This document shows positions 1 through 64,000 of a DNA stretch of 64,000 nt, one piece after another. A program made the position numbers and the translations under genes. How positions within the stretch are numbered: position 1 is the stretch's first letter; every line of letters begins with the position of its first letter. Under the pieces are notes generated by a model that was given only the letters and a program-made list of their open reading frames with translations, was not told where the DNA came from and made no database searches. The stretch is from Rhizobiales bacterium NRL2 (GTDB taxonomy: Bacteria > Pseudomonadota > Alphaproteobacteria > Minwuiales > Minwuiaceae), in assembly GCA_001664005.1 (NCBI GenBank), contig CP016093.1:3525031-3589030 (forward strand), written 5' to 3'.

Positions 1-43
1 GCTCACGCAACGCGCCGACCAGCGCCTCGGCGAATGTCGTCAT
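1..43 (-). CDS. N-terminal fragment of a gene running off the window start
   Basis: Fourteen codons of a minus-strand gene are visible, reading MTTFAEALVGALRE. The ATG is preceded at good spacing by a purine-rich GGGGGGAGGGGAGAG ribosome-binding sequence. The N-terminus loosely resembles the first helix of thiamine-diphosphate-dependent enzymes of the acetolactate synthase type. Fourteen residues cannot establish that, so the product is left open. It would be the last gene of the minus-strand series that includes the cyclase gene, separated from it by a hairpin. Confidence 0.5.
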   Translation of the reverse strand, partial: MTTFAEALVGALRE

Positions 44-65
44 CTCTCCCCTCCCCCCGAAAGAA

Positions 66-87
66 GAAGGGGGCCGAAGCCCCCTTC
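66..87 (-). terminator. UUCG-capped hairpin after the cyclase gene
   Basis: A perfect 9-bp stem (GAAGGGGGC / GCCCCCTTC) closes a four-base loop. Read on the minus strand the loop is C(TTCG)G, the extra-stable UUCG tetraloop. It lies 38 bp past the stop of the cyclase gene and is followed on that strand by a C/T-rich stretch, CTTTCGGGG. It is probably a terminator or mRNA-stabilising hairpin between this gene and the partial gene at the window edge. Confidence 0.6.
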
Positions 88-125
88 CCCGTCATCCGGC
101 ATGATGCGTCAGATCGGACCGTCCG

Positions 126-1070
126 TCACCACAGGGCGACGGGGTTGATGATCATCTGCACCGCGCCCTTCACGCGCGCCTGGCCGAGCACGAACATGAA
201 CTCCTGCACGCCCTGTGACACCAGCGGACCGGTGTTCATGGTCTCCAGGATGTAGATGCCGTTCTCCTTCAGGAAGGTGACATGGCCATAGAAGACCTTG
301 TCGCCCTTCGCCGGCGGCACGGCTTCCACGCCCCAGGTGTCGGCGCCGACAGCGACCGGGTTCTTGTCCGCCAGCCAGACGGCGGCGGCGTTGTTCAGAC
401 CCGGCTCACCGCTGACCCAGGCCTTGGGATCGCTTTCCAGCTTGGCGTCGGTCCAGCCCGTATGCACCAGGATGATGTCGCCATCCTTGAAGGTGACGCC
501 CTGCGCCTTGGAGGCGGCCTCGAGATCCTCCGGCGTGATCGCCTCGCCGGCGGCCATCGTTTCGACGCCCCTGTGCTTGGCCATGTCGATGATAACGCCA
601 CGGCCGACCAGCGGCGGGACGTTGTGGATACCCAGCTTCTTCAGGCCGGTGACGAAGGCGATATCCGCAGGCGAGTTGCAGTTGTAGTAGGTGCCTTCAC
701 CCAGATGGCCGAGGCCGTCGAGCTGCGGGCCGATACCGAACCAGAGCTGGGCGACATCGTCGTTGTAGATCGAGCTCCAGCCGAAGTCCTGAGCCAGATC
801 GCGGCCGCCCTGCTGTCCGGGCGAGACGACCTGCAGCATCATCCCGCGCGGCGGGAAGGCCGGCATGTTGGGATCGATCACGATGCCCAGCGGGTGGGTC
901 ATGCCCTGTTTGACCAGGCCGGCGGCGGCCTTCACCCGCTCCGGCGTGATCAGGTTCGCGGCGCCGATCTCGTCGTCCGCGCCGTATTTCGACGGCTGGC
1001 ATTCCTGCGCCAGCACGGGGCCGGCGGCAAGCGCGAGCCCGAGTGTCGCGCCAATCAGCAGTCTCTTCAT
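126..1070 (-). CDS. Secreted cyclase family protein (kynurenine-formamidase-like fold)
   Basis: A 314-residue protein of the metal-dependent cyclase family (PF04199), whose members hydrolyse N-formylkynurenine or cyclise polyketides. Residues 1-21 form a clear signal peptide (MKRLLIGATLGLALAAGPVLA), so it should act in the periplasm. The start is the ATG in front of that signal peptide, with GGAGGAG upstream; a longer frame exists but carries no signal. The core has QLDGLGHLG and HTGW. The usual HxGTHxDxPxH metal motif is reduced to the QLDGLGH form, so the substrate cannot be inferred. Two 17-bp palindromes lie 125-190 bp upstream. Confidence 0.8.
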   Translation of the reverse strand: MKRLLIGATLGLALAAGPVLAQECQPSKYGADDEIGAANLITPERVKAAAGLVKQGMTHPLGIVIDPNMPAFPPRGMMLQVVSPGQQGGRDLAQDFGWSSIYNDDVAQLWFGIGPQLDGLGHLGEGTYYNCNSPADIAFVTGLKKLGIHNVPPLVGRGVIIDMAKHRGVETMAAGEAITPEDLEAASKAQGVTFKDGDIILVHTGWTDAKLESDPKAWVSGEPGLNNAAAVWLADKNPVAVGADTWGVEAVPPAKGDKVFYGHVTFLKENGIYILETMNTGPLVSQGVQEFMFVLGQARVKGAVQMIINPVALW

Positions 1071-1196
1071 GGTGACGTCTCCTCCGTGTCTTCTTGCAAC
1101 GCCGACCGATAGCCGGCGCCAGCCCCCCTTGTTGGGAAGGTCACGGGAGGAATGATCGGAAGTCACTCGCCAACATTGCAAGGAATTTCTTGCGCC

Positions 1197-1213
1197 ACGT
1201 AACTCTGTTACAT
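1197..1213. promoter_or_regulatory. 17-bp inverted repeat, operator-like (copy 1)
   Basis: The sequence is ACGTAAC-TCT-GTTACAT, a 7-3-7 inverted repeat with one mismatch in the outer arm. It has the same design as the palindrome centred 44 bp away at 1249. It lies in the AT-rich stretch in front of the cyclase gene and looks like a half of a paired operator for a TetR-type repressor. The regulator is not in the window. Confidence 0.5.
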
Positions 1214-1240
1214 GGAGAGCGTGATGTTATTACGTTGTAT

Positions 1241-1257
1241 ATGTAATAACATTACAT
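1241..1257. promoter_or_regulatory. 17-bp perfect palindrome, operator-like (copy 2)
   Basis: The sequence is ATGTAAT-AAC-ATTACAT, a perfect 7-3-7 inverted repeat. It overlaps a second, 10-bp inverted repeat (1224-1233 with 1243-1252, ATGTTATTAC / GTAATAACAT). It sits 18 bp downstream of the 3-hydroxyisobutyrate-dehydrogenase-like gene and upstream of the cyclase gene, so it most likely controls the latter. Confidence 0.55.
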
Positions 1258-1274
1258 GAAACGCGATGCCGGGT

Positions 1275-2174
1275 TCATGTGCGGGGCGGTTTCAGCCCGG
1301 CCAGCGAGCAGACATGGTCGAGCAATGCCGAGAAGTCCCGGCCCGCAAAGGCCGCGTCGCCCTTGGCCAGGGCCAGCGATTCACGCACCGCCGCGCCCGC
1401 GAACATGGGGATGCCGGCCTCCCGCGCCGCCTCCAGCGCCAGGCTGACGTCCTTGTGGGCCAGCGCAATGCGGAAGCCGGGCTCGGTGTCGCCTTTCAGT
1501 ACCTTGTTCGGCCAGGCGCTGACCAGATGGCCGTTGGTGGCCGTGGTGCCGTTGATCACATCCAGCGTGGTGGCGATGTCGAGCCCGAAGGCCTGAGCCA
1601 GGGAAATCGCCTCCGCGTCGATCTGGCAGACGGCGATCGCGATCAGGTTGTTGACCAGCTTGGTGCGGATGCCGGCGCCGGGCCCGCCACAATGGTGGAT
1701 GGTCGATCCCATCGCTTCCAGCAGCGGTTTCACGCGGCCGAAGTCGTTGCCCGAAGCGCCCACCATGAACAGCGACTCGCCGGCGATGGCGTGGGCGACC
1801 AGGCGGCCCACCGGCGCGTCGACGAAGCCGATGCCGGCCTCGTGGAGCTCCCGGGAGAGCCTGTCGGTCGTCGCCGGCGCGATGGTCGACATGTCCATCA
1901 GCAGCTGATCCGGCCGGCCGTGGGCGCGCAAACCCTCTGCGCCCAGAACGACCGCCTCCACGTCCGGCGAATCCGGCAGCATGGTGACGATGATGTCGGC
2001 CTTCTCCGCCACCTCTGCGACGGAACCGGCCACCGCGGCGCCCAGTTCCGCGACCTCGATCTCCTTCGAACGGTCCGCATCGAAGACCACAAGATTGTGG
2101 CCGGCGCGCGCCAGGTTCGCCGCCATCGGGCCGCCCATGGCGCCCAGGCCGATGAAACCGATCGTTTCCGTCAT
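1275..2174 (-). CDS. NAD(P)-dependent 3-hydroxyisobutyrate dehydrogenase family oxidoreductase
   Basis: A 299-residue beta-hydroxyacid dehydrogenase of the MmsB/GarR type, which oxidises 3-hydroxyacids or reduces semialdehydes. The Rossmann motif GLGAMG is at residues 9-14, the family DAPVxG block at about 119-124, and the catalytic lysine in GAGIRTKLVNN is Lys172. The length is normal. It starts 3 bp after the ribF stop, so it is probably the third gene of a maoC-ribF-dehydrogenase transcript. The exact substrate (3-hydroxyisobutyrate, tartronate semialdehyde or other) cannot be told from the sequence. Confidence 0.88.
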   Translation of the reverse strand: MTETIGFIGLGAMGGPMAANLARAGHNLVVFDADRSKEIEVAELGAAVAGSVAEVAEKADIIVTMLPDSPDVEAVVLGAEGLRAHGRPDQLLMDMSTIAPATTDRLSRELHEAGIGFVDAPVGRLVAHAIAGESLFMVGASGNDFGRVKPLLEAMGSTIHHCGGPGAGIRTKLVNNLIAIAVCQIDAEAISLAQAFGLDIATTLDVINGTTATNGHLVSAWPNKVLKGDTEPGFRIALAHKDVSLALEAAREAGIPMFAGAAVRESLALAKGDAAFAGRDFSALLDHVCSLAGLKPPRT

Positions 2175-2177
2175 GGC

Positions 2178-3137
2178 TCAGTCTCCCGCTTCGAGGACAG
2201 GCAGGTTGCGCAGCACTTCGCGCGCCTGCGCCGCATCGGCGGCGATCTGCGCCTTCAGCGCCTCCAGCCCGTCGAACTTCCGTTCCGGCCTGAGGAAGTC
2301 GATGAAGCGCACCTCGGCGCGCTTGCCGTAGAGATCGCCCGAATAGTCGAAGACATGCACTTCCAGCAGCACGTCGGATTTCTCGAAGGTCGGCCGACGG
2401 CCCAGATTGGCGACGCCGTCGCGCCACACGACCCGACCGTTCTCGGGCCAGCCGATCTGGACCGCGTAGACGCCGAACTGCGGCTCCAGGTAGCCGCCGA
2501 GCGAAATGTTGGCCGTGGGAAAGCCGATGGTGCGGCCGCGCTGGTCGCCCCGGCGCACGCGGCCGTGGACCTCCCACCAGTGGCCCAGCAGTTCGGCAGC
2601 GCGGCGGGGCTCACCCTGCCAGAGCGCATCGCGGATACGTGTCGACGAAATCACTTCCTGGCCCTCGTGCACCGGCTCGACGACACTGACGCCGAAGCCG
2701 CGCTCGGCCGCCGCGTGACGGAGCAGCGCGACATTTCCGGCACGCTTGTGCCCGAAGGCGAAATCGTAGCCGACGACGATGTGGCCGACACCCAGACGGC
2801 GGCAGAGCACATCCTCGATGAAGTCCGTCGCCGACATGCGCGCGACCGGTTCGTCGAAACGCAACACGGCCATCACGTCGATGCCGGTCTCGCAGAGCCC
2901 GACGACGCGGGCGCGGAAATTGGTCAGGCGGAAAGGCGGCGCCTTGGGCGCGAAGTACTCCCTGGGGTGCGGCTCGAACGTGAGCACGCCCGATGGCGCG
3001 CCGCGCGCCCGGGCGTGATCGCGGGCCATGCCGATGAGCACCCGGTGGCCGCGGTGGACGCCGTCGAAATTGCCGATGGCGACCGTTGCGCCGCGGAGGC
3101 TCTCCGGGGCCGGGGTGTTGAGCCGTACGAGCCGCAT
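2178..3137 (-). CDS. ribF: Bifunctional riboflavin kinase / FAD synthetase
   Basis: Makes FMN from riboflavin, then FAD from FMN, in the cytoplasm. The N-terminal adenylyltransferase domain begins with AIGNFDGVHRGH and the C-terminal riboflavin kinase domain carries GFPTANI. The chosen ATG gives MRLVRL, which fits the family N-terminus, and 319 residues. An in-frame GTG at 3152 overlaps the stop of the upstream MaoC gene as GTGA and would add five residues. The overlap suggests translational coupling to that gene. Function is certain from the family; the start is the only doubt. Confidence 0.93.
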   Translation of the reverse strand: MRLVRLNTPAPESLRGATVAIGNFDGVHRGHRVLIGMARDHARARGAPSGVLTFEPHPREYFAPKAPPFRLTNFRARVVGLCETGIDVMAVLRFDEPVARMSATDFIEDVLCRRLGVGHIVVGYDFAFGHKRAGNVALLRHAAAERGFGVSVVEPVHEGQEVISSTRIRDALWQGEPRRAAELLGHWWEVHGRVRRGDQRGRTIGFPTANISLGGYLEPQFGVYAVQIGWPENGRVVWRDGVANLGRRPTFEKSDVLLEVHVFDYSGDLYGKRAEVRFIDFLRPERKFDGLEALKAQIAADAAQAREVLRNLPVLEAGD

Positions 3138-3148
3138 GGACCGCCGGG

Positions 3149-3592
3149 TCACTTGCCGCGGCGCGGCGGCATGATCCAGGCGTCGCCGACGATGACGTTC
3201 CTGCCGCCGACGGTGCAGGTGCAGGTGAAGTGCACCCGGCCCTTGTCGGCCAGCACCTCGTCGACCTCGGCGCGGGCGGTGACCACGTCGCCGATGCGCA
3301 CGGGCGCCACGAACTTCAGATTCTGGCCGAGATAGATGCCCCCCGGCCCCGGGAATATGGTGCCGAAGATGGTCGACAGAAAGCTGCCCGAGAGCATGCC
3401 GTGGGCGATGCGGCCCTTGAACATGGTCGTCTTCGCGTAGTCCTCGTCCAGGTGCAGCGGGTTGTCGTCGCCGGAGGCGTCGGCGAAGGACTGGATCAGA
3501 TCCCCTGTGACCTCGCGGGTGTACTCCGCGGCCATGCCGACGGAGATATCCTCCAGATAGTAGGTCGTGCCCTTTTCGGTGATTGCCGGCAT
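3149..3592 (-). CDS. MaoC family (R)-specific enoyl-CoA hydratase
   Basis: A 147-residue single hot-dog-domain hydratase, probably of the PhaJ type, which hydrates trans-2-enoyl-CoA to (R)-3-hydroxyacyl-CoA. The hydratase motif is FADASGDDNPLH at about residues 36-47, with a second conserved segment RIAHGML around His64. The start was set at the ATG with GGGGAAGCG upstream; the open frame runs further upstream but without family similarity. It heads a minus-strand transcript into ribF. It could serve PHA precursor supply or fatty acid or amino acid breakdown; the window does not say which. Confidence 0.88.
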   Translation of the reverse strand: MPAITEKGTTYYLEDISVGMAAEYTREVTGDLIQSFADASGDDNPLHLDEDYAKTTMFKGRIAHGMLSGSFLSTIFGTIFPGPGGIYLGQNLKFVAPVRIGDVVTARAEVDEVLADKGRVHFTCTCTVGGRNVIVGDAWIMPPRRGK

Positions 3593-3752
3593 CGCTTCCC
3601 CTTTCCCCTGCGCCGTTCCCCGCCGGCGCGGGCGGACTATAGGCGCGCGTCCCGGAGGCGACAAGACGGCCGGCGCACGGCCCGGTTTACGCAAAATTCA
3701 GGAAACCCGGCGATGGTGGGGGCCGGCCTCTGCATCCCCCCTGCGGTGAGTA

Positions 3753-4139
3753 ATGCGTATCGACCAGAACATGCCGATCCTGATCGTGGACGACTACCTG
3801 CAGATGCTGCGGATCATCGGCAACCTGCTCCGCCAGATCGGCTTCACCAACATCGACACCGCGATGGACGGCGCCGCCGCCCTGCGCAAGCTGCGCGAGA
3901 ACGACTACGGCCTGATCATCTCCGACTGGAACATGGAGCCGATCACGGGCTACCAACTGCTGGAGGAGATCCGCGCCGACGAGGAACTGCACGATCTGCC
4001 GTTCATCATGGTCACCGCGGAGAGCAAGACCGAGCACGTCATCGCCGCCAAGCAGGCGGGCGTGAACAACTACATCGTCAAGCCCTTCACGGCCCAGACG
4101 CTGCGGGAGAAGATGGAACTGGTCTTCTCCGATTACTGA
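3753..4139 (+). CDS. Single-domain response regulator (CheY-like)
   Basis: A 128-residue stand-alone receiver domain with no output domain. The acidic pocket is Asp13/Asp14, the phosphorylated residue is Asp58 in ISDWNM, the switch Thr is Thr88 (MVTAES) and the conserved lysine is Lys110 (YIVKPF). The start has GGTGAG just upstream. No kinase or chemotaxis gene adjoins it, so its partner is unknown. The motif order resembles chemotaxis-type CheY proteins closely, but orphan receivers of this kind also occur in phosphorelays. Confidence 0.9.
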   Translation: MRIDQNMPILIVDDYLQMLRIIGNLLRQIGFTNIDTAMDGAAALRKLRENDYGLIISDWNMEPITGYQLLEEIRADEELHDLPFIMVTAESKTEHVIAAKQAGVNNYIVKPFTAQTLREKMELVFSDY

Positions 4140-4257
4140 ACGCTGCCGCACCGCCGCTGCGGTGTGGACAATCGGCTTCCAGATACCGACATGGCCTCTC
4201 CAGGCGGTTCCTGCGGGAACCGCTGGCGCAGAAAAACGGATCTGGAGAACAAGAACG

Positions 4258-4821
4258 ATGCGCAATCGAATGACCGCAATCGCCGCCGCCCTCGCCCTCG
4301 GAGCCGGCGTCACCGCAGCCGGCGCCCAGTCTGCCGGCGAAAGCCACATGGAACTCGAGGGCGCCAACGTCCTCAGCGTCGGCGGCGAGGATATCGGCGA
4401 GATCGAGGAAGCCATCATCGACGGCACCGGCCGCGTGGTCGGCGTCGTGGTCGAGTTCGGCGATTTCTTCGACCTGGACGACCGCGAGGTGCTGATGACG
4501 CTGGACGAACTGGACTACAGCCCCGACGGCTTCGTCACCGATATCACCGAAGCGGAGGCCGAGGCGCTGATCGAATGGGACCGCGAGATCGATGACATGG
4601 ACGTCGTCGACGTCAACGGCCACGAGATCGGCGAGATCGAGAAGGCGCTGGTCGACCGCTCCGGTCAGGTATCCGCGCTGGTCGTCGAGGTCGGCGGCTT
4701 TCTCGGCATGGGCGACCGCGAGGTGATCATGTCTCTGGAGAAGCTCGAATACGCCAAGGGCGACTACATGACCCGCCTGCCGAAGGCCGAGATCGAGAAA
4801 CTGCCCGAATGGGAGGGCTGA
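4258..4821 (+). CDS. Exported protein with two PRC-barrel domains
   Basis: A 187-residue protein with a signal peptide (about residues 1-23, ending GAQS). Two tandem PRC-barrel repeats follow, each running from a (D/H)(E)IGEIE segment to a DREV(L/I)M strand, roughly residues 35-90 and 115-165. PRC barrels act as small protein- or RNA-binding modules, for example in RimM and photosynthetic reaction centre H; secreted versions in alphaproteobacteria are of unknown role. The start follows TCTGGAGAAC. The mature part is very acidic. It may share a transcript with the DedA gene 41 bp downstream. Confidence 0.85.
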   Translation: MRNRMTAIAAALALGAGVTAAGAQSAGESHMELEGANVLSVGGEDIGEIEEAIIDGTGRVVGVVVEFGDFFDLDDREVLMTLDELDYSPDGFVTDITEAEAEALIEWDREIDDMDVVDVNGHEIGEIEKALVDRSGQVSALVVEVGGFLGMGDREVIMSLEKLEYAKGDYMTRLPKAEIEKLPEWEG

Positions 4822-4862
4822 AGCGCCCCATCCGGCCGGCCGCCTGACGGAGGAGCTGCGTC

Positions 4863-5465
4863 ATCTTCGACTGGATCACGGGCGTCATCGAGCAGGGCGG
4901 CTATTTCGGCATCGCCTTCCTGATGTTCGCGGAGAACGTCTTTCCGCCCATCCCCTCGGAGCTGATCATGCCGCTCGCCGGCTTCAGCGCCGCCCGCGGG
5001 GAGCTGGACATCGTTCTGGCGACCCTTGCCGGCTCGGCCGGTTCCCTGCTGGGCGCGCTGTTCTGGTACGGCATCGGACGCTGGCTGGGCGAGCACGAAC
5101 GGCTGAAGCGTTTCGCCGATCGCCACGGACGCTGGCTGACCCTGACGCCGAAGGAGATCGACCGGGCCCGCGACTGGTTCGAACGCCATGGCGGCAAGGC
5201 GGTCTTCCTCGGCCGCCTCGTGCCCGCCGTGCGCACGCTGATCTCCGTGCCGGCCGGCGTGGCCCGCATGCCCCTGGCCCGCGTCACGCTCTATTCGGCG
5301 CTGGGCACGGTGATCTGGACGGCGCTGCTTGCAGGTGCCGGCTTCCTTCTGGAGGACCAGTACCAGCGCGTCGCCGACTGGGCCAACCCGGTATCGAACG
5401 CCGTCGTGGCCATTCTCGTGATCTGGTACCTCTACCGTGTGATCAACTTCCGCAAGGGAGTCTGA
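4863..5465 (+). CDS. DedA family membrane protein with an apparent ATC start codon
   Basis: A DedA/SNARE-associated family inner-membrane protein of about 200 residues. These are thought to act in membrane lipid (polyprenyl-phosphate or phospholipid) flipping and proton-motive-force balance. Hallmarks are the ENVFPPIPSE segment, FLGRLVPAVRT and SVPAGVARM. Family members begin MFDWI; here the matching codons are ATC TTC GAC TGG ATC, with GGAGGAG (4849-4855) exactly 7 nt before the ATC. No ATG, GTG or TTG is available between the upstream in-frame TGA (4845) and the ATG at 4923, which would drop about 20 conserved residues. The ATC may be a true near-cognate start or a base change. Confidence 0.75.
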   Translation: MFDWITGVIEQGGYFGIAFLMFAENVFPPIPSELIMPLAGFSAARGELDIVLATLAGSAGSLLGALFWYGIGRWLGEHERLKRFADRHGRWLTLTPKEIDRARDWFERHGGKAVFLGRLVPAVRTLISVPAGVARMPLARVTLYSALGTVIWTALLAGAGFLLEDQYQRVADWANPVSNAVVAILVIWYLYRVINFRKGV

Positions 5466-5474
5466 GCGGCCCGT

Positions 5475-6239
5475 TCAGGCCGCCTGCATCGCCTCGGGAA
5501 AGACCCGCTGGGCGAAGCGCGGATAGGTTTCCGCGATCTCCAGCGAGACGTGCCGGCGGATCTCGTCCAGCGTGGCGCGGTCGGGCAACACGGTCTCCGG
5601 GACGTCATCAGGAATGTCGAAATCGAAGCCGGTGTTGTCGCGCACCTCCTCGACCGTATGGCCGGGATGGACGCTTTTCAGATGGAAGCGCGCGCGCGCC
5701 GCGTCGAACCCCATCAGACACAGCGGCGTGACCATCGCGTAGGGCCCGCCGGTGCGGTAGATGTCCTTGCCGCTGGTGCCCGGCGTGGAGACGAAATCCA
5801 CCTTCGGTACGAAGACGCGGCGGCTGTGCTCCTCCCGGAACAGGATCACCCGCGGCACCAGATAGTAGAGATACGCGCTGCCGAAGGAGCCGGGCCAGCG
5901 GATGTCGTTGTTCGGATAGTCGCCGGTTCCGACGAGGTTGATGTTGGCCTGACCGTCGATCTGCCCCCCGCCCAGGAAGAAGGCGTCCAGCCGGCCCTGT
6001 CCGGCCCAGTCGAACAGTTCCACCCCGCCATTGGTCATCAGGTTGTTGGCCCGGCTGCCGAGAATGTTGACGTGCATCGCGTCGCCACTCTGCCGCCGCG
6101 CAAGCAGGCAGCCGCCGCCCGGAATGGGCGAGGACGCGCCGGCCGCCACCAGACGGCAGCCCTCCAGCAGGCGCGCGATGATGGCGATCAGCAGTTCTTC
6201 CGGCTTGACCTCGTCCGGGGAGGGCCGGGCCGGGCTCAT
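5475..6239 (-). CDS. CoA-transferase family beta subunit (possibly IpdB-like)
   Basis: A 254-residue beta subunit of a family I CoA-transferase-like heterodimer (PF01144). Its ATG overlaps the stop of the alpha subunit by 4 bp, so the two are translationally coupled. Features include SSPIPGGG near residue 37, GGGQIDGQANIN, and a C-terminal PGHTVEEV. The position where classical enzymes have the SENG-type catalytic glutamate appears as ILGSRANN (about residues 59-66), with no Glu. IpdB-type subunits, which open a steroid-derived ring by hydrolysis, also lack it, so true CoA transfer is uncertain. Confidence 0.82.
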   Translation of the reverse strand: MSPARPSPDEVKPEELLIAIIARLLEGCRLVAAGASSPIPGGGCLLARRQSGDAMHVNILGSRANNLMTNGGVELFDWAGQGRLDAFFLGGGQIDGQANINLVGTGDYPNNDIRWPGSFGSAYLYYLVPRVILFREEHSRRVFVPKVDFVSTPGTSGKDIYRTGGPYAMVTPLCLMGFDAARARFHLKSVHPGHTVEEVRDNTGFDFDIPDDVPETVLPDRATLDEIRRHVSLEIAETYPRFAQRVFPEAMQAA

Positions 6240-7072
6240 TCCGCGGCTGCCTGCGCGCTCTCGCCCAGGACATGGGCGCGCAGATAGTCGGCGAAGCCTT
6301 CCTCCGAGCGGGCCCCGGCGACATAGCCCTGCATGTGCGCGTCGTCGGTGGCGTATTCGTTCCAGAACGGCAGCGGCCAGGCGCCGTGCCTGGCTTCGGC
6401 GACTCCGCCGACATAAATGGATGACAGCGTGCCGGCGGCGGTGGCGTCGTCTTCCAGCAGATTGCCTTCGACGATTTCCTCGACCGTCACCAGCGACTGC
6501 CTGGCTGCGCCGGCCATGGCGAACAGCTCCCGGCGGATGCCGAGATAGACATTACCCTGCCGGTCGGCCTTGAGGCCGTGGAAAATCGCGAAATCGGGCC
6601 GCAGCGCCGGCAGCAGGACGATCGGATCCTCGTCGGCCGAGAACGGGTTCTGCTGCACCAGCCAGTCGTCGCGGTTGGCCAGGATGTCGGAACCGATCAT
6701 GCCCCTGAGCGGCATGTAGGGAATGCCCTTCTGGCCGGCCTGGATGGCCGCGTGAACCGCCGGACAGGTGGCGTCCTTCACCTTCAGGGTGCCGGCCTTC
6801 AGCGCCGCCTGGAACCTCGGCGCGCCGCCGAACTCGCCCAGTGTCACCGCCGAGGTCTCGATGGTCGATACCGCGCCAGCGCCGATCAGCATGTCGCCCT
6901 GCAGGCCGGTGACCGGCACGCAGACCAGATGCAGGTTCTTCACCCCGCGCCGCACCAGCGCCCGGGTGAGTTCCATCGCAACGCCGGAATAGTCGGGCGG
7001 CACCGCAATCTGCGCCCCGTCGGGCACCATCGCGGCCAGTTCCTCGGCGGATGAGCGGATCGCGTCGGCCAT
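6236..7072 (-). CDS. CoA-transferase family alpha subunit (possibly IpdA-like)
   Basis: A 278-residue alpha subunit partner of the downstream beta gene. It has the family segments GAGAVSTIE, PYMPLRGMIGSD and ADRQGNVYLG. It is the first gene of a two-gene operon. Family annotations range from glutaconate and 3-oxoacid CoA-transferase to the IpdAB ring-opening hydrolase; no diagnostic substrate residue can be read by eye. A 17-bp inverted repeat lies 32 bp upstream of the ATG and could be its operator. Confidence 0.82.
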   Translation of the reverse strand: MADAIRSSAEELAAMVPDGAQIAVPPDYSGVAMELTRALVRRGVKNLHLVCVPVTGLQGDMLIGAGAVSTIETSAVTLGEFGGAPRFQAALKAGTLKVKDATCPAVHAAIQAGQKGIPYMPLRGMIGSDILANRDDWLVQQNPFSADEDPIVLLPALRPDFAIFHGLKADRQGNVYLGIRRELFAMAGAARQSLVTVEEIVEGNLLEDDATAAGTLSSIYVGGVAEARHGAWPLPFWNEYATDDAHMQGYVAGARSEEGFADYLRAHVLGESAQAAAE

Positions 7073-7103
7073 GTCACTTGTCTCCCCGGAAGCGCATCTG
7101 TCA

Positions 7104-7120
7104 GAAACATATCATGTTCC
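7104..7120. promoter_or_regulatory. Inverted repeat upstream of the CoA-transferase operon
   Basis: GAAACAT-ATC-ATGTTCC is a 7-3-7 inverted repeat with one arm mismatch, 32-48 bp in front of the alpha subunit ATG on the minus strand. The layout matches TetR-type operators. No regulator gene is adjacent. Confidence 0.4.
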
Positions 7121-7219
7121 AGTGATGCAAAACAGTCACGATGCCCGACAAACCCCTGTGTTCTCTTGCAAATTCGGCCTGGAAATGGTAATTAAGTACA
7201 AATTGCAAGTGGATATTCG

Positions 7220-7444
7220 ATGGCGCGCGCGAAAATTGCGACGGTGAAGGGCAGCAAGGCAGTCGTCCTGCCGGACGACATAGCCCGGCGGCTGCATCTG
7301 ATGGCGGGAGACACCGTCTACATCCGGGAGACCAGCCGGGGGATCGAAATCAGCGCCATGAGCCCGATGGAGGAAGACGACCTCCGCAGCGCCCAGGAAG
7401 CCATGCGCGCCTACCGGGAGAAATGGCGCTTCGCCGGCGGCTGA
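7220..7444 (+). CDS. AbrB/MazE/SpoVT-type DNA-binding protein (orphan antitoxin-like)
   Basis: A 74-residue protein with an N-terminal swapped-hairpin AbrB domain: KVxxKGS-like start, VVLPDDIARRLHLMAGDTVYI, then an acidic and helical tail. Such proteins are usually toxin-neutralising antitoxins or transition-state regulators. No toxin of the MazF, PIN or HicA kind follows; the next gene is a sulfurtransferase 74 bp away. It may be a solitary regulator or the remnant of a lost toxin-antitoxin pair. The upstream gap is AT-rich (GGTAATTAAGTACAAATTG), consistent with its own promoter. Confidence 0.8.
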   Translation: MARAKIATVKGSKAVVLPDDIARRLHLMAGDTVYIRETSRGIEISAMSPMEEDDLRSAQEAMRAYREKWRFAGG

Positions 7445-7518
7445 CCGCCGACGGGTTTCCCCTGCATCGAAGGCGCACTACTCTCCCCGGACCCATGGCG
7501 ACCGGGAGACCGCCCCGA

Positions 7519-8388
7519 ATGAACGAACGCGTCCAGCGCTGGCTGATCAGCGCCGCCGATCTGCAGGATCGCCTCGGCGATCCGGATCTCCGCATCTTCG
7601 ATTGCACCACGCGGCTGGAGCCCGATCCGCAGAGCACCTACCGCGTCATGCCCTGCCGCGACGAATACGAGGCCGCCCATGTTCCCGGCGCCGCGTTCAT
7701 CGACATCCAGCAGGATCTTTGCAGGCCCCATCCGACGCTGCGCTTCACCTTCCCCGATGCGGACACCTTCGCCCGCGGCGCGGGAGCGCTGGGCATCGGC
7801 GACGGCAGCCGGGTCGTGCTCTACAGCCGCCACCATCCCATGTGGGCCACCCGCGTCTGGTGGATGCTGCGCGCCTTCGGTTTCGACAACGCGGCCGTGC
7901 TCGACGGCGGCATCGACAAGTGGGAAGCCGAGGGACGGCCGATCGAGCAGGGCGCGAACAGCTATCCGCCGGCCACCTTCACGCCCGCGCCTCGGCCGGA
8001 ACTCGTCTACGACCGGGAGCAGGTGCTCACCGCACTGGCGGACAAGGGCTCGGTCGTGGTCAACGCCCTGTCCCGCGAGCAGCACGAGGGCGGTGGCACG
8101 CACTACGGCCGGCCCGGCCGGATTGCCGGCTCGGCCAATGCGCCCGCGCGGGAGATGGTGCGGCCCGACCGCACCTTCCGGCCGCTGCCGGAACTGCGGC
8201 AGTTGCTCGACGAGGCCGGCGCCGACGAGTCCAAACGGGCCGTCACCTATTGCGGCGGCGGCATCGCCGCCACGACACCGGCCTTCGTGATGGCCCTGCT
8301 GGGCCAGGACGAGGTCTCGCTCTACGACAACTCCCTCAGCGAATGGTGTGTCCACCCCGAACTGCCCATGGAGAGCGACCGGTCATGA
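7519..8388 (+). CDS. Two-domain rhodanese-type sulfurtransferase
   Basis: A 289-residue thiosulfate/3-mercaptopyruvate sulfurtransferase-like enzyme with an N-terminal non-catalytic and a C-terminal catalytic rhodanese domain. The active-site loop is YCGGGIAA with Cys245; the interdomain pattern DGGIDKWEAEGRP is typical. The start is the ATG behind GGGAG; an earlier in-frame ATG lacks a good site and family match. Its stop overlaps the start of the next gene as ATGA. It moves sulfane sulfur in the cytoplasm; the acceptor is unknown. Confidence 0.9.
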   Translation: MNERVQRWLISAADLQDRLGDPDLRIFDCTTRLEPDPQSTYRVMPCRDEYEAAHVPGAAFIDIQQDLCRPHPTLRFTFPDADTFARGAGALGIGDGSRVVLYSRHHPMWATRVWWMLRAFGFDNAAVLDGGIDKWEAEGRPIEQGANSYPPATFTPAPRPELVYDREQVLTALADKGSVVVNALSREQHEGGGTHYGRPGRIAGSANAPAREMVRPDRTFRPLPELRQLLDEAGADESKRAVTYCGGGIAATTPAFVMALLGQDEVSLYDNSLSEWCVHPELPMESDRS

Positions 8389-8894
8389 AACATCTCGTAG
8401 CGTTCTGCCTCGGACTGATGCTTCTCGTCCCCGCCGGCGTGCACGCCGCCGACCCCAGCCTGGTGGGCGAACTCGATCCGGGGCTGATCGACGCGATCGG
8501 CAACCGTGCGCTGGACAACATCCATCTGGGCCAGTGCGGCCCGGAAAGGAACTGCCAGCCGGCGACGCCCGCGGAGAAGCGGCGCGGCGTGATCACCGGC
8601 AACATGACGGCGGACGCGATCCGGCGCGGTGCTGGCTCCGCATTCGCCGACCACTGCGGCTTCGAGTGGGGCGAACGCTCCTTCCTGCCGCTGATGGAGC
8701 GGGAGCAGAACAGCGGCTGCTGGAACCCGCGGCAGCTCGCCCTGATCTCCATCACGCACGGCCTCGCCATGGCGCTGTTCCGGGACGAGTTGAAGTCCAA
8801 GGGCCATATCTGCGATCCCGCCACGCAGGAGCGGGTGGAGGCCTATCTGCTGCAGATCGGCGGCATGACGCGGCGGAACGACTGCCGCGAGTAG
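8385..8894 (+). CDS. Secreted protein with six cysteines, function unknown
   Basis: A 169-residue protein with a signal peptide (about residues 1-21, ending VHAA). Its ATG overlaps the sulfurtransferase stop by 4 bp, so it is translationally coupled to it. The mature protein has six cysteines (QCG, NCQ, HCGF, GCWN, ICDP, DCRE), an even number that would suit three disulfides in the periplasm. I recognise no domain. The tail-to-tail neighbour is an acetyltransferase 7 bp away. Coupling to a sulfur-transfer enzyme may hint at a shared role, but that is only context. Confidence 0.8.
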   Translation: MKHLVAFCLGLMLLVPAGVHAADPSLVGELDPGLIDAIGNRALDNIHLGQCGPERNCQPATPAEKRRGVITGNMTADAIRRGAGSAFADHCGFEWGERSFLPLMEREQNSGCWNPRQLALISITHGLAMALFRDELKSKGHICDPATQERVEAYLLQIGGMTRRNDCRE

Positions 8895-8901
8895 CGCCGG
8901 G

Positions 8902-9393
8902 TCAGCTCTCGCCCGCAAGGCCCTCGAGAGCGTCGCCGCACAGCAGGCGGATGTCCGCGGCCTCGTCGCCGGCGCCCAGCTTGTCGTAGAAGCGCCGGCC
9001 ACCGGCGTTGTCGCGCCGCACGCCCCAGAACACCGCGTCGCAGCCTGTCGCCAGCGCATGGCGCGACACGGCCGCCATCAGGGCCCGGGCGACGCCGCCG
9101 CCCCGCCATTCGGGCGTGACATAGAGATTCTCCAGCCACCGAGCGGGCCGCGCCGTCTCGGCGTGATAGGCCAGATTGTGCGCCGCGTAGCCGACGACGA
9201 TCCCGCCGGCCACGGCGACTTCCGTGGCCAGGATCGCGTTCTCGCAGATGAAATCCCGTATCATGACGGAGGCGTCGAAAGGACGGAGCGCCTGTTCGCC
9301 AAGATCTTCGAAATCCAGCGCGTTCGCCAGTTCCGCCAGACGCGCCGCATCCTCCGGCGCCGCCCGCCTGATCGTCCACGCTCCATCGTTCAT
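8902..9393 (-). CDS. GNAT family N-acetyltransferase
   Basis: A 163-residue GNAT acetyltransferase with the acetyl-CoA-binding segment LYVTPEWRGGGVARALM at mid-protein and the C-terminal NAGGRRFYDKLGA pattern. The chosen ATG starts the first recognisable strand (WTIRRAAPEDAARLAELA). GNAT enzymes acetylate amines on small molecules or proteins; the acceptor is unknown. It is divergent from the Fur-box gene, so the box at 9470-9488 could in principle affect both. Confidence 0.85.
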   Translation of the reverse strand: MNDGAWTIRRAAPEDAARLAELANALDFEDLGEQALRPFDASVMIRDFICENAILATEVAVAGGIVVGYAAHNLAYHAETARPARWLENLYVTPEWRGGGVARALMAAVSRHALATGCDAVFWGVRRDNAGGRRFYDKLGAGDEAADIRLLCGDALEGLAGES

Positions 9394-9469
9394 CCGCCGC
9401 CCCCGTTTCGCCGCGCCGTAGATAGCGCCGGTGCCGGCGGTTCCCAAGCGGCGCTTGCAATCTTCTTTT

Positions 9470-9488
9470 GATAATGATTATCATTTTC
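9470..9488. promoter_or_regulatory. Fur box
   Basis: GATAATGATTATCATTTTC matches the classical 19-bp Fur consensus (GATAATGATAATCATTATC) at 17 of 19 positions and contains the perfect inverted repeat AATGAT-T-ATCATT. It ends 23 bp before the ATG at 9512, where it would block transcription when iron is plentiful. It stands in an AT-rich pocket of otherwise GC-rich sequence. Confidence 0.8.
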
Positions 9489-9511
9489 ATATCAGTTGAG
9501 AGGAGCGGATC

Positions 9512-10024
9512 ATGATTCTCGCCATGCAGCCACCGTCCCTGCGCATCGAAACCGCCCAGCTCGGCGAATGCGAGCGGCTGTTTCTCTGGTGCGTGCGAAG
9601 CTGGGTCCACGCCGCCTTCCGCCGTACCAGTTCGGAAGACCTGCGTCTGGCGCTGCTGGCCCATCGGCTGGAGTCCGCCGTTGCGGACATCGACGGCCTG
9701 ATGCGCCAGATCGCGGCCCATGCCAGCGGCACCGTCGACATCCGCATCCGCCGTGCGACCGAACTGAGCGGCGACGAGATCCGTCTGCTTCGCGCTCTGC
9801 GCGCCGGCTTCCTGGGCCTGCCGGAACTGGGCGACGCGCTGCTGGCGCCGCTGGTGCAACAACCGGGAAGGGCGGCGGCGATGCAGCGCCTCTGGACACT
9901 GGCGGAGTCCTTCCGTTCCGCCGGGCTCGACGCCTGCGACTGGCCGCAGCCGGAGGGCCGGGCCGACCGAACCGGCGACGAACGCCGCGGCCGCCGCAGC
10001 GCACCCGGCAACGACGTGGCCTGA
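9512..10024 (+). CDS. Unknown 170-residue helical protein behind a Fur box
   Basis: No family recognised with confidence. The protein is soluble and mainly alpha-helical, with a hydrophobic start of helix 1 (LFLWCVRSWVHAAF), regular helices through residue 140 and a polar, Arg-rich tail. Length and helix layout recall the short iron-locus proteins annotated as DUF6628 in other alphaproteobacteria, but I hold that comparison loosely. An AGGAG site precedes the ATG. The Fur box immediately upstream implies iron-dependent expression. Two Cys (residues 20 and 27) lie close together in the first helices. Confidence 0.75.
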   Translation: MILAMQPPSLRIETAQLGECERLFLWCVRSWVHAAFRRTSSEDLRLALLAHRLESAVADIDGLMRQIAAHASGTVDIRIRRATELSGDEIRLLRALRAGFLGLPELGDALLAPLVQQPGRAAAMQRLWTLAESFRSAGLDACDWPQPEGRADRTGDERRGRRSAPGNDVA

Positions 10025-10118
10025 CAGGTCACCCGCCTCCCGCTTCCCTGCCGCCGGGGAAGCTGCATTATCATGCGGGCAATGGCCCGGAGCGGCCGGC
10101 TGAGGGAGAACATCGGCA

Positions 10119-10889
<771 letters not shown>

Positions 10890-10943
10890 CGTCCGCCGCG
10901 CGCTTGCGCGCCGCCGGCGGAGCGCCTAGTTTCCGCATCGGAT

Positions 10944-11018
10944 TGGGGCGTGGCCAAGTGGTAAGGCAGCGGCTTTTGGTGCCGCCATTCGCAGGTTCGA
11001 ATCCTGCCGCCCCAGCCA
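10944..11018 (+). tRNA. tRNA-Gln (anticodon TTG)
   Basis: A complete cloverleaf can be drawn. The 7-bp acceptor stem is TGGGGCG / CGCCCCA, the D arm contains AGTGGTAAGGC, and the anticodon stem GCGGC / GCCGC holds loop TTTTGGT with anticodon TTG. The T arm is GCAGG-TTCGAAT-CCTGC and the discriminator is G, followed by an encoded CCA (11016-11018). It reads CAA (and, by wobble, CAG) codons. Confidence 0.96.
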
Positions 11019-11117
11019 GCCCTCCCGCGCCGGACCGAACCGGCTCCGGCGGCGCGGCCCGCCCATGCGTCAGGCCCGGTTGCGCATGCCGTGCGGGGCA
11101 CGGATCATGAGGTCCGC

Positions 11118-12650
11118 ATGGCACTATCCGAAAACCCAGCCGCGGAAGGGGGAGCCGGGCTGACCGCGTTCCAGCGCTGGGCCATCCTGTCCTGCATCGT
11201 CCTCTCCGGCACCCTCTACAGCCTGGCCATCCTGGTCGTCTCGGTCCTGTTGCCGCAGATGCAGGGCAGCCTGTCGGCGACCCAGGACCAGATCTCCTGG
11301 GCGATGACATTCAACATCCTGGCCACCGCCGTGGTCACGCCCATGACGGGCTGGCTCACCGCGCGCTTCGGCCGGCGCCCGGTCATGCTCTGGAGCACGG
11401 GCGGATTCACCCTGGCGACGCTCGGCTGCGGCCTGTCCGACAGCCTGCTGACCATGGTGCTGTGGCGCATCGTGCAGGGCGGCTGCGGCGCGCCGCTGGT
11501 GCCGCTGGGCCAGGCCGTGATCCTCGACACCTTCCCCAGGGAGCAGCACGGCAAGGTCACGGCGATCTTCGGCATGGGCGTGGTCGTCGGGCCGGTCATC
11601 GGTCCGGCGCTGGGCGGCTACCTGGCCGAGCTCTACAACTGGCGCTGGGCGTTCTACATGATCGTGCCGCTGGGCCTGATGGCACTGCTCGGCCTGGCGC
11701 TGTTTCTCACCGACAAGGGGAAGGAAGACGACGCGCGGCTGGACTGGACCGGCTTCCTGGCCCTTTCCGTGGCGGTGATCTGCCTGCAGCTCATGCTCAG
11801 CCGCGGCCAGCGCCAGGGTTGGTTCGAGAGCCCCGAGATCGTTATCGAATCGGCGATGGCCGTCCTCGCCTTCTACGTCTTCGCCGCGCACACGTTCACG
11901 GCCCGGCGGCCGTTCCTCAACCCGAAGCTGCTGCTGGACCGGAACTACGCGGTCGGGCTGGTCGTGGTCACGATCTACGGCATGCTGAATTTCACGCCGA
12001 TGGTGCTGCTGCCGCCCATGCTGCAGGACCTGCTGGGGTTTCCGGATTCGGCCATCGGCCTGATCCTGGGCTTTCGCGGCGTCGGCGCGGTAGGCGGCTT
12101 TTTCGCCGCCATGTGGCTGTCGAAGCTCGATCCCCGCGTCGGCATGTGCCTCGGCTACTCGATGCAGGCGGTCTCCGGCTGGTTCATGGCCGAATTCGGG
12201 CTGGAGATCACGATCACCGACGTCGCCGTTCACAGCATCGTCCAGGGTCTGGCGGTCGGCATCATCTGGGTGCCGCTCACGGTCGCGACATTCTCCACCC
12301 TCGACCCCCGGCATCTGGCGGAGAGCTCCGCCGTCTTCCACCTGCTGCGCAATCTGGGAAGCTCGGTCTTCATCTCCCTCTCGGTCACCATCGTGATCGT
12401 CACCGGCGCCATGAACTACGCGGACCTCACCGAATTCATCAATCCCTTCAACGAGCTGCTGCGGATGCCGGAGGTCATGGGCGGCTGGAGCACGGGGCCG
12501 GAAGGCGGCCTGGCGCGGCTGGAGAACGAGGTCGCCCGCCAGGCGGCGCTGATCGGCTACGTCAACGCCTTCTACCTCTATTCCCTGACCAGTGCGGCCG
12601 CGGTGCCACTGATCCTGCTGATGCGCGTGAAGCGCCGGAAGGCGACCTAG
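11118..12650 (+). CDS. MFS transporter, DHA2 family (EmrB/QacA type)
   Basis: A 510-residue inner-membrane drug:H+ antiporter of the 14-helix DHA2 family. Motifs include the loop 2-3 segment GWLTARFGRRPVMLWS and the antiporter motif C region GPVIGPALGGYLAELYNWRWAFYMIVPLG. No EmrA-type membrane fusion partner is nearby. The start is the ATG following CATGAGGTCCGC; an in-frame GTG at 11091 would add nine residues. The stop overlaps that of the convergent crotonase gene in a shared CTAG. The exported compound is unknown. Confidence 0.92.
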   Translation: MALSENPAAEGGAGLTAFQRWAILSCIVLSGTLYSLAILVVSVLLPQMQGSLSATQDQISWAMTFNILATAVVTPMTGWLTARFGRRPVMLWSTGGFTLATLGCGLSDSLLTMVLWRIVQGGCGAPLVPLGQAVILDTFPREQHGKVTAIFGMGVVVGPVIGPALGGYLAELYNWRWAFYMIVPLGLMALLGLALFLTDKGKEDDARLDWTGFLALSVAVICLQLMLSRGQRQGWFESPEIVIESAMAVLAFYVFAAHTFTARRPFLNPKLLLDRNYAVGLVVVTIYGMLNFTPMVLLPPMLQDLLGFPDSAIGLILGFRGVGAVGGFFAAMWLSKLDPRVGMCLGYSMQAVSGWFMAEFGLEITITDVAVHSIVQGLAVGIIWVPLTVATFSTLDPRHLAESSAVFHLLRNLGSSVFISLSVTIVIVTGAMNYADLTEFINPFNELLRMPEVMGGWSTGPEGGLARLENEVARQAALIGYVNAFYLYSLTSAAAVPLILLMRVKRRKAT

Positions 12651-13441
12651 CGCCCGGTAAAGCGCGGCGTGCGCTTCTCGTTGAAGGCGGCCAGCCCCTC
12701 GGCGCGGTCGGCGGAGCGGGCGTGCAGTGCATTGAGCGCCAGTTCGTAGGACAGGGCGGCGTCCAGCGGCTGCTCCAGACCATCGTCGACCATGCGCTTC
12801 ATGCGCTCCAGGCCGACGGGACTGCGTCCGGCCAGCCGCTCGACCATCTCCCCCGTCGCGTTCAGCATTTCGGCGTCGGCCACGACGCGGTTGACCAGCC
12901 CCCATTCGGCCAGGGTCGCGGCAGGCAGGAAGTCGCCGGAGAAGATCAGCTGCTTGGCGCGGTTGGGTCCGACCTTGCGCGGCAGGCGGACAGAGGAGCC
13001 GCCACCCGGCACCAGGCCATAGTTGGCGTGGGCGTCACCCAGCCGCGCGCTCTCCGCCGCGACGACCAGATCGCAGCAGAGCACCAGTTCCAGGCCGCCG
13101 GCGAGGGCGAGGCCGTTGACCGCGGCGATCACCGGCCGGGGGAAGCGCTCCACCTTGACCAGAACGTCCCGCAGGCGTTCCAGGAAGGCGGCGTTCGCGG
13201 CCGGGCCGTCGTCGCCGCTGACCCGCTCCTGCGCGGCCTTCAGATCGACGCCCGCACAGAAGGCGCGGCCCGCGCCGGTGAAGACCAGCGCCCGCAATTC
13301 GCGCCGGGCGGCAAGCGCGGCCATGAGGTTCTCCAGATCCTCCAGCATGCCCGCCGAAATGCTGTTCATCTTGTCCGGGCGGTTCAGCGTCACCCAGACC
13401 GAAGTCGCCCGGTCATCGACGATCAGCGTGCCGTTATCCAT
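12647..13441 (-). CDS. Enoyl-CoA hydratase/isomerase family protein
   Basis: A 264-residue crotonase with GAGRAFCAGVDLKAA (oxyanion hole 1), RPVIAAVNGLALAGGLEL (oxyanion hole 2) and a third conserved block ANYGLVPGGGSSVRLPR. It ends in the short FxEKRTPRFTGR tail usual for soluble enoyl-CoA hydratases. It is monocistronic, convergent with the exporter and divergent from the peptide-binding protein gene. The substrate chain is not predictable. Confidence 0.88.
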   Translation of the reverse strand: MDNGTLIVDDRATSVWVTLNRPDKMNSISAGMLEDLENLMAALAARRELRALVFTGAGRAFCAGVDLKAAQERVSGDDGPAANAAFLERLRDVLVKVERFPRPVIAAVNGLALAGGLELVLCCDLVVAAESARLGDAHANYGLVPGGGSSVRLPRKVGPNRAKQLIFSGDFLPAATLAEWGLVNRVVADAEMLNATGEMVERLAGRSPVGLERMKRMVDDGLEQPLDAALSYELALNALHARSADRAEGLAAFNEKRTPRFTGR

Positions 13442-13684
13442 GTCGAATGCCCCCTTCTCCGTTGCCCGGCGGCGAGACTACCGCGCGCGGTTCGCCGGCG
13501 CATCCGGCCCGTTTCTTTGTGCTGCTCCGCCAATGGGGTACCATGCCGGACGCCGACCGAATGGAGAGGGAACCGCCCTCACGTCCCGAAGGGACCGCCA
13601 CCGGCGCTCCCTCCGACGCCATTGCCGCGTCAGGAGGCGCCGGTTTCCGACGAGGGGTCCGTGCAACAGGAGAGACAGCGAGAC

Positions 13685-15262
13685 ATGACATACAGGGAAC
13701 TCAAGCGACGTTACGAAACCGGCCGGCTCGACCGCCGGTCCTTCCTGCAGGGCGCCGCCGCCGTCGGTGCGCTGGGCGCCGCGAGCATGCTGGCCGCTCC
13801 CCAGGCGCAGGCCCAGAAGAAGGGCGGCACCATGCGTATGGGCAAGGCGCACGGCCAGACGACGGACACGCTGGATCCCGGCACGGCCGAGAACGGCTTC
13901 ACCATCGCGTTGCTCTACGGCGTGCACGGCTTCATGACCGAGGTCGGCCAGGACGGATCACTGAAGCCCGGCGTCGCCGAAAGCTGGGAGGCCTCGCCCG
14001 ACGCCGCGGTCTGGACCTTCAAGCTGCGGCCCGGCGTGACGTTTCACAGCGGCAAGGCCCTGGAGGCGAGCGACGTCGTCGCCTCGATCAACCACCATCG
14101 CGGCGAGGGTTCCACGTCGGCCGCCGGTCCGCTGGTCAAGCCGGTCACCGACATCCGTGCCGAGGGCACGGACACGGTCGTCTTCGAGCTGGAAGCCGGC
14201 AATGCCGACTTCCCCTTCGTGCTGAGCGACTATCATCTGGTCATCGGGCCGGCGAAGGACGGCAAGCTGGACTGGAAGTCCGGCGACGGCTGCGGCGCCT
14301 ACCGGCTGACTCGTTTCGATCCCGGCGTCACCGCCGAACTGGAGAAGTTCGGCGATTTCTGGGACGACGGCCGCGGCTTCTTCGACGAGATCGAGATGCT
14401 CTGCCTGGTCGATCTCAATGCGCGCACCACGGCGCTGGTTTCCGGCGATGTGGACGCCATCGACCGGCTGGACCTGAAGACGGTGGGGCTGCTGGGCCGC
14501 CGGCCCGGCGTCGACATCCACTCGGTGGCGGGCAACCAGCACTACACCTTCGCCATGTCGACCAACCAGGATCCCTACACCGACAACAATGTCCGTCTCG
14601 CCCTGAAGCACGCGGTGAACCGCGAGGAACTGGTGGAGAAGATCCTGTTCGGCTATGGCACGGTCGGCAACGATCATCCGATCGGCCGCGGGCAGCGTTA
14701 CTACAACGACGAGCTGGCGCAGACCAGCTACGACCCCGACAAGGCGAAATACCACCTGAAGCAGGCCGGGATGGACAGCCTGGAGGTCAGCCTGTCCGCC
14801 GCTGACGCGGCCTTCGGCGGCGCCGTCGACGCTGCCGTCCTGTTCCAGAACTCCGCCAAGGAGGCCGGCATCGAGGTGAATGTATCCCGCGAGCCGAACG
14901 ACGGTTACTGGTCGGACGTGTGGATGAAGAAGCCCTTCAGCGCCGTCTACTGGGGCGGCCGTCCGGTCGAGGATCAGATGTTCTCCACCGCCTACCAGAC
15001 GGGCGCGGCGTGGAACGATACCTTCTGGTCGAATGAGCGCTTCGACGAACTGCTGATCGCGGCCCGCGCCGAGCTGGACGAGGCGAAGCGCCGGGAGATG
15101 TATTACGAGATGCAGGCGATCTTGAATCAGGATGGCGGCGCCATCATCCCGATGTTCGCCTCCTATGTCTTCGCCACCTCCGACAAGGTCGGCCATGGCG
15201 ACTTCGCCTCGAACTGGGACCTGGACGGCGAGCGCTGGATGGAGCGCTGGTGGTTCAAGTGA
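13685..15262 (+). CDS. Tat-exported peptide/nickel-type ABC transporter substrate-binding protein
   Basis: A 525-residue extracellular solute-binding protein of family 5 (SBP_bac_5, oligopeptide/dipeptide type). The N-terminus has a twin-arginine signal, RRSFLQG at residues 17-23, then a hydrophobic stretch ending PQAQA. The mature part shows LKPGVAESWEASPDAAVWTFKLRPG-type family sequence and ends ERWWFK. The ATG lies 17 nt after AGGAGAG; the upstream frame is not coding. No permease or ATPase genes are nearby, so the transporter partners must be elsewhere. A strong hairpin follows. Confidence 0.88.
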   Translation: MTYRELKRRYETGRLDRRSFLQGAAAVGALGAASMLAAPQAQAQKKGGTMRMGKAHGQTTDTLDPGTAENGFTIALLYGVHGFMTEVGQDGSLKPGVAESWEASPDAAVWTFKLRPGVTFHSGKALEASDVVASINHHRGEGSTSAAGPLVKPVTDIRAEGTDTVVFELEAGNADFPFVLSDYHLVIGPAKDGKLDWKSGDGCGAYRLTRFDPGVTAELEKFGDFWDDGRGFFDEIEMLCLVDLNARTTALVSGDVDAIDRLDLKTVGLLGRRPGVDIHSVAGNQHYTFAMSTNQDPYTDNNVRLALKHAVNREELVEKILFGYGTVGNDHPIGRGQRYYNDELAQTSYDPDKAKYHLKQAGMDSLEVSLSAADAAFGGAVDAAVLFQNSAKEAGIEVNVSREPNDGYWSDVWMKKPFSAVYWGGRPVEDQMFSTAYQTGAAWNDTFWSNERFDELLIAARAELDEAKRREMYYEMQAILNQDGGAIIPMFASYVFATSDKVGHGDFASNWDLDGERWMERWWFK

Positions 15263-15296
15263 TCTGACCGTCTCCGGACGACAGAGACACACGCGC

Positions 15297-15323
15297 GGGC
15301 CGCGCCGGTAACCGGGGCGGCCC
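15297..15323 (+). terminator. Hairpin after the substrate-binding protein gene
   Basis: A 12-bp stem with one mismatch (GGGCCGCGCCGG / CCGGGGCGGCCC) closes a TAA loop 34 bp past the stop codon. The tail, GTTGGGTT, is only weakly T-rich. It is probably a terminator separating this gene from the FixK/Fnr-controlled gene downstream. Confidence 0.55.
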
Positions 15324-15338
15324 GTTGGGTTCCGGCGC

Positions 15339-15352
15339 TTGACCTGCGTCAA
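15339..15352. promoter_or_regulatory. FixK/Fnr-type box in front of the APH/P-loop fusion gene
   Basis: TTGACCTGCGTCAA fits the FixK/Fnr pattern TTG(A/C)-N6-(T/G)CAA exactly, with symmetric 5-bp arms TTGAC / GTCAA. Its centre lies 71.5 bp before the GTG start at 15417. A TATCTG hexamer at 15379-15384 could serve as the -10 element. Confidence 0.7.
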
Positions 15353-15416
15353 GGCTGGCCTGCGCCATGTGTGTCACCTATCTGTCGGCACACAGGCATC
15401 CGGAGGGCCGCATTTC

Positions 15417-16976
15417 GTGTCGGAACCCGAAACGCAGGACGAGGCGCGCCGTCTCCTGGCCGACCCGGCGACCCACGGCGGCGGCACGGTCGAAGTCGTC
15501 GAAACCCACGCCAACCTGATCTTTCTGGGTCCCGAACTGGCCTTCAAGATGAAGAAGGCCGTCCGCTACCCCTATCTGGATTACGGCACGCCGGAACGGC
15601 GGCGGCGCTTCTGCGAAGCGGAGGTCGAGATCAACCGCCGCACCGCACCGGAGATCTATCTCGACGCCGTTCCGTTGACGCGGGAGCCCGGCGGGGCGCT
15701 GGCGCTGGACGGCGCCGGCGAACCGGTTGAGTGGGTCGTGCGCATGAAGCGCTTCGACGATGACATGCTGCTCGACCGCCTGGCGCGGCGGGGCGAACTG
15801 ACCGACCGGATCTGCCGGGACACGGCGGATGTCATCTTTGACTTCCATCAGCAGACCGAGACGCGCGGCGGGCGCGACGCCGCCGCCGACATGACCGCGG
15901 TGGCGGACGGCAATATCGCCGAGCTCCGGCGTCACGGCGCGGCGGTATTCGAGGATCGCGCGATCGACCTGCTCGAAGAACGCACCCGGCAGGCCATCGA
16001 ATCCGGGCGGAGCCTGCTGCATCAACGGGCAGCGGAGGATGCGGTGCGCCACGTCCATGGCGACCTGCACCTGCGCAACATCGTCCTGCTCGACGGACGC
16101 CCGACGCTGTTCGACGCCATCGAGTTCGACCCGGGCCTCAGCGACATCGACGTCCTCTACGACCTGGCCTTCCTGCTCATGGACCTGCTGCACCGCGATC
16201 TGAAACGGGAAGCCAATCTGGTGATGAACCGATACCTGGCGCGCAGCGGCGACTATCGCGGCGTGGGCCTGCTCCCCCTCTACCTGTCGCTCAGGGCCGG
16301 AATTCGGGCGCACACCACCGCCTCGGCGGCCAAGGGGCCCGGGGACCGGGAGAAGGCCGGGGAGGCGCAGGCCTATCTCGACCTCGCGCTGGCGATGCTG
16401 GCGCCCGACCGGCCGCGCGCGGTCGCCATCGGCGGGGCCAGCGGCACGGGCAAGTCGACGGCCGCGGCCATGCTCGCCCCGCTGCTGGGGAAGGCCGCGG
16501 GCGCGGTGCATCTGCGCAGCGACGTCATCCGCAAGCGCCTGAAAGGCCGAAGGCCCGAGGAGAAACTGGGCGAGAGCGCCTACAGCTCCGCCGTTTCGCG
16601 CCGCGTCTTCCACACCCTGGCCGAAGAGGCGCAGACAGTCGCCAGGGCGGGCCGACCGGTGGTCGTGGACGCGGTCTTCGGCCACGCCAGGAACATAGAT
16701 CCCCTGCGCGCGGCTCTGGCGGTTGAGGGCGTGAGCCTGGAAGGCTTCTGGCTCGACGCGGACCCGGCGATCCTGCGCGAACGCGTCGGCGGTCGCCGCG
16801 ACGATGCCTCCGACGCCGACGAACGGGTTCTGGCGAAGCAGCTGGGCAATCTGGAACGGCCTTCGGGCTGGCGGCTCATCGACGCGTCGGGAAGCCCGGA
16901 GGACACTGTCGCGCTGATCCGCGCCGCGCTGAACGAAGACAGTTCCGGCGCCCCACAGGGCCGAACCCGGCTATGA
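15417..16976 (+). CDS. Aminoglycoside-phosphotransferase-like / P-loop ATPase fusion protein
   Basis: A 519-residue two-domain protein. The N-terminal half (COG2187-like) is kinase-like, with HGDLHLRNIVL and FDAIEFDPGLSDIDVLYDLAF near residues 215-260. The C-terminal half (COG0645-like) is a predicted nucleotide kinase with Walker A GASGTGKST near residue 340. The GTG start was chosen for its GGAGGG site and its fixed 71.5-bp spacing to the upstream box. Homologues often sit in hypoxia or stress regulons. The stop overlaps the convergent ackA stop. The substrate is unknown; antibiotic resistance is not implied. Confidence 0.85.
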   Translation: MSEPETQDEARRLLADPATHGGGTVEVVETHANLIFLGPELAFKMKKAVRYPYLDYGTPERRRRFCEAEVEINRRTAPEIYLDAVPLTREPGGALALDGAGEPVEWVVRMKRFDDDMLLDRLARRGELTDRICRDTADVIFDFHQQTETRGGRDAAADMTAVADGNIAELRRHGAAVFEDRAIDLLEERTRQAIESGRSLLHQRAAEDAVRHVHGDLHLRNIVLLDGRPTLFDAIEFDPGLSDIDVLYDLAFLLMDLLHRDLKREANLVMNRYLARSGDYRGVGLLPLYLSLRAGIRAHTTASAAKGPGDREKAGEAQAYLDLALAMLAPDRPRAVAIGGASGTGKSTAAAMLAPLLGKAAGAVHLRSDVIRKRLKGRRPEEKLGESAYSSAVSRRVFHTLAEEAQTVARAGRPVVVDAVFGHARNIDPLRAALAVEGVSLEGFWLDADPAILRERVGGRRDDASDADERVLAKQLGNLERPSGWRLIDASGSPEDTVALIRAALNEDSSGAPQGRTRL

Positions 16977-18149
16977 CGCTCCGACCGGCGCGCCGATGCA
17001 GCGGGCGGCATGTATGGCCAGCATCTTCTCCTCGTCCGTCGGCAGGCGGAGCAGCCTGATCCGGCTGCCGTCGGCGTCGAAACGCTCCGCGCCTGCAGCG
17101 TTCGCGGCCTCGTCTGCGACGGCGCCAAGCAGGCCGAGCCGGCTGCAGATGTCGGCGCGAATCGCCGGCGCGTTCTCCCCCACCCCAGCGGTGAAGACCA
17201 GCCCGTCCAGACCGCCGAGGCTGACCGCCAGCGCGCCGATCTCGCGGGCGACGCGATAGCAGAAGTACTCGATCGCGAAGGCCGCCGCGGGCGTGCCGGC
17301 TGCCTGCAGTTCACGCATGTCGCCGCTCAGCCCCGACAGTCCCTTCAGGCCGCTGTCGCGGTAGAGCATGCGCTCCACCTCGGCCAGCGGGCGGCCTTCC
17401 CGCCACAGATGCAGGACCACGCCCGGATCGAGTTGGCCGGTGCGCGTCGCCATGGGCAGGCCGTCCAGGGCGGTGAAACCCATGGTGCTGTCGACGCTGC
17501 GTCCGTCGCGCATGGCGCAGAGGCTGGCGCCGGCGCCGAGATGGGCCACGATGACCCGTCCGGAGGCGAGTTCAGGATCCAGATTGCGGAGCCGCCGGGC
17601 GATGTATTCATAGGATAGGCCGTGAAAGCCGTAGCGACGGACACCGGCTTCGGTCATTTCGCGGGGCAGGGCATAGACCTCGGCCACCTTCGGATGGTCA
17701 CGGTGAAACGCGGTATCGAAGCAGGCAACCTGCGGCGTTCCCGGCAGCGCCCGGGCCAGCGCCACCATGCCGGCCAGGTTATGCGGCTGGTGAAGCGGCG
17801 CCAGCGGAATGAAGGCCTCCAGTTCGCGCACCACCGCCCCGTCCGCCAGCAGCGGCCAGACATGGTCGGGTCCGCCGTGGACGATGCGGTGGGAACAGGC
17901 GGCGATCTTCGCCCCGCCCAGCGCCTCGCCGATCCAGGCCACCAGCGCAGCCATGGCGCGCTCGTGGTCCGCGCCCGGCAGTTCCTGCGAATGGGGCTCG
18001 CCCGCTGCTTCGGCGCGGAAGGCGCAATCGTCGGATCCCAGCGCATCGACATGGCCGAAGGCAACCCGCGCCAGCGACGGCAGGCGGAACGCCCCGAACT
18101 TGATCGTCGAGGAACCGGCATTGACCGCGAGGATCAGGTCGTCCGCCAT
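16971..18149 (-). CDS. ackA: Acetate/propionate kinase
   Basis: A 392-residue ASKHA-fold kinase converting acetyl-phosphate and ADP to acetate and ATP. It has the signature LAVNAGSSTIKFG at the N-terminus and VNAL-free variant loops such as VIAHLGAGASLCA and DTAFHRDHP. The start follows GGGGAGGACGG and overlaps the phosphotransacetylase gene by 16 bp, so the pair forms one transcript. With that enzyme it makes ATP from acetyl-CoA without respiration, which suits the FixK/Fnr box in front of the operon. Confidence 0.94.
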   Translation of the reverse strand: MADDLILAVNAGSSTIKFGAFRLPSLARVAFGHVDALGSDDCAFRAEAAGEPHSQELPGADHERAMAALVAWIGEALGGAKIAACSHRIVHGGPDHVWPLLADGAVVRELEAFIPLAPLHQPHNLAGMVALARALPGTPQVACFDTAFHRDHPKVAEVYALPREMTEAGVRRYGFHGLSYEYIARRLRNLDPELASGRVIVAHLGAGASLCAMRDGRSVDSTMGFTALDGLPMATRTGQLDPGVVLHLWREGRPLAEVERMLYRDSGLKGLSGLSGDMRELQAAGTPAAAFAIEYFCYRVAREIGALAVSLGGLDGLVFTAGVGENAPAIRADICSRLGLLGAVADEAANAAGAERFDADGSRIRLLRLPTDEEKMLAIHAARCIGAPVGAS

Positions 18150-19090
18150 CCGTCCTCCCCGATCACCGCCGCGGCCGCCGCGAGGCGCCGCGCATGGGCG
18201 ATGACCGCTGCCACGGCGGCGGAGGCGAGGCGCGCGGTCGCGTCGTCGGAGCGGCTTGTCAGGATGATCGGCGCGCGTGCCCCCATCACCACGCCGGCAG
18301 CACGCGCTTTGGCGAAGAAGGTGAGCTGCTTGGCGATCATGTTGCCCGCCTCCATGTCCGGCGCGACCAGGATATCGGCGCGGCCCGCGACGGGCGAGCG
18401 GATGCCCTTGATCCTGGCTGCCTCCACGCTGACGGCGTTGTCGAAGGCCAGCGGCCCGTCCAGGTCCGCCCCCGTGATCTGACCGCGGTCGGCCATCTTG
18501 CAGAGCGCGGCGGCGTCCACCGTGGAGGGGATCTTCGGCGTGACCGTCTCGACGGCCGACAGGATCGCGACCTTGGGCCGTTCGATCCCCAGCGCGTGCA
18601 CGCATTCGATGGCGTTCCGGACGATGTCGGCCTTGGCCAGTAGATCAGGATAGATGTTGATGGCCGCATCGGTGATGAAGTGCAGGCGGTCCTGACCCGG
18701 GATCTCCAGGGCGAAGACATGGCTGAGACGCTTTTCCGTGCGCAGGCCGGTCTCCTTGGCAAGCACCGCATGGAGCAGTTCGTCGGTGTGCAGACTGCCC
18801 TTCATCAGCGCCTCGGCACGGCCCTGACGGACGGCCGCAACCGCCATCTCCGCGGACTCGTGGCTGTGGCGGGTGTCGATCCGGGGCCAGGCCGAGATGT
18901 CGAGACCGAGCTCCGCGGCGGCGGCGTCGATGCGGTGCCGAGGCCCCACGAGCAGAGGCTCGATGAGGCCCGCACGGGCCGCGTCCGCGGCGCCCTGCAG
19001 CGAGGGCGCGTCACAGGGATGAACGACCGCCGTGGGCGCGGACGGATAGGCGGCGGCGCGCGCCACCAGTGCGGAGAAGATTTCGGTCAT
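18134..19090 (-). CDS. Phosphate acetyl/butyryltransferase
   Basis: A 318-residue phosphotransacetylase of the Ptb/Pta short type, transferring an acyl group from CoA to phosphate. Characteristic segments are LMKGSLHTDELLHAVL, FITDAAINIYPDL, VAILSAVETVTPKIPST and DILVAPDMEAGNMIAKQL. It lacks the MaoC domain that fuses to some homologues. It is the first gene of the operon with ackA. The ATG lies 70.5 bp from the centre of the FixK/Fnr-type box at 19154-19167. Acetyl- versus butyryl-CoA preference cannot be read from the sequence. Confidence 0.9.
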   Translation of the reverse strand: MTEIFSALVARAAAYPSAPTAVVHPCDAPSLQGAADAARAGLIEPLLVGPRHRIDAAAAELGLDISAWPRIDTRHSHESAEMAVAAVRQGRAEALMKGSLHTDELLHAVLAKETGLRTEKRLSHVFALEIPGQDRLHFITDAAINIYPDLLAKADIVRNAIECVHALGIERPKVAILSAVETVTPKIPSTVDAAALCKMADRGQITGADLDGPLAFDNAVSVEAARIKGIRSPVAGRADILVAPDMEAGNMIAKQLTFFAKARAAGVVMGARAPIILTSRSDDATARLASAAVAAVIAHARRLAAAAAVIGEDGWRTT

Positions 19091-19153
19091 TGTTCCGGTT
19101 CGCCCGATCTGTTGCTGCCCTGGGCAGCCTGACCGCCACATGCTGCAACAGCA

Positions 19154-19167
19154 TTGCGCCAGATCAA
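19154..19167. promoter_or_regulatory. FixK/Fnr-type box in front of the phosphotransacetylase-ackA operon
   Basis: TTGCGCCAGATCAA matches TTG(A/C)-N6-(T/G)CAA. Its centre is 70.5 bp from the ATG of the minus-strand operon. It lies in the first copy of a 20-bp direct repeat (GCCAGATCAAGAYCGCCGGG, one mismatch), whose second copy contains the box at 19197. Confidence 0.65.
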
Positions 19168-19196
19168 GACCGCCGGGGCCAGTGTGGTGCGCACAA

Positions 19197-19210
19197 TTGA
19201 GCCAGATCAA
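19197..19210. promoter_or_regulatory. FixK/Fnr-type box in front of the 72-residue protein gene
   Basis: TTGAGCCAGATCAA contains the perfect TTGA-N6-TCAA core. Its centre is 71.5 bp before the ATG at 19275 and 43 bp (about four helical turns) from the centre of the neighbouring box. A TATGCT hexamer at 19233-19238 falls exactly where a -10 element belongs if the box is centred at -41.5. Confidence 0.7.
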
Positions 19211-19274
19211 GATCGCCGGGCGCCGCCGCCGCTATGCTCGCGTCATTCTGGGAACAACGCATGGAGGGGCGTCA

Positions 19275-19493
19275 ATGGCCTCGATCTCGACCATCGTGAA
19301 GAAGCACGTCGAAGCCGCCGTCGCCGAGGCCGCGGAAACCGGCTATTCCCGCGAGGAAGTCGCGCGCTCGATGATGTCCTTCGTCATGCAGATCTACCGC
19401 GAGAACCGGCCGATCGAGGAGATCGCCGAGGAACTGCGCTACATCATCGACAATCTCGACCCCGACGAGCAATACGCCTTCATGCGGCCCTGA
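19275..19493 (+). CDS. Small 72-residue protein, unknown, probably oxygen-regulated
   Basis: A 72-residue soluble, helical and acidic protein. It starts MASISTIVKKHVEAAVAEA and contains TGYSREEVARSMMSFVMQIYRENRPIEEIAEELRYIIDNLDPD. No cysteines, no signal peptide, no family recognised. GGAGGGG stands at ideal distance before the ATG. A FixK/Fnr box lies 71.5 bp upstream, in a shared divergent promoter region with the phosphotransacetylase-ackA operon, so it should be made under the same conditions. It may be a small regulatory or stabilising protein of low-oxygen metabolism; this is inference. Confidence 0.8.
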   Translation: MASISTIVKKHVEAAVAEAAETGYSREEVARSMMSFVMQIYRENRPIEEIAEELRYIIDNLDPDEQYAFMRP

Positions 19494-19580
19494 CCGCGGC
19501 CTGCGCGGCGCAGAAGGTCTTCGTCGTCGACGGCTGAGGCTCTACGCTGGCGCCCGGAACGCCGCGAAAGGAGCCGCATC

Positions 19581-20678
19581 ATGGAAGACCTGTTGCCGTC
19601 GGGCGTCCGCTCCGGGCGCGTGGACAATCTGAACGGGCTGGAGATGTTCTACCTGGAGGCCGGTTCACCCGACGCGCCGGTCCTGCTGCTGCTCCACGGC
19701 TTTCCGGAGCTCGCCTTCTCCTGGCGCAGGGTGATGACGCCGCTGGCCGCCGCCGGCTACCGGGTCATTGCGCCCGATCAGCGCGGCTATGGCCGGACCA
19801 CAGGCTGGGACCCCGGTTTCGAGGACCCGGAGCGGGCCTGCCGCATGCTGAACCTGGCGACCGACGCGCTGGGGCTGCTCAAGGCCCTCGACATCGGAGA
19901 GGTCGCGGCCGTCGTCGGACACGATTTCGGCTCGCCGGTGGCGGCGCACTGCGCTCTGATCCGGCCAGACGTCTTCCGGCGCGCGGCGCTGATGAGCGCG
20001 CCGTTCGGCGGCCCGCCGCCGTTGGCGCCGAGGGCCGGCAGCGGCGATATCCACGCCGACCTCGCCGCTCTCGCCCGCCCGCGCAAGCATTACCAATGGT
20101 ACTACGTCACGCTCGAAGCCAACCGCGACATGCTGAATGCGCCGCAGGGCCTGCACGACTTCCTGCGTGCCTACTACCACGCGAAGAGCGGCGACTGGCC
20201 GGGCAACCGGCCATATGAACTGGCGGCGTGGAGCGCGGAGGAACTGGCGAAACTGCCGACCTACTACGTCATGGACCGCGATGCCGGCATGGCGGAGACC
20301 GTGGCGCCCGACATGCCGACGCCGGAAGAAATCGCCGCCTGCGGCTGGCTGACCGACGCGGAGCTGGCGGTCTATGTGGAGGCCTACCGCAGCACGGGAT
20401 TCCAGTGCGCGCTCAACTGGTACCGCAACATGACCGACCCCGCCTATCTGGCCGACATGCGGGTCTTCGCCGGCCGGCGGCTGGACGTGCCCGCCTGTTT
20501 CATCGCCGGGGCGCGGGACTGGGGCATCCATCAGCGCCCGGGCGCGCTGCAGGCGATGGCCGAGCGCGCCTGCGCCGACTGGCGCGGGACGACGCTGATC
20601 GACGGCGCAGGCCACTGGGTCCAGCAGGAACGGCCCGAGGCGGTTGTCGGTGCGCTTCTCGACTTCCTGGCGGACTAA
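19581..20678 (+). CDS. Epoxide-hydrolase-type alpha/beta hydrolase
   Basis: A 365-residue alpha/beta hydrolase. The oxyanion segment LLHGFPELAFSWR (residues 38-50) and the nucleophile elbow VGHDFGSP with Asp115 point to epoxide hydrolase or haloalkane dehalogenase chemistry rather than an esterase, which would use Ser. The final catalytic histidine is in GAGHWVQQE. A lid domain with paired tyrosine-type positions (YYHAKSGDWPGN) fits epoxide hydrolases. The gene ends in a 4-bp overlap with ubiB, tail to tail. The physiological epoxide is unknown. Confidence 0.87.
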   Translation: MEDLLPSGVRSGRVDNLNGLEMFYLEAGSPDAPVLLLLHGFPELAFSWRRVMTPLAAAGYRVIAPDQRGYGRTTGWDPGFEDPERACRMLNLATDALGLLKALDIGEVAAVVGHDFGSPVAAHCALIRPDVFRRAALMSAPFGGPPPLAPRAGSGDIHADLAALARPRKHYQWYYVTLEANRDMLNAPQGLHDFLRAYYHAKSGDWPGNRPYELAAWSAEELAKLPTYYVMDRDAGMAETVAPDMPTPEEIAACGWLTDAELAVYVEAYRSTGFQCALNWYRNMTDPAYLADMRVFAGRRLDVPACFIAGARDWGIHQRPGALQAMAERACADWRGTTLIDGAGHWVQQERPEAVVGALLDFLAD

Positions 20679-22237
20679 CCGTTGAGCACCAGCGCCATGA
20701 TCACGGCGCCTGCGAGACCGCCCATCACGGCGGCGCCCGCCGTGAGCCAGGCCGTACGCTTGCGCCGCTTCGCGGTGACGTCGAGGGTCTCCGAGGCCAA
20801 CACGGGCAACGCCGAAAGGCGATCGATGGCGATTTCCGTCCGCGCCAGCAGTCTGGGCACCCGGTCGATCATGTCCAGCGCCGTGCCGAGACCGTCGACG
20901 ACGCGCGCCTCCAGCCCCAGATTCTCCTCGGCCCAGCCTTCCACGACCGGCTGCGCCGCCTCCCAGAAGTTGATCTCCGGGTCCAGATCACGGGCCACGC
21001 CTTCCACCGTGACCATCGTCTTCTGCAGCAGCAGCAGCTCAGTCCGGGTCTCCATGTCGAAGGTCTTTGTGATGCGGAAGAGCTGCGCCAGCAGCCGGCC
21101 GACGGAAATCTCGCTCACCGGCTTGCCGCGGATCGGCGCGCCGATGGAGCGGCAGGCCTGTGCGAAGGCGTCGACCGACTTGTGACGCGGCACGTAGCCG
21201 GCGGCGAAATGCACCTCCGCCGCCCGGCGGTAATCGCCGGCAATGAAGGCGCCCAGCATCTCCGCCATGAACATGCGGGTTGGCCGGTCCAACCGGCCCA
21301 TGATGCCGAAATCGACCGCGACGATGACACCGTCGGGCTTCACGAACAGGTTCCCCTGATGCATGTCGGCGTGAAACAGCCCCTCGTTCATCGCCTGCCG
21401 CAGGAAGATGCGGATGACGCGGACCGCGACGTCCTTCAGGTCGATGCCCGCCGCCTCCAGCGCCGCGCGGTCGCCCATGGAGATGCCGCGCACCCGCTCC
21501 ATGGTCAGCACCGACTCGCCGGTGCGTTCCCAATCGACCGCTGGCGCCTCGAAATCGGGATCGCTTTCGAACATCTCCCCGATTTCGTCGGCGGCCGCCG
21601 CCTCCAGCCGGAAGTCCATTTCCAGCTCGACGGTTTCCTGCAGGGTGCGCACGACCTCCGTCGGCTTCAGCCGCCGAAGCTCGGGCTCGGCCCGCTCGGC
21701 CATCGCGGCCAGCCAGTAGAACAGCCCCAGGTCGCGTTCCATCATTTCCGCGATGCCGGGCCGGACGACCTTGACCGCAACCTCCCGGATCGTCTCGCCG
21801 TCGCGCACGGTCGCGAAATGAACCTGGGCGATGGAAGCGGCCGCGACCGGTTCTTCGTCGAAGCTCTCGAACAGCTCTTCCAACGGGCGGCCGAGCTGAT
21901 CCTCGATCTTTCCCTTCGCCTTCTCGAACGGGAAGGGCGGCAGCCGGTCGCGCAGACGGTCCAGATCGTGGGCAATGTCCTCGCCCAGCAGATCGGCGCG
22001 CACCGACAGCGCCTGCCCAAGCTTGATGAAGGAGGGGCCCAGATCCTCGAAGGCCGCGGCCAGCCGTTCGCCGGGGCGGCGTTCGCGGTTCTTCCGGCTG
22101 CGCAGCGCGAACAGCCGCGCCAGGCGAACGACCAATGGCGGGGCGTCGAACTGCTGCAGCGGGAACAGGGCGTCGTGACGCGCCAGGGTGCGCGCGATGA
22201 CGATCAGCCGACCGAGATAGCGGAGCTTGCGGAACAT
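20675..22237 (-). CDS. ubiB: UbiB family protein (ABC1/ADCK-like), ubiquinone biosynthesis
   Basis: A 520-residue atypical protein-kinase-like ATPase needed for ubiquinone synthesis at the inner membrane. It has the KxGQ motif (FIKLGQALSVRAD), the Ala-rich AAASIAQVH loop, and two hydrophobic helices at the C-terminus (TAGAAVMGGLAGAVIMALVL). The ATG giving MFRKLRYLGRL matches the family N-terminus; another ATG at 22255 would add six residues. It follows ubiE by 70 bp on the same strand, the usual order. Confidence 0.93.
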   Translation of the reverse strand: MFRKLRYLGRLIVIARTLARHDALFPLQQFDAPPLVVRLARLFALRSRKNRERRPGERLAAAFEDLGPSFIKLGQALSVRADLLGEDIAHDLDRLRDRLPPFPFEKAKGKIEDQLGRPLEELFESFDEEPVAAASIAQVHFATVRDGETIREVAVKVVRPGIAEMMERDLGLFYWLAAMAERAEPELRRLKPTEVVRTLQETVELEMDFRLEAAAADEIGEMFESDPDFEAPAVDWERTGESVLTMERVRGISMGDRAALEAAGIDLKDVAVRVIRIFLRQAMNEGLFHADMHQGNLFVKPDGVIVAVDFGIMGRLDRPTRMFMAEMLGAFIAGDYRRAAEVHFAAGYVPRHKSVDAFAQACRSIGAPIRGKPVSEISVGRLLAQLFRITKTFDMETRTELLLLQKTMVTVEGVARDLDPEINFWEAAQPVVEGWAEENLGLEARVVDGLGTALDMIDRVPRLLARTEIAIDRLSALPVLASETLDVTAKRRKRTAWLTAGAAVMGGLAGAVIMALVLNG

Positions 22238-22307
22238 GGCGACCGACCCGATCATGGCCGGCCGGCGCCGCGGGCGCGAAGCGATCGGTACCCGGAAGCC
22301 ATCCGGG

Positions 22308-23060
22308 TCAGATCCGCCAGCCGTGGTGAATGGCGGCGACGCCGCCGGTCAGATCCTCGTGGGCCACGCGGCGGAAGCCGGCCTCCTCGATCATCGCGGC
22401 GAAGGCCCGCTGATCGGGAAAGCGGCGGATGCTCTCGGCAAGATAGCGGTAGGCGGCCTCGTCACCGGCCACGAGTCGGCCCAGGCGCGGCAGCACCTGG
22501 AAGGAATAGACGTCGTAGGCCGGACGCAACGCCGCACGCACACTGGAGAATTCGAGGCAGTAGAAACGCCCGCCCGGCTTCAGCACGCGCCGCATCTCCG
22601 TCAGCGCCTTCGGGATGCGGGTGACGTTGCGGATGCCGAAGGCGATGGTCACGGCGTCGAAGCGGTGATCGGGAAAGGGCAGCGCCTCGGCGTCGCCCAC
22701 GACCCAGTCGATGCCGCGGACTACGCCCCGGTCGATAAGCCGGTCGCGCCCGGCCGCCACCATGGCCTCGTTGATGTCGCAGAGCGTGACCTTCGCCGCG
22801 CCGCCGGTGCGTTCCAGGATGCGCCGCGCGATATCCCCGGTCCCGCCGGCCAGGTCGAGGACCCGCTCCCCGGGCCGGGGCCGGAGGGAAGCGACAAAGC
22901 GTTCCTTCCAGAGGCGGTGGACGCCCCCGGACATCAGGTCGTTCATCAGGTCGTAGCGGCCGGCGACCGAGCGGAAGACCTCGCCCACGCGCGCGGATTT
23001 CTCCGCCGCGGGAACCTCCGAAAAGCCGAAGCTTGCCTTCTCTTCATCGCTGTCCGTCAT
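22308..23060 (-). CDS. ubiE: Ubiquinone/menaquinone C-methyltransferase
   Basis: A 250-residue SAM-dependent methyltransferase that adds the ring C-methyl group to 2-methoxy-6-polyprenyl-1,4-benzoquinol. SAM-binding motif [14 protein letters not shown] and the UbiE signatures [19 protein letters not shown] and [14 protein letters not shown] are present. The start MTDSDEEK was preferred over an ATG five codons upstream. It is divergent from mutM (50 bp between the starts) and upstream of ubiB, an arrangement common in alphaproteobacteria. Confidence 0.95.
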
Positions 23061-23110
23061 GGCGGGATGGACCATAGCGGAGGCCCGAGGGCCGCGCTAC
23101 ATTGCGGCCC

Positions 23111-23941
23111 ATGCCGGAACTGCCCGAAGTCGAGACCGTTCGTCGCGGACTGGAGCGCCGCCTGAAGGGGCGCGTGTTCTCGCGTGTCGAGGTGCGCCGG
23201 CCGGACCTGCGCTTCCCCCTGCCCGAGAACATGGCCGAACGCCTGACCGGCCGCCGTGTCGAGGCCCTGCGCCGCCGCGCCAAGTACCTGCTGTTCGATC
23301 TCGACGACCGCCAGACCCTGATCGGGCATTTGGGCATGTCGGGACGGATGCACATCCACGACGCCCTGCCGAACGCGCAACGCCCGCACGAGCACATCGT
23401 CTTCGTAGCCGACGACGGCACGGCGGTCATTTTTCAGGATCACCGCCGTTTCGGCTTCTTCGACCTGGCCAAGACCAGCGCGCTGGAAAGCCACCGCTTC
23501 TTCGCCTCGCTGGGTCCGGAACCGCTGGACGCCGCCTTCGACGGCGCCGAGCTGAGCCGTCGCCTCGCCGGCAAGCGGACGCCGATCAAGGCCGCGCTGC
23601 TGGATCAGCGGATCGTCGCCGGCCTCGGCAACATCTATGTCTGCGAAGCGCTGTTCCGCGCCGGCATCTCGCCGAAGCGGATCGCCGCCACCGTCGCCGG
23701 CCGGCGTGCGGAGCGGCTGGTCCCGGAAATCAAGGCGGTGCTGGAGGAAGCCATCGCCGCCGGCGGCTCGACGCTGCGCGATTATGTCCAGGCCTCCGGC
23801 GAACTGGGTTATTTCCAGCACGACTTCCGGGTCTATGGCCGGGAGGGCGAGCCGTGCCGGAAGCCCGGCTGCAAGGGCGCGGTGGGGCGACTGGTGCAGT
23901 CCGGCCGGTCGACGTTCCATTGCGGGGTCTGCCAGCGATGA
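23111..23941 (+). CDS. mutM: Formamidopyrimidine-DNA glycosylase
   Basis: A 276-residue DNA repair glycosylase/AP lyase removing 8-oxoguanine. The mature N-terminus [13 protein letters not shown] supplies the catalytic Pro and Glu, which fixes the start at the ATG directly before it. The helix-two-turn-helix is in [18 protein letters not shown]. The C-terminal zinc finger has its four Cys in CRKPGC and CGVCQ. The stop overlaps the next gene by 4 bp (ATGA). Confidence 0.96.
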
Positions 23942-24279
23942 GGCGCCTGGCCGCCATCGCCGCACTCTGCCTCGCGCCACTGCTGGCGCGGGCCGACGGC
24001 TGGATCGAGACCCTGGACATTCCGCTGATGCCGGGCCTGGTGGTCAACGCTGACAGCGAGACCGTGTTCGAGACTGCCGAGGGCCGTGTCGTCGTGGTAC
24101 GCGCAGCCGGACCTGTTGCGCGCGAGGCCGTTGAAAGTTACTACGCCTCGGCCCTGCCCGGTCTCGGCTGGAACGCCGGACCGGGTGGCGAGCTCCTGCG
24201 CGACGGGGAGCGCATGGAACTGGAAATCAGGGGCCAGGGCGGCGAGACCGCCGTGACCTTCAGGCTGGCGCCGCGCTGA
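23938..24279 (+). CDS. Small secreted protein, unknown
   Basis: A 113-residue protein with a signal peptide (residues 1-19, ending LLARA). The mature domain reads like a compact beta-rich fold: [20 protein letters not shown], then [17 protein letters not shown] and a final beta segment. The [11 protein letters not shown] pattern is a recurring feature of short periplasmic proteins found beside mutM or enoyl-CoA hydratase genes; I do not know their role. It is translationally coupled to mutM through the ATGA overlap and is followed 32 bp later by an enoyl-CoA hydratase. Confidence 0.75.
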
Positions 24280-24311
24280 ACAGCGGCGACCGACATACGG
24301 GGAGACCGGAC

Positions 24312-25088
24312 ATGGCCTATGAATGCATCCTCACCGACACGCGGGGACCCGTCGGGCTGATCACACTCAACCGACCGGACGCGCTCAATGCGCTGAACAA
24401 GCAGCTCATGGACGAGCTGACCGACGCACTGATGAAGTATGAGGCCGACGACGCCATCGGCGCCATGGTCATCACCGGCTCGTCCAAGGCCTTCGCGGCC
24501 GGCGCCGACATCAAGGAGATGCAGCCCAAGTCCTACATGGACGTCTACATGGAGGACTTCATCACCGCCAACTGGGAAACCGCGAGCAAGGTGCGCAAGC
24601 CGGTCATCGCCGCGGTGGCGGGCTATGCGCTGGGCGGCGGCTGCGAACTGGCCATGATGTGCGACTTCATTCTGGCCGGCGAGAACGCCAAGTTCGGCCA
24701 GCCCGAGATCAACCTGGGCGTCATTCCGGGCGCAGGCGGCACCCAGCGCCTGACCCGCTTCGTCGGCAAGTCCAAGGCGATGGAAATGGTGCTCACCGCG
24801 CGCATGATGGACGCCGAGGAGGCCGAGCGCTCCGGACTGGTGAGCCGCATCGTGCCCGTCGACGACCTGGTCGAGGAGGCCGTCAGCACGGCCACGAAGA
24901 TCGCCGAGCTCTCGCGCCCGTCGGTGATGATCGCCAAGGAATCGGTCAACAAGGCCTACGAAACCATGCTGCGCGACGGCATCATGTTCGAGCGCCGCGT
25001 CTTCCACTCGCTGTTCGCGACCGAGGACCAGAACGAGGGCATGGCCGCCTTCGCCGAGAAGCGCAAGCCCGCCTTCAAGAACAGGTAG
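24312..25088 (+). CDS. Enoyl-CoA hydratase
   Basis: A 258-residue short-chain enoyl-CoA hydratase, the most canonical of the three crotonases here. It has [35 protein letters not shown], and the catalytic glutamates in [20 protein letters not shown]. It hydrates 2-enoyl-CoA in beta-oxidation or amino-acid breakdown. The start lies behind GGGGAGACCGGAC. It may be cotranscribed with mutM and the small secreted protein. A bidirectional hairpin follows. Confidence 0.93.
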
Positions 25089-25118
25089 AAAGTAGCAGAA
25101 TTCCGCCGATACGTTCTC

Positions 25119-25140
25119 CCTCCCCCATCGAAGGGGGAGG
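25119..25140. terminator. Bidirectional hairpin between convergent genes
   Basis: An 8-bp perfect stem CCTCCCCC / GGGGGAGG with loop ATCGAA lies between the convergent enoyl-CoA hydratase and aminotransferase genes. It probably ends transcription from both sides. Its C-rich/G-rich sequence resembles short intergenic palindromes that recur in many GC-rich alphaproteobacteria. Confidence 0.55.
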
Positions 25141-25160
25141 AAACATGGCGGCGCTTGAAC

Positions 25161-26327
25161 TCAATCCAGGTAAGGCTGCAGGCGCTCCATGGCCTGGGAC
25201 AGGGCGGCTTCGGAGCTGGCGAAGCAGAGCCTGAGATAGCCCTCGCCGCCCGGACCGAACGCGCTGCCGGGCGCGAGGCCGACGCCGGCCTCGTCGCGCA
25301 GCCTGCGGCAGAAGGCGAGGCTGCCCTCGGCCATCCCCTCGACGGCAAAGAAGGCGTAGAAGGCCGCGTCGGGCGGCGTGTAGCGCACGCGCGAGAAGCG
25401 GCCGAGAGACTGGGTGATCAGGTCCCGGCGGCGGTGCAGCCGCTCGGCCAGCCCGTCGACATAGGGATCGCCATCGTGCAGCGCGGCGACGCCGGCGTGC
25501 TGCACGAATGTCGTCGGCGCCGCCATGTTGTATTCGTTCAGCTTGGCCAGCGCCCCTCCGATGCTGGCTGGCGCCGTGATCCAGCCCAGCCGCCAGCCGG
25601 TCATCGACCAGCTCTTGGAGAAGCTGTTGATGGCGATCACCCGGTCATCGGGGTCCGCGACCTCGACGAAGGAGGGCGCGTGGTGGCGGTCATAGACCAG
25701 GCGGGCGTAGACGTCGTCCGCGATCAGCCAGATGCCTTTCCTGCGCGCCCATTCCATGATCGCGTCGCGCTCCGCCTCCGACATCATCCAGCCCGTCGGG
25801 TTGCCCGGCGAGTTGATGAAGACCGCCTTCGTGCGCTCGTCGGCGGCGTCGAACAACCGGTCGAGGTCCAGCGACCAGCGGCCGTCGCGCTCGTCCAGCA
25901 GCACGCGGCGCACCTCGCCGCTCAGGATCTTCACGGTCTCGGCGCAGTTGGGCCAGACCGGGCTGATCACCAGCACGTTGTCCCCCGGGTCCACCAGCGC
26001 CTGGAAGGCCAGCATGATCGCGTTCATGCCCGAGGCCGTGACCGTGAAGCGGTCGCGCGCGAAGTCGCGGCCGTAGATCCGCGTCATGTAGGCCTGGATC
26101 TCGGCGCGCAGCGGCCCGATGCCGGCATTGGGGGCGTAGAAGGTCTCCCCCGCGTCCAGCGCGGCCTTGGCGGCGTCGCGGATGAAGTCCGGCGTCTCCT
26201 CGTCCGACTCGCCGAACCAGAGCGCGATCAGGCCGGGCTTGCCGATATAATCCAGCGCCACCTCGCGGATCTGCGAATCGGGCAGGTCGCGGATCAGGTC
26301 GCGGACTTCGGGGGGCGTGCGGCTCAT
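25161..26327 (-). CDS. PLP-dependent class I/II aminotransferase
   Basis: A 388-residue fold-type I aminotransferase, aspartate-aminotransferase-like. Key segments are the cofactor-binding SPGNPTGWMM near residue 190 and the Schiff-base lysine in NSFSKSWSMTGWRLGW near residue 240; the C-terminal substrate Arg is in GYLRLCFA. The start overlaps the stop of meaB by 4 bp, so it is probably the last gene of the long minus-strand run. The amino donor is not determinable. Confidence 0.9.
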   Translation of the reverse strand: MSRTPPEVRDLIRDLPDSQIREVALDYIGKPGLIALWFGESDEETPDFIRDAAKAALDAGETFYAPNAGIGPLRAEIQAYMTRIYGRDFARDRFTVTASGMNAIMLAFQALVDPGDNVLVISPVWPNCAETVKILSGEVRRVLLDERDGRWSLDLDRLFDAADERTKAVFINSPGNPTGWMMSEAERDAIMEWARRKGIWLIADDVYARLVYDRHHAPSFVEVADPDDRVIAINSFSKSWSMTGWRLGWITAPASIGGALAKLNEYNMAAPTTFVQHAGVAALHDGDPYVDGLAERLHRRRDLITQSLGRFSRVRYTPPDAAFYAFFAVEGMAEGSLAFCRRLRDEAGVGLAPGSAFGPGGEGYLRLCFASSEAALSQAMERLQPYLD

Positions 26328-27286
26328 CGGTCGTCCTTCATGGCCAGTCGCAGGAGGTCGAGGGCCGCCTTTTCCACTGTCGCGTCCCCGGTCGTCAATG
26401 CCCTTGCCAGCCGCTCCACTTCGGCGCTGTCGACCGCCGAGAGACGCCGCGACGCCAGATCAAGCGCCGCACGCCGGAGCAGACGCCGGGCACGGGCCAT
26501 GGGCGCGGCGTGGCGGCGCTCCCGCCCCAGCGCGTCCACCGCGGCAGCGAGTTCCGCCACCCCTTCCCCGTTCAGCGCCGTGGTCTTCAGCACTGCCGGC
26601 CGCGTCCCCTCGGGCCGCATGCTGGCCATCGTCTTCAGATGGCGGAGCGTCTGGGCCGCCAGCGGGTGGTCGCCCTTGTTGACCACAAGGATGTCGGCGA
26701 TCTCGAGTATGCCGGCCTTGATCGCCTGCACGTCGTCGCCCAGGCCGGGCGCGGCGACCACCACCTTGACGTCCGCCACATCGGCGATCTCCACCTCCGA
26801 CTGGCCGGCGCCGACCGTCTCGATGACGATGACGTCGCGGCCGCCGGCGTCCATGCAGTCCATCACGCGGACGGCGCTGCGCGACAGCCCGCCGAGGTGA
26901 CCGCGGCTGGCCAGCGACCGCACGAACACCCCGTCATCGCCGGCATGGCCGGTCATGCGGATGCGGTCGCCCAGGATCGCGCCGCCGGAAATCGGACTGG
27001 AGGGGTCGACCGCGATGACGCCGACCGTGCGGCCGCGCTCGCGCTGTTCCCGGACGAAGGCGTTGACCAGGGTCGACTTGCCCGCGCCGGGCGGCCCGGT
27101 GAAGCCGACCGAAATGGCGCGGCCCAGGCGGCCCTGCATCGCCCGAAGCACCGCGGTCGCCTCGCGGTTCTCGTTCTCGACCGCCGTGATCGCGCGGCTC
27201 AGCGCGCGGCGCTCGCCAGCCAGCCAGTCGTCCAGCCAGTCGGGTGGCGCGTCGTCCGCGCCCGGCCTGTCAGCGGGGTTCTTCAA
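26324..27286 (-). CDS. meaB: Methylmalonyl-CoA mutase-associated GTPase MeaB
   Basis: A 320-residue G3E-family GTPase chaperone that loads and protects the B12 cofactor of methylmalonyl-CoA mutase or ethylmalonyl-pathway mutases. Walker A is GFTGPPGAGKST (residues 61-72), followed by VDPSSPISGGAILGDRIRM and VIVIETVGAGQSEVEI, and the base-recognition NKGD. The mutase itself is not in this window. It starts inside the HPr gene (17-bp overlap), linking it to the PTS-Ntr block. Confidence 0.92.
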   Translation of the reverse strand: MKNPADRPGADDAPPDWLDDWLAGERRALSRAITAVENENREATAVLRAMQGRLGRAISVGFTGPPGAGKSTLVNAFVREQRERGRTVGVIAVDPSSPISGGAILGDRIRMTGHAGDDGVFVRSLASRGHLGGLSRSAVRVMDCMDAGGRDVIVIETVGAGQSEVEIADVADVKVVVAAPGLGDDVQAIKAGILEIADILVVNKGDHPLAAQTLRHLKTMASMRPEGTRPAVLKTTALNGEGVAELAAAVDALGRERRHAAPMARARRLLRRAALDLASRRLSAVDSAEVERLARALTTGDATVEKAALDLLRLAMKDDR

Positions 27287-27560
27287 AACGGTCGGCGACC
27301 AGCCGGCCCAGCGCCGCCACCGCCTCCTCGGCGTCCTCGCCCTCGGCCGTGACCTGGATCGCGGTGCCCTTGGCCGCGGCCAGCAGCATCAGGCCCATGA
27401 TGGAGTCGGCCTCGACGGCGACGCCGTCCTTTTCCACCGTGATACGGGCCCCCCACTGCTTGGCGCAGTGCACGAACTTGACCGCGGCGCGGGCGTGCAG
27501 GCCCTTTTCGTTGCAGATGGTGAGCGATTCCCGAATCACCGGCGGGGAGGACGCGCTCAC
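27270..27560 (-). CDS. ptsH: HPr phosphocarrier protein
   Basis: A 96-residue HPr. The phosphorylated histidine is His22 in GLHARAA and the HprK target serine is Ser53 in ADSIMGLM. In alphaproteobacteria without sugar PTS permeases this protein belongs to a regulatory PTS that senses nitrogen or carbon status. Its start overlaps the EIIA stop by 4 bp. The histidine, the serine and the neighbouring HprK together show a complete Ser-phosphorylation loop; Enzyme I is not in the window. Confidence 0.94.
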   Translation of the reverse strand: MSASSPPVIRESLTICNEKGLHARAAVKFVHCAKQWGARITVEKDGVAVEADSIMGLMLLAAAKGTAIQVTAEGEDAEEAVAALGRLVADRFEEPR

Positions 27561-27964
27561 TGGCTCCCGCTCGCCAGCACGGCGGACGCGATGTTGATGT
27601 ATTTGCGCCCGTATTCCTGCGCCGTCTCGGCGGCCTCCTTCAGCGAACTGTGTTCGCGCACCGTCGCGAGCTTGATCAGCATGGGCAGGTTCATGCCGGC
27701 AATCACTTCCAGCCGCCCCTGGTCCATGATCGAAATCGCCAGGTTGGACGGCGTGCCGCCGAACATGTCCGTCAGAACGATCACGCCCTCGCCCTCGTCG
27801 ACGTCGCCGACCGCATCCATGATGTCGGTCCGCCGCTGGTCCATGTCGTCATCGGGGCCGATGGAAATGGCGCGGACGTTCTGCTGGGCGCCGACGACGT
27901 GTTCGGTGGCGGCGATGAATTCCTCCGCCAGCCGGCCGTGGGTGACCAACACCATGCCGATCAT
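27557..27964 (-). CDS. PTS EIIA component, mannose type
   Basis: A 135-residue EIIA of the mannose/fructose family, with the active histidine His9 in LVTHGRLA and the GVIVLTDMFGGTPSN signature. There are no EIIB, EIIC or EIID genes, so it probably works as a regulatory phosphate acceptor from HPr rather than in sugar uptake. It is coupled to ptsH by a 4-bp overlap and lies 28 bp after rapZ. Confidence 0.93.
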   Translation of the reverse strand: MIGMVLVTHGRLAEEFIAATEHVVGAQQNVRAISIGPDDDMDQRRTDIMDAVGDVDEGEGVIVLTDMFGGTPSNLAISIMDQGRLEVIAGMNLPMLIKLATVREHSSLKEAAETAQEYGRKYINIASAVLASGSQ

Positions 27965-27992
27965 TGTCGCGATGTCTCCGATTCCGTTTTCG

Positions 27993-28910
27993 TCAGGCCG
28001 GGGAGGGAATCACGCCCGGCCGGTCAAGGTCCCGGTGACGAACGGTCACATGATCGGCCAGTCCGCGCAAGCGTTGGCCGAACAGGCTCGCCGCATAGAC
28101 GGAACGGTGCCGCCCGCCGGTGCAGCCGAAGGCGATCGTCAGGTAGGACTTCCCCTCCGAGCCGTATCGCGGCAACAGCAGCGCCAGCAGATCGGTGGTC
28201 TGTTGCAGAAAGGGCTCCCAGGCTTCGTCGGCGCGGATGTGGGCGCGGACGTCCTCGTCGAGGCCGGTTCCGGGCTTCAGCGCCGGCACATAGTGCGGGT
28301 TGCGCAGAAAGCGGACGTCGAACACCAGATCGGCGTCCCGCGGCAGGCCGTGGCGGTAGGAGAAGGACGTGACGAAGACCTGCAGCCCGGCCGGCCGTTC
28401 CGGGCTGTAGCGCGCGCCCAGCACCCGGCGCAGGTCAGGCAGGGCGAACTCCGAGGTGTCGATCATCTCGTCGGTCCGTTCCCGCAGCACCTCCAGCATG
28501 CGCCGCTCCATGCGGATGCCGTCCATCACGGCGCGGTCGGCGGCCAGCGGGTGGCGGCGGCGGGTCTCGGTGAAGCGCCGCTGCAGGACGTCCGGATCGG
28601 CATCCAGAAAGCAGAGTTCCACCGACCGGCGGGAACCGGTCCGCAGCGTCTTCAGCATGTCGACCAGATGGTCGGCGTCGAAGCCGCGGGTGCGGGTGTC
28701 AATCCCGACGGCGAGCGGCGGCGTCTCGTCTGCGGGAACATTCTCGGCCTCAAGCAGCCGCTCCAGCAGGTTGAGCGGCAGGTTGTCGACGACCTCCCAG
28801 CCCATGTCCTCGAGGATCTTCAGGGCCGAGCTCTTGCCCGCGCCGGACATGCCGCTCACCAGCAGCACCCGGCCGCTGTCGGCAATACGTTCTTCGTTCC
28901 CGTCGCTCAT
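27993..28910 (-). CDS. rapZ: RNase adapter / nucleotide-binding protein RapZ
   Basis: A 305-residue P-loop protein of the RapZ/YvcJ family. Walker A is GMSGAGKS (residues 20-27), with the family segment DMGWEVVDNLPLNLLERLL and a C-terminal IAFGCTGGRHRSVY domain that binds RNA or metabolites in E. coli RapZ. In E. coli it steers glucosamine-6-phosphate synthase sRNAs; the alphaproteobacterial role is less clear. It overlaps hprK by 4 bp. Confidence 0.94.
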   Translation of the reverse strand: MSDGNEERIADSGRVLLVSGMSGAGKSSALKILEDMGWEVVDNLPLNLLERLLEAENVPADETPPLAVGIDTRTRGFDADHLVDMLKTLRTGSRRSVELCFLDADPDVLQRRFTETRRRHPLAADRAVMDGIRMERRMLEVLRERTDEMIDTSEFALPDLRRVLGARYSPERPAGLQVFVTSFSYRHGLPRDADLVFDVRFLRNPHYVPALKPGTGLDEDVRAHIRADEAWEPFLQQTTDLLALLLPRYGSEGKSYLTIAFGCTGGRHRSVYAASLFGQRLRGLADHVTVRHRDLDRPGVIPSPA

Positions 28911-29380
28911 TCGATCAGCTTCTCCGGATCCGCGAGCGTGCGCAGGAACATGCGCAGCTTAGCGGTCGCCGATTCCTCGAATGGATATAGCTCCAGGAAT
29001 GGCAGGTTGAAGCCGAGAACAGGCCTTTCGGCCGGATCGGGCATCCGTTTCACGAGAATGCGATTGGCGGTGAGTTCGACCAGCGCCCCCACAGGTGCTT
29101 CGGCGGCGCATTCGGATGGCTCCAGCCGCACTATTCCCAGGCCGCGCACCTCGAGAAATCCCCTGATAGGCTCCGGCGCACGCGCCGTCAGCCGTCCCCC
29201 GGCGGTCGACAGCGCCGTGCGGTCGTCCGCAACCAGCCGCGCCCCTTCCGCAACCAACCGCAGGGCGAGGTCGGACTTGCCACTGCCGGACGGCCCCTCG
29301 AACAGCACCCCGACACCATCCACCTCGACGCAGGTGGCGTGAAGGATCGAGACGCCGCTATCTTTTCGGGATGACGGCAT
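28907..29380 (-). CDS. hprK: Short HPr kinase/phosphorylase
   Basis: A 157-residue HprK consisting only of the C-terminal catalytic P-loop domain, as is normal in alphaproteobacteria; Firmicute enzymes are about twice as long. Walker A is GPSGSGKSDLAL (residues 29-40), followed by ARLVADDRTAL and EVRGLGIVR. It phosphorylates or dephosphorylates the serine of HPr. It overlaps the upstream thioesterase gene by 23 bp and the downstream rapZ by 4 bp. Confidence 0.92.
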   Translation of the reverse strand: MPSSRKDSGVSILHATCVEVDGVGVLFEGPSGSGKSDLALRLVAEGARLVADDRTALSTAGGRLTARAPEPIRGFLEVRGLGIVRLEPSECAAEAPVGALVELTANRILVKRMPDPAERPVLGFNLPFLELYPFEESATAKLRMFLRTLADPEKLIE

Positions 29381-29795
29381 AGACCACCGTGGCCTGGGCG
29401 GCGGGCTTCTCCGCTTGTCCGTCGGCGTGGAGCAGGCAGTCGCCGAACATGGTCGTCCGACCTTCCTTGACCACGCGCGCCTCGCAGATCAGGTCGGCGT
29501 CGGCCACCGCGCGGAAGAAACTGGTCGACTGCTGCACCGTGGCGATGTTCTCGCCGCCCGACAGGCAGGACCGAATGGCGAAGACCATGGCCGTGTCGGC
29601 GACGGCCATCATGGCCTGTCCCGACAGGATCCCGCCCACGCGGTTCAGCCGCTCGTTCTTCGGGATGCGCAGACGCACGCGGCCGCGCTCGATCTCCTCC
29701 ACGACCAGGCCGAGATCCTTCACCCAGGGGGCGAACCACTCCTCGGCGCCACGGCGGGCTTCCGCCAGCGTCAGTTCCGATGCGCGCGCGTCCAT
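29358..29795 (-). CDS. PaaI family thioesterase
   Basis: A 145-residue hot-dog-fold acyl-CoA thioesterase. Family segments are LNRVGGILSGQAMMAVADTAM and TSFFRAVADADLICEARVVKEGRT. The start at the ATG behind GGAGGAGCC is preferred to a longer frame that begins 24 codons upstream. The gene overlaps hprK by 23 bp and heads the minus-strand run. That position is unusual: chvIG or pckA commonly precede hprK in related bacteria. The substrate is probably an aryl- or short acyl-CoA. Confidence 0.87.
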   Translation of the reverse strand: MDARASELTLAEARRGAEEWFAPWVKDLGLVVEEIERGRVRLRIPKNERLNRVGGILSGQAMMAVADTAMVFAIRSCLSGGENIATVQQSTSFFRAVADADLICEARVVKEGRTTMFGDCLLHADGQAEKPAAQATVVYAVIPKR

Positions 29796-29920
29796 GCCGG
29801 CTCCTCCCCCATTGCGGTTGCCTCCCGAACCCGGCGCACACATAAGCAGGGGGCGGCCGCCTTGCAAAGTCCTGAACGGCGAGCGGCCGCCGCCGCCCGC
29901 GCGCGCCGCTGGCCTCCAAA

Positions 29921-29933
29921 ATACTTTAAGTAT
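29921..29933. promoter_or_regulatory. ATACTT-T-AAGTAT palindrome (MarR-type operator candidate)
   Basis: A perfect 6-1-6 inverted repeat in an AT-rich patch, 30 bp before the ATG of the salicylyl-CoA hydroxylase fusion gene. Aromatic-acid and aryl-CoA catabolic genes are often controlled by MarR repressors that bind such short palindromes, released by the aryl-CoA. The repressor gene is not adjacent. Confidence 0.5.
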
Positions 29934-29962
29934 AAAATATCTCCCGCGATGGAGAATGGCCG

Positions 29963-32299
29963 ATGAAGATCAACGTGATAGGCGGGGGGCCGGCCGGGCT
30001 CTATCTCGCGATCCTGCTGCGCAAGGCGCGCAGCGATCTGGACGTCACGGTGCATGAACGCAATCGTCCCGACGACACCTTCGGCTTCGGCGTCGTGTTT
30101 TCCGACGAGACGCTGGGCCATTTCCGCGACGCTGATCCTGTCAGCTACGAGCAGATCATCGAACGCTTCGCCTACTGGGAAGAGATCGACACCCACTATC
30201 GCGGCGAGGTCATCCGCTCGACCGGGCACGGTTTCTGCGGCATCAGCCGTCTGGAGCTGCTGACCATCCTGCGCCAGCGGGCCGAGGACCTGGGCGTCCG
30301 AACCATCTTCGAGTCCGATGTCACGGACGTGGAGGCTCTTCGCGACTGCGACCTGCTGGTCGGCGCCGACGGCGTCAACTCGACCGTGCGCTCGGCCTAT
30401 GCCGGGAGCTTCCACCCGACGGTCGACCTGAAGCGCAACAGGTTCGCCTGGATGGGCTCCACCGCCCCGCTCAAGGCCTTCACCTTCCATTTCAAGGAGA
30501 ACCGGCACGGCCACTGGATGATCCACGCCTACCGCTTCCGCGGCGAGGCGGCGACCTGGGTCGTCGAGACGACGCCGGAAACCTTCGAGGCAGCCGGTCT
30601 GCGCGAGGACGACGAGGAAGGCTCCGTCCGCTATCTGGAAACGCTGTTCCGCGAGGAACTGCAGGGCCACCCGCTGCTCACCAACCGTTCCGTCTGGCGC
30701 CGTTTCCCCGCCGTGAGCTGCGAGAGCTGGGTGCACGAGAACGTGGTCATACTGGGGGATGCGGCGCACACGGCGCATTTTTCCATCGGCTCCGGCACCA
30801 AGCTGGCCATGGAGGACGCCATCGCGCTGGCAGGATCGGTGCTCGGCCATGGCAATGACGTCAAGGCGGCGCTGGCCCACTACGACGCCACGCGCCGCGA
30901 GGAGGTGGAGAAGACCCAGCACGCCGCGAACGTCTCGCTGCAATGGTTCGAGAACGTGAAGCGGAACTTCCGTCTGCCGCCGCTGCAGTTCAACTTCTCC
31001 ATGCTCTCGCGCTCCAAGCAGATCACCTACGACAACCTGATGATGCGCGACCCGGCCATGGTCGAGACCGCCGGGCGCTGGTTCGTCGACGACTGCCGCG
31101 CGAAGGGCCTGCCGGTGCCGGAAAACGAGACGCCGCCGCCGATGTTCACGCCCTTCCGGCTGCGCGGCATGACGCTCGCCAACCGGGTTGTCGTCTCGCC
31201 CATGTGCCAGTATTCGGCCAGCGACGGCGTGCCTGACGACTGGCATCTCGTGCATCTGGGCAGCCGCGCCATCGGCGGGGCCGGACTGATCTTCACGGAA
31301 ATGACGGACGTCTCGGCGGACGCGCGAATCTCGCCCGGCTGCACCGGCCTGTGGAACGCCGAACAGGAGGCCGCGTGGAAGCGCGTCGTCGACTTCGTTC
31401 ATGCGCGCTCGGCGGCGAAGATCGCCATGCAGCTGGGCCATGCGGGGCGCAAGGGTTCGACCCAGCTCGGCTGGGAGGAGATGGACCGGCCGCTCAGGGA
31501 AGGCAACTGGCCGATCGTCTCGGCCTCGCCCATCCCCTACTTCCCCGACAGCCAGGTGCCGAAGGAAATGACGGCCGGTGACATGGACCGGGTGGTCGAG
31601 GACTTCGCGGCGGCCGCACGACGGGCCGACCGTGCCGGCTTCGACATGCTGGAGATCCACATGGCGCACGGCTACCTGCTGGCGTCCTTTATCTCGCCGC
31701 TGACAAACAGGCGGACCGACGAACATGGCGGGTCCATCGAGAACCGCATGCGCTTTCCGCTGCAGGTGTTCCGCGCGGCCCGGGAGGCCTGGTCCGCGGA
31801 CAAGCCCATGTCGGTACGCCTCTCGGCCACCGACTGGATGCCGGAGGGTCTGACCGAAGCGGATTTCCTCGCCGCGGCGGCGATGCTGAAGGACGCGGGC
31901 GTCGACCTGATCGACGTCTCGGCGGGCCAGACGACGCCTGACCAGCGGCCCGTCTACGGCCGCATGTTCCAGACGCCCTTCGCCGATGCGGTCCGCCAGG
32001 ACCTCGGCATCCCCACCATGGCCGTCGGCAACATCACCACTGCCGATCAGGTGAACACGATCGTGCTCTCCGGGCGCGCCGATCTGGTGGCCCTGGCCCG
32101 CCCGCATCTCGCCGACCCGTACTTCACCCTCCATGCGGCGGCGCACTACGGCTACCGGCCGCAGGCATGGCCCAGCCCTTACCTCGCCGGGCGCGACCAG
32201 CTCTACGTCACCACCGCACGCGAGGGCGAGGAACTGGCGGAACTGCGGCGGCAGGCGCGGGCCACAAGGCCGGAAATGACCCGTCTGTCCGCCGACTGA
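29963..32299 (+). CDS. Bifunctional salicylyl-CoA 5-hydroxylase / NADH:flavin oxidoreductase
   Basis: A 778-residue fusion. Residues 1 to about 385 are an FAD monooxygenase: dinucleotide motif [48 protein letters not shown]. Residues about 390-778 are an old-yellow-enzyme-type reductase: [37 protein letters not shown]. The architecture is that of salicylyl-CoA 5-hydroxylase and 2-aminobenzoyl-CoA monooxygenase/reductase, which hydroxylate and reduce aryl-CoA rings. No aryl-CoA ligase or lower-pathway genes adjoin it. The ATG follows GGAGAATGGCCG. Confidence 0.9.
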
Positions 32300-32804
32300 A
32301 GCGAAAGGGCCGCTGCGGCTGAACCAGGAGGGTCCAACCGGCCCGGGCCGATGGTCACCGATTGGTCACCGCCCGGCGCGACGCAAGGCGAACGCGCGGC
32401 CACGCGACAACTCCCATGTAAAGACATTCATGTTTTCGCGCTACCATAATACTACATGAAGTATTTCTCTTCCCGATTCGACCTAGGCGTGGTACCAGCA
32501 TGCTGGATCAACCTTGGATGGTAGCAAGATACTTCAAAAAATTACAGTGGGAGCGCAACAAGGAACAGTAATCGGCCTTGTCGGGAGAGCATAGAATTGT
32601 ACTCTTCTCGCCCCATTTCAAACAAGAACCCATGGGAACAAGCGCGTTCACCGCGTCACCGCATCTACCCCAGTGCAGGAGCGAAGCATGCCGACCGGTT
32701 TGTTGACCAAGCAAGTGCGTTGAAAACTAAGTAACCTGCCAATATGTCGATATCAGCGCCAGGACGCATCGGAAAGACCACGCCATGAAAAGCAGAGTAG
32801 CGTT
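32300..32804. other. 505-bp lower-GC intergenic region without a supported gene
   Basis: The first 100 bp are GC-rich and hold a tandem pair of TGGTCACCG (32352-32360 and 32363-32371, 11-bp period). From about 32400 the sequence is visibly AT-richer than its surroundings. It contains the inverted repeat AATACT-ACATGA-AGTATT (32448-32465) and the perfect palindrome CCAGCATGCTGG (32495-32506). A 68-codon minus-strand frame at 32508-32714 shows no recognisable protein. The AT-rich part may hold the promoter of the downstream ribbon-helix-helix gene or be a remnant of acquired DNA. Confidence 0.5.
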
Positions 32805-33119
32805 GTGAAAGAACATTCTCAGACACCGGGCGGGCGACGCCCCCGGGTGCCCGGCACGGCCGTCCACAAGAGGTCGGTCCGCATCGCCGGCCACCCGACC
32901 AGCATTTCCCTGGAAGACGCCTTCTGGGACGCGCTGCGCGAACTGGCGGAAGGCCGGCAGATCAAGTTGAGCGAACTGGTCGAGGAGATCGACGCGAACC
33001 GCGAAAGCCAGAACCTTTCGAGCGCCATCCGCGTCTATCTGCTGGAAACCTACAGGCAGGCCCAGGGCGCCGGTGGCAGCGCGCCGCGCACGGAAGCAGG
33101 CGGCAGCAGCGCCCACTGA
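32805..33119 (+). CDS. Ribbon-helix-helix domain protein
   Basis: A 104-residue protein with an RHH_4-type DNA-binding domain: KRSVRIAGHPTSISLEDAFWDALRELAEGR followed by KLSELVEEIDAN and NLSSAIRVYLLE. Short N- and C-terminal tails are disordered. The start is a GTG without a strong ribosome site; the match to the family begins near residue 22. Homologues are common alphaproteobacterial putative regulators, sometimes described as aryl-sulfate sulfotransferase-like because of naming drift. It lies tail to tail with the AsmA gene. Confidence 0.83.
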   Translation: MKEHSQTPGGRRPRVPGTAVHKRSVRIAGHPTSISLEDAFWDALRELAEGRQIKLSELVEEIDANRESQNLSSAIRVYLLETYRQAQGAGGSAPRTEAGGSSAH

Positions 33120-33149
33120 GCGGACCCGCGTCCGGCCTCGCCGGTGTGG

Positions 33150-36100
33150 TCAGGGCGCGACGCTCAACCGGGGCGCATCCAGGGGCCCAGCAATGGACAG
33201 TGTCCCCGGGTCGGCCCCGCCCGCACCCTCCAGACCTCTCAACTCGAGATCGAGCCGCCAACGCGGCAGGTCGATGCTGCCGATTATCGTTGCCGCCCCC
33301 CCGGCGTCAGCGAACGGTCTGGTCGTGCGCAGCACCCCGCGGGTGGCCTCGAGCGTTCCTGCCAGGCCTTCCAGATCGGGCGAAGGCAACGTCTCGTCGA
33401 CGGGATCGAAGGCCAGATCGGCGCGTGTGATCTCGATCCGTCCGGACAGCGCGCGGATCATGTCGAAGGCGGTCACGCCGCGCCCCTCAAGAGCGGCCTC
33501 GAAATCGGCATCGCCTTCCAGCGCGGGCAACTCGCCCAGCAGCGCCGCGAGCATCGGGGACAGTTGCACGCCGCGCCCCTGAACCTCGGCCTCGACGAAG
33601 GGCACGCCGTCGGCGCCGAACGTCATTCGGCCGCCGATTTCGCCTTCGCCGATGCCGCCGCGCAGGTCCTCCGCCACCATCCGGCCGTCGGAGATGGCGA
33701 GCGATGCATGGAACGGCGCCAGCGACAGGCCATCTGCCGTCAGCCGCTCCATGTCGACCGTGGCGTCCAGGCGGACGCCGCGCAGCCAGCTCGTGCCGAT
33801 CGGAGAGAGCGACCACCGCCGTCCTCCGGTCTCGTTCTCCGCCGCGGATTTCGGCAGGTACGGGCCCAGATCCAGACGGCCGTCGGTCACGTTCGCGACC
33901 ACTTCCGGCTTGCCGCGCCAGTCGATCCCGACCGCACCGCTCAGGCGATCGTCGCCGGCCCTCGCCTCCAGCTCCGCCAGGCGCAGGCCGAATGCCCCGC
34001 CCTCCGCCACAGCAGTCGCGTCCAGCGCCGCGCCGCCGGCCGCCGACGGCCTGTAGCCGCTCCAGAGGCTCTCCATCAGGGCGATGACATCACCATGACG
34101 CAGGCGGGCGTCGAAGCGGTAGGCCGTCTCGCCTTCCTCGTTCCCGCCGACCTCGCCGGTCAGGTCCAGCCGCGCCGCCATGGCGTCCATACGGCCTGCA
34201 ATCCCCAGCCGCTCCGGCGATCCGGTCACCGTCCCTTCGACCGTTACCGGCCCCGCCAGCGCGAAAGGCAGCCGCCAATCCGGAAACGCCAGGCGGCGCA
34301 GCGCCGGCGCGCTGGGACTATCCAGACTCACCCTGAGGTCGAGTTGAGGCGCCGCCAACCAGTCGGCGACCGCACCCTCGATGCGTCCGTCCAGTTCCGC
34401 CGAACCGAACGCCACGGAGACCGCGGCCGAAGCGAAGCCGCCCTCCAGCCCGGCGTCCAGCGTCGCATCGCGCAAACGGCCGGCCATGCCGCCGCCTGTC
34501 GCGCCCAGCGCGCCCAGAAACGCGCCCATGTCCGGCGCCGTGACTTTCGCCTCCAGCGCGAACTGCGGGTTCTCCGGCGTGTCGACCCGGCCCGAAATCA
34601 GCACTTCCGCGCCCTGCAGCGCGCCGATACGCAGCGCCGTGAGAGTCAGGTTTCCGTCCAGCAGACCCGCCTCGAGCAGGACGTCCTCGGCCACCTCGGC
34701 GCCGGCGACCAGACGGTCGATGCGTATGATGGCGTTGGTATCGAAGCGGTCCAGCAGCGGCAGCCGGGGGGCCGCCGGATCCGGCGTCAGGACGCTCCAT
34801 CGCCAGGCGCGCAGGCCGAACAGGCCCGCATAGGCGTCGGCATTGATCTGATCGACGGCGACGTCGAGGCTGAAGGACGGGCGCTCGACCAGGGCGATGG
34901 CGATCCCGCCGGTCAGCCGCGACTGGTCCAGACGCAGATCGATCCCGGTGATCTGGGCGACGTCGCTGGTAATGCCCACCGCAGCGGACAGGCTGAGATT
35001 GCGCAACCGGCCACGGGCATCCAGCGGCACCGTCGCCCCGCTCCATTCAAGCAGGCTGACCAGATTGTCGGAAACCATCTCGACCGAGCCCTCCAGCCGA
35101 TAGGCGCCGGCCGCGAGACGCAGTTCGCCGGAGAACGCGAGATCCGAACCGCCCGGCAGCAGCGCCGAAACTCGGCCGATCGACAGCGCGCCATTGGCCA
35201 GCCGGGCGTCCAGAGTGAACTGGCGTACATAGCCGTCGCCGAACTCCACCAGGCCGACATCCAGACGGATGGCCGCGCCCAGTTCGGGCAGACGATCCAG
35301 CGCGCGCGCCGCCGTTGCGGCGCCGTCGGGCCAGTGCCGCAACGAGGCGAGCAGCGGCGGGCCGGCCAGCTTGTCGAAGGCCAGCGCCACATCCAGAGAG
35401 GGCGACGCGCCGAGGTCCGCGCTGAACCGGCCCCCGAAGGCGGCGTCGGCCAGCATGCCGCTGATACCGTCGAGCACCAGTTCCGATCCGTCCAGCCGCG
35501 CGCCGGCACGGAAGCGCAGCGGCACCGGTTCCTCGCCCGGCGGCACCAGCGCGAAGAGGTTCTCGAATGCGCGCAGATCGGCGATATCCGCCTCGAACTG
35601 GCCTTCGGCGACACCGGCGGCCGGATCGGCAAGGCGGCCCTGAAACCGCGCCATGGCGGTGTCGTCCAGATTCATTTCGACGAACAGCGACGGCCGCGCG
35701 CCCTGGCCGAGTCTGAAATTGACGTCGACGTCGCGGCCCTGCCAGACCCCGGCCAGATGACCGGTGACGCTTCCTGCGCTGCCGTCCAGGTTGATCTCGC
35801 CCGACAGGTCCGATGCGGACAGGGCGCGGCCGGCCGGCTGATCGCGGTAGTTCAGTACGCCGCCGGAAATGCCGAGTACGCTTATCGAGAGACCGTCCCC
35901 CTGGTCGGGAGCGCGAAGTCCGGCGTAGTTGGTGCGGCCGGTCAGGTCCGCGTGCAGCGTGATCACCGGCTCTACCAGTTCGATCCGCTCGGCCAGGAAC
36001 TCGCCTGCCAGCAGACCGCCGAGCGACAGGCGCATCTCGGCGCGCCGCGCGGTCAGGATCGGATCGAGGTCGCGCGCCGAACCGCCCTCCACCACCACGC

Positions 36101-36299
36101 CGCCGGCGGTAAGCCGGGGCGTCGGCAGGATCCGGAACGCAAGCTCGCCCTCCAGCCGCACCGGCTGACCGAGCGCCCGCGACAGACCGGCCTGGACATC
36201 CCCGCGATAGTCCTCCGGATCGATCACCAGCGGCGCGGCGAACAGGACGCCGAAGACGAGCGCGACCAGGATCGCCAGAATGATCAGAAATGCACGCAC
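33150..36299 (-). CDS. AsmA family protein
   Basis: A 1049-residue AsmA-like envelope protein. One N-terminal membrane anchor (residues 1-27) is followed by VIDPEDYRGDVQAGLSRALG and RLEGELAFRILPTPRLTAGGV, the AsmA N-terminal signature. A long beta-rich repeat region and an AsmA_2-like C-terminal part complete it. Such proteins span the periplasm as lipid-transfer bridges between inner and outer membrane. It is a lone gene, divergent from the DUF4169 gene. The length is typical of alphaproteobacterial members. Confidence 0.9.
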   Translation of the reverse strand: MRAFLIILAILVALVFGVLFAAPLVIDPEDYRGDVQAGLSRALGQPVRLEGELAFRILPTPRLTAGGVVVEGGSARDLDPILTARRAEMRLSLGGLLAGEFLAERIELVEPVITLHADLTGRTNYAGLRAPDQGDGLSISVLGISGGVLNYRDQPAGRALSASDLSGEINLDGSAGSVTGHLAGVWQGRDVDVNFRLGQGARPSLFVEMNLDDTAMARFQGRLADPAAGVAEGQFEADIADLRAFENLFALVPPGEEPVPLRFRAGARLDGSELVLDGISGMLADAAFGGRFSADLGASPSLDVALAFDKLAGPPLLASLRHWPDGAATAARALDRLPELGAAIRLDVGLVEFGDGYVRQFTLDARLANGALSIGRVSALLPGGSDLAFSGELRLAAGAYRLEGSVEMVSDNLVSLLEWSGATVPLDARGRLRNLSLSAAVGITSDVAQITGIDLRLDQSRLTGGIAIALVERPSFSLDVAVDQINADAYAGLFGLRAWRWSVLTPDPAAPRLPLLDRFDTNAIIRIDRLVAGAEVAEDVLLEAGLLDGNLTLTALRIGALQGAEVLISGRVDTPENPQFALEAKVTAPDMGAFLGALGATGGGMAGRLRDATLDAGLEGGFASAAVSVAFGSAELDGRIEGAVADWLAAPQLDLRVSLDSPSAPALRRLAFPDWRLPFALAGPVTVEGTVTGSPERLGIAGRMDAMAARLDLTGEVGGNEEGETAYRFDARLRHGDVIALMESLWSGYRPSAAGGAALDATAVAEGGAFGLRLAELEARAGDDRLSGAVGIDWRGKPEVVANVTDGRLDLGPYLPKSAAENETGGRRWSLSPIGTSWLRGVRLDATVDMERLTADGLSLAPFHASLAISDGRMVAEDLRGGIGEGEIGGRMTFGADGVPFVEAEVQGRGVQLSPMLAALLGELPALEGDADFEAALEGRGVTAFDMIRALSGRIEITRADLAFDPVDETLPSPDLEGLAGTLEATRGVLRTTRPFADAGGAATIIGSIDLPRWRLDLELRGLEGAGGADPGTLSIAGPLDAPRLSVAP

Positions 36300-36545
36300 C
36301 TGACGCCCTTGCCGGTTCCTCTGGATTGCCCTGTCGGGAAACGCGCGCCCGTTAAATCACGCACCGCCATGGGAGGCAATCGCAGTGACGGCGGACACCG
36401 CGGATGCCGCGGCGCTTGCGCCACCGCCATGATCGGCTAAGCTTCCCGGCATCAAGAGGGGTTGGGTCACGGTGGGCGATCTCTACGACATTGCATGGCC
36501 TGGGCGCGGCGCACGCCGTCGCCCGCTTCCCGCGAGGCGGTGAGC

Positions 36546-36767
36546 ATGGCCGAGATCGTCAGCCTCAATCGCTTCCGGAAGACACGCGAACGCGCCAGGG
36601 CAGCAGCGCGCGCCGCCGAGAACCGCGTGCGTCACGGCCGTACCGGCGTCGAGAAGCGCCGCGACGCGGACGCGGCGGCAAGGCGTGAACGGCTGCTGGA
36701 GGGCGGCCGGTTGACGGACGACAGTGATGGGGACGGCGGCACCGCCGGCGCTCCGTCGAAGAAATAG
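36546..36767 (+). CDS. DUF4169 family small basic protein
   Basis: A 73-residue, Arg-rich protein starting MAEIVSLNRFRKTRERARA and continuing ENRVRHGRTGVEKRR, the DUF4169 pattern (IVNLRxxRKxxxR ... NRxxHGR). Function unknown. The charge and size would suit nucleic-acid or ribosome contact, which is inference. The ATG at this position begins the conserved motif; the frame extends upstream without similarity. The gene precedes the acetolactate-synthase-like enzyme by 37 bp. Confidence 0.85.
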   Translation: MAEIVSLNRFRKTRERARAAARAAENRVRHGRTGVEKRRDADAAARRERLLEGGRLTDDSDGDGGTAGAPSKK

Positions 36768-36804
36768 GAAGCCTCGTCTCGAGGGGGGCAATGGAGGGAG
36801 TGCG

Positions 36805-38463
36805 ATGAAAGCATCCGATCTTTTCGTGAAATGTCTGGAAGAAGAAGGCGTCGAAAGGATTTTCGGCGTTCCGGGCGAGGAAAACGCCGACACGATGATC
36901 TCGCTGATCGACAGCAAGATCGAATTCGTGCTCTGCCGTCATGAGCAGGCTGCGGCCTTCATGGCCGACGTCTATGGCCGCCTGACCGGCAAGTCGGGCG
37001 TCTGCCTGGCCACGCTGGGCCCGGGCGCGACCAATCTGGTCACCGGCATCGCCGACGCCAACATGGACCGCGCGCCGGTCGTCGGCATCATCGGGCAGGC
37101 CGGGACCTACCGACTGCACAAGGAAAGCCACCAGAACATGGACTCGATCGCCATGTTCCGCCCCATCACCAAGTGGGCGCAGACCATCTCCAATGCCGGC
37201 GCAATCCCCGAGATCGTGCGCAAGGCCTTCAAGACCGCCGAGGCCGAGAAGCCCGGCGCGGTGATGATCGAACTGCCCGAGGACCTGGCCAAGCACCAGG
37301 TCGAGGGACGCCCGCCGCTGAAGCCGGTCCGCACCCGACGCCCGGGCGCCGACCACAAGGCGGTCAAGGAAGCCGTCGACGTCATCCTGAAGGCCAAGCG
37401 GCCGATGATCCTCGCCGGCAACGGCGCCATCCGGAAGCGTGCCGCCAAGCAGCTCGAGATCATGGCCGAGAAGCTCGGCGTCGGCGTGATCAACACCTTC
37501 ATGGGCAAGGGCGCGGTGCCGCGGTCGTCGAAGTACTGCCTGTTCACGATGGGCCTGCAGGGCAAGGACCACGCGAACGTCTACATCGACAAGTGCGACA
37601 CCATCATTTCGGTCGGGTACGACCTGGTCGAGTACAGCCCCAGCCACTGGAACAAGACTCCCGGCAAGAAGATGGTCCATATCGACTTCTGGCCGGCGGA
37701 GATCGACAGCGACTACGACGTCACCGTCGACGTCCAGGGCGACATCGCCGACGCGCTCTGGCAGATCAACGAGGAGCTGGACTCCCGCGGCATCAAGGAG
37801 CCGCCGTTCAACATCGACGACGTGCAGCCGCTGCGCCAGACGATCCTGGACGACTTCGCCATGGAGAAGGACGACACATCCTTCCCGATGAAGCCGCAGA
37901 AGGTGCTGTGGGACGTGCGCGAGTTCCTCGGTCCCGATGACATCGTGCTTTCGGATGTCGGCGCCCACAAGATGTGGATCAGCCGCTACTACCAGTGCGA
38001 CACGCCGAATACCTGTCTGATCTCCAACGGCTTCTGCACCATGGGCTTCGCGATGCCGGGCTCCATCGGCGCCAAGATCGCCAAGCCCGACAGCAAGGTT
38101 CTGGCGATCAACGGCGATGCCGGCTTCATGATGAACGTCCAGGACATGGAGACGGCGGCGCGGCTGGGCATCAACGTCGTCTGGATGGTCTGGTGCGACG
38201 GCGAGTACGGCCTGATCAAGTGGAAGCAGCAAAACCAGTTCGACGGCAAGCATTCGGCGCTGTCCTTCACCAACCCGGACTTCGCTGCCATGGCCGCCGC
38301 CTTCGGCATCTGGGGCAGGAACCTGAAATCCGCCGAGGAGCTGCCGGCGGCGCTGGAGGAGGCCTTCAAGCAGAAGGGTCCGGCACTGATCGCGCTGCCG
38401 ATCGACTATGCGGAGAACGTGAAGATGACCCGGCGTCTGGGCGAGCTGGAAGCCGTCATCTGA
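36805..38463 (+). CDS. Acetolactate synthase large-subunit-like ThDP enzyme
   Basis: A 552-residue thiamine-diphosphate enzyme. The catalytic glutamate lies in the N-terminal FGVPGEEN, the FAD/ThDP middle domain follows, and the C-terminal ThDP motif is GDAGFMMNVQDMETAARLG ... CDGEYGLIKWKQ. The pattern and the absence of a regulatory small subunit fit the catabolic (AlsS-like) branch, which joins two pyruvates to acetolactate. Anabolic or other ThDP activities cannot be excluded. GGAGGGAG precedes the ATG and a strong terminator follows. Confidence 0.88.
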   Translation: MKASDLFVKCLEEEGVERIFGVPGEENADTMISLIDSKIEFVLCRHEQAAAFMADVYGRLTGKSGVCLATLGPGATNLVTGIADANMDRAPVVGIIGQAGTYRLHKESHQNMDSIAMFRPITKWAQTISNAGAIPEIVRKAFKTAEAEKPGAVMIELPEDLAKHQVEGRPPLKPVRTRRPGADHKAVKEAVDVILKAKRPMILAGNGAIRKRAAKQLEIMAEKLGVGVINTFMGKGAVPRSSKYCLFTMGLQGKDHANVYIDKCDTIISVGYDLVEYSPSHWNKTPGKKMVHIDFWPAEIDSDYDVTVDVQGDIADALWQINEELDSRGIKEPPFNIDDVQPLRQTILDDFAMEKDDTSFPMKPQKVLWDVREFLGPDDIVLSDVGAHKMWISRYYQCDTPNTCLISNGFCTMGFAMPGSIGAKIAKPDSKVLAINGDAGFMMNVQDMETAARLGINVVWMVWCDGEYGLIKWKQQNQFDGKHSALSFTNPDFAAMAAAFGIWGRNLKSAEELPAALEEAFKQKGPALIALPIDYAENVKMTRRLGELEAVI

Positions 38464-38489
38464 AACTTCTCGGAACCGGTCAACGGAAG

Positions 38490-38523
38490 GGGCGGGCCCG
38501 CGCGGGTCCGCCCTTTTCCTTTG
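38490..38523 (+). terminator. Rho-independent terminator after the acetolactate-synthase-like gene
   Basis: GGGCGGGCCCGCGCGGGTCCGCCC is summarised here as a 10-bp GC stem (38490-38499 with 38504-38513, one G-U pair) and a GCGC loop. It is followed by TTTTCCTTT. It begins 27 bp after the stop codon and is the most canonical terminator in the window. Confidence 0.85.
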
Positions 38524-38589
38524 CGCGATGGACATTTGCGGACCCGCCGACCATCCTCGCCGGGCGCGATTCGGGGAGAAGCGAAACAG

Positions 38590-39171
38590 GTGCTGCGGCG
38601 TCTCTACAACTGGACGATGAGCCTCGCCGCCCATCGGCGGGCGAGCTGGGGCCTGGCGGGAGTGAGTTTCGCCGAATCCAGTTTCTTCCCCATCCCCCCC
38701 GATGTCGTTCTCATCCCCATGATCCTTGCGGACCGCCGCAAGGCCTTTCGCTACGCCGTCATCGCCACGGTCTTCTCCGTGCTGGGCGGGCTGCTGGGCT
38801 ACGCCATCGGCGCCTTCCTGTTCGAGGCCGTGGGCAAGCCGCTGCTGGCGTTCTACGGCGCGCTCGACCAGTTCGCGGAGTTCAGCCTGCGCTACAACGA
38901 GGAGGGGGGCTGGATCGTCTTCTTCTTCGGCGTCACGCCCTTTCCCTACAAGGTGATCACCGTGGCTTCGGGCGCCACGGCGCTGAACCTGATTACCTTT
39001 GCCGCCGCCAGCATCGCCGCACGGGGCCTGCGGTTCTTCCTCGTCGCCGCCCTGCTGTGGTGGTTCGGCGAACCCATCCGCACCTTCATCGAGCGCTATC
39101 TCGGCATCCTCGTCCTGATCTTCACGGTCTGCCTGATCGGCGGCTTCGTCGCCGTGCGCTATTTTCTCTGA
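38590..39171 (+). CDS. YqaA family (DedA-like) membrane protein
   Basis: A 193-residue inner-membrane protein of the VTT/SNARE-associated family, YqaA branch: FAESSFFPIPPDVVLIPMIL, then several membrane helices and FGVTPFPYKVITVASGA. The GTG start was chosen because GGGGAGAAG precedes it and the preceding frame lies in the terminator. Family members are thought to be lipid scramblases. It is the second VTT-family gene in the window, the other at 4863. It may run with dsbB and coq7. Confidence 0.85.
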   Translation: MLRRLYNWTMSLAAHRRASWGLAGVSFAESSFFPIPPDVVLIPMILADRRKAFRYAVIATVFSVLGGLLGYAIGAFLFEAVGKPLLAFYGALDQFAEFSLRYNEEGGWIVFFFGVTPFPYKVITVASGATALNLITFAAASIAARGLRFFLVAALLWWFGEPIRTFIERYLGILVLIFTVCLIGGFVAVRYFL

Positions 39172-39207
39172 TTGCCGGCGGGAAGCAGCCCGGCTAGAGG
39201 GTTGATC

Positions 39208-39702
39208 ATGAGCCTTTTCGACCGCCTGGACGCCCGCCTGGGACTGGTGATCGCGGCGCTGGCGGCGCTGCCGTTGGCCGCGGCGTTGATCGCCCAGTAC
39301 GTCTTCGGCCTGGCGCCCTGCCCGCTCTGCGTCTGGCAGCGCTGGCCCTATCTCGCCGCCCTCGTCCTGGGCGCAGCCGCCTGGGCGCTGGGCTGGCGGA
39401 GCGGCTGGCTGGCCGCGGCTGCGGCGCTCTGCTTCGCGGCCAGCGCGGGCGTCGGCGTGTTCCATGCCGGCGTCGAGGAAGGTCTCTGGCAGGGACTGGA
39501 GACCTGTACCGGCGCGGGCACGCCCGGCGACCTTGACGCCCTGCGCTCCCAGGTGCTGGGAACACAGCCGGCGCGCTGCGACCAGGTGCCCTTCGCGTTT
39601 CTCGGCCTTTCGATCGCGGGCTGGAACGTGGTCTATGGCGGGTTCGCGGCCATGCTTGCGCTGACCCTTGCGGTCCGGTCAAGCGGCAGGAGGAGCCGAT
39701 GA
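39208..39702 (+). CDS. dsbB: Disulfide bond formation protein B family
   Basis: A 164-residue four-helix membrane protein that reoxidises the periplasmic oxidase DsbA and passes electrons to ubiquinone. The first redox pair is in APCPLCVWQRWPY and the second periplasmic cysteine pair is in ETCTGAG and ARCDQV. The ATG after a TAGAGGG site gives the normal short cytoplasmic N-terminus. It overlaps coq7 by 4 bp, so a quinone-reducing protein and a quinone-making enzyme are coupled. Confidence 0.92.
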   Translation: MSLFDRLDARLGLVIAALAALPLAAALIAQYVFGLAPCPLCVWQRWPYLAALVLGAAAWALGWRSGWLAAAAALCFAASAGVGVFHAGVEEGLWQGLETCTGAGTPGDLDALRSQVLGTQPARCDQVPFAFLGLSIAGWNVVYGGFAAMLALTLAVRSSGRRSR

Positions 39703-40238
39703 GAAAACCGCTGCCCGGCGACACGCCGCTCGAGGAGCGCATCGCACGCATCATCCGCGTCGACCAGGCCGGCGAGTACGGCGCGAAACGCATCTATGAC
39801 GGCCAGCTCGCCGTCCTCGGCGGTTCCAGGTCGGTCGAGACGATCCGGCAGATGGCGGACCAGGAACTCCACCACATGGAGACCTTCGACCGCATCATGA
39901 ACGAGCGCCATGTCCGCCCCACCCTGCTGTCGCCGATCTGGCACGTGGCCGGTTTCGCGCTGGGCGCCGGCACCGCGTTGATGGGCGAGAAAGCGGCCAT
40001 GGCCTGCACCGAGGCGGTGGAGGAAGTGATCGACGAGCACTACGCGGCCCAGGCCGCGGAGCTGGACGACGACGAGGCGGAATTGCGCGAGACCATCCAG
40101 CGGTTTCGCGCCGACGAACTGGAACACCGCGACACGGCGCGCGCCCACGACGCCGCCGGGGCGCCGGGCTACGATCTGCTGACCGCCGGTATCAAGGCCG
40201 GCTCGCGTCTCGCCATCTGGCTGTCGACCCGGATCTGA
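39699..40238 (+). CDS. coq7: 2-nonaprenyl-3-methyl-6-methoxy-1,4-benzoquinol hydroxylase (Coq7 type)
   Basis: A 179-residue di-iron membrane-associated hydroxylase for the C6 position of the ubiquinone ring; the Coq7 type replaces UbiF here. The di-iron ligands are in RVDQAGEYGAKRIY, ADQELHHMETF, EEVIDEHY and ADELEHRDTA, the doubled E...ExxH pattern. It is translationally coupled to dsbB. With ubiB and ubiE this is the third ubiquinone biosynthesis gene of the window. Confidence 0.94.
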   Translation: MRKPLPGDTPLEERIARIIRVDQAGEYGAKRIYDGQLAVLGGSRSVETIRQMADQELHHMETFDRIMNERHVRPTLLSPIWHVAGFALGAGTALMGEKAAMACTEAVEEVIDEHYAAQAAELDDDEAELRETIQRFRADELEHRDTARAHDAAGAPGYDLLTAGIKAGSRLAIWLSTRI

Positions 40239-40272
40239 ACCCGGAATCCGTGCGGTCCGGCGCACGCCATGT

Positions 40273-40287
40273 TTACCTTTTCGTTAA
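40273..40287 (+). promoter_or_regulatory. CtrA-like site upstream of the PAS histidine kinase
   Basis: TTAC-CTTTTCG-TTAA, followed by C, deviates by one base from the CtrA consensus TTAA-N7-TTAA(C). It lies 46-61 bp before the ATG of a PleC/DivJ-like kinase. CtrA is the alphaproteobacterial cell-cycle and motility regulator. A one-mismatch half-site pair can arise by chance, though both halves stand out in this GC-rich background. Confidence 0.45.
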
Positions 40288-40333
40288 CCCGCACCCCCTT
40301 AGGATGTAGGCTCCCTATGAAGCGGGATGCGTG

Positions 40334-42550
40334 ATGGGTGAGGCGCTGGGTAGCATGACCCGACCGGACGACGCGATGTGGAGAGCGGCCTTCAAGCTGC
40401 TGGACGTACCGGCGGCGCTGACCGAGGGCAGCGGAGGCGGTATCCGCGTCGTGGTCGCCAACGCGATGTTCCGCGAACTTCTCCCCGATTCCGAGGCCGG
40501 GCGGCGCGATGTCCTCAGCGCAGCGGAAGGACGCAGGGACAGGAATCCCTTTCCCGGTCAGCCCGGCTGGCTGCTCCATGCCAAACCCGTTGGTGACGGA
40601 CTGACCCTCTGGCAGGCCCAGCGCGAGACCGCCAAGACGGTGACCGACGGCGTCGCCGACTGGGTCGCCTCGGCCACGCTCGGCGACATGGCGATCCTGT
40701 TCTTCGACAGCGACGACCGGCTGCGCGCCTACAACGCCGCCATCCGCCACTATTTCCCGCCTTGCGCGGGCTTTCCGGCGCTCGGCGAGACCTTCGAGAG
40801 GCAGCTGGACGCGATCATCGAGAGCTACGGCTTCAGCCCGCCCGCCGGCACGGCCCAGGACTGGAAGAACGATCTGATGGCCGGCTTCCACGAACCCGGC
40901 AGGCCGAGGCTCGGCCTGACACCCTCGGGCCGCTGGGCGCTGTCCACGACCACTCGTATGGGCGACGGCTCATCGCTGCAGCTCCTGAACGACGTCACCG
41001 CCTTCCGCGAACGCGATCAGCAGATGAAGCTGTTCATGCGCAACGCCCGCGGGATCCTGTTCTCCCGCCGGGACCTGGAGAAGGGCGATCTGAAGGTCTG
41101 GGGCGATTCACGCGCGCTGGAACTGGCCGACAGCCGACCCTCCGGAAAAGGCGCGGGCGATCAGCTCTCCTGGTTCGATCTGATCGACGAACGCGACCGG
41201 GATCGCTATGTCGGCTTCATGAAGGCTCGACGGCCCGAGGACAAGCCCTACTCCATCGAGTTCCGCTTCCGTCACCCCGACAAGGACGAGTTCCGCTGGA
41301 TCAGGGAGATCGGCTGGACGGTGGTCGACCGTGAAGGCCGGAACTACCTGGACGCCATCTATTTCGACATCACGGAGAACAAGCTGGCCTCCGAGGCGTT
41401 GAAGGAGAGCGAGAAGCGGTTCCGCGATCTGACCGAAATGGCCTCCGACTGGTATTTCGAAACCGACGCGGATCTGCGGCTGACCTATCTGTCGGGCCGC
41501 TACGAAAGCGTCGGCGGTGTGTCGCCGGAACAGTTCGTCGGCCGGCCCTGGGCGGAAATCGTGGAAATGCGCACGGCCGACCTGGAACCGGCGGACGCAG
41601 CCGCATGGTACGATCTGCTGGCGGTCTGGCGCCGTCACGAGGCCTACCGCGACTGGCAGATCAAGTTCTACAACGCCAATGGCGAGCTGAAATACGCGCG
41701 CATCAGCGCCGAACCCCAGTATGACGCGGACGGCGCCTTCAAGGGCTACCGCGGCATCGGCCGCGACGTGACCGCCCTGACCCAGGCGCAGAACCGGGCG
41801 CTGAAGTCGCTGGAGCGGGCCGAGCAGGCGAACGCCGCGAAGTCCGCCTTCATCGCCAATGTCAGCCACGAACTGCGGACGCCGCTCAACGCCATTCTCG
41901 GCTTTTCCGCCATCATGTCCGACCAGTTGCTCGGCCCCATCGGCAACGAGCGTTACCGCGGCTACGCCATCGACATCGCCGCCAGCGGCGAACACCTGCT
42001 GAGTCTGGTCAACGACCTGCTGGATATCTCCAAGGTCGAGGCCGGACGCTACACCATCGAGGACGAGAACGTCGACTTCAGGGCGGAGATCGAGCGCATC
42101 ATCCATCTGCTGGGCGTCGATATCGAGAGCAAGGAACTGGTGCGCGCCTATGGCGAGGGGCCGTACATGGTCCGCGCCGACCGGCGGGCCGTGCGCCAGA
42201 TGCTGATCAACCTGATCGGCAATGCGGTGAAATACACCGGCGACGACGGCCGCATCGCCATCGGCATCGGCGAGACCGACCGCGGACAGCCCTTTGTCGA
42301 GATCGCCGACAACGGCGTCGGCATTCCCCAGGACGATCTGCATCAGGTGCTCGAGCCTTTCGGCCGGGCGCGCTCGGAAATTGCGGCGGAAGGCACTGGC
42401 CTCGGCCTGCCGCTGACACGGCGGCTGATGGAACTGCATGGCGGTTCGCTGCTGATCGACAGCACCCAGGGCCGGGGCACGCGCGTACGCATGATCTTCC
42501 CCGCCGAACGCGCGACCGCCGTCGCGCTGCCCGACGCCGTTACGGGCTGA
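40334..42550 (+). CDS. Multi-PAS sensor histidine kinase (PleC/DivJ-like)
   Basis: A 738-residue cytoplasmic kinase with no membrane helix. The N-terminal part holds PAS-like segments; two clear PAS/PAC units end in FRFRHPDKDEFRWIREIGW and KYARISAEPQYDADG. The HisKA domain carries FIANVSHELRTPLNAILGF with His512. The ATPase domain has LINLIGNAVKYT (N box), DNGVGIPQDDL (G1) and GTGLGLPLTRRL (G2). The HisKA region resembles alphaproteobacterial PleC and DivJ. No response regulator adjoins. The first codon could also be the GTG just before the ATG. Confidence 0.9.
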   Translation: MGEALGSMTRPDDAMWRAAFKLLDVPAALTEGSGGGIRVVVANAMFRELLPDSEAGRRDVLSAAEGRRDRNPFPGQPGWLLHAKPVGDGLTLWQAQRETAKTVTDGVADWVASATLGDMAILFFDSDDRLRAYNAAIRHYFPPCAGFPALGETFERQLDAIIESYGFSPPAGTAQDWKNDLMAGFHEPGRPRLGLTPSGRWALSTTTRMGDGSSLQLLNDVTAFRERDQQMKLFMRNARGILFSRRDLEKGDLKVWGDSRALELADSRPSGKGAGDQLSWFDLIDERDRDRYVGFMKARRPEDKPYSIEFRFRHPDKDEFRWIREIGWTVVDREGRNYLDAIYFDITENKLASEALKESEKRFRDLTEMASDWYFETDADLRLTYLSGRYESVGGVSPEQFVGRPWAEIVEMRTADLEPADAAAWYDLLAVWRRHEAYRDWQIKFYNANGELKYARISAEPQYDADGAFKGYRGIGRDVTALTQAQNRALKSLERAEQANAAKSAFIANVSHELRTPLNAILGFSAIMSDQLLGPIGNERYRGYAIDIAASGEHLLSLVNDLLDISKVEAGRYTIEDENVDFRAEIERIIHLLGVDIESKELVRAYGEGPYMVRADRRAVRQMLINLIGNAVKYTGDDGRIAIGIGETDRGQPFVEIADNGVGIPQDDLHQVLEPFGRARSEIAAEGTGLGLPLTRRLMELHGGSLLIDSTQGRGTRVRMIFPAERATAVALPDAVTG

Positions 42551-43964
42551 TCACCTTTCCCGGATTCATGATGTTGTCCGGATCGAGCATGCGCTTGATC
42601 GAGGCCATCAGCTCCAGTTCGACCTCCGACTTGTAGCGCCGCACCTCGTCGCGTTTCAGCCGGCCCAGCCCGTGCTCGGCGCTGATCGAGCCGCCCATTT
42701 CGTGGACGATGCCGTGCACCACGTCGGCGACCTCCTGCCAGCGGGCGAGATAGGCCTCGGTGTCGGCGCCTTCGGGCTGCAGCGGATTGTAGTGGACATT
42801 GCCATCGCCGATATGGCCGAAGGCGAGCGAGCGGAAGCCCGGAATCACCTCTTCCAGCGCGCGGTCGGCGCGGTCGATGAAGGCCGGCATCTTCGGCACG
42901 GGGATCGAGACGTCGTGCTTGATGGAACCGCCGGCGAGTTTCTGGGATTCGGAGAGACCTTCGCGCAACGCCCAGAGCTGCTGCGCCTGCGCTTCGGACT
43001 CGGCGATCGTGGCGTCGGCCACCAGTTCCTTCTCGTAGCCGCGCGCCAGCGCCGTCTCCATGGCCTCGCGCAGGGCGCCCCCGCCCTCGCCCGAGGACAT
43101 CTCGATCAGCACGTACCAGGGATGGACGTCACCGAAGGGATCGCGCGCGTCCGGCAGGGATTTCAGCACCAGTTCGAGCCCGAGCCGGGGCAGGATCTCG
43201 AAACCCGTGACCTGGCCCCCGGAAACGTCCTTGGCAAGCGACAGCAGTTCGACGGCGGCCTCGGGATTCGGGATCGCGGCGAACGCCACCTGCCGGTCCG
43301 CGGGCCTGGGGTAGAGCTTCAGCACCGCCGCCGTGATGACGCCCAGCGTCCCCTCCGCGCCAATGAAGAGATGCTTCAGGTCGTAGCCGGTATTGTCCTT
43401 GCGCAGGCCGCGCAGCCCGTTCCAGACACGGCCGTCGGGCAGCACCACTTCCAGGCCCAGCACCAGATCGCGCATGTTGCCGTAGCGCAGCACCGCCGTG
43501 CCGCCGGCGTTGGTCGAAAGGTTGCCGCCGATCTGGCAGGTGCCTTCGGAGGCGATGCGCATCGGGAACAGCCGTTCGGCCTCGTCCGCCGCCGCCTGCA
43601 CGTCGGCCAGGATGCAGCCCGCCTCCACGGTGATGGTGTCGTTCAGCGGATCGACCGCGCGCACGCGGTTCATGCGGCCGAGCGAGAGAACGATCTCGTC
43701 GCCGCCCTCGAAGGGAATGGAGCCGCCCACCAGTCCGGTATTGCCGCCCTGGGGCACGATCGCGGTGCCCGTCTCGGCGCAGATGCGCACGATCTCCGCC
43801 ACCTCCGCGGTCGACGACGGCCGCAGCACCAGCGCCGACTTGCCGCGCCACTTGTCGCGCCACTCGACCAGATAGGGCGCCATGTCGTCCGGATCGGTGA
43901 TCGCGCCCTGCGGCCCGACGACCGCGATCAGCCTTTCAATCGTGCCGCGCGCAATCTCGTTCAT
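42540..43964 (-). CDS. FAD-binding oxidoreductase, D-2-hydroxyacid dehydrogenase type
   Basis: A 474-residue VAO-family flavoprotein like GlcD, D-lactate dehydrogenase and D-2-hydroxyglutarate dehydrogenase. The FAD motif is VPQGGNTGLVGGSIP; further signatures are ASEGTCQIGGNLSTNAGGT, GTLGVITAAVLKLYP and the C-terminal SAEHGLGRLKR. No GlcE or GlcF subunits follow, which favours a single-subunit D-2-hydroxyglutarate or D-lactate enzyme. It overlaps the end of the kinase gene by 11 bp, tail to tail. Confidence 0.9.
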   Translation of the reverse strand: MNEIARGTIERLIAVVGPQGAITDPDDMAPYLVEWRDKWRGKSALVLRPSSTAEVAEIVRICAETGTAIVPQGGNTGLVGGSIPFEGGDEIVLSLGRMNRVRAVDPLNDTITVEAGCILADVQAAADEAERLFPMRIASEGTCQIGGNLSTNAGGTAVLRYGNMRDLVLGLEVVLPDGRVWNGLRGLRKDNTGYDLKHLFIGAEGTLGVITAAVLKLYPRPADRQVAFAAIPNPEAAVELLSLAKDVSGGQVTGFEILPRLGLELVLKSLPDARDPFGDVHPWYVLIEMSSGEGGGALREAMETALARGYEKELVADATIAESEAQAQQLWALREGLSESQKLAGGSIKHDVSIPVPKMPAFIDRADRALEEVIPGFRSLAFGHIGDGNVHYNPLQPEGADTEAYLARWQEVADVVHGIVHEMGGSISAEHGLGRLKRDEVRRYKSEVELELMASIKRMLDPDNIMNPGKVISP

Positions 43965-44011
43965 GCAACCAATGTAATGCAGAACGCCTGTGGCCGCATC
44001 CGGCGCACCGC

Positions 44012-46018
44012 TCAGCCACGCTTCAGGATCAGGTTGTGCGCCCCGTCCACCGCGCCGGACCAGCCGCTGGCCAGCAGAATGGTCGAGGTGCCGTCCTCGA
44101 TCAGCGCCGGCCCGGCCAGCGTGCTGCCGGCGGCGGGACGCGGACCGCAGGCCGCCTGCTGTTCCATGCCGCGCTCGAACAGGGTGACGGTCGCCGGCTC
44201 CGCGCCGCCGGCATCGCCTTCCAGTTCCGGCGGCGCGCCCGGCGAGGCCGCGGCGCGGGCCCGGAAGGCGACGATCTCGATAGCCGCGCCGCCGGCCTTG
44301 TCGAACTCGAAGACACGGTGATGCGCTTCCGCGAACAGCCGGCCGATGGTTTCCGCATCGATCCCGCGGCCCTCGCCGGGCAGATCGACGGCGATCTCGA
44401 AGGCCTGGCCGACATAGCGCATGTCCAGACTGATCCGCGTCTCGATGGGGCCGCCAAGTCCCAGTTCCTTCAACTGCTTCGCCGCCGCGGCGGAAACTTC
44501 GTCAATGGTCGCGCGGATTTCGTCCATCGCCTCGGCGGAGAGGCGCGTCTGCCGGGTCACGCTCTCGAAATGGACGAAATCAGAGGCCAGCAGGCCATAT
44601 GCGGAGAGCACGCCCGCCGCCGGCGGCACCACCACGGTGGCGATGCCGAGATCCTCGGCCACCCGGCAGGCCAGCATGGGGCCGGCCCCGCCGAAGGGCG
44701 CTAGGGCGAAGTCGCGCGGATCGTGGCCGCGCTCGGTCGAAATGCGCTGGATGGCCCGAACGATATTGGCCTCGGCCACGCGGATCGCGGCGTCCGCGGC
44801 CTCCGTCAGCGACAGGCCCAGGCGTTCCGCCACCGGCTCCAGCGCCGACGCCGCGGCGGCGCGGTCCAGCATCATGTCGCCGCCGAGGAACGTCTCGGCG
44901 CGGATGGTCCCCCGCACCAGGTGGCAATCGGTGATGGTGGGCGTCGTCCCGCCGCGGCCATAGCAGGCCGGCCCCGGCTCGGCGCCCGCGGATTCCGGGC
45001 CGACGCGCAACAGACCGCCGTCGTCGATCCAGACCACGGAGCCGCCGCCCGCCCCGACCGTGGCGATGTCGATCACCGGCGTCTTCACGGGCAGCCCGTC
45101 GATCTCCGTGGACGGCGCGAGGTCGGGCTGGCCGTCGCGGACCAGGCAGACATCGGTCGATGTGCCGCCCATATCGAAGGTGATGATGTTGCCGATACCG
45201 GAACGGCCGGCCTGGCGCGCCGCGCCGACCACGCCAGCCGCGGGTCCGGAGAACAGGGCCGTGATCGCGGACTTCGCCATGCCCGCCGCCGGCAGCCTGC
45301 CGCCGTTCGACTGCATGACCGAGAACCGCCCGCGATGGCCGCGTGCCGCCAGCGCCTCGGAAAAGCGGCCGAGATAGGCGTCGATCACCGGCTGCACATA
45401 GGCCGCAAGCGCCGTCGTGGAGGCGCGCTCGTATTCGCGGAACTCCCGGCAGACGTCCGACGAGCAGGTCACCTTGAGTTGCTGGAAGCGCGCCCGGATG
45501 GCGTCCGCCAGTTGCTGTTCGTGGGCCGGGTCGACATAGGCGTTGAGCAGGCAGATGGCCACAGCGCCATAGCCGTCATCCTCGGCCATGCGCTCGGCGA
45601 TGCGCTCCATGGTCGCCTCGAGATCGAGCGGCGTCGCCACCTTGCCGTCGGCGCCGATGCGCTCGGGCGCCTCGACCACATCGCGGCGGCGCACCACCGG
45701 CTCCGGCTTGGCGTAGGCGAGATCGTAGATGCGCCGGCGATTGTGGCGCTGCAGGAACAGGATGTCGCGCATCCCCTCCGTCGTCACCAGCATCACCCTG
45801 GCGCCCTTGCGCTCCAGAATGGCGTTGGTCGCCACCGTCGAGCCGTGAACGAGATCGTCGACCTGCGACAGATCCAGGCCTGCCGCCTCGATCGCCGCCA
45901 GAGCGCCCTCGTCCGGGCGCGACGGGGTCGAAGGCACCTTGGCCACCTTCAATCGTCCGTCCTCGCCGATGGCCACAAGGTCGGTGAACGTACCGCCGAC
46001 TTCCACACCTACACGCAT
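44012..46018 (-). CDS. Hydantoinase A / 5-oxoprolinase family protein
   Basis: A 668-residue HyuA-like ATP-dependent amidohydrolase (N-methylhydantoinase A, acetone/acetophenone carboxylase subunit or oxoprolinase relatives). It starts with the ATP-binding MRVGVEVGGTFTDLVA and contains GSTVATNAILERKGARVML and GNIITFDMGGTSTDVCLV. The ATG was chosen because GGGAGG precedes it. A HyuB partner normally lies beside it but is absent here. The downstream gene towards 43964 is the flavoprotein, the upstream one an SDR 38 bp away. Confidence 0.88.
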   Translation of the reverse strand: MRVGVEVGGTFTDLVAIGEDGRLKVAKVPSTPSRPDEGALAAIEAAGLDLSQVDDLVHGSTVATNAILERKGARVMLVTTEGMRDILFLQRHNRRRIYDLAYAKPEPVVRRRDVVEAPERIGADGKVATPLDLEATMERIAERMAEDDGYGAVAICLLNAYVDPAHEQQLADAIRARFQQLKVTCSSDVCREFREYERASTTALAAYVQPVIDAYLGRFSEALAARGHRGRFSVMQSNGGRLPAAGMAKSAITALFSGPAAGVVGAARQAGRSGIGNIITFDMGGTSTDVCLVRDGQPDLAPSTEIDGLPVKTPVIDIATVGAGGGSVVWIDDGGLLRVGPESAGAEPGPACYGRGGTTPTITDCHLVRGTIRAETFLGGDMMLDRAAAASALEPVAERLGLSLTEAADAAIRVAEANIVRAIQRISTERGHDPRDFALAPFGGAGPMLACRVAEDLGIATVVVPPAAGVLSAYGLLASDFVHFESVTRQTRLSAEAMDEIRATIDEVSAAAAKQLKELGLGGPIETRISLDMRYVGQAFEIAVDLPGEGRGIDAETIGRLFAEAHHRVFEFDKAGGAAIEIVAFRARAAASPGAPPELEGDAGGAEPATVTLFERGMEQQAACGPRPAAGSTLAGPALIEDGTSTILLASGWSGAVDGAHNLILKRG

Positions 46019-46055
46019 GCGCCCCAATCCTCCCCTGATCCGAGACCGTGAATCT

Positions 46056-46757
46056 CTACCACGGTTCGCCAGCTGGACGCAGTTCCACCATGAAGGAGCG
46101 CGCCGAAGCCGGCTGATGCGCGGTGCGGTAGATCTCTGCGGCGAGGTCGGCGGGCTTCGCCAGCTTCGATTCGTCGATGTCCGGCCAGCGCTTGCGGACG
46201 AAGGGCATGTCGATCAGCGCGTCGACCACGACATAGGCGACATGGACGCCCTGCGGCCCGAGATCCCGGGCCAGCGCCTCGGCGACGATCCGCCCGCCTG
46301 CCTTGGACGGCGACCAGCCGATGAAGTTCGGCTTGCCGCGCAGTGCGCCGGTGTTGCCGGTGACGATCAGCCGACCCGTTCCGCGCTCGACCATCGCGGG
46401 ACAGAGTTCCTGCGCCGTGACCAGCGGCCCCGTCGCGTTGACGCGGAATGCGCCCTCGAACTGCTCGACGGTCACGTCTTCGTAGCCGCCGAAGGCCGCG
46501 ATCGCCGCGTTGTAGATGACGACGTCCGGCAGGCCCTGCGCCTCGACCACGCGCTTCAGCGCGGCGCGGTAGCTCTCGATGTCGGCGATGTCGGCTGCGA
46601 ATCCGGTCGCGCCCGGGTTCTCGCTTTCCCATGCCGCCAGCCGGCCTTCATGGCGCGCCATCATGGAGACGCGATAGCCGCCCGCAAGAAACGTCTGGAC
46701 GACGTGCAGGCCGAGCCCCGGCCCGACGCCGACGACGAGACAGTGAGGCCGGCTCAT
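46056..46757 (-). CDS. SDR family protein lacking the catalytic Ser and Tyr
   Basis: A 233-residue short-chain dehydrogenase/reductase fold protein. The N-terminal cofactor site reads VVGVGPGLGLHV and the NAA motif is intact (IYNAAIAAF). The active-site positions differ: the YxxxK motif is WSPSK (Trp148, Lys152) and the catalytic Ser position is in TGNTGAL without Ser. The protein may bind NAD(P) but is unlikely to be a standard oxidoreductase. It is followed 38 bp later by hyuA on the same strand, so it may share its transcript. Confidence 0.85.
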   Translation of the reverse strand: MSRPHCLVVGVGPGLGLHVVQTFLAGGYRVSMMARHEGRLAAWESENPGATGFAADIADIESYRAALKRVVEAQGLPDVVIYNAAIAAFGGYEDVTVEQFEGAFRVNATGPLVTAQELCPAMVERGTGRLIVTGNTGALRGKPNFIGWSPSKAGGRIVAEALARDLGPQGVHVAYVVVDALIDMPFVRKRWPDIDESKLAKPADLAAEIYRTAHQPASARSFMVELRPAGEPW

Positions 46758-46855
46758 CCGGCGCGACCCGCGGCAGCGTAATCCCTGGCTTCCATTCCCT
46801 GTCCTCCCTCTTTCTCCGCCTGTAACCTGTTGCCGGAATCAGGGGAGGCAAGCGC

Positions 46856-48136
46856 ATGACGGAATTTCTGGAGGCGGCGGAAGCGGTGAAGCGCATTCCC
46901 GCCGGCGCCACGGTCTACATCCAGGGCTCGGCCGGGGAGCCGACGGATCTGGTTTCGGCGATCGCCGCCGACCCGGACGCGGGCCGCGGCTGCACCTTCG
47001 TCGGCGTCGCCGTACCGGGGATGAACCGCAACGACTATTCGGCGCTGCACGAGAGCGCGCGGGCCATCGCCTTCTTCGGCACGCCGGACAACCGCGACAG
47101 CATGGCGAGCGGGCAGACGGCGTTCATTCCGAAGCAGTATCACGCGCTCTATCGCTATCTGGAGCAGGACCTCGATATCGACGTCGCGCTGGTGTCGCTG
47201 CGCGAGGGGCCGGACGGGACCTACCGCCACGGCTTCGGCCTGGACAGCCAGTCCGCCGTCCTCGACAAGGCGAAGCTGGTGATCGCGGAGATCAATGCCG
47301 GCATGCCTGACGGCGGCAGCGCCCCGCCGGTGCCGGCGGACAGGATTGATATCGCCATCCGCACCGACCATCCCGGACCGACGCTCGGCATCGGCGAGAT
47401 CACCCCGGACGTCCAGGCGGTCGCCGACAATGTCGCCGCCATGATCGCGGACGGCGACTGCATCCAGATCGGGATCGGGACGCTGCCCGTGGCGCTCCTG
47501 CGCGCGCTCAGGACCAAGAACGATCTCGGCATCCATTCGGGCATGCTGGCCGACGGCATGCCGGAGCTGATCGACAATGGCAACGCCAATGGCCGGCGGA
47601 AATCCATCGACACCGGGCTCCACGTGGCCGGCGTCCCCAACGGCTCCCAGGCGCTCTACGACTGGACAGACGGGCGCCGCGACATCGCCTGGCGGCCGAT
47701 CTCCTACACCCATGATTCGGCGATCATCGGCCGGATCGACAATTTCATCTCGATCAATTCGGGGCTGGAGGTCGACCTGTTCGGCCAGCTCAACGCCGAG
47801 ACTGTGAAAGGCCGCCAGATCTCGGGCACCGGCGGGTCGGTCGATTTCATGCGCGGCGCGCAGCGCAGCCGCGGCGGCAAGGCGATCCTGGCCATGACCG
47901 CCACCGCCGCGCGGGGCAAGGTCAGCCGCATCGTCGCCCGCCTCGATCCGCTGGGGATCACGACCGGACTCCGCACCGACATCGACTACGTCGTCACCGA
48001 ACATGGCGCGGCCCATCTGAAGAACCTGCCCGTGCACCAGCGGCCCGAGGCGCTGATCGAGATCGCGGGACCCGATTTCCGCGAGGAATTGCGCGACGCC
48101 TGGCGCGACATGACAAAGGGCCTCTGGCCGGGCTGA
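46856..48136 (+). CDS. Acetyl-CoA hydrolase/transferase family protein
   Basis: A 426-residue member of the acetyl-CoA hydrolase / 4-hydroxybutyrate CoA-transferase family (family I CoA-transferase with N- and C-domains in one chain). Features are the early GSAGEPTDL, IQIGIGTLP, and the C-terminal block IDNFISINSGLEVDLFGQLNAE carrying the presumed catalytic Glu, then GTGGSVDFMRGA and VVTEHGAAHL. It moves or removes CoA from acyl-CoA; the donor is unknown. It is divergent from the SDR/hyuA pair. Confidence 0.9.
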   Translation: MTEFLEAAEAVKRIPAGATVYIQGSAGEPTDLVSAIAADPDAGRGCTFVGVAVPGMNRNDYSALHESARAIAFFGTPDNRDSMASGQTAFIPKQYHALYRYLEQDLDIDVALVSLREGPDGTYRHGFGLDSQSAVLDKAKLVIAEINAGMPDGGSAPPVPADRIDIAIRTDHPGPTLGIGEITPDVQAVADNVAAMIADGDCIQIGIGTLPVALLRALRTKNDLGIHSGMLADGMPELIDNGNANGRRKSIDTGLHVAGVPNGSQALYDWTDGRRDIAWRPISYTHDSAIIGRIDNFISINSGLEVDLFGQLNAETVKGRQISGTGGSVDFMRGAQRSRGGKAILAMTATAARGKVSRIVARLDPLGITTGLRTDIDYVVTEHGAAHLKNLPVHQRPEALIEIAGPDFREELRDAWRDMTKGLWPG

Positions 48137-48248
48137 GCCCACGGAGCCTCCGCCGTGCGGTGTGACATCTTGTTGGCCAACGGTGGCATGCGCACGCCCC
48201 GGACCCAAATGTCACGGAAGGAAGCGGTAGAGTATCAGGAGCGTATCC

Positions 48249-48878
48249 GTGTCACCCATTTCCAGATACCTGGCCCCTGCCCTGGCCATCGCCTGCCTGT
48301 CGGTGCTCCCGCTGGCGGCGGAACAGCATGCCGACCGGGCGACGGAGCCCAAGCCCGATTTCGAATCTCTCGACGCCAAGCGGCTGAGCGAGGACAAGGC
48401 AAGCTATCACTACACCGAACTGAAGGACGAGATGCGAGAAGGCTATGCCCGCTCGGAACTGGCGGCCGCGTCATCCTACCAGGACTGGAGGCGCTACAAC
48501 GAGGCCCCGTATCTCTCGCAGATGCACGGCAGCCGCTATGTGAACAACTACGCCAACGAGGCAGCGCGCGGCTACGGGCAGGGCGAGGACGCCCCCGCCA
48601 TGCCGCCGGGGGCCGTCATTGCCAAGGACAGCTTCGCCTTCACCAATGACGGCCGGGTCTATCCGGATTCCCTTTTCCTGATGGAGAAGCTGGAGGCAGG
48701 CGCCAATCCGGCGACCGCCGACTGGCGCTATGTCATGGTCTCGCCCGAAGGCGCCGTGATCGGCGACTCCACCGGCGCCAACCCGCGCCGGGTCGACTTC
48801 TGCCACGGCTGTCACCGGGCGATGGACGAGAACGACTATCTGTTCCACGTCCCCGACGACTACAGCACCATGCGCTGA
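48249..48878 (+). CDS. Exported cytochrome P460-like c-type haem protein
   Basis: A 209-residue protein with a signal peptide (residues 1-25, about) and one c-type haem site CHGCH at the C-terminal end. It carries the P460-family segment DSLFLMEKLEAG followed by DWRYVMVSPEGAV. P460 proteins oxidise hydroxylamine or bind NO; the cross-linking lysine of true P460 cannot be assigned by eye. The start is the GTG behind AGGAG. The domain sits behind a 70-residue N-terminal region that I do not recognise. It is monocistronic. Confidence 0.82.
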   Translation: MSPISRYLAPALAIACLSVLPLAAEQHADRATEPKPDFESLDAKRLSEDKASYHYTELKDEMREGYARSELAAASSYQDWRRYNEAPYLSQMHGSRYVNNYANEAARGYGQGEDAPAMPPGAVIAKDSFAFTNDGRVYPDSLFLMEKLEAGANPATADWRYVMVSPEGAVIGDSTGANPRRVDFCHGCHRAMDENDYLFHVPDDYSTMR

Positions 48879-48929
48879 ACCACGCTGTCACCGGCGGGGT
48901 GATGCCACAGCCCCGGGGAGGGGCGGCCC

Positions 48930-49328
48930 CTAGGCCTCCGTCTCGATGTGGTCCATGTCGTCGTCGGAGAAGCCGAAGTGATGGCCGATCTCGTGGATCA
49001 GCACATGCTGGACGACATGCTCCAGGTCCTCGCCCGTTTCCCGGCAGTAATCGAGGATCGGCTGGCGGTAGAGCCAGACCATGTCCTGGTCGCCGCCGGG
49101 GTCGTTGACCGATTTCCAGGGCAGGCCGACGCCATGATAGAGACCCAGCAGGTCGAGCGGATGGTCGATGCCGAGGTCGTCCAGCACCTCGTCATCGGCG
49201 TACTCCGCGGCGCGGATCACCAGTCCCTCGCAGTGCTGCGCGAGTTCCGGCGGAATCTCCGACAGCGCCTTCTCGCCCAGCCGGGCGATGGTCTCGAGGT
49301 CTGCGTCTCGCATGAATGCGCGGTTCAT
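48930..49328 (-). CDS. Zincin-like metallopeptidase family protein
   Basis: A 132-residue protein of the short metallopeptidase family (PF06262, zincin_1). The zinc motif is [17 protein letters not shown] (HExxH) near the C-terminus, with an acidic downstream residue as possible third ligand. The N-terminal half has the usual [21 protein letters not shown]-type helix and sheet. Substrates are unknown. It is separated from the PCD gene by 120 bp, head to head. Confidence 0.88.
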
Positions 49329-49449
49329 GACTTCCTATTTGTCTCCGCGGGCACGGTTTGGCAATGCTCTGGCGCAGCGGCGCCCTTACCAGCCGGCACC
49401 ATGTGTCCTACATGCGGTGGGACCGACAACGCAGGCAACGGAGGCCGAG

Positions 49450-49740
49450 ATGAGCGAGAAGCTGAGCGACAAGGAACGCCAGGAGGCGCTCACCGAACTG
49501 AAGGGCTGGTCGATGGTGGAAGACCGGGACGCGATCAAGCGAACCTTCGAGTTCAGGGACTTCAACCAGGCCTTCGGCTTCATGAGCCGCGTCGCCCTGA
49601 AGGCGGAGAAGATGGACCACCATCCCGAGTGGTTCAATGTCTACAAGACCGTCGAGGTGACCCTGTCCACGCACGACGCCGGCGGGCTGACGGACAAGGA
49701 CGTCAAGCTGGCGAAGTTCATGGACAAGGCGGCCGGTTAG
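49450..49740 (+). CDS. phhB: 4a-hydroxytetrahydrobiopterin dehydratase
   Basis: A 96-residue pterin-4a-carbinolamine dehydratase (PCD/DCoH). The active-site segment is [19 protein letters not shown] with the family HH...W pattern, and the N-terminal [11 protein letters not shown] matches. It recycles the pterin cofactor of aromatic amino-acid hydroxylases, but no hydroxylase gene is present. It could also serve molybdopterin or other roles proposed for PCD-like proteins. The ATG is preceded by GGAGGCCGAG. Confidence 0.93.
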
Positions 49741-49752
49741 GCGGCCCGGCGG

Positions 49753-50316
49753 CTACCCCGTCCACTCGCTGACGAACTGCCGCCAGTCGGCGCGGCGGGG
49801 ACCGGCGAACTCGCGCTTGGGCCGGCCGACATAGATGAAGCCCAGAAGCTGCTCGTCCGGGCCGATGCCGAGCGCCTGCAGCACGTGCCGGTCATAGGCC
49901 GGCGCGCCGGAGAGCCAGATGGCGCCGAGGCCCTCCGCCTGCGCGGCCAGAACCATGTTGTAGCCGGCCATGCCCGCCGCCAGCACCTGCTCCACTGGCG
50001 GGGCCTTCGGATGATCGGGCGTGATACGGGCGATGACGGCGATCACGACGGGTGAGCGGAGCGGCTTCTTGCGGTCCTTCTCGACCGCCCCGGCGTCCTC
50101 CCCGCGCTTCTCCGCTGCTTCGGCAAAGATGTCCCCCAGCCGGCCGCGCGCCTCGCCGCGGATGGTGAGGAACCGCCACGGCGTCAGCTTGCCGTGGTCC
50201 GGCGCAGTCATCGCCGCCGCATAAAGCGTCTCCAGCTCCGCGTCTGTTATCTCCTCGTCGGTCTGCAGCTTCGGCCCTACGGAGGCGCGGTTGGTGACCA
50301 GTTCGATGGGCTTCAT
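49753..50316 (-). CDS. Nitroreductase family protein (YdjA-like)
   Basis: A 187-residue FMN-dependent nitroreductase of the short YdjA type: TAPDHGKLTPWRFLTIRG at the N-terminus, AAGMAGYNMVLAAQAEGLGAIWLSG in the middle and GFIYVGRPK at the end. Such enzymes reduce nitroaromatics, quinones or other flavin substrates. Its start is 22 bp downstream of the AidB stop on the same strand, so the two may be one operon. Confidence 0.9.
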   Translation of the reverse strand: MKPIELVTNRASVGPKLQTDEEITDAELETLYAAAMTAPDHGKLTPWRFLTIRGEARGRLGDIFAEAAEKRGEDAGAVEKDRKKPLRSPVVIAVIARITPDHPKAPPVEQVLAAGMAGYNMVLAAQAEGLGAIWLSGAPAYDRHVLQALGIGPDEQLLGFIYVGRPKREFAGPRRADWRQFVSEWTG

Positions 50317-50338
50317 TCTCGGTTCTCCGCGTTTCGGT

Positions 50339-52003
50339 TCAGGCTGCCGGCATGGCGCGGTCGATCATCGGCTGCAGATCCAGGCCGTCGGGGAGCGTCC
50401 CGAAGGCCCGGCCCCAGTCTCCGTCGAGACGGCTGGCCAGGAAGGCGTCGGCGACGGCCGTCGGCGCAGCGGCGGTCAGCAACGCGCCCTGCCAGGTCAT
50501 GGCCATCTTCTCGACGATGCGCCGCGCACGCAGCTCGATCCCCTCCGGGCGGCCGAACTCGGCGGCGAGATCGTCGACGGCGGCGTCCAGTCTGGCGTCC
50601 TGCCCCCTGGCGTCGTTGAGGCTCTTCAGGAACAGCTCCAGCGCATGGGGCTCGCGCTGCATGGCGCGCAGGACGTCCAGGCAGATGACGTTGCCCGAGC
50701 CTTCCCAGATGCCGTTGAGCGGCGCCTCCTTGAAAAGCCGCGGCATGATCGTCTCCTCGACATAGCCGGCGCCGCCGAGGCACTCCATGGCCTCCACGAT
50801 AAGCGGGGTGACCCGCTTGTTGGCCCAGTATTTGGAGACCGAGACGGCGATCCTGGCGAATGCCGCTGCCTCCTCGTCCGCCATGCCGTCGTCATAGGCC
50901 TGGGCAACGGCCATGAACATCGCCGTCGCGGCCTCCTGCTCGACCGAGAGGTCGGCGATGACGTTGCGCATCAGCGGCTGCTGGCTGAGCTTCTTCTGGA
51001 AGGCGACGCGGTGTTCGACGTGATGCGCGGCCTGCGCCACGGCCTGGCGCATCAGCGCCGTCGGCCCGGCGGTGCAGTCCAGGCGGGTGTGCATCACCAT
51101 GTCGATGATGGTGCGGACGCCACGCCCCTCCTCGCCGATCATCACTGCCCAGGCCCCGTGATACTCGATCTCCGAGGAGGCGTTGGACTTGTTGCCCAGC
51201 TTGTCCTTCAGCCGCTGGAGCTGGAAGGCGTTGCGGGTCCCGTCCGGCCGCCAGCGCGGCAACAGGAAGCACGACAGCCCCTCGTCCGTGTAGGCCAGGG
51301 TCAGGAAGGCGTCGCACATGGGCGCCGAGCAGAACCACTTGTGGCCGGTCAGTTCGTACTCGCCGCCCGGCCCGCCCGCACCGAGCGGTTTCGCCCGTGT
51401 GGTGTTGGCGCGCACGTCGGAGCCGCCCTGCTTCTCGGTCATGGCCATGCCGATGGTGAGCCCCGTCTTCTGCTCCGGCGGAATCGAGCGCGGATCGTAT
51501 TCGCGGCTCATGATCCCCTTCCGCCAGATCTCCGTCGCTTCCGGCTGGCGCTGCAGCGCCGGCATCGCCGCATAGGTCATGGTCAGCGGGCAGCAGACGC
51601 CGCCCTCGACCTGGTAGGTCATGTAGAGCATCGCCGCGTGCGCCGCGTGCCCGCCCTTGCGCCCCTCCCAGGCGATCGAATGCTGCCCGTGGCGCATGCC
51701 GAGCGCCATCATGTGGTGGTAGCTGGGGTGGAACTCGGCTTCGTCGATGCGGTGGCCGTAGCGGTCATGGGTCTTCAGCACCGGGGGAAAGACATTGGCG
51801 AGCCGGCCATGCTCGAAGGTTTCGGCCCGGCCCAGCTCCTCGCCCATGGCGTCGACATGCGCCTCGGCCCAGCCCGCGCCGTGGCGGTTCAGCGCCTCCC
51901 TCAACGCCGCATCGGAGCGGTAGAGATTGTAGTCCTCCAGCGGCGGCGGCTGGTTGCTGACTTCATGGGTCGTGAGTTCGGCGCGGGGGCGAAGATGGGA
52001 CAT
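50339..52003 (-). CDS. aidB: AidB-like acyl-CoA dehydrogenase family protein
   Basis: A 554-residue member of the acyl-CoA dehydrogenase family, AidB branch, matching E. coli AidB along its whole length. Shared blocks are NLYRSDAALREAL near the start, GMAMTEKQGGSDVRANTTRA, RLKDKLGNKSNASSEIEY and NGIWEGSGNVICLDVLRAM with the catalytic-type Glu. AidB binds DNA and FAD and belongs to the adaptive response to alkylation; its enzyme activity is uncertain. No Ada regulator is in view. Confidence 0.9.
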   Translation of the reverse strand: MSHLRPRAELTTHEVSNQPPPLEDYNLYRSDAALREALNRHGAGWAEAHVDAMGEELGRAETFEHGRLANVFPPVLKTHDRYGHRIDEAEFHPSYHHMMALGMRHGQHSIAWEGRKGGHAAHAAMLYMTYQVEGGVCCPLTMTYAAMPALQRQPEATEIWRKGIMSREYDPRSIPPEQKTGLTIGMAMTEKQGGSDVRANTTRAKPLGAGGPGGEYELTGHKWFCSAPMCDAFLTLAYTDEGLSCFLLPRWRPDGTRNAFQLQRLKDKLGNKSNASSEIEYHGAWAVMIGEEGRGVRTIIDMVMHTRLDCTAGPTALMRQAVAQAAHHVEHRVAFQKKLSQQPLMRNVIADLSVEQEAATAMFMAVAQAYDDGMADEEAAAFARIAVSVSKYWANKRVTPLIVEAMECLGGAGYVEETIMPRLFKEAPLNGIWEGSGNVICLDVLRAMQREPHALELFLKSLNDARGQDARLDAAVDDLAAEFGRPEGIELRARRIVEKMAMTWQGALLTAAAPTAVADAFLASRLDGDWGRAFGTLPDGLDLQPMIDRAMPAA

Positions 52004-52057
52004 TCGGATCGGACCTCCCTGTTGCCGTCGAAGATAGTGCGGATCGGCGCGCTTGTC

Positions 52058-53212
52058 CTAGCGCAGCGCGAGCGTCGGATCGACGCCCCGGGGCAGCAGC
52101 AGCCACATGGCGAGCGGCCGGTTGAGCCGGCCGGCCCTCTCGCCGGCCTCGTCGCCGGGACCCAGGAACAGATCCGCCCGCACCGGGCCGCGGATGGCGC
52201 CGCCGGTGTCCTGGCCCATGACCAGCCGCCGGATCGCCGCCTCGCTTTCGACGCCCGGCGCCTCGATCCAGAAGGGCAGGCCGAAATACCAGAGCCGGCG
52301 GTCGATGGCGATCGAACGCTCCGGCGTGACGACGACGCCCTCGGCGCCGATCGCGCCTTCCGTCTCGCGCTCGGTGAAGAAGACATAGGACGGATTGAGA
52401 TCCAGCAGTTCGTGGACGCGGCCGGGATTGTCCTCCAGCCATTGCCGGATCGCCTGCATCGACATGTCCGCCGCAGCCACTTCGCCCCAGGCGATCAGAT
52501 CCCGGCCGATGGCGCGGTAGGCGCGGCCGTTCTGCCCGGCATAGCCGACATAGGCGACCTCGCCGTCGGGTAGCGCGACGCGTCCCGAACCCTGTATCTG
52601 CAGGAAGAAGGCGTCGACCGGATCGGCGAGCCAGAGGAGGTCCAGCCCGCGGCCGTCCAGCGCGCCCTGCCGGATCGCCTTGCGGTCGTGATAGGGCACC
52701 AGCCGGTCGCCATCGACACGGCCGCGGATCGTGCCGTCGAGGTCATCGCTGAAGTCGGTGAGACGCGCGGTCACCAGATCGCCGGGCACGCGGTGCAGCG
52801 GCACATCGTAGCGCGCCGAAGGTTCGCGGCTGCCGGGATAGACGGGCTCGTAATAGCCGGTGAGCCGGCCTTCGCCTTCGGCCACGCGCCAGGCTGTCCA
52901 GTCATCGGTCAGATGCGCCTTCAGGGCCGCGTCGTCCTCGGGGACCGCAGCACACGCGGCGGCCAGATGCGGCCCCAGCGGATTGGCGCGCCGCGGCCAG
53001 TGGGCGCAGCTTCGCATCATCGCAGCGCGAAAGCCCTCGAGGTTGTCGTCTCCCCAGCCGGGCAGCGCGGCGACGCCGGTCTGTTCGAAGGCGATTGCGG
53101 GCGGCTTCTCGGGCGGGCGCTCGGCCAGTTCGCGGAACAACAGCCACCAGAACCCGGCCAGCGCCGCCACCATCAGCGCCAGCGCCAGGGCGACGGGCGC
53201 GGCGTGCTTCAC
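52058..53212 (-). CDS. mltA: Membrane-bound lytic murein transglycosylase A
   Basis: A 384-residue MltA with a 3D-domain C-terminus. The N-terminal anchor is a transmembrane helix without a lipobox (residues 6-27). Domain signatures are GRLTGYYEPVYPGSREPSA, FLQIQGSGRV, and the catalytic aspartate block GQDTGGAIRGPVRADLFLG. It cleaves peptidoglycan with formation of 1,6-anhydro-MurNAc. It follows the Tim44-like gene by 10 bp, the usual order in alphaproteobacteria. Confidence 0.93.
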   Translation of the reverse strand: MKHAAPVALALALMVAALAGFWWLLFRELAERPPEKPPAIAFEQTGVAALPGWGDDNLEGFRAAMMRSCAHWPRRANPLGPHLAAACAAVPEDDAALKAHLTDDWTAWRVAEGEGRLTGYYEPVYPGSREPSARYDVPLHRVPGDLVTARLTDFSDDLDGTIRGRVDGDRLVPYHDRKAIRQGALDGRGLDLLWLADPVDAFFLQIQGSGRVALPDGEVAYVGYAGQNGRAYRAIGRDLIAWGEVAAADMSMQAIRQWLEDNPGRVHELLDLNPSYVFFTERETEGAIGAEGVVVTPERSIAIDRRLWYFGLPFWIEAPGVESEAAIRRLVMGQDTGGAIRGPVRADLFLGPGDEAGERAGRLNRPLAMWLLLPRGVDPTLALR

Positions 53213-53222
53213 GGGCCGGGCC

Positions 53223-53927
53223 TCAATGCGCGGAGCGGGTGGAAATCAGCTCCCAGTTCGGATCGCGGGAGCGGGCATCCTTGGCAAAGGTCCAGATGTC
53301 GGTAACCACCGAAATGTCCTCGGCGTCGCCGGCGACGATCTCGCCGTCCTTGTCGCGGGTGACGGAGATCATCTCGGAGACGAACCTGACCGTGACCTCG
53401 GCCTTGCGGTCGACGACGCGCGCCTCGACGATCTCGACGCTGTCGAAGCCGACGAGCTCGGTTTCCTGGGTCTGGCCCTCGGCCTTCCGCCGGTCGATGG
53501 CGTCGGTGAAATTCTTGTAGACCTTGCCGGCCAGCAGCGGCTTCAGGGCCTGTTTGTCGCCCTTGGCGTAGGACGTCACGATCAGTTCGTAGGCCGCCTT
53601 CGCGCCCTCGACGAAGCTGGAGCGGTCGAACCCGCCGCCGCTCGCCCGGCCGATCTCGTTGAGCGCGCGGTCGAGAGGCGTGGCGTCGTGGTCGGGTTCG
53701 ATGTCGAAATCGGTATCCCGCGGCGCATCCTGACCCGGCAGGCGGATCACGTTATCGTCCTGGCGGCCGTTCTTGGCGGGCTCTTCGCCGCGCCGGTCGA
53801 CATGCGAACGCGGCTCTTCCTGCTCATGACCGGTCCTTCGCCCGAGCGTGTTCTTCAGCCGCAGGAAGAAGAACGCGGCGATCATGCCGAAGATTACGAC
53901 CTCGAAAAACGGAAAGTCAGATCCCAT
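53223..53927 (-). CDS. Tim44/TimA-like membrane protein
   Basis: A 234-residue protein with one N-terminal membrane helix (about residues 5-24), a charged and disordered linker (residues 28-70), and a Tim44-like C-terminal domain (FVEGAKAAYELIVTSYAKGD ... LLAGKVYKNFTDAI). Such bacterial homologues of the mitochondrial import subunit Tim44 are found near fxsA and secB in alphaproteobacteria; they are believed to hold inner-membrane or export proteins. It is divergent from fxsA. Confidence 0.88.
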   Translation of the reverse strand: MGSDFPFFEVVIFGMIAAFFFLRLKNTLGRRTGHEQEEPRSHVDRRGEEPAKNGRQDDNVIRLPGQDAPRDTDFDIEPDHDATPLDRALNEIGRASGGGFDRSSFVEGAKAAYELIVTSYAKGDKQALKPLLAGKVYKNFTDAIDRRKAEGQTQETELVGFDSVEIVEARVVDRKAEVTVRFVSEMISVTRDKDGEIVAGDAEDISVVTDIWTFAKDARSRDPNWELISTRSAH

Positions 53928-54028
53928 ATCACTCGCTCCGGCGTCTGGCGCCGGTCTTGGTTCCTGGCGCGCAATGTCTGCGTCGCCTGCTCTCGTAACA
54001 TAGGCTTCGGAGGTTGCCCGAACAAGCC

Positions 54029-54526
54029 ATGCCGCTACTGCTGCTCGCCTTATTCATCGGAATGCCGATCCTGGAGATCGCCGTCTTCATCGAAGCCGGC
54101 GGCTGGATCGGACTCTGGCCCACGCTCGCCATCGTGCTGCTGACCGGCATCGCCGGCACGGCGCTGCTCAGGATCCAGGGATATGGCGTGGTCCGCCGCA
54201 TCCGCGAACAGATGGATCAGGGCCGCCCGCCGGTCTTCGAGATGTTCGAGGGACTGTGCCTGTTCGCCGCAGGGCTGCTGCTGCTGACGCCGGGCTTCGT
54301 GACCGACACGATCGGGTTCCTGCTGTTCCTGCCGCCGCTGCGCAAGGCCATCGCGAGGCTGATCGGACGGCGCATCCAGGTGCAGGTGAATGCGCGCGGA
54401 TTCGGGCCGGGCGAACCGCCCCACGGTCCCCATGGTCCGGGCGGCCCCCGGCGCGATCCGGGCGGCCCGGTGATCGACGGCGAATACGAGACCGTGGAGC
54501 CCGACCGGGACCGTCTCAGGTCCTGA
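54029..54526 (+). CDS. fxsA: FxsA family membrane protein
   Basis: A 165-residue inner-membrane protein. The signature is LLLLALFIGMPILEIAVFIEAGGWIGLWPT, here split across two short quotes in the family: MPILEIAVFIEAG and GIAGTALLRIQGY. Further helices run through GLLLLTPGFVTDTIGFLLF, and a Gly/Pro-rich tail follows residue 125. FxsA limits phage T7 exclusion in E. coli; the basic role is unknown. The ATG gives the family start; an in-frame TTG 15 bp upstream is closer to GGAGG. Confidence 0.85.
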   Translation: MPLLLLALFIGMPILEIAVFIEAGGWIGLWPTLAIVLLTGIAGTALLRIQGYGVVRRIREQMDQGRPPVFEMFEGLCLFAAGLLLLTPGFVTDTIGFLLFLPPLRKAIARLIGRRIQVQVNARGFGPGEPPHGPHGPGGPRRDPGGPVIDGEYETVEPDRDRLRS

Positions 54527-54599
54527 ATTTCGCTGTGACAAGCGGGGCCGGCCATGCTAGCGGACAGGCCCCGAGACGTACCGAGCGGAGCCGAGAGAC

Positions 54600-55100
54600 A
54601 TGGCCGAGGAAACAGGCGACAACCAGCAGCCCCCGCAACAGAACCAGCAGCCGCAGATCCGGCTGAACGTGCAGTATGTCAAGGATCTGAGCTTCGAGGC
54701 GCCGAACGCGCCGGAGGTCTTCCTGAAGCAGAACGAACAGCCGAAGATCTCGGTCAGCGTCGACATCGACGCCCGCCGCATCGAAGGCAATGTCTTCGAG
54801 GTCCTGCTGAAACTGGACGTCAATGCGAAGCGCGACGACCAGCCCGTCTTCATCGTCGATCTGGCCTATGGCGCAGTCTGCACCTTGGTGAACCTGCCCG
54901 ACGAACAGATCGAGCCGGCCTGCCTGATCGAGGTGCCGCGGATGATCTTCCCCTTCGCGCGCCGCGTGATCGGCGATGTCACCCAGGACGGCGGCTTCCC
55001 GCCGCTGCTGCTCGACCCGATCGACTTCGTCCGCCTCTACCAGCAGAACAAGCAGCGCCAGCAGGCCGCCCAGCAGCAGCAGGGCGACACGGAGAACTAG
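54600..55100 (+). CDS. secB: Protein-export chaperone SecB
   Basis: A 166-residue SecB, the tetrameric chaperone that keeps preproteins unfolded and hands them to SecA. Conserved segments are QYVKDLSFEAPNAPE, KLDVNAKRDDQPVFIVDLAYGAV, MIFPFARRVIGDVTQDGGFPPLLLDPIDF and the Gln-rich tail. An extended Gln/Asn-rich N-terminus (residues 6-20) is typical of alphaproteobacterial SecB. It follows fxsA by 73 bp. Confidence 0.96.
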   Translation: MAEETGDNQQPPQQNQQPQIRLNVQYVKDLSFEAPNAPEVFLKQNEQPKISVSVDIDARRIEGNVFEVLLKLDVNAKRDDQPVFIVDLAYGAVCTLVNLPDEQIEPACLIEVPRMIFPFARRVIGDVTQDGGFPPLLLDPIDFVRLYQQNKQRQQAAQQQQGDTEN

Positions 55101-55193
55101 GCTTCGGACGCAGACCGGCCTGCGCGCAATGCGGCGTGCGCCGGCGCCGGTGGACCGCTAGGCTCCTCCGGTTTCGCGCCACGGAGACCCTCC

Positions 55194-55553
55194 ATGCATA
55201 TCGCCAGCGCCTGGCCGGTGCTTGCACCGTTCGTCCTGCTGTCCCTGTCGAACATCTTCATGACCTTCGCCTGGTACGGGCATCTGAAGTACCAGGGCTC
55301 CGCGCTCTGGATCGCCGTCCTCGCGAGCTGGGGCATCGCCTTCTTCGAATACTGCCTGGCCGTGCCGGCCAACCGCATCGGCTATGCGGTCTGGAGCGCC
55401 GCCGAACTCAAGACAATTCAGGAAGTGATCACGCTTGTCGTCTTTGCCGGCTTCGCGGTCCTCTATCTCGATGAGAAGATCACCTGGAACCACGGCGCCG
55501 GATTTTCCCTGATCGCGCTGGGCGCATTCTTCGTTTTCGCCAAGCCGATCTGA
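55194..55553 (+). CDS. DMT family / DUF486 membrane protein
   Basis: A 119-residue membrane protein of the DUF486 family (half-size relative of drug/metabolite transporters). It has four predicted helices and the family sequences FMTFAWYGHLKY, WGIAFFEYCLAVPANRIGY and EVITLVVFAGFAVLYL. The transported compound is unknown. It lies 93 bp after secB. Confidence 0.9.
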   Translation: MHIASAWPVLAPFVLLSLSNIFMTFAWYGHLKYQGSALWIAVLASWGIAFFEYCLAVPANRIGYAVWSAAELKTIQEVITLVVFAGFAVLYLDEKITWNHGAGFSLIALGAFFVFAKPI

Positions 55554-55669
55554 TCGCGGCTGCGGCTACCGCGAAATCGAACGGCTCTTCGCTTGCGATA
55601 CGCAGCCCGATCGTCGGAAGATCGCCCGCAGAGGACCGGAAGCATGGCCGCAATGACGGAATCGATCGA

Positions 55670-57116
55670 GTGAAGCAGGTGACGCGCCGCCGGGTCGCCA
55701 TCGCCGGCGGCGGCTATTCCGGTGCAGCGGCGGCGATCCAGCTAGCGAAGACCGCGCCTTCGCCGCTGGAGATCATGGTGATCGAGCCCCGGGCGCGGGT
55801 CGGCTGCGGCGCGGCCTATGACGTCCACGATCCCGCGGTACGCCTCAACGTCGAAGACAGCCTGATGGTGGTGGAGCGCGAGGACCTGCCCCGGTTCGCG
55901 CGCTGGCTGGACGAGAGCGGCGCCCGGACGGCCGATCCGGGCGGCGTCACCGACGAGGGCGAGTTCTTCGCCCGGCGCGAGGCCTTCGGCCGCTTCATGA
56001 TGGGTCAGTTCGCCGCCGCCGTCGAAAGCAACGCATCCGGTTCGACGCTCCGCCACTGCCGCGACAGGGTGACGGCGCTGCGCCCGCTGTCCACCGGGTT
56101 CCGCCTGGAACTCGCCGGCGGCGCCCCGCTCGACGCGGATCTCGTGGTGCTGGCGGTCGGCAATGAGCGGCCGGCCCGGCCCCCGGTTCTGCCGGACGCG
56201 TTTCTCGAGGCCCCGGGCTATTCCGGCGATCCCTGGGGCGACGGCGCGCTGGAAGCCGTCGGAGCGGACGACCGCGTACTGCTGATCGGCAGCGGCCTGA
56301 CCGCGGTCGACATGATCGCCTCCCTGACCCTGCGGGGACACCGGGGGCGGATCGACGCCGTCTCCCGGCGCGGGCTGCTGCCCCGCGAACAGGGCGAGTT
56401 CCCCGGCATCGCCGAACTGCTCCGCCGTATCGCCGCGCCCGTGCCGGCCCTGATCGAGAAACATGGCGAACCGCGCACGGTGGGCGAGGTGCTGCGCTGG
56501 ATCCGCGCCGATGTCAGGGCGGACGCCGCCCGGGGCGTCAGCTGGCGGGACGCCTTCGATTCCATCCGGGATGCCGCCCGCCACATCTGGCCGCGTCTGC
56601 CGCTGGAGGAGAAGCGGCGCTTCTTCCGCCATCTGAAACCCTGGTACGACTGCCACCGCTTCCGGGTCGCGCCGCAGATCAACCGCATCGTGCGGGAACG
56701 TATGGCCGACGGGTCGCTGACGCTGGCCGCCGGCCGCCGGCCGCATCGTCGCAGCGCGGGTCGCCGGGGATGGCCTGGAGGTCACGCTGCGCGAACGGGG
56801 CGGCGAAGCGGCACGAACCGCCATCTACGACCGGGTGATCAACTGCACCGGGCCGAACCCCGATCCGGGCCGGTCCGGCATCGGTTTCGTCCGCGACGCG
56901 CTGGCGGCCGGCCTGCTGGCGCGGAACCCGACAGGCGTGGGCCTGGCCGTCAACGACCGCTGCGAGACCCTCGGCCCCGACGGCGCGGCGCACGCGAACC
57001 TGCTCGCCATCGGCCCCATGACCCGGGGCCATTTCGGCGAGTCCGTGGCGGTGCCGCAGATCACGCTGCAGCTCGCCACCCTGACCGCCCGCCTGACGGA
57101 GGAAGAATGGCTGTAG
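55670..57116 (+). pseudogene. FAD/NAD(P)-binding protein gene split by a frameshift
   Basis: The reading frame starts at a GTG with MKQVTRRRVAIAGGGYSGAAA, a dinucleotide-binding motif of the FAD-NAD(P)-binding (NAD_binding_9) family. It stays convincing up to about residue 357 (LTLAAGR). The family sequence then continues one frame over, as IVAARVAGDGLEVTL ... RVINCTGPNPDPG ... EEWL up to the stop at 57114-57116. The switch occurs in a 7-bp tandem repeat at 56725-56744; removing one unit restores the frame. The first frame alone would run on to 57289 with nonsense sequence. Either a slipped-strand variant, a pseudogene or an assembly error. Confidence 0.8.
56725..56744 (+). repeat. 7-bp tandem repeat GGCCGCC, 2.9 copies, at the frameshift point
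   Basis: Two full copies and a six-base third copy of GGCCGCC lie at 56725-56731, 56732-56738 and 56739-56744. With one unit fewer the codons read Leu-Ala-Ala-Gly-Arg-Ile-Val and join both halves of the gene in one frame. A 7-bp unit shifts the frame by one base each time its copy number changes. Confidence 0.85.
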
Positions 57117-57134
57117 CGCGAGCGCCGCCCCGTC

Positions 57135-57857
57135 TCAGGAATGCGCGTCGAGGAACTGCCGGATCGTGGTGGCCGCCGCCTCGATGTGCTCGGGCTCCTT
57201 CCACTCCTCCACCAGCATGGCGTCGGGGGCGAGCTGGGCCACGCGCCGCGAGGTGGCCTCCGGGTGGTAGGCGTCGTTGCCCATCATGACGAGCAGCGGG
57301 ACCGGACATTTCGCGATGAAGGCCTCGCCCTGGCTGAACAGGAAGTCCTCGCCGCCGAACAGGTTCTGCCGGAAGGCTGCGAAATCGTCATCGCTGGCCT
57401 CCGGGTGCCCGGCCTTCGCCTCCCCGGCCCAGCCGTCGAACATGTCGAAGAAGATCCGGCGGTCGCCGTCCAGGCCGATGGGCTGCAGCATCACGGCCGA
57501 GGCCACGCGCTCGGGCGCATGCCGCGCCAGCTCGGCGATGAAGGAGCCGCCGATGCACATGCCGACGACGTGGAAGCGCTCGATCCCCAGATGGTCCATC
57601 AGGCCGAGCTGGTCGTCGCGGTATTCGGCCCAGCCGTCGGTGGGACGGATCGGGGCTTTCGACTGCCCGGCATTGCGCTGGTCCATGGCGACGACCCGGT
57701 AGCCATCGGCCAGGCGCGCCATCGGATCCCAGGGCATCTTCGGCCAGTAGGACACGGCCGAGCGCATGCCGCCCGGCGCCAGCGCCAGCACCGCCGCCGG
57801 CCCGTCGCCGTGCACCTCGTAATGGATCTCCGCATCCCCGCGCGTGAATGTCGGCAT
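57135..57857 (-). CDS. Alpha/beta hydrolase with a cysteine at the nucleophile position
   Basis: A 240-residue alpha/beta hydrolase. The oxyanion region is ALAPGGMRS and the nucleophile elbow is VVGMCIGGSF, with Cys101 where most homologues have Ser. Cys nucleophiles are known from dienelactone hydrolases. The closing histidine is in EWKEPEHIEAA. The start overlaps no other gene; 18 bp separate its end from the frameshifted FAD gene. Substrate unknown. Confidence 0.87.
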   Translation of the reverse strand: MPTFTRGDAEIHYEVHGDGPAAVLALAPGGMRSAVSYWPKMPWDPMARLADGYRVVAMDQRNAGQSKAPIRPTDGWAEYRDDQLGLMDHLGIERFHVVGMCIGGSFIAELARHAPERVASAVMLQPIGLDGDRRIFFDMFDGWAGEAKAGHPEASDDDFAAFRQNLFGGEDFLFSQGEAFIAKCPVPLLVMMGNDAYHPEATSRRVAQLAPDAMLVEEWKEPEHIEAAATTIRQFLDAHS

Positions 57858-57934
57858 GCTACGCCTCCCCTGCCTGTTCTGGGCGATCCTGCATCATGAT
57901 GGCTCCGAAGGTCGTTGCGAACCCGTCTTGCGGC

Positions 57935-58234
57935 CTAGATCCGGTCCTGCAGCCGGGCCAACAGGTCCATCCGTTCATGCAGAAACCCAAGGACGATCGG
58001 ACGGCCGCCAGTCGGATCGAGGAAAAAGATCACGTGACGACGGCATCGCGTCGATTTCAGGCGCGCATGAATCTCTGACCATATGCGGACCGGGCGGCCG
58101 GCCAAACCGGCGCAGCAATCCTCCAGGTCGCCAAGATAGCGGTCGGCCTGATCCGGCCCCCAGTTCTCCGCCGTGTAGAGCCATATCTCGCGGAGATCAC
58201 CCTCGGCTTCGACGGTCAGATCGAAGCCAGCCAT
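57935..58234 (-). CDS. parE: ParE-type toxin (type II toxin-antitoxin system)
   Basis: A 99-residue RelE/ParE superfamily protein: FDLTVEAEGDLREIWLYTAENWG at the N-terminus, ADRYLGDLEDCCAGLAGRP in the middle and RRHVIFFLDPTGGRPIVLGFLHERMDL at the end. Such toxins block gyrase or cleave mRNA. The ATG is 2 bp after the stop of the upstream antitoxin gene. An in-frame GTG far upstream in the antitoxin gene is not a credible start. Confidence 0.88.
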   Translation of the reverse strand: MAGFDLTVEAEGDLREIWLYTAENWGPDQADRYLGDLEDCCAGLAGRPVRIWSEIHARLKSTRCRRHVIFFLDPTGGRPIVLGFLHERMDLLARLQDRI

Positions 58235-58236
58235 GC

Positions 58237-58503
58237 TCAGGCTTTCAGATTGCCTCTGGCCTGTTCCGCAATCTCGCCGAACGAGCACTCCGACAGGCGC
58301 CCATTCTCGGCGCTTTCGATCCGCGGCGACAACACTGCCTTCAGCGCGTCCAGCGCCTCGGACGTCTCCATACCTGCCAGATCGGGAGAACCCCCAAGGG
58401 CGCGCTCGATCACGTAGTCCTTGATGCTCTGGCCGTTCAGAGCGGCGGTCGCCTTCAGCTTCTGGTGCTGCTCGCGCGTTATGTCGATGGAAAGCCGTGG
58501 CAT
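58237..58503 (-). CDS. parD: ParD-type ribbon-helix-helix antitoxin
   Basis: An 88-residue antitoxin with an N-terminal RHH DNA-binding fold (RLSIDITREQHQKLKATAALNGQSIKDYVIERAL) and a C-terminal acidic toxin-binding tail ending SFGEIAEQARGNLKA. It is the first gene of the ParDE pair and should repress its own promoter, which lies in the AT-rich stretch at 58504-58562. The pair adjoins ordinary chromosomal genes, so it is a chromosomal rather than a plasmid module. Confidence 0.88.
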   Translation of the reverse strand: MPRLSIDITREQHQKLKATAALNGQSIKDYVIERALGGSPDLAGMETSEALDALKAVLSPRIESAENGRLSECSFGEIAEQARGNLKA

Positions 58504-58562
58504 GCAGCAAAGCTAGGGGCACAAACTGTAAAAGACAACATCTGTGCTATCAGCCGAGTGAT

Positions 58563-59867
58563 CTAACTGCCCTCTCCCCGCTCCGCCTTCGCGGCGCTTT
58601 CGGCCGAGACGGTATTGAAGATGCCCCTGGCCATCAGGGAGCGTTCGGCGTCGCGGCGGGCGGCGTAGACCTTCGCGCGGGCCGCGTGCACGGCCTTTGC
58701 ATCGGGCGAGGCCTGCACCGCGATCTCGGCCAGGTGGCAGGCGAGACGGTGTTTGCCGGCCTCCGACAGTTCCCGCGCCCGAAAGCTGAGCGCCGCGGCC
58801 CCGCCCGCCAGGCGGCAGAGCTCGTCCGCCAGTTCCTGCTCCTTCGCCGGTTTCAGATTGGCCGGGTTGCCGTCGTACCAGCCGCCATAGAGCCGCCAGA
58901 TGTTGCGGACGACGAACTCCGGCTCGTCATAGACCGGTTTCAGATACGGCTTCTCCAGCAGGTCGGCCGGCGCCGAGACGGTGTGGATGATGTCGTTCAG
59001 CCGCGCGCCCTGGTTCATCAGCTCCAGCGTGTCGCGCACCAGCCCCTCCAGCGCGCGGGCCATGCTGTCCAGCACGCCGGCGATCCGCTCCCGCCCGGCG
59101 ATCGGCAGGCCGTGCGCGGGCAGCAGCAGTTCCGGTTCCATCGCCTGCATCTGGCGCAACGCATGCGCCCATTCCAGCGGATAGCGCTGCGCCTTCTGCG
59201 GGTTGCCCGCATTGGGGAAGGCCCAGATCAGGAAATCGCCGGCGCAGATGGCCCTGTGCTTCGGCAGCCAGGCCCAGAGATGGTCGTCGGTCTCGCCCCT
59301 GTCGTGGCGCATCTCGACGGTCTCGTCGCCGACCCGGACAGTCAGGCGGTTCTGAAAGGTGGTGTCGGGGCGGACCCATTCGGCGGGGCCGAAGGGCCGG
59401 TCCTCCCGCCCCGCGCCGCCCATGCGTCCGCGCGAGAACTGGCGCTGGTTGACGATCCTGTTGTAGCCGCTGGTGAGCTGATAGCGGTCGATGCGGGCGT
59501 CGACGTTCTCGTGTGCGATGAAGCGCGGGCGCGGATTGCCGGCGTCCGCCGCCTCGTCGACGAAGGCCTTGGCGCCGCCGACATGGTCGATATGGCCGTG
59601 GGTGAAGGCGATGCTGTGGACCGGGTCCTTCGTCCACTTGCGCATGTTCTCGATGATCGGGCGCGCATGGGCCTCGTGGCTGGTGTCGAACAGCACCAGC
59701 CCCTCGTCGGTGCGGAAGGCGAGCACATGGCTGAAGGCCTCGATCACCGCGACGCCGTCGGCGATCTCCGACAGCTCCCGGCTGCGCCGGTCCAGCGGCG
59801 AGGTGTCGCCCTCCGGTATCGCGCCCTCGTCGATGTAGCGCGCGCTCATGCCCAGCAGATCGGCCAT
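58563..59867 (-). CDS. MBL-fold hydrolase with an alkyl-sulfatase-type dimerisation domain
   Basis: A 434-residue metallo-beta-lactamase-fold enzyme. The zinc motif is THGHIDHVGGAKAF near residue 90, followed by RHDRGETDDHLW and CAGDFLIWAFPNAGNPQ. The C-terminal helical region (after residue 290) matches the alkyl-sulfatase dimerisation domain. Linear alkyl sulfatases are usually longer and secreted; this one has no signal peptide and lacks the SCP2-like third domain, so it may hydrolyse another ester or thioester. It is a single gene after the ParDE promoter. Confidence 0.86.
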   Translation of the reverse strand: MADLLGMSARYIDEGAIPEGDTSPLDRRSRELSEIADGVAVIEAFSHVLAFRTDEGLVLFDTSHEAHARPIIENMRKWTKDPVHSIAFTHGHIDHVGGAKAFVDEAADAGNPRPRFIAHENVDARIDRYQLTSGYNRIVNQRQFSRGRMGGAGREDRPFGPAEWVRPDTTFQNRLTVRVGDETVEMRHDRGETDDHLWAWLPKHRAICAGDFLIWAFPNAGNPQKAQRYPLEWAHALRQMQAMEPELLLPAHGLPIAGRERIAGVLDSMARALEGLVRDTLELMNQGARLNDIIHTVSAPADLLEKPYLKPVYDEPEFVVRNIWRLYGGWYDGNPANLKPAKEQELADELCRLAGGAAALSFRARELSEAGKHRLACHLAEIAVQASPDAKAVHAARAKVYAARRDAERSLMARGIFNTVSAESAAKAERGEGS

Positions 59868-59921
59868 GGTTCTCTCCCCCTCCCTGCAATGTCAGCTGTA
59901 CTGACAGTGACACAGCGCCGT

Positions 59922-60926
59922 CTACTTGTCGTAGGGGTAATCCCCGTCGCGACAATACTCGAAATCGGCGACCTTCTTGGAGTAGGGTGCCGGAAACTCA
60001 CTCAGGACATCACACATGCGCTTTGGGTGAAGCGGAACAAGGCCGAACTGCAAAGCATGGCTTTCCACCTGTCGTTTCATCAGGTCCATCACGGGCTGAA
60101 CTTCATTCTCATCAAGTCGCGTTGCCAGACTGAGTGCATACGCGAGTTCATACAGCCGATGCTTTGTTGGCCAGGGGATAGGCTCCGATTCTTGCGCGGA
60201 CGATAGATAAGTCCTCATTAATTCAACGGTTTTTCCAATTGCTTCAGGGTGCCCACCAGCCACTGCAATCTGTGCTGCGCCGGTGCCCATGGCGCCTGGT
60301 TGTGGGATGAGTTCGAATGCCTGCTCTGCGTATGCCTCCGCTGCGCTAGGGAGACTGGCCAATACAGTTCTGGCAAATGGCTTCAACGATACCTGATACA
60401 CCCCGTCGTCAATCATCCGGTATTGAGTAAAGGCGACATACGCGACTCCCTCGACAATACGAGGTCGGGCTTCACCGATTCTTGCCGCCAATCGAAGGTC
60501 CAGACGGTCGAACCGATGGTTCCAGCCGCTGACCGCGTCGATCACGTCTGCAAAGCGTGAATAGAAGCCCTTCGGGATGCAGACCGGAAGCCTCTCCTCT
60601 CCCACTTTTCTGCGCAACCCCCAAGAGAAGAACTCCATGACGCCTCGTCGAATGCTCCATGCGTCATCGCCCAGCACCTCGACCGCCTTGATCGCGGTCT
60701 CCAACTTTTCTCGTTCTTCCGACGTCGCTGTCACGCATGAGGCCTGCCGCCAATCAGGGAACGCCAACAGAATGTCTGCTTCGCCCTCGCGCGCCTCTTC
60801 GAGCTGCTCTGGTTGATCGAGCCGACCGATCAGATAGCCAAGTGCCAACCCAATGGAGATCAGCAGCAAGAGCGACAACAGTCGTCGTCTGCGTTCCGAG
60901 ACAGAATTGTCGTCCTTGTCTTTCAC
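59922..60926 (-). CDS. Unknown membrane-anchored protein, base composition unlike its neighbours
   Basis: A 334-residue protein with one N-terminal membrane helix (about residues 15-35, LLSLLLLISIGLALGYLIG) and a soluble region facing the periplasm by the positive-inside rule. Four cysteines (SCV, VCIP, MCDV, YCRD) could form disulfides. The gene is visibly AT-richer than both flanks. I recognise no domain. It lies between the MBL hydrolase and mutY on the same strand, and its neighbours look ordinary, so it may be an acquired insertion. The real start is the ATG given; MKDKDDNS is a credible cytoplasmic N-terminus. Confidence 0.75.
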   Translation of the reverse strand: MKDKDDNSVSERRRRLLSLLLLISIGLALGYLIGRLDQPEQLEEAREGEADILLAFPDWRQASCVTATSEEREKLETAIKAVEVLGDDAWSIRRGVMEFFSWGLRRKVGEERLPVCIPKGFYSRFADVIDAVSGWNHRFDRLDLRLAARIGEARPRIVEGVAYVAFTQYRMIDDGVYQVSLKPFARTVLASLPSAAEAYAEQAFELIPQPGAMGTGAAQIAVAGGHPEAIGKTVELMRTYLSSAQESEPIPWPTKHRLYELAYALSLATRLDENEVQPVMDLMKRQVESHALQFGLVPLHPKRMCDVLSEFPAPYSKKVADFEYCRDGDYPYDK

Positions 60927-60961
60927 TTGGATCTCCAGGGAAGTTCATTGAGGAAGCGAAT

Positions 60962-62029
60962 CTACATCAGCGTGCCGCCATCCAGCGCATGCCGGCAGAG
61001 TTTCTTGGCGGCGGTGGGCAGGGCGAGATCGCCGAAGTCTTCCGGCTTCGACCAGATGCCCTCGGGGCCGCTGCCGACAGCCTGACCGGTCCAGACGGTC
61101 ATGTCGAAGTGGAAATGCGTGAAGCCGTGTCGGACCACGCCGTTGAGTTCGGTCCATTGGGCCGGCGCCGGCGCGTGGGAGAGCGCCTCCCCCTCTCCCC
61201 AGGCCTCCCCCTCCCGCCATGGCGTCGAGGGCGGCATCGCCATCCCGCCCAGCAGGCCTTCGTCGGGGCGGCGCTCGAACAGCACCGCGCCGTCCTCGCG
61301 GACCAGCCAGAAGAACACCGCCCGGCGGGTCGGCTTCGTCTTCTTCGGCGCGCGCCGAGGCAGTTCGGCGGCGATGCCGCGTTCGGCGGCGGCGCAGTGA
61401 GCGCGGATCGGGCAGCGCCCGCAGGCAGGCGACTTCGGCGTGCAGATCGTCGCGCCCAGATCCATCAGCGCCTGGGCGAAGTCGCCGGGCCGGCTGTCGG
61501 GCGTCAGCGTGGCGGCGAGGCGACGGAGTTCCGGCTTGACGCCCGGCATCTCGTCCTCGACCGCGAACAGCCGCGCGGTGACCCGTTCGATATTGCCGTC
61601 GACGGGCATGGCCGGCCGGTCGAAGGCGATCGCCGCGATGGCGGCGGCCGTGTAGGGACCGATTCCGGGCAGTTGCAGCAGCCCGGCCTCCGTCTCCGGG
61701 AAGCGCCCGCCATGTTCGCCCGCCACCGCTATCGCGCATTTCAGCAGGTTCCGCGCCCGGCTGTAATAGCCGAGCCCCTGCCAGGCGTGCATCACCTCGT
61801 CCTGGTCGGCGGCGGCCAGCGCCCCGACGGTCGGCCAGCGTTCGATGAAGGCGCGGAAATAGGGCCCGACGGTCGCCACCGTCGTCTGCTGAAGCATGAT
61901 CTCGCTCAGCCAGACGCGGTAGGGATCGGGCGTCTCGCCCGGCCCCGCGCGCCAGGGCAGCACCCGGCGGTGGCGGTCGTAGTGAGCGAGCAGATCGGCT
62001 ACGATCCGCCCGCGTTGATCGGCGTTCAT
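60962..62029 (-). CDS. mutY: A/G-specific adenine glycosylase
   Basis: A 355-residue MutY, which removes adenine mispaired with 8-oxoguanine and so complements MutM. It has the catalytic Glu in SEIMLQQTTVATV, the helix-hairpin-helix LPGIGPYTAAAIAAIAF with Asp in VDGNIERV, and the 4Fe-4S cluster ligands in CTPKSPACGRCPIRAHC. The C-terminal NUDIX-like domain for 8-oxoG recognition follows. It is divergent from the DUF721 gene, 11 bp apart. Confidence 0.95.
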   Translation of the reverse strand: MNADQRGRIVADLLAHYDRHRRVLPWRAGPGETPDPYRVWLSEIMLQQTTVATVGPYFRAFIERWPTVGALAAADQDEVMHAWQGLGYYSRARNLLKCAIAVAGEHGGRFPETEAGLLQLPGIGPYTAAAIAAIAFDRPAMPVDGNIERVTARLFAVEDEMPGVKPELRRLAATLTPDSRPGDFAQALMDLGATICTPKSPACGRCPIRAHCAAAERGIAAELPRRAPKKTKPTRRAVFFWLVREDGAVLFERRPDEGLLGGMAMPPSTPWREGEAWGEGEALSHAPAPAQWTELNGVVRHGFTHFHFDMTVWTGQAVGSGPEGIWSKPEDFGDLALPTAAKKLCRHALDGGTLM

Positions 62030-62040
62030 GGGGCCTCAGG

Positions 62041-62556
62041 GTGGCGGCGGAAAATTCGGGCGGCAAGAGACGACGCGGCGGCGGATTCCGCAAGGCCTCG
62101 GAGGAGGCGCGGGCTATCCTCTCGCCCGTCTTCCGCAAGCGCGGCTTCGCCCAGACCGACATCATCACCCAGTGGCCGCAGATCGTCGGCCCCACCATGG
62201 CCGACCAGTGCCGGCCGGAACGGCTGATGTGGCCGCGCGACGAGGCGAACGCCGACGGCGCGACGCTGCACATGGTCGTCGCCCATGGCTGGGCCACCGA
62301 GGTGCAGCACCTCGAGCCCGTGATCGTGGAGCGGGTCAACCGCTTCTTCGGCTGGCGCGCGGTGACGCGACTGAAGCTCCGCCAGGCCAATATCGAACCC
62401 TGGCGGCGGAAGGAGACGCCGAAGCGCCGCCCGCTGACCGAGGCCGAGCGGGCGGAACTGGAGCGCCTGGTCGCGGGCGTCTCCGATCCCCGGCTGAAGG
62501 AATCGCTCCGCCAACTGGGGGAGACGATCTTCACGACCGAGGGTCCGGCAACCTAG
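62041..62556 (+). CDS. DUF721 / DciA-like protein
   Basis: A 171-residue DUF721 protein. The conserved core is FAQTDIITQWPQIVGPTMADQCRPERL and ATLHMVVAHGWATEVQHLEP, with a basic N-terminus. DciA-type DUF721 proteins load the replicative helicase in bacteria without DnaC; alphaproteobacterial versions beside mutY are long known. The GTG directly follows AGGGT-type sequence and is 11 bp from the mutY start. The stop shares CTAG with the convergent glutathione transferase gene. Confidence 0.87.
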   Translation: MAAENSGGKRRRGGGFRKASEEARAILSPVFRKRGFAQTDIITQWPQIVGPTMADQCRPERLMWPRDEANADGATLHMVVAHGWATEVQHLEPVIVERVNRFFGWRAVTRLKLRQANIEPWRRKETPKRRPLTEAERAELERLVAGVSDPRLKESLRQLGETIFTTEGPAT

Positions 62557-63224
62557 AACAGGAAGCTGCGGTCCAGGCCCATCTGTTCTGCGAAGGGCGC
62601 CTCGGCGGTCAGCGCCTGCGCCACCGGCGCCCAGGACAGCATGGCCGAGAACTGCGCCGCCAGCTTCGGATGGCGCGCCCGATCGAGCCGGAAGCCCAGA
62701 TAGTGGTAGTTGAGGAGGTTCGACATGATCGCGATATCGGCGATGCACGGATGCGACCCGCCGAAGAAGGCCCCTTTCAGCTGCGCCTCCGGATAATCGA
62801 AGACCGGCGGCGCCGCCTGCTCGACGATGCGGGCAACCTCGCCCTCGTCCACCGGTCCCTGCTGCAGGATGTTCGGCCCGATCACCTTCTGGAAGAACAG
62901 CGGGTGGATGACCTCGCGGAACAGCACGGTGGTGGCGAACTGCTCCAGCCAGAGGGCTTCGCCGAGGGCCTTCGCATCCGCCGGATAGAGCGCCGGCTCC
63001 GGGGCCAGCCGTTCGAGAAAGGCGCAGATGGCATTGGAATCGGCGATGCGGTAGTCGCCGTCTTCCAGCGCAGGCACCGTGCCTGCCGGACTCAGATCGC
63101 GCCAGCCCTCGGGCGGATCGAAGGGAATGACCGGCGGATTCTCGAAAGGGACACCCTTGGTGAGGGCGGTGACGATCGCCTTGCGGGCATGAACCGAAAT
63201 CGGGACGCCATGGATCTTCAGCAT
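62553..63224 (-). CDS. Glutathione S-transferase family protein
   Basis: A 223-residue GST with an N-terminal thioredoxin-like domain (MLKIHGVPISVHARKAIVTAL, DLSPAGTVPALEDGDYRIADSNAICAFLERL) and a helical C-domain. The Ser/Tyr activation residue is not obvious beyond the SVHARK position. It is preceded on the same strand by a MerR-type regulator, 109 bp upstream, so the two may act together in a stress response. Confidence 0.87.
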   Translation of the reverse strand: MLKIHGVPISVHARKAIVTALTKGVPFENPPVIPFDPPEGWRDLSPAGTVPALEDGDYRIADSNAICAFLERLAPEPALYPADAKALGEALWLEQFATTVLFREVIHPLFFQKVIGPNILQQGPVDEGEVARIVEQAAPPVFDYPEAQLKGAFFGGSHPCIADIAIMSNLLNYHYLGFRLDRARHPKLAAQFSAMLSWAPVAQALTAEAPFAEQMGLDRSFLF

Positions 63225-63333
63225 GTCTTGCTCCTGTGCTGAGGGGAAATCGAGTCGCCGGACAGACTCCGCCTGTCGCCGGCAGCGATGGCGCGGCGGG
63301 AAGAGGGTCCGGCGGTGGCAGGATTGGCGGTCT

Positions 63334-64000
63334 CTACGGCTCCGTGGCCGCGGTCACCGGGAACTGCACGTCGACCACGACGTCGGTCCGCCCGGGGATC
63401 TCGCCCGGCATTTCGAGGAACACCTCGCGACAAGGGCCGGCGATGCGGAAACGGTTGGCTTCCATCCAGACACCGAGTGCGCCGAACGCCCTGTGGATTT
63501 CGTGGGGCGGGCCGCTGCGCGCCAGGGAGGCGACGGCGGACGCTGCTTCCAGTTCCCGCATCTCCAGCAGGCCGCCGCCGGGCAGTTCGACCCGGGTGTT
63601 GGTGGGACGCGACAGGGTGAAGCCGAACTCGAGGTCCAGCACATCGCCGTCGAACTCGGAATGAGCGACGACCACCAGGTTCTCGCGCTCCGCCGGGCGC
63701 AGCCGCCGACGGCCCGCGCGGCTCACCGCTCCGAGCATCTCGACGGCCGCGTCCATGTCCTCGCATGGGCGGCGCACCGCGAGATAGGGTCTGGCCGGCG
63801 CTGGCCTCAGCACGATGTCGGGCAACACCGCCCGGCCCTGTTCCTCGATCTGTTCGATGCGCGATTCGATCTGGCGGAGGCGAGCCTGTTCCTCGGCCAG
63901 GTCCCGCTCCACCTGCGCCTTGCGGATGGCGAGCATGCCGCGCATCTCGTCGGCCGGCACGTCGTCGTCCAGCAGACGGCCGATCTGATCCAGCGAGAAG
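63334..64000 (-). CDS. MerR-type regulator with GyrI-like domain, N-terminus beyond the window
   Basis: The frame continues to the window end without a start, so the N-terminal part is missing. Visible are the end of the MerR winged-helix domain (FSLDQIGRLLDDDVPADEMRGML), the antiparallel dimerisation coil (RKAQVERDLAEEQARLRQIESRIEQIEEQ) and a C-terminal GyrI-like small-molecule-binding domain (RPYLAVRRPCEDMDAAVEMLG ... EVFLEMPGEIPGRTDVVVDVQFPV). It probably senses a hydrophobic compound and regulates the GST gene downstream. Confidence 0.85.
   Translation of the reverse strand, partial: FSLDQIGRLLDDDVPADEMRGMLAIRKAQVERDLAEEQARLRQIESRIEQIEEQGRAVLPDIVLRPAPARPYLAVRRPCEDMDAAVEMLGAVSRAGRRRLRPAERENLVVVAHSEFDGDVLDLEFGFTLSRPTNTRVELPGGGLLEMRELEAASAVASLARSGPPHEIHRAFGALGVWMEANRFRIAGPCREVFLEMPGEIPGRTDVVVDVQFPVTAATEP

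Follow-up and report, generated by a model that had tools for sequence, protein, structure and literature searches.

Part of a Minwuia-like genome, a 64-kb stretch analyzed whole and called the window here, carries three FNR/FixK-type boxes at almost equal distances from three start codons, which raises the question of whether these are working low-oxygen promoters, and if so which regulator they serve and what they switch on. The features concerned are as follows.

15339 to 15352, no strand assigned: FNR/FixK box TTGACCTGCGTCAA, 5' of the kinase fusion gene, read directly.
15417 to 16976, plus strand: APH-like kinase/AAA_33 P-loop fusion, 519 aa, GTG start, motifs HGDLHLRN and GGASGTGKST.
16971 to 18149, minus strand: ackA, acetate/propionate-family kinase, its start overlapping the pta end by 16 nt.
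18134 to 19090, minus strand: pta, of the phosphate acetyl/butyryltransferase family (PTA_PTB), which opens the pta-ackA unit.
19126 to 19131, minus strand: weak −10-like CAGGCT of the pta promoter, 22 nt 3' of box TTGCGCCAGATCAA; CATGCT in sister genome G007.
19154 to 19167, no strand assigned: FNR/FixK box TTGCGCCAGATCAA, centered 70.5 from the start of pta and 114.5 from that of the 72-aa gene, present in G007 too.
19197 to 19210, no strand assigned: FNR/FixK box TTGAGCCAGATCAA, 71.5 from the start of the 72-aa gene and 113.5 from the pta start, likewise present in G007.
19233 to 19238, plus strand: −10-like TATGCT of the 72-aa gene promoter, 22 nt 3' of box TTGAGCCAGATCAA.
19275 to 19493, plus strand: 72-aa protein ending in FMRP, with no family model and a predicted three-helix fold.

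The explanation we favor, with a probability of roughly 0.86 from sequence comparison, is that the boxes belong to class-II-type promoters of an ordinary alphaproteobacterial FNR/FixK regulon, activated at low oxygen. When oxygen is scarce, an FnrL-type regulator would hold a [4Fe-4S] cluster and dimerize, and the dimer would bind the 14-bp boxes, centered near −41.5 of the predicted transcription starts, and recruit RNA polymerase. More Pta-AckA would then be made, converting acetyl-CoA to acetate via acetyl-phosphate with a gain of ATP, and the same switch would raise the two-domain kinase and the small three-helix protein.

Direct reading placed the boxes, the three starts (GTG at 15417 for the kinase, ATG at 19090 on the minus strand for pta and ATG at 19275 for the 72-aa gene) and TATGCT exactly where the preliminary description had them, and its box-center distances of 71.5 (kinase), 70.5 (pta) and 71.5 (72-aa gene) were correct. 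A codon-model gene caller picked identical starts for all three genes, which is independent confirmation for the 72-aa gene only, because the 13 window genes used for training included the kinase, pta and ackA. Each of the three promoters holds a 14-bp TTG(A/C)-N6-(T/G)CAA box, as expected of class II-type promoters. A box at −41.5 calls for a −10 element about 22 nt downstream, and at about that gap we found TATGCT for the 72-aa gene and the weak CAGGCT for pta; the kinase promoter has no nAnnnT at the common box gap. Boxes TTGCGCCAGATCAA and TTGAGCCAGATCAA lie only 43 bp apart (center to center) within the 184-bp divergent region, so that one of the two promoters might alone be FNR-activated, the second box being a helper or repressing site for it. 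In five same-genus genomes a single box does precede the 72-aa gene, with no adjoining pta; against this, in each divergent promoter nAnnnT follows at 22 nt from that promoter's box (in the sister genome the pta version reads CATGCT), and we consider such an arrangement somewhat unlikely.

Could the boxes be chance matches of a loose motif, and their equal distances a coincidence singled out by the reader? The three boxes are the only TTG(A/C)-N6-(T/G)CAA matches in the 64-kb window, an unremarkable number, since at least three occurred in 65 of 300 whole-window dinucleotide shuffles. All three nevertheless fall in two short promoter stretches, where shuffles rarely produced them (at least one match in the kinase upstream stretch, 15263 to 15416, in 11 of 5,000; at least two in the divergent stretch, 19091 to 19274, in 0 of 5,000), figures that flatter because the stretches were picked after the motif was seen. 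Three distances this similar would have a probability of ∼0.0014 if drawn from the smoothed distribution of 16 other sites, a post hoc calculation. The description of “one fixed distance” holds for these three genes but is not conserved, values in relatives running from 64.5 to 111.5 (68.5 to 111.5 for the 72-aa gene across seven genomes of the genus; 64.5 to 72.5 for the kinase gene across three). Because the distances vary among relatives, a fixed spacing was rejected as a functional rule; this variability also speaks for a chance origin. Stronger evidence than the shuffle figures comes from box conservation, the boxes being kept in relatives while flanks and neighbors differ, and from a −10 spacing common to sites genome-wide. 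A chance origin is hardly credible against these two.

That spacing was evident in the genome's own boxed promoters. Among 19 oriented own-genome sites (hemN left out), 11 had nAnnnT 21 to 22 nt past the box, a count with a shuffle mean of 1.2 that was reached in 0 of 2,000 shuffles, and the 0 of 2,000 stood even when the best gap anywhere was allowed. Restricting the count to sites outside the window gave 9 of 16 (shuffle mean of 1.0; 0 of 2,000), these 16 being 14 boxes with two counted in both directions and some orientations possibly wrong; the other 7 lacked nAnnnT at the common gap, as did the hemN promoter. When the 19 sites were aligned with one from G002, 7 of 20 had nAnnnT at exactly 22 nt. 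The position of TATGCT, as had been proposed, matches that of the −10 in the genome's other boxed promoters. This genome-wide spacing fits activation from −41.5, with the kinase promoter as an exception.

The genome holds 36 TTGAN6TCAA palindromes, versus 18 for the reversed pattern. Boxes among the 34 outside the window precede a COX1/ccoN-like (cbb3-type oxidase) gene, two Usp genes, Hsp20 and OmpW, as well as AhpC/TSA, CBS-BON, AAA_32/Lon-like, FtsH, protoglobin-MCP and Sulf_transp genes, and hemN is also boxed (center 72.5 from its ATG). Part of the list is chance, because 9 of the 34 lie inside called genes (“outside called genes” taking in poorly called stretches, with few or no gene calls at loci such as L031 and L035), for some of the rest no start lies within 200 nt, and certain boxed genes have no obvious low-oxygen tie (a DEAD helicase, a 17-kDa-antigen-like lipoprotein, a PqiA-like protein and a SnoaL/FMO pair). 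TTGCG-N4-ATCAA, tried as a separate genome-wide class, gave 8 matches versus 2 in controls. The boxed set resembles the alphaproteobacterial FNR/FixK core regulon (PMC2908626) in its cbb3 oxidase, hemN-type gene, Usp, OmpW, Hsp20, CBS proteins and regulator gene. Listed in the core-regulon table of that source, too, is a “putative kinase,” along with hypothetical proteins, one of which could be of the 72-aa family; the portion considered here makes no mention by name of pta, ackA or that family.

A candidate regulator, encoded at genome positions 2875574 to 2876314 on the minus strand by its proposed start, adjoins the ccoN-like gene: a Crp/Fnr protein with cysteines C13, C16 and C24 (C-x2-C-x7-C) and C112, numbered from the start codon chosen in this analysis. 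C13, C16 and C112 align with cysteines of a solved FNR, C24 is offset, and the reading helix, ETVSR, is identical to that of FixK2. By its N-terminal cysteine cluster, further central cysteine and E-x-x-S-R helix, the protein would qualify as FnrL-type. The preliminary assignment of the boxes to the FNR/FixK type is matched in the genome by an apparent regulon and a putative oxygen-sensing FNR. The same sites could instead be served mainly by a nitric oxide-responsive DNR/NnrR-type regulator or through a FixLJ-FixK route, given that FNR, FixK and DNR recognize very similar sequences (PMC2908626, in the part considered) and that the genome has further Crp/Fnr-like genes. Crp/Fnr-like matches number 9 in total, 6 over the cutoff (one of the six, L010, looks like a MarR protein), and two of them, in near-identical copies, adjoin genes that by eye resemble DUF1858 and NnrS. 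However, the two NnrS-like clusters hold none of the 36 palindromes, no clear FixL orthologue was found (best match of 30% identity among 47 kinase hits in the genome), and the co-boxed genes are closer to the FNR/FixK set than to the DNR set, making a different regulator quite unlikely.

With FNR as the probable activator, a close comparison is Bradyrhizobium diazoefficiens, where boxes share the consensus TTGA/C-N6-T/GCAA and, in the table rows considered, start −22 to −287 from the start codon, mostly −37 to −115 (here −77 to −78) (PMC9104804). There the FixLJ-FixK2 route drives expression, whereas the candidate here is a cysteine-bearing FNR, without a clear FixL. According to Table 2 of that source, a B. 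diazoefficiens phosphoketolase-acetate/propionate kinase unit has a FixK2 box and is ∼10-fold lower in a fixK2 deletion; bll4412 is preceded by the same 14 bases that stand here before the kinase gene (PMC9104804). The promoters would add a little-studied lineage to those known to have this textbook low-oxygen regulon, with a clean box-to-−10 rule for it.

A lack of box conservation in close relatives would have counted against the preliminary description; the boxes are conserved there, to an extent that differed among the three units. In G007, the near-identical sister, the kinase orthologue is preceded by the same 14 bases as TTGACCTGCGTCAA, and so is a protein of 45% identity in G002; counting G000, the box is kept in three of five family genomes with the kinase gene; G003 and G006 have the gene without the box, and the gene was not found in G004, G005 and G008. 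With distant relatives included (the best-matching 31 of 131 matched genomes plus three more), a box lay upstream at 5 of 34 kinase loci and was missing at 29 (control, 0 of 34), which leaves the fusion unsupported as a general FNR target. The kinase had no match to PDB sequences at E up to 0.1. Rv2004c is probably the same APH/AAA_33 fusion. It too is kinase-like and of the COG2187 type, and its gene belongs to a regulon responding to low oxygen, in its case the DosR/devR (hypoxia) regulon, under a different regulator family and in a different phylum (PMC1950094 and PMC8701281, in the parts considered). Among close relatives the box before pta is conserved only in G007, and pta was not found in the congeners G003, G004 and G005 at E up to 1e-40. 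For 30 of 74 pta matches, a box was upstream at 2 (our genome plus one weak) and missing at 28 (control, 1 of 30); pta is unsupported as a general target by these counts, its own upstream being a poor test because pta can sit inside operons. The three units had been described as one module, a view that fails as a conserved trait: pta was not found in G003 to G005 at that cutoff, the kinase was not found or is boxless in several genomes, and of the genomes examined G007 alone showed the cluster in this form.

The new element at this locus is the 72-aa protein, an unnamed family that recurs beside FNR/FixK-type boxes. The box before its gene is kept in seven of the eight family genomes that have the gene (missing in G002). 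The gene is present in 38 of 372 alphaproteobacterial genomes, and a box lies within 300 nt upstream at 19 of 50 loci (control, 0 of 50), with boxless loci making up 26 of 42 and 5 of 8 in the two sets; this count leaves out two extra members, G088 (its match lying 23.5 ahead of where the profile starts) and G202 (none). A further family search matched 16 genomes, six of them outside the box count, and at L226 no box was found near the true 72-aa gene. None of 33 family members matched any Pfam or NCBIfam model at E up to 0.01, the only hits staying below the cutoff (E of 0.018 or worse). The AlphaFold2 model has three helices (pLDDT of 88.7) and no Foldseek match among solved structures at E up to 0.001. 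When PDB sequences were searched by profile, designed helical proteins came up (E of 3e-5 and 5e-5), which we take as compositional. We think it reasonably likely that the protein founds an undescribed small-protein family, with three helices and an invariant F-x-R-P tail, recurrent in the FNR/FixK/ANR low-oxygen response of Alphaproteobacteria and one further, Pseudomonas-looking family, and that its conserved tail may bind a partner and so tune a low-oxygen process. A conserved small protein with no model, apparently placed repeatedly under the same oxygen switch, is a lead, as is the two-domain kinase in some lineages, and both are testable in tractable relatives. In several lineages the small-protein gene lies beside hemN, Usp or FixLJ genes, and in three genomes the order is box-usp-hemN-72aa-fixL-fixJ, with the 72-aa gene inside.

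The preliminary description correctly recognized an ordinary FNR/FixK regulon; the fixed distance that it attached to the boxes is its one over-reading, and the family of the 72-residue protein is a lead worth following. The three 14-bp boxes (15339-15352, 19154-19167 and 19197-19210), the three start codons, their distances from the box centers (71.5, 70.5 and 71.5 nt for the kinase fusion, pta and the 72-aa gene) and TATGCT (19233-19238) lie where it had placed them, as read directly from the sequence. A codon-model gene caller returned identical starts for all three genes, although its training on window genes including the kinase, pta and ackA makes it independent for the 72-aa gene only. 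The genes concerned are:

15417-16976, + strand: fusion of an APH-like kinase with an AAA_33 P-loop domain (domain matches; HGDLHLRN and GGASGTGKST motifs)
16971-18149, - strand: acetate/propionate-family kinase, ackA (family match; its start overlaps the end of pta)
18134-19090, - strand: PTA_PTB-family transferase, pta (family match)
19275-19493, + strand: 72-aa protein without a Pfam or NCBIfam match

The window, part of a single 4.70-Mb contig, holds these three matches to TTG(A/C)-N6-(T/G)CAA and no others. The bare count is not rare (at least three matches in 65 of 300 whole-window shuffles); the two promoter stretches, both picked after the motif had been seen, were enriched in boxes, their counts being reached in 11 and 0 of 5,000 shuffles.

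Across the genome, TTGAN6TCAA occurred 36 times versus 18 for the reversed pattern. Stretches around the 34 palindromes outside the window were retrieved for gene context, and nine of these palindromes fell within called genes. Boxes precede genes for a ccoN-like COX1, two Usp proteins, Hsp20, OmpW, AhpC/TSA and CBS-BON proteins, as well as Lon-like, FtsH, protoglobin-chemoreceptor and Sulf_transp genes and hemN, a list resembling the published FNR/FixK core regulon (PMC2908626). Other boxed genes have no obvious low-oxygen tie (DEAD helicase, lipoprotein, PqiA-like, SnoaL/FMO pair) and some boxes have no recognizable start within 200 nt; chance probably accounts for some of these matches. An FNR gene adjoins the ccoN-like gene, and its product carries C-x2-C-x7-C plus one more cysteine, with C13, C16 and C112 aligning with cysteines of a solved FNR and a helix (ETVSR) identical to that of FixK2. 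No clear FixL orthologue was found in the genome. The protoglobin-MCP chemoreceptor gene (L036 2580-3938; genome ∼1418879-1420237) lies downstream of a perfect palindromic box, TTGATCTAGATCAA, which suggests possible oxygen taxis under FNR control.

A box at -41.5 is known from FNR-activated promoters. Nineteen oriented sites of this genome were compared, namely the three window boxes and 16 outside sites from 14 boxes (TTGAY-N4-RTCAA with a start within 200 nt). The pattern nAnnnT stood 21-22 nt past the box, as a box at -41.5 requires, in 11 of the 19 sites and in 9 of 16 without the window sites (shuffle means, 1.2 and 1.0; observed count reached in 0 of 2,000 shuffles, even allowing the best gap anywhere). 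Within the window, TATGCT of the 72-aa gene and CAGGCT of pta (CATGCT in the near-identical sister genome) fit the shared gap; the kinase promoter (CACCTA there) has no nAnnnT at that gap. Outside the window, the promoter of hemN, whose box center is 72.5 nt from its ATG, lacks it too. Therefore, the spacing that stays nearly constant runs from the box to the -10 rather than to the start codon. The box-to-start distance is no rule, with a median of 80 and a range of 12.5-183.5 at the 16 other sites; among the Table 2 rows covered in PMC9104804, the first base of FixK2 boxes in Bradyrhizobium diazoefficiens lies 22-287 nt ahead of the start.

Conservation of the kinase box was partial: its 14 bases are unchanged ahead of the sister orthologue and of a 45%-identical protein in one family relative (G002), and two 41%-identical homologues in family relatives lack it. 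Across the alphaproteobacteria the fusion is widespread, with matches in 131 of 372 genomes (E up to 1e-40), but an upstream box is rare (5/34 loci, control 0/34; loci from the best-matching 31 of the 131 matched genomes plus three family relatives). A search of PDB sequences with the fusion gave no hit (E up to 0.1). Rv2004c, a COG2187-type protein, belongs to the DosR/devR regulon (PMC1950094 and PMC8701281), found in a phylum other than that of Minwuiaceae. The pta product scored above the NCBIfam cut-off for PRK08190 and PRK11890 alone, both phosphate acetyltransferase subfamilies. Acetate metabolism under FNR/FixK-type control is not new, because deletion of fixK2 lowers a phosphoketolase-acetate/propionate kinase unit with a FixK2 box ∼10-fold (PMC9104804, Table 2), and loss of phaR raises pta and ackA along with FixK2 targets (PMC10888616).

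The 72-aa protein had only sub-cut-off matches in Pfam and NCBIfam. Its codon changes fall mostly at third positions, which marks the ORF as a real gene. R45, F69, R71 and P72 are invariant among 33 members, and structure prediction confidently gives a fold of three helices (pLDDT 88.7) plus a loosely modeled tail. The family occurs in 38/372 alphaproteobacterial genomes with a wider profile (37/385 with a narrower one) and in 16/398 across the phylum, 12 of them in one non-alphaproteobacterial family whose neighboring genes, by eye, we take to be Pseudomonas-like yacG-coaE-pilD. At one such locus (L227), TTGATCCGTGTCAA lies 57.5 nt ahead of the start. The family was not met in the literature searched, where text is not searchable by sequence; the hypothetical proteins of PMC2908626 and PMC9104804 may include it.

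The box of the 72-aa gene is kept in 7 of 8 family genomes despite differing neighbors, with none before the gene in G002. The gene adjoins pta-ackA in the source genome and its sister, follows a tRNA-like stretch (by eye) in four relatives (G003, G005, G006 and G008) and has its box in another setting in G004; TTGCGCTGGATCAA precedes it in five family genomes with three sets of unlike flanks. More widely, a box lay within 300 nt upstream at 16/42 loci (control 0/42) and at 3/8 further loci (control 0/8), or at 12/42 (control 0/42) once the eight same-family loci are dropped from the pooled 50, counts that are not independent as related genomes were each counted singly; the background over 40 wider loci (320 kb) was 48 boxes versus 15 controls. 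Five families (f10, f4, f121, f126 and f68) have no box within 300 nt upstream, which counts against the link. A 72-aa gene without an adjacent box can nevertheless sit within a boxed operon: three genomes of one family (G363, G286 and G074; loci L192, L205 and L206) share the order box-usp-hemN-72aa-fixL-fixJ, with Usp, HemN, PAS kinase and response regulator confirmed by Pfam in G363. Elsewhere the gene is surrounded by a PAS kinase, hemN and a Crp/Fnr gene (G012) or flanked by NnrS and Usp (G193).

A Crp/Fnr regulator, a 72-aa DUF1858-like protein and an NnrS-like gene (the latter two named by eye) occur together twice in the source genome, at 591800-594800 (L058) and 2606500-2609500 (L059); the proteins are identical over the parts compared by eye, and an NO-response cluster has probably been duplicated recently.
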